Positions 1 through 16,768 of a DNA stretch of 16,768 nucleotides are shown here, in pieces. The notes beneath the pieces were generated by a model that was given only the letters and a program-made list of their open reading frames with translations, searched no databases and was not told the origin of the DNA. The first letter of the stretch is position 1. Every line of letters starts with the position of its first letter. Source of the DNA: Candidatus Cloacimonadota bacterium. GTDB lineage: Bacteria; Cloacimonadota; Cloacimonadia; JGIOTU-2. The stretch lies in contig JAFGDR010000041.1 in the NCBI GenBank assembly GCA_016932035.1, positions 1 to 16,768 of the forward strand, given 5' to 3'. The position numbers and the translations under genes were made by a program.

Positions 1-69
1 TCAGATGACCAACAAATCATACGGCTGTTATTTGTCCGCAAGTTTTCTAACAATATTGACAAAATCTAA
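1..69 (+). CDS. possible 3' tail of an upstream gene (partial)
   Basis: Frame 1 is open from the window edge to a TAA at 67-69 and gives a 22-residue tail (SDDQQIIRLLFVRKF...). The composition is protein-like, but frame 2 is also open (to a TAG at 88-90), so the choice of frame is weak. No function can be read from it. If real, the promoter-like TTGACA at 56-61 lies inside its last codons. Confidence 0.25.
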   Translation, partial: SDDQQIIRLLFVRKFSNNIDKI

Positions 70-83
70 CCACGCCATTCAAT
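56..83 (+). promoter_or_regulatory. candidate sigma70-type promoter for the MliC lipoprotein
   Basis: TTGACA at 56-61, a 16-bp spacer, and TTCAAT at 78-83 (4 of 6 matches to TATAAT) lie about 30 bp before the start codon at 114. The -35 box is a perfect consensus match. The same TTGAC(A/T) box recurs upstream of four other + strand genes in the window, which supports its being a real -35 element. Confidence 0.45.
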
Positions 84-113
84 TTTTTTAGTAAAATGAA
101 TCAAGGAGTTCTT

Positions 114-764
114 ATGAAGAAAGTAATAGTATTGGTCGTTGTGATCTTAACCATGTTATGTTCATGCGCAAAAAAGCAAAAACTTGAATCATCATATACT
201 CCCAGAATTCCAACTGATAATGTATTTGTGTTCGAGTGTGACGAGGATGATTATTATACAGTACACTACCAGGATGATTATGCGTTTCTTTATCATGGAT
301 ATGATGTGTACAAACTACCCCGTGCGATCTCTGCTGATGGTGCTCGTTACAGTGACGGCACAAACGAATTCTGGAATAAAGGGGATATGGCGATGATCAC
401 CATCGGAGATAAATCATATCAAAACTGCCAGCTGGTTGATCCTCAACAGATAAAACTTAAAATTCCGGAAGATTATTTCTGGGGTATGAGTAATGGCCAA
501 CTTTGGTCATTGACAATCTTTAATTCGGAAATAGCTGTGTTTTTCGACAAGAAAAATAAAACATACCGTTTTCCCTCGGCAACGCTTGTGGATTCTAAAC
601 AAGGCGAAAAAGTGTACACTGCCCAAACTGAAGATCATACGGTTAAAGTTGTGATCTCAAAGCAGGATTGTTATGATAAAAAAAGCGATCAACACTTCTC
701 TTACAAAGTCACTCTATTTCTTGATGGAAAAGAATATAATGGATGCGGAAACTCACCTGAATAA
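114..764 (+). CDS. MliC-type lysozyme inhibitor lipoprotein with C-terminal COG3650-like domain
   Basis: A 216-residue lipoprotein predicted to sit in the envelope. The lipobox LCSC makes Cys18 the likely lipidated residue. Residues about 38-106 resemble MliC, the inhibitor of C-type lysozyme: C42 and C105 fit the usual disulfide, and SADGARYSDG followed by WNKGD (S73, K89) matches the loop known in MliC to enter the lysozyme active site. Residues about 125-213 resemble the COG3650 domain, with an early WSLTI and a late C186...YKVTLFLDGKEYNGCG. The role inferred is protection of peptidoglycan from host or protist lysozyme. The start at 114 is preferred over the in-frame ATG at 96 because AAGGAG at 103-108 lies 5 bp before it and the signal peptide then begins MKK. 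It is the first gene of the left block, with its own promoter candidate. Confidence 0.7.
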   Translation: MKKVIVLVVVILTMLCSCAKKQKLESSYTPRIPTDNVFVFECDEDDYYTVHYQDDYAFLYHGYDVYKLPRAISADGARYSDGTNEFWNKGDMAMITIGDKSYQNCQLVDPQQIKLKIPEDYFWGMSNGQLWSLTIFNSEIAVFFDKKNKTYRFPSATLVDSKQGEKVYTAQTEDHTVKVVISKQDCYDKKSDQHFSYKVTLFLDGKEYNGCGNSPE

Positions 765-784
765 AATGCATAATTCTAAAAAAG

Positions 785-813
785 TTGACTTTGCTTCACA
801 TCTGAAATATTTG
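785..813 (+). promoter_or_regulatory. candidate promoter for the DUF3795 gene
   Basis: TTGACT at 785-790, a 17-bp spacer and TATTTG at 808-813, in the 76-bp gap before the gene at 841. The -35 is good and the -10 is poor; TAAATA at 814-819 is an alternative with a long spacer. Confidence 0.3.
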
Positions 814-840
814 TAAATATGATTTTACATAGGAAAAAAT

Positions 841-1302
841 ATGTGTAAAGAAAAAAATACAATTGCATATTGTGGATTATATTGTGCTGAATGTTTTAGT
901 TACAAGGGTACTATTGCAGATTTAGCCCGTGATTTACGGAAAGAGCTAAGAGCTTGTAGATTTGACAAAATTGCCGAAGTTTTTTCGAAGATTTCATTCT
1001 TCAAAGATTTCGAAGATTATGACATATGTTACAAGGTCTTGGGTGCAATGGTCAAAGTACGATGCAGAAAGTTATGTAGAGATGGTGGTGGAAATCCCTA
1101 TTGCAAGGTCAGGATCTGCTGCGAGAAAAAAGATATTGTCGGATGCTGGGAGTGCGAGGATTTCATTACATGTGAAAAACTCACCTTTCTCAAAGAGAAT
1201 CACGGCGATGCACATATTCAAAACATGAAGATCATAAAGAAAAAGGGTGTTTCAGAATTTTTGAATGGAAAGAAACACTGGTATTTAAAACCGAAAGAAT
1301 AA
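841..1302 (+). CDS. DUF3795 family cysteine-rich protein
   Basis: A 153-residue, probably cytoplasmic protein with no signal peptide. The opening CGLYCAEC (C11, C15, C18) followed by a helical stretch is typical of DUF3795, a family of unknown function with a likely metal-binding cysteine cluster. More cysteines follow at about C39, C63, C75, C79, C88, C93, C94, C102, C105 and C111, with the pattern CCEKKDIVGCWECEDFITC, so one or two Zn or Fe-S sites are plausible; this is inference from spacing. AGGA at 831-834 lies 6 bp before the ATG. It is followed after 27 bp by the mscS-like gene in the same direction, so co-transcription is likely. No catalytic role is assigned. Confidence 0.7.
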   Translation: MCKEKNTIAYCGLYCAECFSYKGTIADLARDLRKELRACRFDKIAEVFSKISFFKDFEDYDICYKVLGAMVKVRCRKLCRDGGGNPYCKVRICCEKKDIVGCWECEDFITCEKLTFLKENHGDAHIQNMKIIKKKGVSEFLNGKKHWYLKPKE

Positions 1303-1329
1303 ATATAAAACAGTAGAGAGGAATAAAAT

Positions 1330-2163
1330 ATGGATCCGATTCAAACAACAAAGCCATATTTAAACAAGGCAATCGAACTTATCATGGAGTATGGTCCGAA
1401 ACTTTTGTTAGCAGTTGTTGTTCTTATTATTGGTTTGTGGATCATTAAAGGTATTAAAAAAATAGTAACAAAAGCTCTGGAAAAAGGGAATGTCGAGATC
1501 TCTTTACAACGCTTTCTGATCAGTATGATCGGTATAGGATTGAAAATCCTGCTCTTGATCAGTGTTGCCTCGATGGTTGGAATAGCTACGACTTCATTTG
1601 TTGCAATCCTCGGTGCAGCAACGTTTGCTGTTGGTCTTGCACTGCAGGGAAGCTTGTCTAATTTTGCCGGAGGTGTTCTCATTCTTTTGCTTAAACCCTT
1701 CAAAGTAAGCGATACTATTGAAGCACAGGGTTTTGTTGGAAAAGTTCATGAAATTCAAATTTTTAACACCCTCATAAAAACCTTTGATAACAAGATGATC
1801 TACATCCCGAACGGATCATTATCCAATGGGAATATTACCAATTATTCACAAGAGCCGATACGCAGAGTAGATATGACCTTCGGTATCAGCTACGGTGATG
1901 ACATCAAGAAAGCAAAGGATATCCTTAAAACGTTGGTAGAGAACGACTCGCGAATTTTAAAAGATCCAGCTCCCCTCATTGCCGTTTCGAATCTCGGAGA
2001 TAGTTCTGTTGATTTTGCAGTAAAGGTCTGGTGCGACACTGCTGAATATTGGAATGTTTATTTTGATATGCAGGAGAATGTGAAAATGACCTTTGACAAA
2101 GAAGGTATTTCAATTCCTTTCCCTCAGACCGATGTACATCTGTTCAACGAAGATAATAAATAG
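1330..2163 (+). CDS. mscS: MscS-family small-conductance mechanosensitive channel
   Basis: A 277-residue inner-membrane channel that would open under membrane tension and release solutes in hypo-osmotic shock. The length is close to E. coli MscS (286). Three membrane segments are visible at about residues 22-42, 62-84 and 87-122. The third is the Gly/Ala-rich pore helix (FVAILGAATFAVGLALQGSL) leading into LLKPFKVSDTIE. The soluble beta domain follows, with the family hallmark MIYIPNGSLSNGNITNYS at about 156-173, then the alpha/beta C-terminal cage. GAGAGGA at 1316-1322 gives a good ribosome site. The beta-barrel gene begins within a few bases of its stop, indicating one transcript. Confidence 0.93.
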   Translation: MDPIQTTKPYLNKAIELIMEYGPKLLLAVVVLIIGLWIIKGIKKIVTKALEKGNVEISLQRFLISMIGIGLKILLLISVASMVGIATTSFVAILGAATFAVGLALQGSLSNFAGGVLILLLKPFKVSDTIEAQGFVGKVHEIQIFNTLIKTFDNKMIYIPNGSLSNGNITNYSQEPIRRVDMTFGISYGDDIKKAKDILKTLVENDSRILKDPAPLIAVSNLGDSSVDFAVKVWCDTAEYWNVYFDMQENVKMTFDKEGISIPFPQTDVHLFNEDNK

Positions 2164-2172
2164 AGGTATATG

Positions 2173-2925
2173 ATGAGAAAATTTATATTTTTGGTATGTG
2201 TTGCAGTAATGGGTTTGAGTGTCGCTCATGCCCAACTTGTGACTGATCTGGAAACAGGATTGAATTTCAGCGGATACAATGACGTTGGTGTTCCAGGTAA
2301 TAATCCAGGGAATATATTTTCTTTGCAAAATAATCTTGGATCAAACGCTTCGTTTTTCATAAGGGCACGAGTAACCTATACGCTAGCTGAAAAGCATAAT
2401 ATCTCTGTACTCATTGCACCATTCACAAAAACCTATAAAGGTAAACCAAAGCAGAATTTCAACTTTGCAGGAGAGAACTACTCATCCCTCTATGAGACAA
2501 CGGCAAAATATAAATTCAATTCATGGCGATTAACCTATCGATGGGATTTTGTAAGATCGAAACACCTGCAGGTAGGGGTTGGATTAACAGGTAAGATCCG
2601 TGATGCAAAGATAAGCATTAAGGGCAAAGACGGTACAGGAACAGTTATTGAATCGTCAACAAGTAATGTCGGCTTTGTGCCGCTTATCAACTTCTTCTTT
2701 GCCTGGAAATTTACTCAATGTATGGATTTTCGCATAGAGGGTGATGCACTTGCTGCACCTCAGGGTCGCGCAGAAGATGTTTTTATCGGCTGGACAGGAA
2801 ATATTTCTGATAAACTTAAGTTAAAGGTTGGATACAGGTTGCTCGAGGGCGGTGCAGATAACAATACTGTATATAATTTTGCGCTGTTCCATTATATTGT
2901 TCTCGGTCTGATGTTCCAGATTTAA
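2173..2925 (+). CDS. outer-membrane beta-barrel protein, unknown function
   Basis: A 250-residue exported protein. The signal peptide is MRKFIFLVCVAVMGLSVAHAQ with cleavage after AHA. The mature chain alternates polar and hydrophobic residues in strand-like runs (for example WRLTYRWDFV, LQVGVGLTG, LKLKVGYRLLEGG) and ends in LGLMFQI, an aromatic-hydrophobic end as in barrels inserted by BamA. I do not recognise a subfamily; it could be a porin-like or OmpW/OmpA-size barrel of 8-10 strands. The start at 2173 is preferred over the overlapping ATG at 2170 because GAGG at 2163-2166 is then 6 bp away rather than 3. The site overlaps the mscS stop, so translation may be coupled, possibly reflecting a shared envelope-stress role. 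Confidence 0.65.
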   Translation: MRKFIFLVCVAVMGLSVAHAQLVTDLETGLNFSGYNDVGVPGNNPGNIFSLQNNLGSNASFFIRARVTYTLAEKHNISVLIAPFTKTYKGKPKQNFNFAGENYSSLYETTAKYKFNSWRLTYRWDFVRSKHLQVGVGLTGKIRDAKISIKGKDGTGTVIESSTSNVGFVPLINFFFAWKFTQCMDFRIEGDALAAPQGRAEDVFIGWTGNISDKLKLKVGYRLLEGGADNNTVYNFALFHYIVLGLMFQI

Positions 2926-2945
2926 GAGCAGTAATTTGTTTTCAT

Positions 2946-2980
2946 AAAGGAGGCGATAGTGCGAATTATCGCCTTCTTTT
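2946..2980 (+). terminator. Rho-independent terminator
   Basis: GGAGGCGATA (2949-2958) pairs with TATCGCCTTC (2967-2976) through one G-U wobble, with an 8-nt loop. TTTT follows at 2977-2980 and three A bases precede the stem. It closes the left + strand block. Because the flanks are A-run and T-run, it may also stop the converging minus-strand operon ending at 2998. Confidence 0.85.
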
Positions 2981-2997
2981 ATATCCTATATTACCAT

Positions 2998-3606
2998 TTA
3001 AATTATGAGTTTTGTCTCCGTATTAGTATACATCAATGTCCCGAAATACAAACAGAACAATACCAATTCACCATCTAGATAGATGTTCTGTAACTCAAGG
3101 GCTGGAAGGTTAGCAAATTCATTTTTTGGTATAACGGGAGGTAAAACCAAAGCTATATTTTTTGTGTAATGTAATATTGTTTTAAAGAGTTTATCTGCAG
3201 GTGGTCTTGTCGTTGAATTGATAAACCTATAGATATGGTCTTGACCGTTATCAGCCCAATCAGGATCAAGGAAAGCAGCATCAAAAGGTGGAAGAGAATC
3301 AACAATATTTTTGTTCATAACGTCTCCAAGAATAAAGGTAACTTTATTCGAACATTTTGCTTGTTTGATGTTTTCTTTTGCTTGATTCTGGATAGCTCTG
3401 TTTATTTCAACAGTTGACACTGATTGTGCTACTCTTGCCAATGCGATTGTTGAGAATCCACCGCCGGTACACGTTTCAAGAACCCGTAAACCTTTAAAGC
3501 GCTTTGCTATCTCTACTGTAATTCGACGATCGATTCCCATTTTTAATGTATTTTTATCAGCACGATAATTATCCCCAAATTTTTTCACGATCTCTTCATT
3601 TTTCAT
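2998..3606 (-). CDS. class I SAM-dependent methyltransferase, TGS1 / RNA cap guanine-N2 methyltransferase-like
   Basis: A 202-residue cytoplasmic protein with a Rossmann methyltransferase fold. Motif I is RVLETCTGGGFSTIALA (about 41-57), with the acidic residue after strand 2 in VSTVEIN (about 63-69). A GD pair (ILGDV, about 92-96) and motif IV AAFLDPDWAD (about 110-119) follow. DPDW in place of NPP(Y/W) resembles the DPPWGG site of the TGS1-like family (Methyltransf_15); the substrate, probably RNA or another nucleic acid, is not determinable here. The ATG at 3606 is chosen: it lies 7 bp after the upstream gene's stop, while the in-frame ATG at 3660 would add a basic, unmethyltransferase-like leader inside that gene. 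Last gene of the minus-strand operon. Confidence 0.72.
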   Translation of the reverse strand: MKNEEIVKKFGDNYRADKNTLKMGIDRRITVEIAKRFKGLRVLETCTGGGFSTIALARVAQSVSTVEINRAIQNQAKENIKQAKCSNKVTFILGDVMNKNIVDSLPPFDAAFLDPDWADNGQDHIYRFINSTTRPPADKLFKTILHYTKNIALVLPPVIPKNEFANLPALELQNIYLDGELVLFCLYFGTLMYTNTETKLII

Positions 3607-3613
3607 GATTGAT

Positions 3614-5149
3614 TTACAATTCAAACTCCAGTTTCTTCGCCCACAACGCAGTCCTGTCACGATTTCTCAAGAAATTATCGATCATGAATTCCCGGTCGAT
3701 TGCTACGTTCTCATCAAAAACAACGTTATTATTTATAATCACTTTTACAGGATTTTCAAAATTTACCATATCAGGATGAAGATACAATGCAAGCTTCTTC
3801 ACCTGTGATGTCTTTATTACGAACTCATTGCCGAAATAGTGTGCCTGAATTGCTCCCGATGGTTTTGAATAGATGATCGCATCATAATAGGTGGTGTCTG
3901 GAAACTGCCCGTAAAGTTTAACTTCTTCTCCATATCTTTTCACCGTGAGGGAGACTGAATCTCCTCGCTGTTTGAAAGTTTTGAGACTGTCCATGTCATC
4001 CAAAGAAAGAAGAGTCACACCATCCATTGCAATGATCAAGTCATGCTCCTGCAAACCCATTAGCCTGGCTGTTGTTTCTCCATCCACAAGATTATAAACC
4101 ATGATACCGTCATAGTCAAAGTCATCATCAGGATAAAAACCGAAGCTTATCCGGTCATCAGGCAATTGTGTTTGATATTCAAGCTGCCAGAACTGCTGTG
4201 TCATGGTTGAGTCTATCTCAAGTATTTCCAGCCAGTCACATTTGCCGTAATCCGGTGTCCATGTTTCCCAGTAAATGCTTGGCCGGAAGATATCTCTCGG
4301 CTGGAGTTGCATGTCCTGTATCATGATAGGTATTTCCTCTGGTGCATAATCAAAATCATGACCGATACCCCAGTATTCTTTATACAGGAGATTGGCATCT
4401 GCCTGAAGTGCAAGATCCATGATGAGACGCATTCGTTTTGCAGGATACAGCCCATCTATATCAGTATTGATCGCATTCACCCGTCTGTTTCTCAAGTTAG
4501 CAACAAAGGTAGGTCTGTTTGTAACGCGAGATCCAACCGATAGAAATCCGTTCAGGGGATAGAAGGATGCAAAATCATCGGGAGCGCTCATTGCCATGAA
4601 AAAGGAACCGGAACCGCCATCTGAGAATCCTGTCATATATATGCGGTCATCATCGATATTGAACATTGTTTTAAGTGCCCTGATCTGTGCATGAATGTTA
4701 TTCACACCACTCAGATCCCACCAGGATGTATCAATGTTTCCAAAAGGAAAAAGCATGAGCCAATTTTGCTCCTCGGCAAATGGGACGAAGTAATTATTCT
4801 GCATGAAATCTTCTTCAATTTCATAAAATTCTTTTGTGCTGACACCGCCATGCAGATATATAAGCATAGGGGTTTTAAAGGAAGCATCATAGTTGGATGG
4901 AATATACAGCACATATGGCGCATCCAGCGTGTCATTTATATGATTATAGTAGGCTATTGTGACACCTGTGGAATCCGGTTGATAATACTGATTCCAGGTA
5001 CTGAGAATTGCATAGAGCGAATCGTCTGGAATCGAGGTGTTCATGGCATAACTACTTATCCTATTCAACCAGTTGTCATCTTGAGAAAAAAGCATTGTTG
5101 AAATACTTATAACAAGTAGGGCTATAATAATGAGACTATATTTTTTCAT
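3614..5149 (-). CDS. exported alpha/beta hydrolase (esterase/PHB-depolymerase-like) with PDZ domain
   Basis: A 511-residue secreted or periplasmic protein. The signal peptide is about residues 1-22 (MKKYSLIIIALLVISISTML, then FSQ). A PHB-depolymerase/feruloyl-esterase-like hydrolase fold follows: the HGG oxyanion segment at 100-102, nucleophile elbow GFSDGG with Ser176, and a probable catalytic His264 in GIGHDFDY. The acid residue is likely one of the Asp residues around 228-246 but cannot be fixed by eye. Residues about 345-417 form a PDZ-like module (GIMVYNLVDG..A..MGLQEHDLIIAMDG), and the C-terminal 90 residues are beta-rich. Its ATG overlaps the addAB stop by 4 bp, so it is translationally coupled to a DNA-repair enzyme although exported; no shared function is evident. 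The substrate is unknown. Confidence 0.75.
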   Translation of the reverse strand: MKKYSLIIIALLVISISTMLFSQDDNWLNRISSYAMNTSIPDDSLYAILSTWNQYYQPDSTGVTIAYYNHINDTLDAPYVLYIPSNYDASFKTPMLIYLHGGVSTKEFYEIEEDFMQNNYFVPFAEEQNWLMLFPFGNIDTSWWDLSGVNNIHAQIRALKTMFNIDDDRIYMTGFSDGGSGSFFMAMSAPDDFASFYPLNGFLSVGSRVTNRPTFVANLRNRRVNAINTDIDGLYPAKRMRLIMDLALQADANLLYKEYWGIGHDFDYAPEEIPIMIQDMQLQPRDIFRPSIYWETWTPDYGKCDWLEILEIDSTMTQQFWQLEYQTQLPDDRISFGFYPDDDFDYDGIMVYNLVDGETTARLMGLQEHDLIIAMDGVTLLSLDDMDSLKTFKQRGDSVSLTVKRYGEEVKLYGQFPDTTYYDAIIYSKPSGAIQAHYFGNEFVIKTSQVKKLALYLHPDMVNFENPVKVIINNNVVFDENVAIDREFMIDNFLRNRDRTALWAKKLEFEL

Positions 5150-8100
5150 GATATCTTCTCTTTGTTGAATCGTATTTGATTTATGATATCTTTGTACATA
5201 TTAAACATCGAATTTTTCCTGCACAGCTTGTAATACAAGCAGTAATTGCATGGCTTTCCGTTCCTTTCTCTTTCACGGATATTAAAATTTCCCAATAAGA
5301 CTTTTTCACCATAGTGTAAGAGTATTTTAATAATATCTTTTTCAGATAGAATATACTCTGATCTACTTGTTTTGATGTGCATTTCATTGTTCCCGAAGTC
5401 AATAGTCAATGGGATCTTGCCCTGATCTTTTGTAGATTCGTATATAAATTTGACCTGTTTGTCCGGGTAATGCTTATGCAGTATGAAATAGTAGATTAGG
5501 GGTTGGACATCCCAGAATTCGTTGATGTCTGATGCTTGCGGTGTTGAACCGGTTTTATAATCGATGCCGATGATCTCTGAATGATCATTCTTTTCCAGAA
5601 TTTTATCGATTTTACCCCAGAAGTTCAGTGTGACTATCTCGTTGTGAATATCAAGTACTGACCACGGCTCTTGATTTGTTTGTTTGTGCATACCAAATTC
5701 TTGCTCGAAGTGTAGCGGTGTGTAGTCATTAAAATTTTCCTTATTGAAACTAAGCAGTGTTACTAAAAGATTATTCTCATGAGCTTCATCGAGTCCTTCA
5801 GTATATGGCGCATAAAGTCGCTGAAGGAATAGATCGTTTTCAAGATGGATATGGTTTTTCTGTAGAACCTGTTTCACCTGTTGATTAAGCAGAGAACATG
5901 CCTGTTCGAAATTATGTTTCAGAATGGTAAAACCATCAACATTGCCAAATTTTTCAAGTGCCTCGTGGATATTAATTCCAAGAGCAATACGCACTTCGGA
6001 ATCTTCATCAAACTCAAGAGGTTTGATCTTGAGTATATCTTGGAATAGATACTGCATTGGGCATTGAATAAGGGTATTCATGCTGCTTGCAGAGGTCAGC
6101 AGTGTGTGCGATCCGTCAGGTTCGACCTGTCCTTTGAACGGTCCAATATCTTCACTGAGATAGTCGTTGTGCCGTTGAAGGACTGGAAGGATTGGATTTT
6201 CGATAATACGGTCTTCACATGTAAGGTAATACTGGCGTAGTGTTTGACGTGTTGATGAAGTAGTAATTTGTTGATTTATGATCTTTATTCCTTCCAGCAG
6301 GATGGATGGATTAAGTGTATCCCCTGACATATTCTGGCATGGATAGGAGAGATGTGTGTGTTGTTTCCTCTGCATCCACGAATTGAAGAGGAGGGCACTT
6401 TTCTGCCATTCATAGTGTGGGAGCGATTTTACAAAAGGATTCTTCTTAGGCGGTACAGGAAAATATTTTTCTGCAAGTCCTGCAATAAACAATACGGGTG
6501 TACTGGTATTATATGATTCGAGATAGCTTATAACCTCGACACCATTTCCTGTTCTTTTACGTGACATCTCAGCTTCTTTGAACTGCCTTTTCAAATCGCG
6601 AAGAAGGTCATCCGGCTTTTCAGGAAATCCTATCTCTCTGTATATATCAATGGTTGAATTAATTATGTTTTTAATTTTGGTGTAAGCTGATTTGGATTCA
6701 ATATGCTTGTCGATCGCGGGATCAATCTTTCTATTTTGAAGAAACTCCTCAATTATGTTCCAGATATCAGATAAATCATTTACATGATCAATTTCAAGCT
6801 CAGCAATAAGTTCACAAACCGCATGAATCGAGTCTCGAAATTCATCAACATGTTCAAGTTCTGTAATATCACTAAAATAGGTGATCGGCTTTTGCCTAAT
6901 AAATGCATCGAGTTTGTAAAATTGCTCATTCTCGGGCATAAGCGGATGAAGCAGTATTGACGAAAGGGTCTTCCAGGTCAGGTGTTCCGATGAAAGTATA
7001 ATTGTAAGAATGTTTGTGATAAGGTCTGTGAGTGGGTTATCGATGAGCGGCAGTGGTGCATGAATACGATGTGATATGCCATATGCAGTAAAAACATTTT
7101 TGATGACGGGCACATACACGTCGATACTGGAGATCGAAAGTTGAATGTCATGATACGAAACGTTCTGATTGGTTAGTTCTATAATTTTTTGAGCAATGCC
7201 CTCGATTTCAGTCTCAACCGAATAATATGATAAACATATTCCTTCTGAATTAATTATAGGTACGATTGTCTCCCAAATCTGCTGGGTATAATTAAATGAA
7301 GTAGTAAGCGCATCATTCTTGAAACTGTCTATGAAGTAGAATTTCTCGGTTTGCTCAGATAACAATTTGATAAAAGAGAAATACTTCGCCGAGTCCCTGA
7401 AAAAGCCCTTTAGAATAATGGTTTTATCCGACAGCTTTTCCCTTAATAGATTTTCACTTATTTCTGATTCAAAGAAAAATCCATGTGATTTTTTTAGCCC
7501 CTCAAAATTATTATAGATCTTATTGAACTCCTTGTTCAGAGTTTTGAACTCTTTTTCCTGCAGATCATACTTAATGATCGCTTGTGCAAGAAGTTCGATC
7601 ATTCCGTCAGAGAGTTGATAGTCTTCTGACGCTTTTCTGACAAGCATTCTACAAACACTCGGAGTTATCATTTTTCTCGATGATGATATAACAAGATGGT
7701 TAAGTGTTGTGATCTCTATATTAGGGGTCAGCCTTTTGATCGCAGCAAGTGATTGAATCATCTGTTTTGCATGTAGTGACGTGAGATTGATAATTGTGAT
7801 GGGTTCATCATTAATCTTTTCAAGAATATCGTGATTTATCGGTGCTGCACGCAGCTTAGAAGGATAAAAAGGATGTATCTCCTCAGGAAAAATCTCTGAC
7901 CAATACTTGCTAGAAAAAGGTATTTCTCTCAATTCATTAAAAGCAGAATAGTAAATATATGCTTTTGCATCGATAGCATATAATTGCCTGACGATCCACT
8001 GATATGTCTGGAGTTGAAGCGTGTATTGTTCGTGAAATTGGGCTGTTTGATTAGTCTTGAAGTCAACGATTTTCCAACCATCCACATCTTTATATAATAG

Positions 8101-11100
8101 ATCGATAATACCATTGACTTCATAAAAATTTTTTCCGTTATCCATCCATCCGGTTACGTGATGTTCATGATGGAGATTTTTTTCATCTATTTGTTCGATA
8201 GTTTTAGCAAGGTTAGATGAGGAGAAGTGATCGAGATGTATTTTAAGTATTTGCTGAATCTCATTAAAAGACAATGCTGGGAAATTGGTAGTAACGAACT
8301 TCTCGATTTCAGATTTATGTGTATCCCATCGCCACCAGTGTTTTTCAATACATGTATGGAAGATCGTGCCGAATGCAAGAGCAGCAACATTGTCTGTACC
8401 TTCATTTGAAAATGTCGGACAATCTGCTTGATCTAAACTTTTCATAATATCATGAGGTGTAATTCGAGTATAGATATCTTTATGAACAGGGATAGTGGGG
8501 GGATTCCAGTGAGTCAGTTTCATCTCTTTATCGATTTCTCGAGCAAGTCGATCATTCAATTCGTCTGCAGACATGCATGAGATAGCTAAGTGTGAAGGGG
8601 GGAGGAACTCGCCAGCGTTTATATCTTCAAAAGTTTGCGGTAATCCAAGCGGTGTAGCGACAAATGTTGACCACCATGACTTTTTATTATACGTACCAGT
8701 GTGTTCTCCAAGTAACGCAATCCGGTATTTTGCCCGGGTAACAGCCACATAGAACATACGTTTATCCTCAGCTTCCTGCTCGATCTTGTCCTGTTGCTTT
8801 ATGAGGTTAAGAAAATTCGATTTTCTTGATTCGGTTTGTTCTTTGATTGCAATTCCGACTTCGATCATGCCTTCTGGATTGATGCGGCTGTGATAGATGT
8901 TCCCTTTATCTGACTGTGTTTTTGTGTCATTGAGTTCCGGGATAATGACGGTTGGGAATTCCAATCCCTTTGCTTTATGGATCGTCATGATCTGTACTTT
9001 TGCAGGTTCAGGCAGATCGGCTTGAGCAACCTCGCTCTTGTAACGAATTTGATAAGCAAGATAATCATGAAGTTCCTGCAGCGATATCCCTTCAAGCTCG
9101 AGTTGGGAAATGAGATGCAGCAGCTTATCGATATTTGCCAGACGCTGTCTTCCACCTACCTCACTCACGTAACCGAGTTCTCTGTGTTTTTTAGAAAGCA
9201 CCTCGTGTAGTAATGCATGTACAGAAAGTTTTTGAGAAAGTTGTCGCCAGTGCTGTATAGTTTGAATTATGTCATAATACTCAGTTTTGTTCGACATATA
9301 GGCAAGGATCGATTCTTTCTCTTTTTTCAACCTTCTGTCTTTAAGATTGTATATCAATGTATCCGACACACAGAAGAAGGGACTTCTCAGCAATCCCACG
9401 AGCGAGGCATCGTCGTGTGGATTGATCAGCACACTAATAAAATGAAAGAGGTCATATGCTTCCTGCTGGTTGAACAGATTTCTTTCGCCAATGATCTGGA
9501 AAGGAATCCCCAGTTCCTGAAACGCACGAAGATATTCATGTATGTGAATGAAGTTCCTGAGTAAAACTCCAACAATCACTTCCTCATTTATCTGCTGTTC
9601 ATCTGCCCATTCAAGATACTTTTCGGCCATATATGCTGCATGTTTTGACGGAATATAGTTCTGTTGATTTTGATCGATTTCAATAATGCTAATATCGCAT
9701 ACAGTTTCAGACCCGATACCATCTTTTTTTCTGTTTCTCGGAAATGAAGTCTCCTCAAACGATGCTTCAAAGGAATGTTCGGAAGGAGTAAAAATCTTTC
9801 TGAACAAAGGATTGATCACATGATCGATATACCTTTTCGAAGAGCGGTAATTATCATTGAATGCTATGAGCGCTTCGGGAGCAACCTCTTCGAGTTCATC
9901 CCGGGCGACATTCATCACTTCAACATCTGCCTGCTGGAAACGATAGATGGATTGCTTCTTGTCGCCTACAATAAATAAACCCTTATTTCGAAGAGTCCCA
10001 TCAGCTTTTTTTGCAATATTCTTGATGATCTCCCAGCGAAGGTTGTTGGTATCCTGGAATTCGTCTACAAGGATATGTTTGAACTGCTCTGAATATTGTT
10101 TTCTAACATTTTCATGTTCCGAAAGCAATTCTCTTGTTTTGATGATCACGTCATTAAAGGTGAGATAGTTCTTTCGTAGTTGGGTCTGCCAGAGTGCATC
10201 TTCGAACTCGGCATACAACGTTATCAGGTCTTTGAAAACTTCGATTGAACGTATATCCTCTTCTGCAGGAAAGAAGAGCACTTTACTTTGCGGAATATGC
10301 TGTGATAGTTCATCGAGAATTACATTTCCTGCATCTCTATAACCATTATATATATCTGGATTGATAAAACTTTTTTTGGTCTGTATGAAACGTGATTCAG
10401 AATAATATTCATTTTTTTTTGTAAGAAAGTAGGGAAGTACTTCAGCCATGAAGTATCGGTGTCGCTCCTGTTCCATATCTTCAGGAATATGTTCCAGCTT
10501 GGCTCTGAGGAAGGCGAGATTATTTTCTTCACTATCTAATATGTGCTCATGATATTGTGCAATGCTTTTAACTTTTCGAACAAGCAAGTCAACATCAAAC
10601 TCAGGTAAGTAGGTATCTAACCAATATCTATATATTTCATTTTTAGATTTGTTCTCCACGAACTCGAGCCATTCTTCGAGAAACACCTTTCTGTCATTGA
10701 AGTAATTGAAGAACTGGATTATACCGCTCTTGTCTGTGTATTGAAGGATTCGTTTCAGCTCCGGTCGAAGCGCTTTACTTTGCCTGTTAAAAAATTCATT
10801 CAGGGTTTCTCGATAGAGTTTCTGCGCAAGTAATTCGTCCGAGGTTTTGAATTGCGGATCGATATTCAGCAGGTATGCGTTTTCCCTGAGTACGCTTCCG
10901 CAAAATGCATCGATGGTCATGATATAATTCTGTGAAAAGGTAGAGCGAAGCCAGTTTTTGTAATCCTCAGGAGCATTTCTAATAGTATCTCCAAGAGAAA
11001 TACCTTGTTCTTTCATATCAGATATTTCTTCATCTCTTAGTAAGACCTGCAAGTCTTCATAGATACGGCGGGACATCTCAGCGGCAGCTTTATTCGTGAA

Positions 11101-11292
11101 TGTAATAACAAGAATATTCTTGAATCCAAGCCAATCATTTTTTGGTTTTTTCAGATTGTATTTGGTAAATTCATCGATGATAGCACAGTATCGTTTTGAC
11201 AGCGCATAGGTTTTTCCTGCACCCGCACATGCAGATACAATGCGATTGGTTGATAAATTCAAAGCTCTTTGTAAAGGTGAAGTTTCTTCCAT
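5146..11292 (-). CDS. addAB: AddA-AddB fusion helicase-nuclease (double-strand break repair)
   Basis: One 2048-residue polypeptide carrying both subunits of the AddAB (RecBCD-like) helicase-nuclease, which resects DNA double-strand ends for RecA. The AddA half (about 1-1150) has UvrD-type motifs: Walker A ACAGAGKT at 21-28, TFTNKAAAEM at 64-73, VDEFQDT near 408, GDKKQSIYRFQQAD near 441, MTIHKAKGLEF near 767 and VAVTRAK near 848. Its RecB-type nuclease has FGTIFH, then GIIDLL and VDFKT near 1075. The AddB half (about 1160-2048) has no visible Walker A and ends in a second nuclease: LGINIH, WGKIDK and IDYKTG near 1908. Cysteines for the AddB Fe-S cluster are present: one near 1743 (IQCPMQY) and three near 2013-2022 (CNYCLYYKLC). 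Bacterial AddA and AddB are normally separate adjacent genes of about 1000-1200 residues. The frame is uninterrupted, and the promoter lies in the 138-bp divergent gap. Confidence 0.9.
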   Translation of the reverse strand: MEETSPLQRALNLSTNRIVSACAGAGKTYALSKRYCAIIDEFTKYNLKKPKNDWLGFKNILVITFTNKAAAEMSRRIYEDLQVLLRDEEISDMKEQGISLGDTIRNAPEDYKNWLRSTFSQNYIMTIDAFCGSVLRENAYLLNIDPQFKTSDELLAQKLYRETLNEFFNRQSKALRPELKRILQYTDKSGIIQFFNYFNDRKVFLEEWLEFVENKSKNEIYRYWLDTYLPEFDVDLLVRKVKSIAQYHEHILDSEENNLAFLRAKLEHIPEDMEQERHRYFMAEVLPYFLTKKNEYYSESRFIQTKKSFINPDIYNGYRDAGNVILDELSQHIPQSKVLFFPAEEDIRSIEVFKDLITLYAEFEDALWQTQLRKNYLTFNDVIIKTRELLSEHENVRKQYSEQFKHILVDEFQDTNNLRWEIIKNIAKKADGTLRNKGLFIVGDKKQSIYRFQQADVEVMNVARDELEEVAPEALIAFNDNYRSSKRYIDHVINPLFRKIFTPSEHSFEASFEETSFPRNRKKDGIGSETVCDISIIEIDQNQQNYIPSKHAAYMAEKYLEWADEQQINEEVIVGVLLRNFIHIHEYLRAFQELGIPFQIIGERNLFNQQEAYDLFHFISVLINPHDDASLVGLLRSPFFCVSDTLIYNLKDRRLKKEKESILAYMSNKTEYYDIIQTIQHWRQLSQKLSVHALLHEVLSKKHRELGYVSEVGGRQRLANIDKLLHLISQLELEGISLQELHDYLAYQIRYKSEVAQADLPEPAKVQIMTIHKAKGLEFPTVIIPELNDTKTQSDKGNIYHSRINPEGMIEVGIAIKEQTESRKSNFLNLIKQQDKIEQEAEDKRMFYVAVTRAKYRIALLGEHTGTYNKKSWWSTFVATPLGLPQTFEDINAGEFLPPSHLAISCMSADELNDRLAREIDKEMKLTHWNPPTIPVHKDIYTRITPHDIMKSLDQADCPTFSNEGTDNVAALAFGTIFHTCIEKHWWRWDTHKSEIEKFVTTNFPALSFNEIQQILKIHLDHFSSSNLAKTIEQIDEKNLHHEHHVTGWMDNGKNFYEVNGIIDLLYKDVDGWKIVDFKTNQTAQFHEQYTLQLQTYQWIVRQLYAIDAKAYIYYSAFNELREIPFSSKYWSEIFPEEIHPFYPSKLRAAPINHDILEKINDEPITIINLTSLHAKQMIQSLAAIKRLTPNIEITTLNHLVISSSRKMITPSVCRMLVRKASEDYQLSDGMIELLAQAIIKYDLQEKEFKTLNKEFNKIYNNFEGLKKSHGFFFESEISENLLREKLSDKTIILKGFFRDSAKYFSFIKLLSEQTEKFYFIDSFKNDALTTSFNYTQQIWETIVPIINSEGICLSYYSVETEIEGIAQKIIELTNQNVSYHDIQLSISSIDVYVPVIKNVFTAYGISHRIHAPLPLIDNPLTDLITNILTIILSSEHLTWKTLSSILLHPLMPENEQFYKLDAFIRQKPITYFSDITELEHVDEFRDSIHAVCELIAELEIDHVNDLSDIWNIIEEFLQNRKIDPAIDKHIESKSAYTKIKNIINSTIDIYREIGFPEKPDDLLRDLKRQFKEAEMSRKRTGNGVEVISYLESYNTSTPVLFIAGLAEKYFPVPPKKNPFVKSLPHYEWQKSALLFNSWMQRKQHTHLSYPCQNMSGDTLNPSILLEGIKIINQQITTSSTRQTLRQYYLTCEDRIIENPILPVLQRHNDYLSEDIGPFKGQVEPDGSHTLLTSASSMNTLIQCPMQYLFQDILKIKPLEFDEDSEVRIALGINIHEALEKFGNVDGFTILKHNFEQACSLLNQQVKQVLQKNHIHLENDLFLQRLYAPYTEGLDEAHENNLLVTLLSFNKENFNDYTPLHFEQEFGMHKQTNQEPWSVLDIHNEIVTLNFWGKIDKILEKNDHSEIIGIDYKTGSTPQASDINEFWDVQPLIYYFILHKHYPDKQVKFIYESTKDQGKIPLTIDFGNNEMHIKTSRSEYILSEKDIIKILLHYGEKVLLGNFNIRERERNGKPCNYCLYYKLCRKNSMFNMYKDIINQIRFNKEKIS

Positions 11293-11366
11293 GTATTCGA
11301 TTGCCTACCTGTTTATATATGAAGTGAAAAAGCAGGAAAAATTCTGGCAATGTTTTTGTGAAAAAG

Positions 11367-11395
11367 TTGACATTGGAACAAAAGTAAAAAATCAT
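11367..11395 (+). promoter_or_regulatory. candidate promoter for the lipoprotein gene at 11431
   Basis: TTGACA at 11367-11372 (perfect -35), a 17-bp spacer, and AATCAT at 11390-11395 (4 of 6). It lies in the 138-bp gap between the divergent addAB and lipoprotein genes. TATTTG at 11395-11400 is a less well spaced alternative. Confidence 0.4.
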
Positions 11396-11430
11396 ATTTG
11401 TAAAATTATTATATTTGAAGGAAGTGTCGT

Positions 11431-11952
11431 ATGAAAAATAAAATTTTTAGGGCAAAAAATATTTTTTGTTTACTTGTAATACTCATAATTATCATAGCTT
11501 TCTGCTCCTGTTGCAAAAAGGGAACAGGTGATTCAACCGATATGATTTATTATGACGTACACATCACATATAACGCTACATTTCCCGATGTTTGTACGTA
11601 TTATGGGGATGGTGATGCAATAATGTATGATTATGGAGATCATGCAACAATATCTGGAATTATCACTGTAGGACAGGCAACATTCAGCGCTGAATTCGAA
11701 GGCACGTTAGAGGGGGAAACTTTTACCCTAACAACGACAACATTCCAGGTTCAATATGAGTTTGATGGTCAAACCTACACAGAAGAGATCACGATCGATT
11801 TCAATGATTTTTCGATTTCTGGCACCACCGTAACAGCGACAGGTGATTACACTGCAGTAACGAATCCGGGAAACACAACAGAAGCAGGATCAGTAACATT
11901 TTTGGCTACTGAAACTAAGAATTCAAGGACGAATATTATTGCTAACCTATAA
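11431..11952 (+). CDS. lipoprotein of unknown function
   Basis: A 173-residue protein with a basic N-terminus, a hydrophobic segment (LLVILIIIIAF) and a lipoprotein-like end FCSCC, so lipidation is likely at Cys27 (Cys25 or Cys28 possible). The mature part is rich in Thr, Gly and aromatic residues in short alternating runs (FTLTTTTFQVQYEF, EITIDFNDFSISGT), which predicts an all-beta, probably surface or periplasmic domain. No family is recognised. A GAAGGAAG ribosome site lies about 6-7 bp before the ATG. It stands alone: divergent from addAB upstream, with the IS remnant downstream. Confidence 0.65.
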   Translation: MKNKIFRAKNIFCLLVILIIIIAFCSCCKKGTGDSTDMIYYDVHITYNATFPDVCTYYGDGDAIMYDYGDHATISGIITVGQATFSAEFEGTLEGETFTLTTTTFQVQYEFDGQTYTEEITIDFNDFSISGTTVTATGDYTAVTNPGNTTEAGSVTFLATETKNSRTNIIANL

Positions 11953-12111
11953 TAAAAAGAGCATACAACAATCAATTTACTAATTATTTAATCCATAATA
12001 GTGATTCCCGAATTATTTAACATTTTATTTCATTTAAATTCATAGAAAAAGTGATGTTTTTTAAACACTTCTTAAATGTGCTGTCGTTTATTCTAATTGT
12101 ATAATAAATTA

Positions 12112-12129
12112 AGGTTCATGACAACTTAA
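12112..12129 (+). repeat. left terminal inverted repeat of the IS1595-like remnant
   Basis: AGGTTCATGACAACTTAA, an exact reverse complement of 12685-12702. The transposase stop codon (TGA, at 12116-12118 on the minus strand) lies inside it. Confidence 0.9.
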
Positions 12130-12644
12130 GAGGTTTACTTCTTACCATGGTCAATATAAGATCATAAAGATTTTCATGTCTATGACTAAATCTAAATTCA
12201 CATTCTTTTAGGTGTAAGTAAAATGTTGATTTATGCATTCCACGGAACTTACTCCACCGTATTTTAGCAAGTCTCCAGAAGTTCTTTAGCAGAGTTACTT
12301 TTCACGATTTGTGTATCAATCTTATCATATTTCTTGATCATGCCAAATATGTTGGTTTTACCATGAACACTTCGTCCTCTTTTACCTCGAACTCTCCGTG
12401 TTCAGTCCGCCAGCTAGCGGATTTTCGAGTTAAATCTCGCCTTTCTCAAACAGACTTTCTTGTTCAGAATGTTTTACTATTTTTGTCCTTAATGCCTTAA
12501 GAATTTTTTTATAGAGTTCCTACTTACATTGCTTAATTCTGATATCTGACTCGCTATTAAATCAGCACAAATCAGCTTGATAATTTCTCTAAAATTTGCT
12601 GCAGAAATTCATGAACGATATAAATATCTATTAACCAAATTCAT
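12116..12644 (-). pseudogene. decayed ISXO2-like (IS1595) transposase
   Basis: Conceptual translation needs several frame changes and has internal stops. From ATG 12644 an N-terminal piece reads ...NFREIIKLICADLIASQISE then LSNVSRNSIKKFLRH, the usual helix-turn-helix region. Next comes LRTKIVKHSEQESLFEKGEI, then a scrambled segment where the family has (V/L)DESYFG. RRVRGKRGRSVHGKTNIFG and IKKYDKIDTQIVKSN (about 12275-12398) follow. An intact C-terminus, FWRLAKIRWSKFRGMHKSTF...CEFRFSHRHENLYDLI...PLKLS, occupies 12116-12280 in another frame. The jump from KSNSAKELL to FWRL near 12280 indicates a deletion of roughly 80 residues that should carry catalytic residues. No functional product is expected. 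Confidence 0.85.
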
Positions 12645-12684
12645 CAACATAATTCGGGTCTACTTACTACTCCTAAAAGTCAAG

Positions 12685-12702
12685 TTAAGTTGTCATGAAC
12701 CT
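12685..12702 (-). repeat. right terminal inverted repeat of the IS1595-like remnant
   Basis: TTAAGTTGTCATGAACCT, exact reverse complement of the left repeat, at the 5' side of the decayed transposase. Confidence 0.9.
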
Positions 12703-12711
12703 AATTTTTTA

Positions 12712-12717
12712 TTGACA
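12712..12717 (+). promoter_or_regulatory. candidate -35 element for the beta-helix gene
   Basis: TTGACA lies 70 bp before the start codon at 12782, just outside the IS terminal repeat. No good -10 is seen at 16-18 bp; TATGAA at 12741-12746 is too far under the standard spacing. Confidence 0.25.
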
Positions 12718-12781
12718 TAATAAAAGAAAATTGATCTTTCTATGAAAAATTTTATGAGAAAAATTAATTTGGAGGTGTTAG

Positions 12782-15199
12782 ATGTTTAGAAAATTACTGT
12801 TTTTATTACTGTTTTTAAGTTTGTGTTCAGCTTCAGCATTTGCGTACACAACTATTTCCGGTGATATGAGTGGCCAAACATTGATAGCTGGAACGTATTT
12901 CGTATCGGATGAGATTTATGTGAATGCTGGTGCAACTTTAACGATCGAACCTGGTGCAATTCTAAAATTTGCAGCTGACAAAAGTTTAACGGTTAACGGA
13001 ACTTTACACGCTGTTGGTTTGAGTACATTGTACATTCGCTTTACTTCTCAAAATGATGACTTTGTTGGAGAATCCATTGCCGGTTCAAACCATTATCCCG
13101 ATGACGGGGACTGGGATAAAATCAAATTTGATGGTACTGCTCCAAATGAGGGTTTGTGTGAAATGGAACGCTGTAAAGTAAACTGGAGTGATGTTGCACT
13201 TTACTTTACTCATTGTGATACAGGATACATTAAAAATAGTGTTATTACATATAGTTACCACGAAGGTATTTATTTAAGTAATTCTAGTCCTGAAATAGCA
13301 AATAATATTATTTCGAATAATCATTACAATTGTATTCGGATGGGAAGCAACTGTGAACCTCTAATAGTATCAAATCAAATTTCCAATAGCACAGAATATG
13401 GTATAGGAATAGAATCCTCTTCTTCCGAACCACAAATAATAAACAACACAATTCACGACTGTGATTTAAATCCTGTCTGGTGTTATGCAGATCAGGTAGG
13501 AAATATTTATGGAAATACTTATGCAGATAATGGTGATCAACGGATCAAAGTTGAAGGAGAAACAATTTCCGAAAGTTGTACCTGGGTAGATGATGGGATA
13601 CCATATTATTTACCTTATTATTCTAATATTTACGTACAAGGAACTGATGGAGTAGATAATGTAACAACGCTTACTATTGCACCAGGAGTAGAAATTCAAT
13701 CTCATACTTCATTCTTATGGATTGGTCATGATACGAATTCTAATTACCCAGGAAAATTAATAGCAAATGGAACAGAAGAGAATAAGATTACTTTCACTTC
13801 AAGTAGTTCAACTCCCTCTGCTGGTGACTGGATAGGAATATATTTTGCCGATTATGCAGATGACAGTTCCGAAATTTCAAATTGTATCATTGAATATGCC
13901 GGGTGGAATTTTCCACCTGATAATATTTATCCTTGTATTTCTCTTATAAGTTGTTCACCCACAATTTCTGATTGCATAATATCTCAAAGCGGATATTCGG
14001 GCATATATGCTTCTGAAAGTAGTTCATTAATATATAACTGCGAAATTGATAATTGTGTTCAAACTGGAATTGATGCTGAAAATTCAACATTGAATATTCT
14101 TTATTGTCTTATTCACGATAACGATACAGGAATTTTAAATCATGTTTCCGACGGTGATCTATTGATCAAAAATTGTACTTTGTACGGGAATAATTATGGT
14201 TTTAGCGGAAGTATTGGAACTTCAGCTACAATTCTCAATTCAATAATCTGGAACAATACAACTACTCAAATTTCTATTGATACAGGTTATAGTCTGAATA
14301 TTGGTTATTGTGATATTCAGAATGCCTGGAGTGGTACTGGAAATATTAATTCTGATCCTGAATTTGTAGAACCATTACTGGATAATTACGAATTATTATA
14401 CAATTCACCCTGCATCGATACCGGTGCTCCTTCTTCTCCTTTAGATCCAGATGGAACAAGAGCAGATATGGGAGCTTTTTATTTCGATCAAGCTGGTGGT
14501 GGTCCTGTTATTACTACCATTTCTGATATTCCAGATGATCAAGGTCATCAGGTTCAGATAGTCTGGGACAAAAGCCCCTACGATTATCCTCACTCAGCCA
14601 TTCCTATTGAGCAATATTCAATATGGCGGTATGATAATGTGTATCGGGATGATCAAAAGTTGAACAGCTATGATAATTTACAGGAACTTTTTGCTAATAG
14701 AAACCAGGACAATAATGGAACCTATTACTGGGATAGAGGTAACAGGATTCTCACCTTTATTGATTGTATTCCTGCGGTTTGCTTTGATGAATATTCAATA
14801 ATAGTACCAACTCTGTATGATTCGAGTTACATTTCTATAAATTATTCAAAATTTATAATTTTGGCTCAAACTGATCTTTCCTATATGTATTTTGAATCTA
14901 ATCCGGATTCAGGTTATTCCATTGACAATATCCCTCCATGCAGAACAACTGCGAATATTGCTAAAAACGGAAATAAGATGAATCTTTCATGGGAAGAAGT
15001 TGAATATGGTATGTTCCAGGGAAATCTTTATCCTGAACTCAACGGTGTCTGGTATAAGATTTATGCTGGGAATGAACCGAATTTTGTTTGTGACCAAACT
15101 CATTTTGTAGATATCTTGACTGATCTAAGTTATGAGTTTCTGATTAACTCTTATGATACAAAGAAATTCTTTAAAATAGTAGTGAGTGATACTCCATAA
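12782..15199 (+). CDS. secreted right-handed parallel beta-helix protein with Fn3-like C-terminal region
   Basis: An 805-residue exported protein. The signal peptide (MFRKLLFLLLFLSLCSASAFA) is cleaved at about residue 21. Residues about 25-540 are repeats of short beta-strands and turns (for example TLTIEPGAILKF, SPEIANNIISNNHYNCI, CSPTISDCIISQSGYSGIYA), typical of right-handed beta-helix folds in carbohydrate-active or adhesive surface proteins. Residues about 541-571 (SPCIDTG..SPLDPDGTRADMGAFYFDQ) are a common end-cap in FCB-group proteins. About 575-805 look like one or two Fn3-like domains (QVQIVWDKSPYD...IEQYSIWR). The protein has about 23 cysteines, many for an exported protein, several at similar places in successive coils (NCIRM, DCIIS, NCEIDNC, NCTLY). 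No catalytic site is recognised and no terminal sorting domain is seen. GGAGGT at 12771-12776 is a strong ribosome site, 5 bp from the ATG. Confidence 0.8.
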   Translation: MFRKLLFLLLFLSLCSASAFAYTTISGDMSGQTLIAGTYFVSDEIYVNAGATLTIEPGAILKFAADKSLTVNGTLHAVGLSTLYIRFTSQNDDFVGESIAGSNHYPDDGDWDKIKFDGTAPNEGLCEMERCKVNWSDVALYFTHCDTGYIKNSVITYSYHEGIYLSNSSPEIANNIISNNHYNCIRMGSNCEPLIVSNQISNSTEYGIGIESSSSEPQIINNTIHDCDLNPVWCYADQVGNIYGNTYADNGDQRIKVEGETISESCTWVDDGIPYYLPYYSNIYVQGTDGVDNVTTLTIAPGVEIQSHTSFLWIGHDTNSNYPGKLIANGTEENKITFTSSSSTPSAGDWIGIYFADYADDSSEISNCIIEYAGWNFPPDNIYPCISLISCSPTISDCIISQSGYSGIYASESSSLIYNCEIDNCVQTGIDAENSTLNILYCLIHDNDTGILNHVSDGDLLIKNCTLYGNNYGFSGSIGTSATILNSIIWNNTTTQISIDTGYSLNIGYCDIQNAWSGTGNINSDPEFVEPLLDNYELLYNSPCIDTGAPSSPLDPDGTRADMGAFYFDQAGGGPVITTISDIPDDQGHQVQIVWDKSPYDYPHSAIPIEQYSIWRYDNVYRDDQKLNSYDNLQELFANRNQDNNGTYYWDRGNRILTFIDCIPAVCFDEYSIIVPTLYDSSYISINYSKFIILAQTDLSYMYFESNPDSGYSIDNIPPCRTTANIAKNGNKMNLSWEEVEYGMFQGNLYPELNGVWYKIYAGNEPNFVCDQTHFVDILTDLSYEFLINSYDTKKFFKIVVSDTP

Positions 15200-15228
15200 T
15201 ATAGTTTTGGAAAACAGAAGCATAAAAG

Positions 15229-15234
15229 TTGACA
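15229..15234 (+). promoter_or_regulatory. candidate -35 element for the selenoprotein gene
   Basis: TTGACA in the context AAAAGTTGACA, 36 bp before the start codon at 15265, in the 65-bp gap after the beta-helix gene. A convincing -10 at normal spacing is not visible, so read-through from the upstream gene is also possible. Confidence 0.25.
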
Positions 15235-15264
15235 AAGAAAAGGGTATTCTAGAAGTAGGTATTC

Positions 15265-16335
15265 ATGAAAAAAATTACTGTTATAGTTTTGTTTACTTGT
15301 TTGTTATTCAGCCAGCTATATAGCAAACCTGAAATTTCCATTAAAGAAACAACATTTGATTTTGGTGATATATTAGAATCAAATGGCAAGGTTCATCATA
15401 AATTCTTTTTCACAAATATCGGTGATGAACCACTGAAGATTAAAAAAGTTTCTTCCTCTTGAGGGTGTACTGTAACCAGTAGGTCTACTGGTTTAATCGC
15501 TCCAGGTGATAGTGGATTTGTCAAAGTTACATTTAATCCAAAAAACAGGAAAGGGAATTTTAAGAAATCTGCTACACTGGTAACGGATGCTGACAGCAAA
15601 CCGATAAGATTATATATTCAGGGTAATATAATCCCTCCTTATGATCAGCTCAAGAAACAAGAAGAATTGGAAATACAACTTGATGATATTTCATTTGGAG
15701 AAGTATACCACTCTGAAATTGTAAAAGATACAATCACAATAGTCAACGATGATAGTCTTATACTTCATGTCTTTGTCTATAAGGTTCCCAAATATTTAAA
15801 TTTTCAAATAGAATCCAATCAAATACCACCTCATTCATCTTCTAAAATAGTGTGTACCTTTTACCCTGATCAAGTTGATAAATATGGTTTTTTATACAAT
15901 AAAGTCACAACTCTGCTGTTTAATAATGAAAAAAAAATGCAAACAAAGCTTTTAATAACTGCAACTATTTTGCCAGATGTGAATTATAATGATAACATTA
16001 TTGAAGATAAAAATGCAAAAATTTCCTTTGAAGAATCAATTAAATATATCTACATTTCAAAAGACGATAAAAAAATCGAGTGTGAATTTTATTTTGAAAA
16101 TGTAGGAAATGATGATTTGAAGATTTACGATGTTTATATGAATCATGGATGTTCTGTAGGGGATTTTTCAGAGATTGTATCACCAGGAGAAAAGGGTCAT
16201 ATAATAATCGATTGCGATGATATCAATGATGGTAAAAATTATAAAAAAATTATCAATGTGATTTCAAATGATCCAGTAAAGCCGCAACAGGAACTCAGGA
16301 TAATGTATCAATTTGTTGAGGATGATGTAAAATGA
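15265..16335 (+). CDS. putative DUF1573 selenoprotein (in-frame UGA read as selenocysteine)
   Basis: The frame runs from ATG 15265 to TGA 16333-16335, 356 residues if TGA at 15460-15462 is decoded as Sec66. A signal peptide (about 1-20, ...LFSQLYSKPE) exports it. There are three tandem DUF1573/Ig-like repeats at about 23-115, 137-235 and 255-356. Repeat 1 reads FDFGDILESNGKVHHKFFFT, NIGDEPLKIKKVSSS, then TGA, then GCTVTSRSTGLIAPGDSGFV, and the family norm at that point is SSCGCT. The TGA therefore replaces the first Cys and leaves a U-G-C motif (Sec66, Cys68). Repeat 2 has no Cys there and repeat 3 has only GCS (Cys296). A SECIS-like hairpin lies just downstream. The frame has no other stop for 200 codons after the TGA, and family similarity continues across it. 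Function is unknown; a thiol/selenol redox role in the periplasm is inference. Without Sec insertion, only a 65-residue fragment would be made. The stop overlaps the rhodanese start. A miscalled TGT/TGC is the main alternative. Confidence 0.82.
15474..15493 (+). promoter_or_regulatory. bacterial SECIS-like hairpin
   Basis: AACCAGTA (15474-15481) pairs perfectly with TACTGGTT (15486-15493) around GGTC. Opening the closing A-T gives the apical hexamer AGGTCT, the same as the E. coli fdhF SECIS loop whose G and U bases contact SelB. Counting the U of UGA as 1, the loop is G23 G24 U25, against G22 G23 U24 in fdhF. The fdhF bulged U17 is absent and no lower stem is obvious; both vary among non-enteric bacteria. 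Its role would be to recruit SelB with Sec-tRNA to UGA 15460-15462. Confidence 0.82.
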
Positions 16336-16768
16336 AAATATTAAAATTTAATTATTTATTGTATTCGATTTCTATTCTTTTATTAACTCTCTTCTTTACT
16401 TCATGCAGTTCTCTAAAGTCCTCAAAATTACCAGCCATTTATGAGGATATTACATCAGAAGAGGCATTGAGGATAATATACCAACATGAAAGTAACAATA
16501 ATTTTGTTATTTTAGATGTAAGAACTCCTGAAGAAATTGAACATGGTTTTGTTGAAAATGCTATCTTTATTGATTATAAGGCAGATTCATTTGAAAATAA
16601 AATATCAGATTTAGATAAAAACAATATATATTTAGTCTATTGCAAAGCTGGCATACGAAGTACTAAGGTAGTGGAATTTATGGAAGAGAATGGTTTTTTG
16701 TATTTATACAATATAATTGATGGGTTCGATGGCTGGAATAAGAACGAGTTTCCGATAGAGGTTGATAA
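16332..16768 (+). CDS. rhodanese-like lipoprotein (3' end outside the window)
   Basis: The frame is open from ATG 16332 to the window edge, 145 complete codons. A lipoprotein signal (LLLTLFFTSC, lipidated Cys about residue 25) places it in the periplasm. A single rhodanese domain follows: the early FVILDVRTPEEIEHGFVENA element, and the active-site loop YCKAGIRS with the catalytic Cys that carries a persulfide in this family (CxxGxR). The late DGFDGWN element marks the C-terminal end, so little is likely missing. Its ATG overlaps the stop of the DUF1573 gene (ATGA, 16332-16335), and GAGG at 16319-16322 serves as ribosome site, so the two are translationally coupled. The inferred role is sulfur, perhaps selenium, transfer or thiol redox with the selenoprotein. 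Plain Cys is used at the active site; no in-frame TGA is seen. Confidence 0.85.
   Translation, partial: MKILKFNYLLYSISILLLTLFFTSCSSLKSSKLPAIYEDITSEEALRIIYQHESNNNFVILDVRTPEEIEHGFVENAIFIDYKADSFENKISDLDKNNIYLVYCKAGIRSTKVVEFMEENGFLYLYNIIDGFDGWNKNEFPIEVD

Follow-up and report, generated by a model that had tools for sequence, protein, structure and literature searches.

A Selenocysteine-Encoding DUF1573 Gene of Cloacimonadota and Its Likely Rhodanese Partner

Introduction

DUF1573 is already known as a selenoprotein family. It was listed in 2008 as OS_HP2/pfam07610 with the motif 'UxC' (PMC2398784), it appears with the motif UGC in the selenoprotein tables of two other publications (PMC9312934; PMC13188914), and NCBIfam holds a model for it, NF041425, 'OS_HP2 family (seleno)protein'. 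The reviews that list DUF1573 selenoproteins give the family name and motif only (PMC2398784; PMC9312934; PMC13188914), and we found no function for these proteins in them. Since 2008 they have thus been carried as a hypothetical family, for which a rhodanese would offer a concrete and testable partner. Rhodanese has been linked to selenocysteine (Sec) chemistry elsewhere, in the rhodanese-containing selenoproteins (NF041203 and TsoB, NF045694), where it lies inside the (seleno)protein model. Beyond separate entries in two of the above publications (PMC9312934; PMC13188914), we found no literature joining DUF1573 and rhodanese, although this is no proof of novelty.

Here we describe a DUF1573 selenoprotein gene and an adjoining rhodanese gene in a 16,768-nucleotide stretch of a Candidatus Cloacimonadota assembly (contig JAFGDR010000041.1 of GCA_016932035.1), referred to below as the window. 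The initial annotation of the window proposed the selenoprotein and supposed that DUF1573 may be new as such a family, a supposition that the published tables and the NCBIfam model contradict. What appears to be undescribed, within the literature searched, is a Sec-only form found across Cloacimonadota and its coupling to rhodanese. The selenoprotein-plus-rhodanese statement as a whole, leaving aside the exact chemistry, seems to us quite likely to be correct.

Results and Discussion

A DUF1573 Gene with One In-Frame UGA

The selenoprotein gene occupies positions 15265 to 16335 of the forward strand and encodes 356 residues, including Sec66, in three Ig-like (HYDIN/DUF1573-type) domains. Its frame runs from an ATG at 15265 through a single in-frame TGA at 15460-15462 (codon 66) to a TGA stop at 16333-16335, so that the 356-codon frame, with the TGA counted as Sec, spans 15265-16332. 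Translation of 15265-16335 confirmed the initial annotation in placing one TGA in an otherwise open frame. The split that it foresaw in automatic annotation also occurred, as standard ORF calling yielded a 65-aa ORF (15265-15462) and a 222-aa ORF (15667-16335). Default ORF calling would break the Sec-DUF1573 gene in this way across Cloacimonadota.

The TGA (15460-15462, forward strand) stands at the position of the first Cys of the CGC of DUF1573 proteins and gives a U-G-C-T motif, at the same column in homologues. Pfam DUF1573 (PF07610) matches residues 24-122, spanning the TGA, with an E-value of 1.4e-44 and 150.6 bits against a cut-off of 26.1; Pfam ASH matches residues 141-202, and NF041425 scores 116.9 bits (cut-off 100). 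The protein therefore shares with OS_HP2 (NF041425/PF07610 UGC) both the domain and the Sec position, the U of UGC. It departs from OS_HP2 as described in having three Ig-like domains, in the rhodanese that adjoins it or is fused to its relatives, and in its Cloacimonadota-wide Sec form, which has no Cys counterpart in that phylum.

The hydrophobic N-terminal stretch MKKITVIVLFTCLLFSQLYS (15265-15324, forward strand) is, by reading of the sequence, a probable signal peptide, which would imply export. Relatives likewise have a hydrophobic N-terminus, and residues 2-17 form a helix in the AlphaFold2 model. This model shows three Ig-like beta domains (mean pLDDT 89), with Sec66 in a turn between strands 57-64 and 69-73 of domain 1. 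By structure comparison, domain 1 resembles the VesB Ig domain (Z 11.8), and domains 2-3 resemble PDB 2qsv (Z 17.3), a functionally uncharacterized protein from Porphyromonas gingivalis. A three-domain Cys-containing DUF1573 protein of Bacteroides (L159, 355 aa) is a full-length homologue, with 25% identity over 359 columns (E 2e-26). It shares the probably exported multi-Ig architecture, but its motif is CAC where the Sec protein has UGC, and it has neither a SECIS hairpin nor an adjoining rhodanese. We also considered an HGC motif in domain 3 (NHGCSVGDFSE) as a second active site; it is kept only in L022 (HGC), L023 (QGC) and L026 (HGC), and because most other homologues lack it, no such site is claimed.

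The Probable Rhodanese Partner

Directly downstream lies the less expected part of the locus, which, like the SECIS hairpin described below, the initial annotation had not noticed. A gene for a 145-aa rhodanese-domain lipoprotein (16332-16768, forward strand) overlaps the selenoprotein gene by an ATGA start/stop and reaches the contig edge, with its codons at 16332-16766. Pfam Rhodanese (PF00581) matches it with an E-value of 3e-12, and its sequence reads as a lipobox-like LFFTSC at the N-terminus and an active-site loop YCKAGIRS, so that both the domain and the catalytic Cys loop are present. In its domain and its CxxGxRS active loop it resembles single-domain rhodaneses of the PspE/GlpE type, yet it falls below the PspE and GlpE cut-offs and, unlike that type, has a selenoprotein as its gene neighbour or fusion partner. 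As in NF041203 and TsoB, a rhodanese is here linked to selenocysteine chemistry, but in this case the rhodanese keeps its Cys while the Sec sits in the DUF1573 domain, and it scores far below the cut-offs of both models (36 of 115 bits and 18.9 of 805 bits, respectively).

Among 29 countable genes, the rhodanese is C-terminally fused in 16 (L058, L069, L070, L072, L076 twice, L078, L079, L081, L083, L106 twice, L107, L110, L122, L123) and separate but adjacent in three, namely the source gene and its closest relatives (L063, L115). Two further copies stand in tandem with a rhodanese-fused one (L072, L079), and in the other eight a rhodanese is neither fused nor adjacent (L051, L065, L074, L080, L094, L100, L103, L149). 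Since a genome holds only few rhodanese-like matches, adjacency or fusion in 19/29 genes would hardly arise by chance. The partnership is nonetheless not obligatory, because about a third of homologues are without a fused or adjacent rhodanese. Tandem duplicates of the Sec-DUF1573 gene occur in L076, L106, L072 and L079, with rhodanese on some and absent from others. In one fused copy (L048) the rhodanese Cys has been lost, with YSDD instead of YCxx, and the usual Arg of rhodanese is absent in L027 and L030. A model of a fused relative is good by domain (pLDDT 90.6), but its domain arrangement is uncertain because the pTM is 0.61.

From these patterns, a functional partnership between the Sec-DUF1573 protein and the rhodanese is probable. 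As a Rosetta-stone link across a candidate phylum, it would point to extracytoplasmic redox chemistry of sulfane sulfur. The OS_HP2/DUF1573 selenoprotein would be exported and act outside the cytoplasm. Its redox site would be the Sec-Gly-Cys pair, held on a turn of the first Ig domain, where the selenolate and the resolving Cys could cycle via a selenenylsulfide. The rhodanese would bear a Cys-persulfide, and sulfane sulfur or electrons might pass between it and this site, for instance when sulfur from persulfide, polysulfide or thiosulfate is reduced or relayed at the cell envelope. Persulfide exchange between the Sec-Gly-Cys site and the rhodanese is a possibility that we advance tentatively. 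The same reserve applies to the full proposal, in which Sec-DUF1573 and rhodanese would form an undescribed extracytoplasmic selenium/sulfur relay, either two-component or single-chain, with the Sec form fixed throughout Cloacimonadota and sulfane sulfur exchanged between an Ig-domain selenolate and a rhodanese persulfide. Were it true, such a relay would be the first testable function for DUF1573 selenoproteins.

A somewhat unlikely alternative keeps the selenoprotein and assigns its UGC site to general electron transfer in the envelope, to thiol oxidoreduction (PDI/DsbA-like) or to metal binding, with rhodanese as one of several modules. Typical thiol-redox motifs include CXC and UXC pairs, and several Cloacimonadota copies are without any rhodanese. 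Moreover, cytochrome c takes the place of rhodanese as the fusion partner of a Sec-DUF1573 protein in a Methylomirabilota genome (L181), which points to general electron transfer more than to a sulfur-specific role. Against this, rhodanese is the only module that is repeatedly fused or immediately downstream within the phylum, whereas the other conserved neighbours are confined to small subsets (4 contigs have an M23 peptidase gene upstream, and 6 have a divergent VanZ-like gene). Partnership with the rhodanese remains our preferred reading.

Two further observations concern DUF1573 proteins of Methylomirabilota. The Sec-DUF1573 gene of L181 (1180-1929, reverse strand) has the UGCT motif and a strong hairpin after the UGA, in addition to the fused c-type cytochrome domain. 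In L166 and L186 (Rokubacteria-like), DUF1573-like genes contain an in-frame TGA within GCUPP (KAGCUPPKAVVGQTT and VKGCUPPEAVVGQTT). We rejected this as the same site as in the source gene, as the motif differs (GCU); it is possibly a second Sec position in the DUF1573 fold.

Conservation of the UGA

A protein search of 98 related genomes recovered homologues in 22 whose TGA falls in the same column, and this holds for all 23 of the genes found. In the 21 genomes other than the source, all of the same class, these homologues are 24-52% identical. Such recurrence at one column is far beyond what chance would produce. Exactly one in-frame TGA is present in 22 of the 23 genes; the remaining gene (L042) carries two and appears to be damaged. 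When 124 genomes of the phylum were searched with a profile, the picture was consistent, in that every match fully spanning the site was the TGA form and none was a Cys form, and the UGCT motif was found in every Cloacimonadota copy read. The Cys counterparts, CGC or CAC at the Sec column, are found in Bacteroidota and others, so that the Cys/TGA pairs which the initial annotation advised looking for do occur among the homologues. Among the DUF1573 matches listed from 395 sampled Bacteroidota genomes, none has a stop, and the Cys form is therefore the rule in the Bacteroidota sampled. Within Cloacimonadota, selA was present in 20/22 genomes with the TGA gene versus 28/76 without it (Fisher p 5.6e-6); the two TGA-gene genomes in which selA was not found are draft assemblies.

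The damaged copy belongs to Candidatus Tenebribacter burtonii (L042/L127). It is a fused copy with an additional in-frame TGA and an interrupted reading frame, its rhodanese part lying in a separate frame, and it would reflect decay or assembly error.

A fresh pseudogene, too, would show just one stop with the frame open elsewhere, and this relative does look damaged. That the TGA of the source gene is a nonsense mutation, a mark of a pseudogene or a sequencing error at one codon is, however, very improbable. The same TGA is found in 22 independent genomes, in frames that are otherwise open, and its retention at one column among homologues this divergent refutes that explanation; the covarying hairpin and the presence of the Sec machinery, presented below, also speak against it.

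A Covarying SECIS Hairpin

A bacterial SECIS-type hairpin is present at 15474-15493 on the forward strand, 19 nt after the UGA, with an 8-bp stem (AACCAGTA/TACTGGTT) and the apical loop GGTC (GGUC) at 15482-15485. The bSECIS model quoted in PMC13188914 asks for a loop of 3-9 nt, a stem of 4-16 bp and a G in the first two loop positions, along with a distance of 16-37 nt from the UGA and an MFE of at most -7.5 kcal/mol. The hairpin geometry agrees with all four criteria of this model, and the folding energy of the hairpin region is -15.2 kcal/mol over 53 nt (RNA fold). An Rfam scan of the window gave no matches, and none is expected for bSECIS.

We assessed covariation on the 23 homologous genes, which had been found by protein search without use of the hairpin. 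These genes are the independent evidence; the named contigs with the hairpin came from a pattern that contains it and so provide none, and the remaining matches of the pattern scan were set aside as chance, being without DUF1573 context. The loop is GGTC in 23/23 genes, stem cells are paired in 94.2%, and four of six scored stem pairs show changes on both sides (AU/GC, UA/CG, UA/AU and CG/UA). The covariation score was 0.206 versus 0.075 in shuffles, none of 500 shuffles reached it, and the pairing collapses when the stem partners are slid. Several of the stem changes are synonymous: the Ser74 codon reads TCT where AGG precedes it and TCA where TGG does, and the Thr75 codon switches between ACT and ACC along with its partner base in the stem. 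Among 27 DUF1573 domains with Cys, taken from other phyla, no GGTC loop occurs and at most 3/6 pairs form. These Cys homologues, which lack a SECIS, do not keep Ser74, so that this residue is seemingly dictated by the hairpin, and its invariance in the Sec proteins would be a side effect of the RNA element. Taken singly, the hairpin has a weak thermodynamic z-score (-1.37), and the case for a SECIS rests on the covariation and the Cys controls instead. The hairpin offers a clean example of a covarying SECIS.

Selenocysteine Decoding in the Source Genome

The source genome assembly (2.44 Mb, 95% complete) encodes a tRNA-Sec (60.1 bits, above the cut-off; anticodon tca by ARAGORN). On one contig, this tRNA gene, selA (533.6 bits) and selB (324.5 bits) follow one another directly in that order. 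There are two copies of selD, at C33:3525-4451 (L018) and C2:19251-20177 (L017). The search for selA, selB, selC and selD that the initial annotation had recommended thus returned the whole set, whose presence in one genome is among the criteria for a bacterial selenoprotein gene.

Together, the conserved Sec-Gly-Cys-Thr motif, the SECIS hairpin and this full pathway for Sec decoding are compatible only with recoding by SelB and Sec-tRNA, and UGA codon 66 is almost certainly decoded as Sec. The initial annotation's selenoprotein reading is thereby upheld by the machinery, the TGA conserved across genomes, the covarying SECIS and the association with selA. A variant genetic code with UGA as a sense codon (Trp or Gly) would also allow read-through in the source gene, but its probability is negligible, as the source gene and several homologues terminate at a TGA stop, the tRNA with anticodon UCA is tRNA-Sec, selA and selB are free of internal stops, and code reassignment would not give one TGA per gene at the Cys column.

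The two selD copies differ in form. One, in which an in-frame TGA occupies the catalytic Cys/Sec position (KAAGUAAK), is itself of selenoprotein form; the other is a Cys form (GMGCACK) in the same open frame as a cysteine-desulfurase-like N-terminal part.

Elsewhere in the window, positions 5146-11292 of the reverse strand hold a single 2048-aa ORF resembling AddA and AddB in one chain. Its N-terminus is of the UvrD helicase type (residues 9-859) and the chain is AddA/RecB-like to about residue 1106, after which an AddB-like half carries a C-terminal PD-(D/E)XK nuclease and a CxxC...C end.
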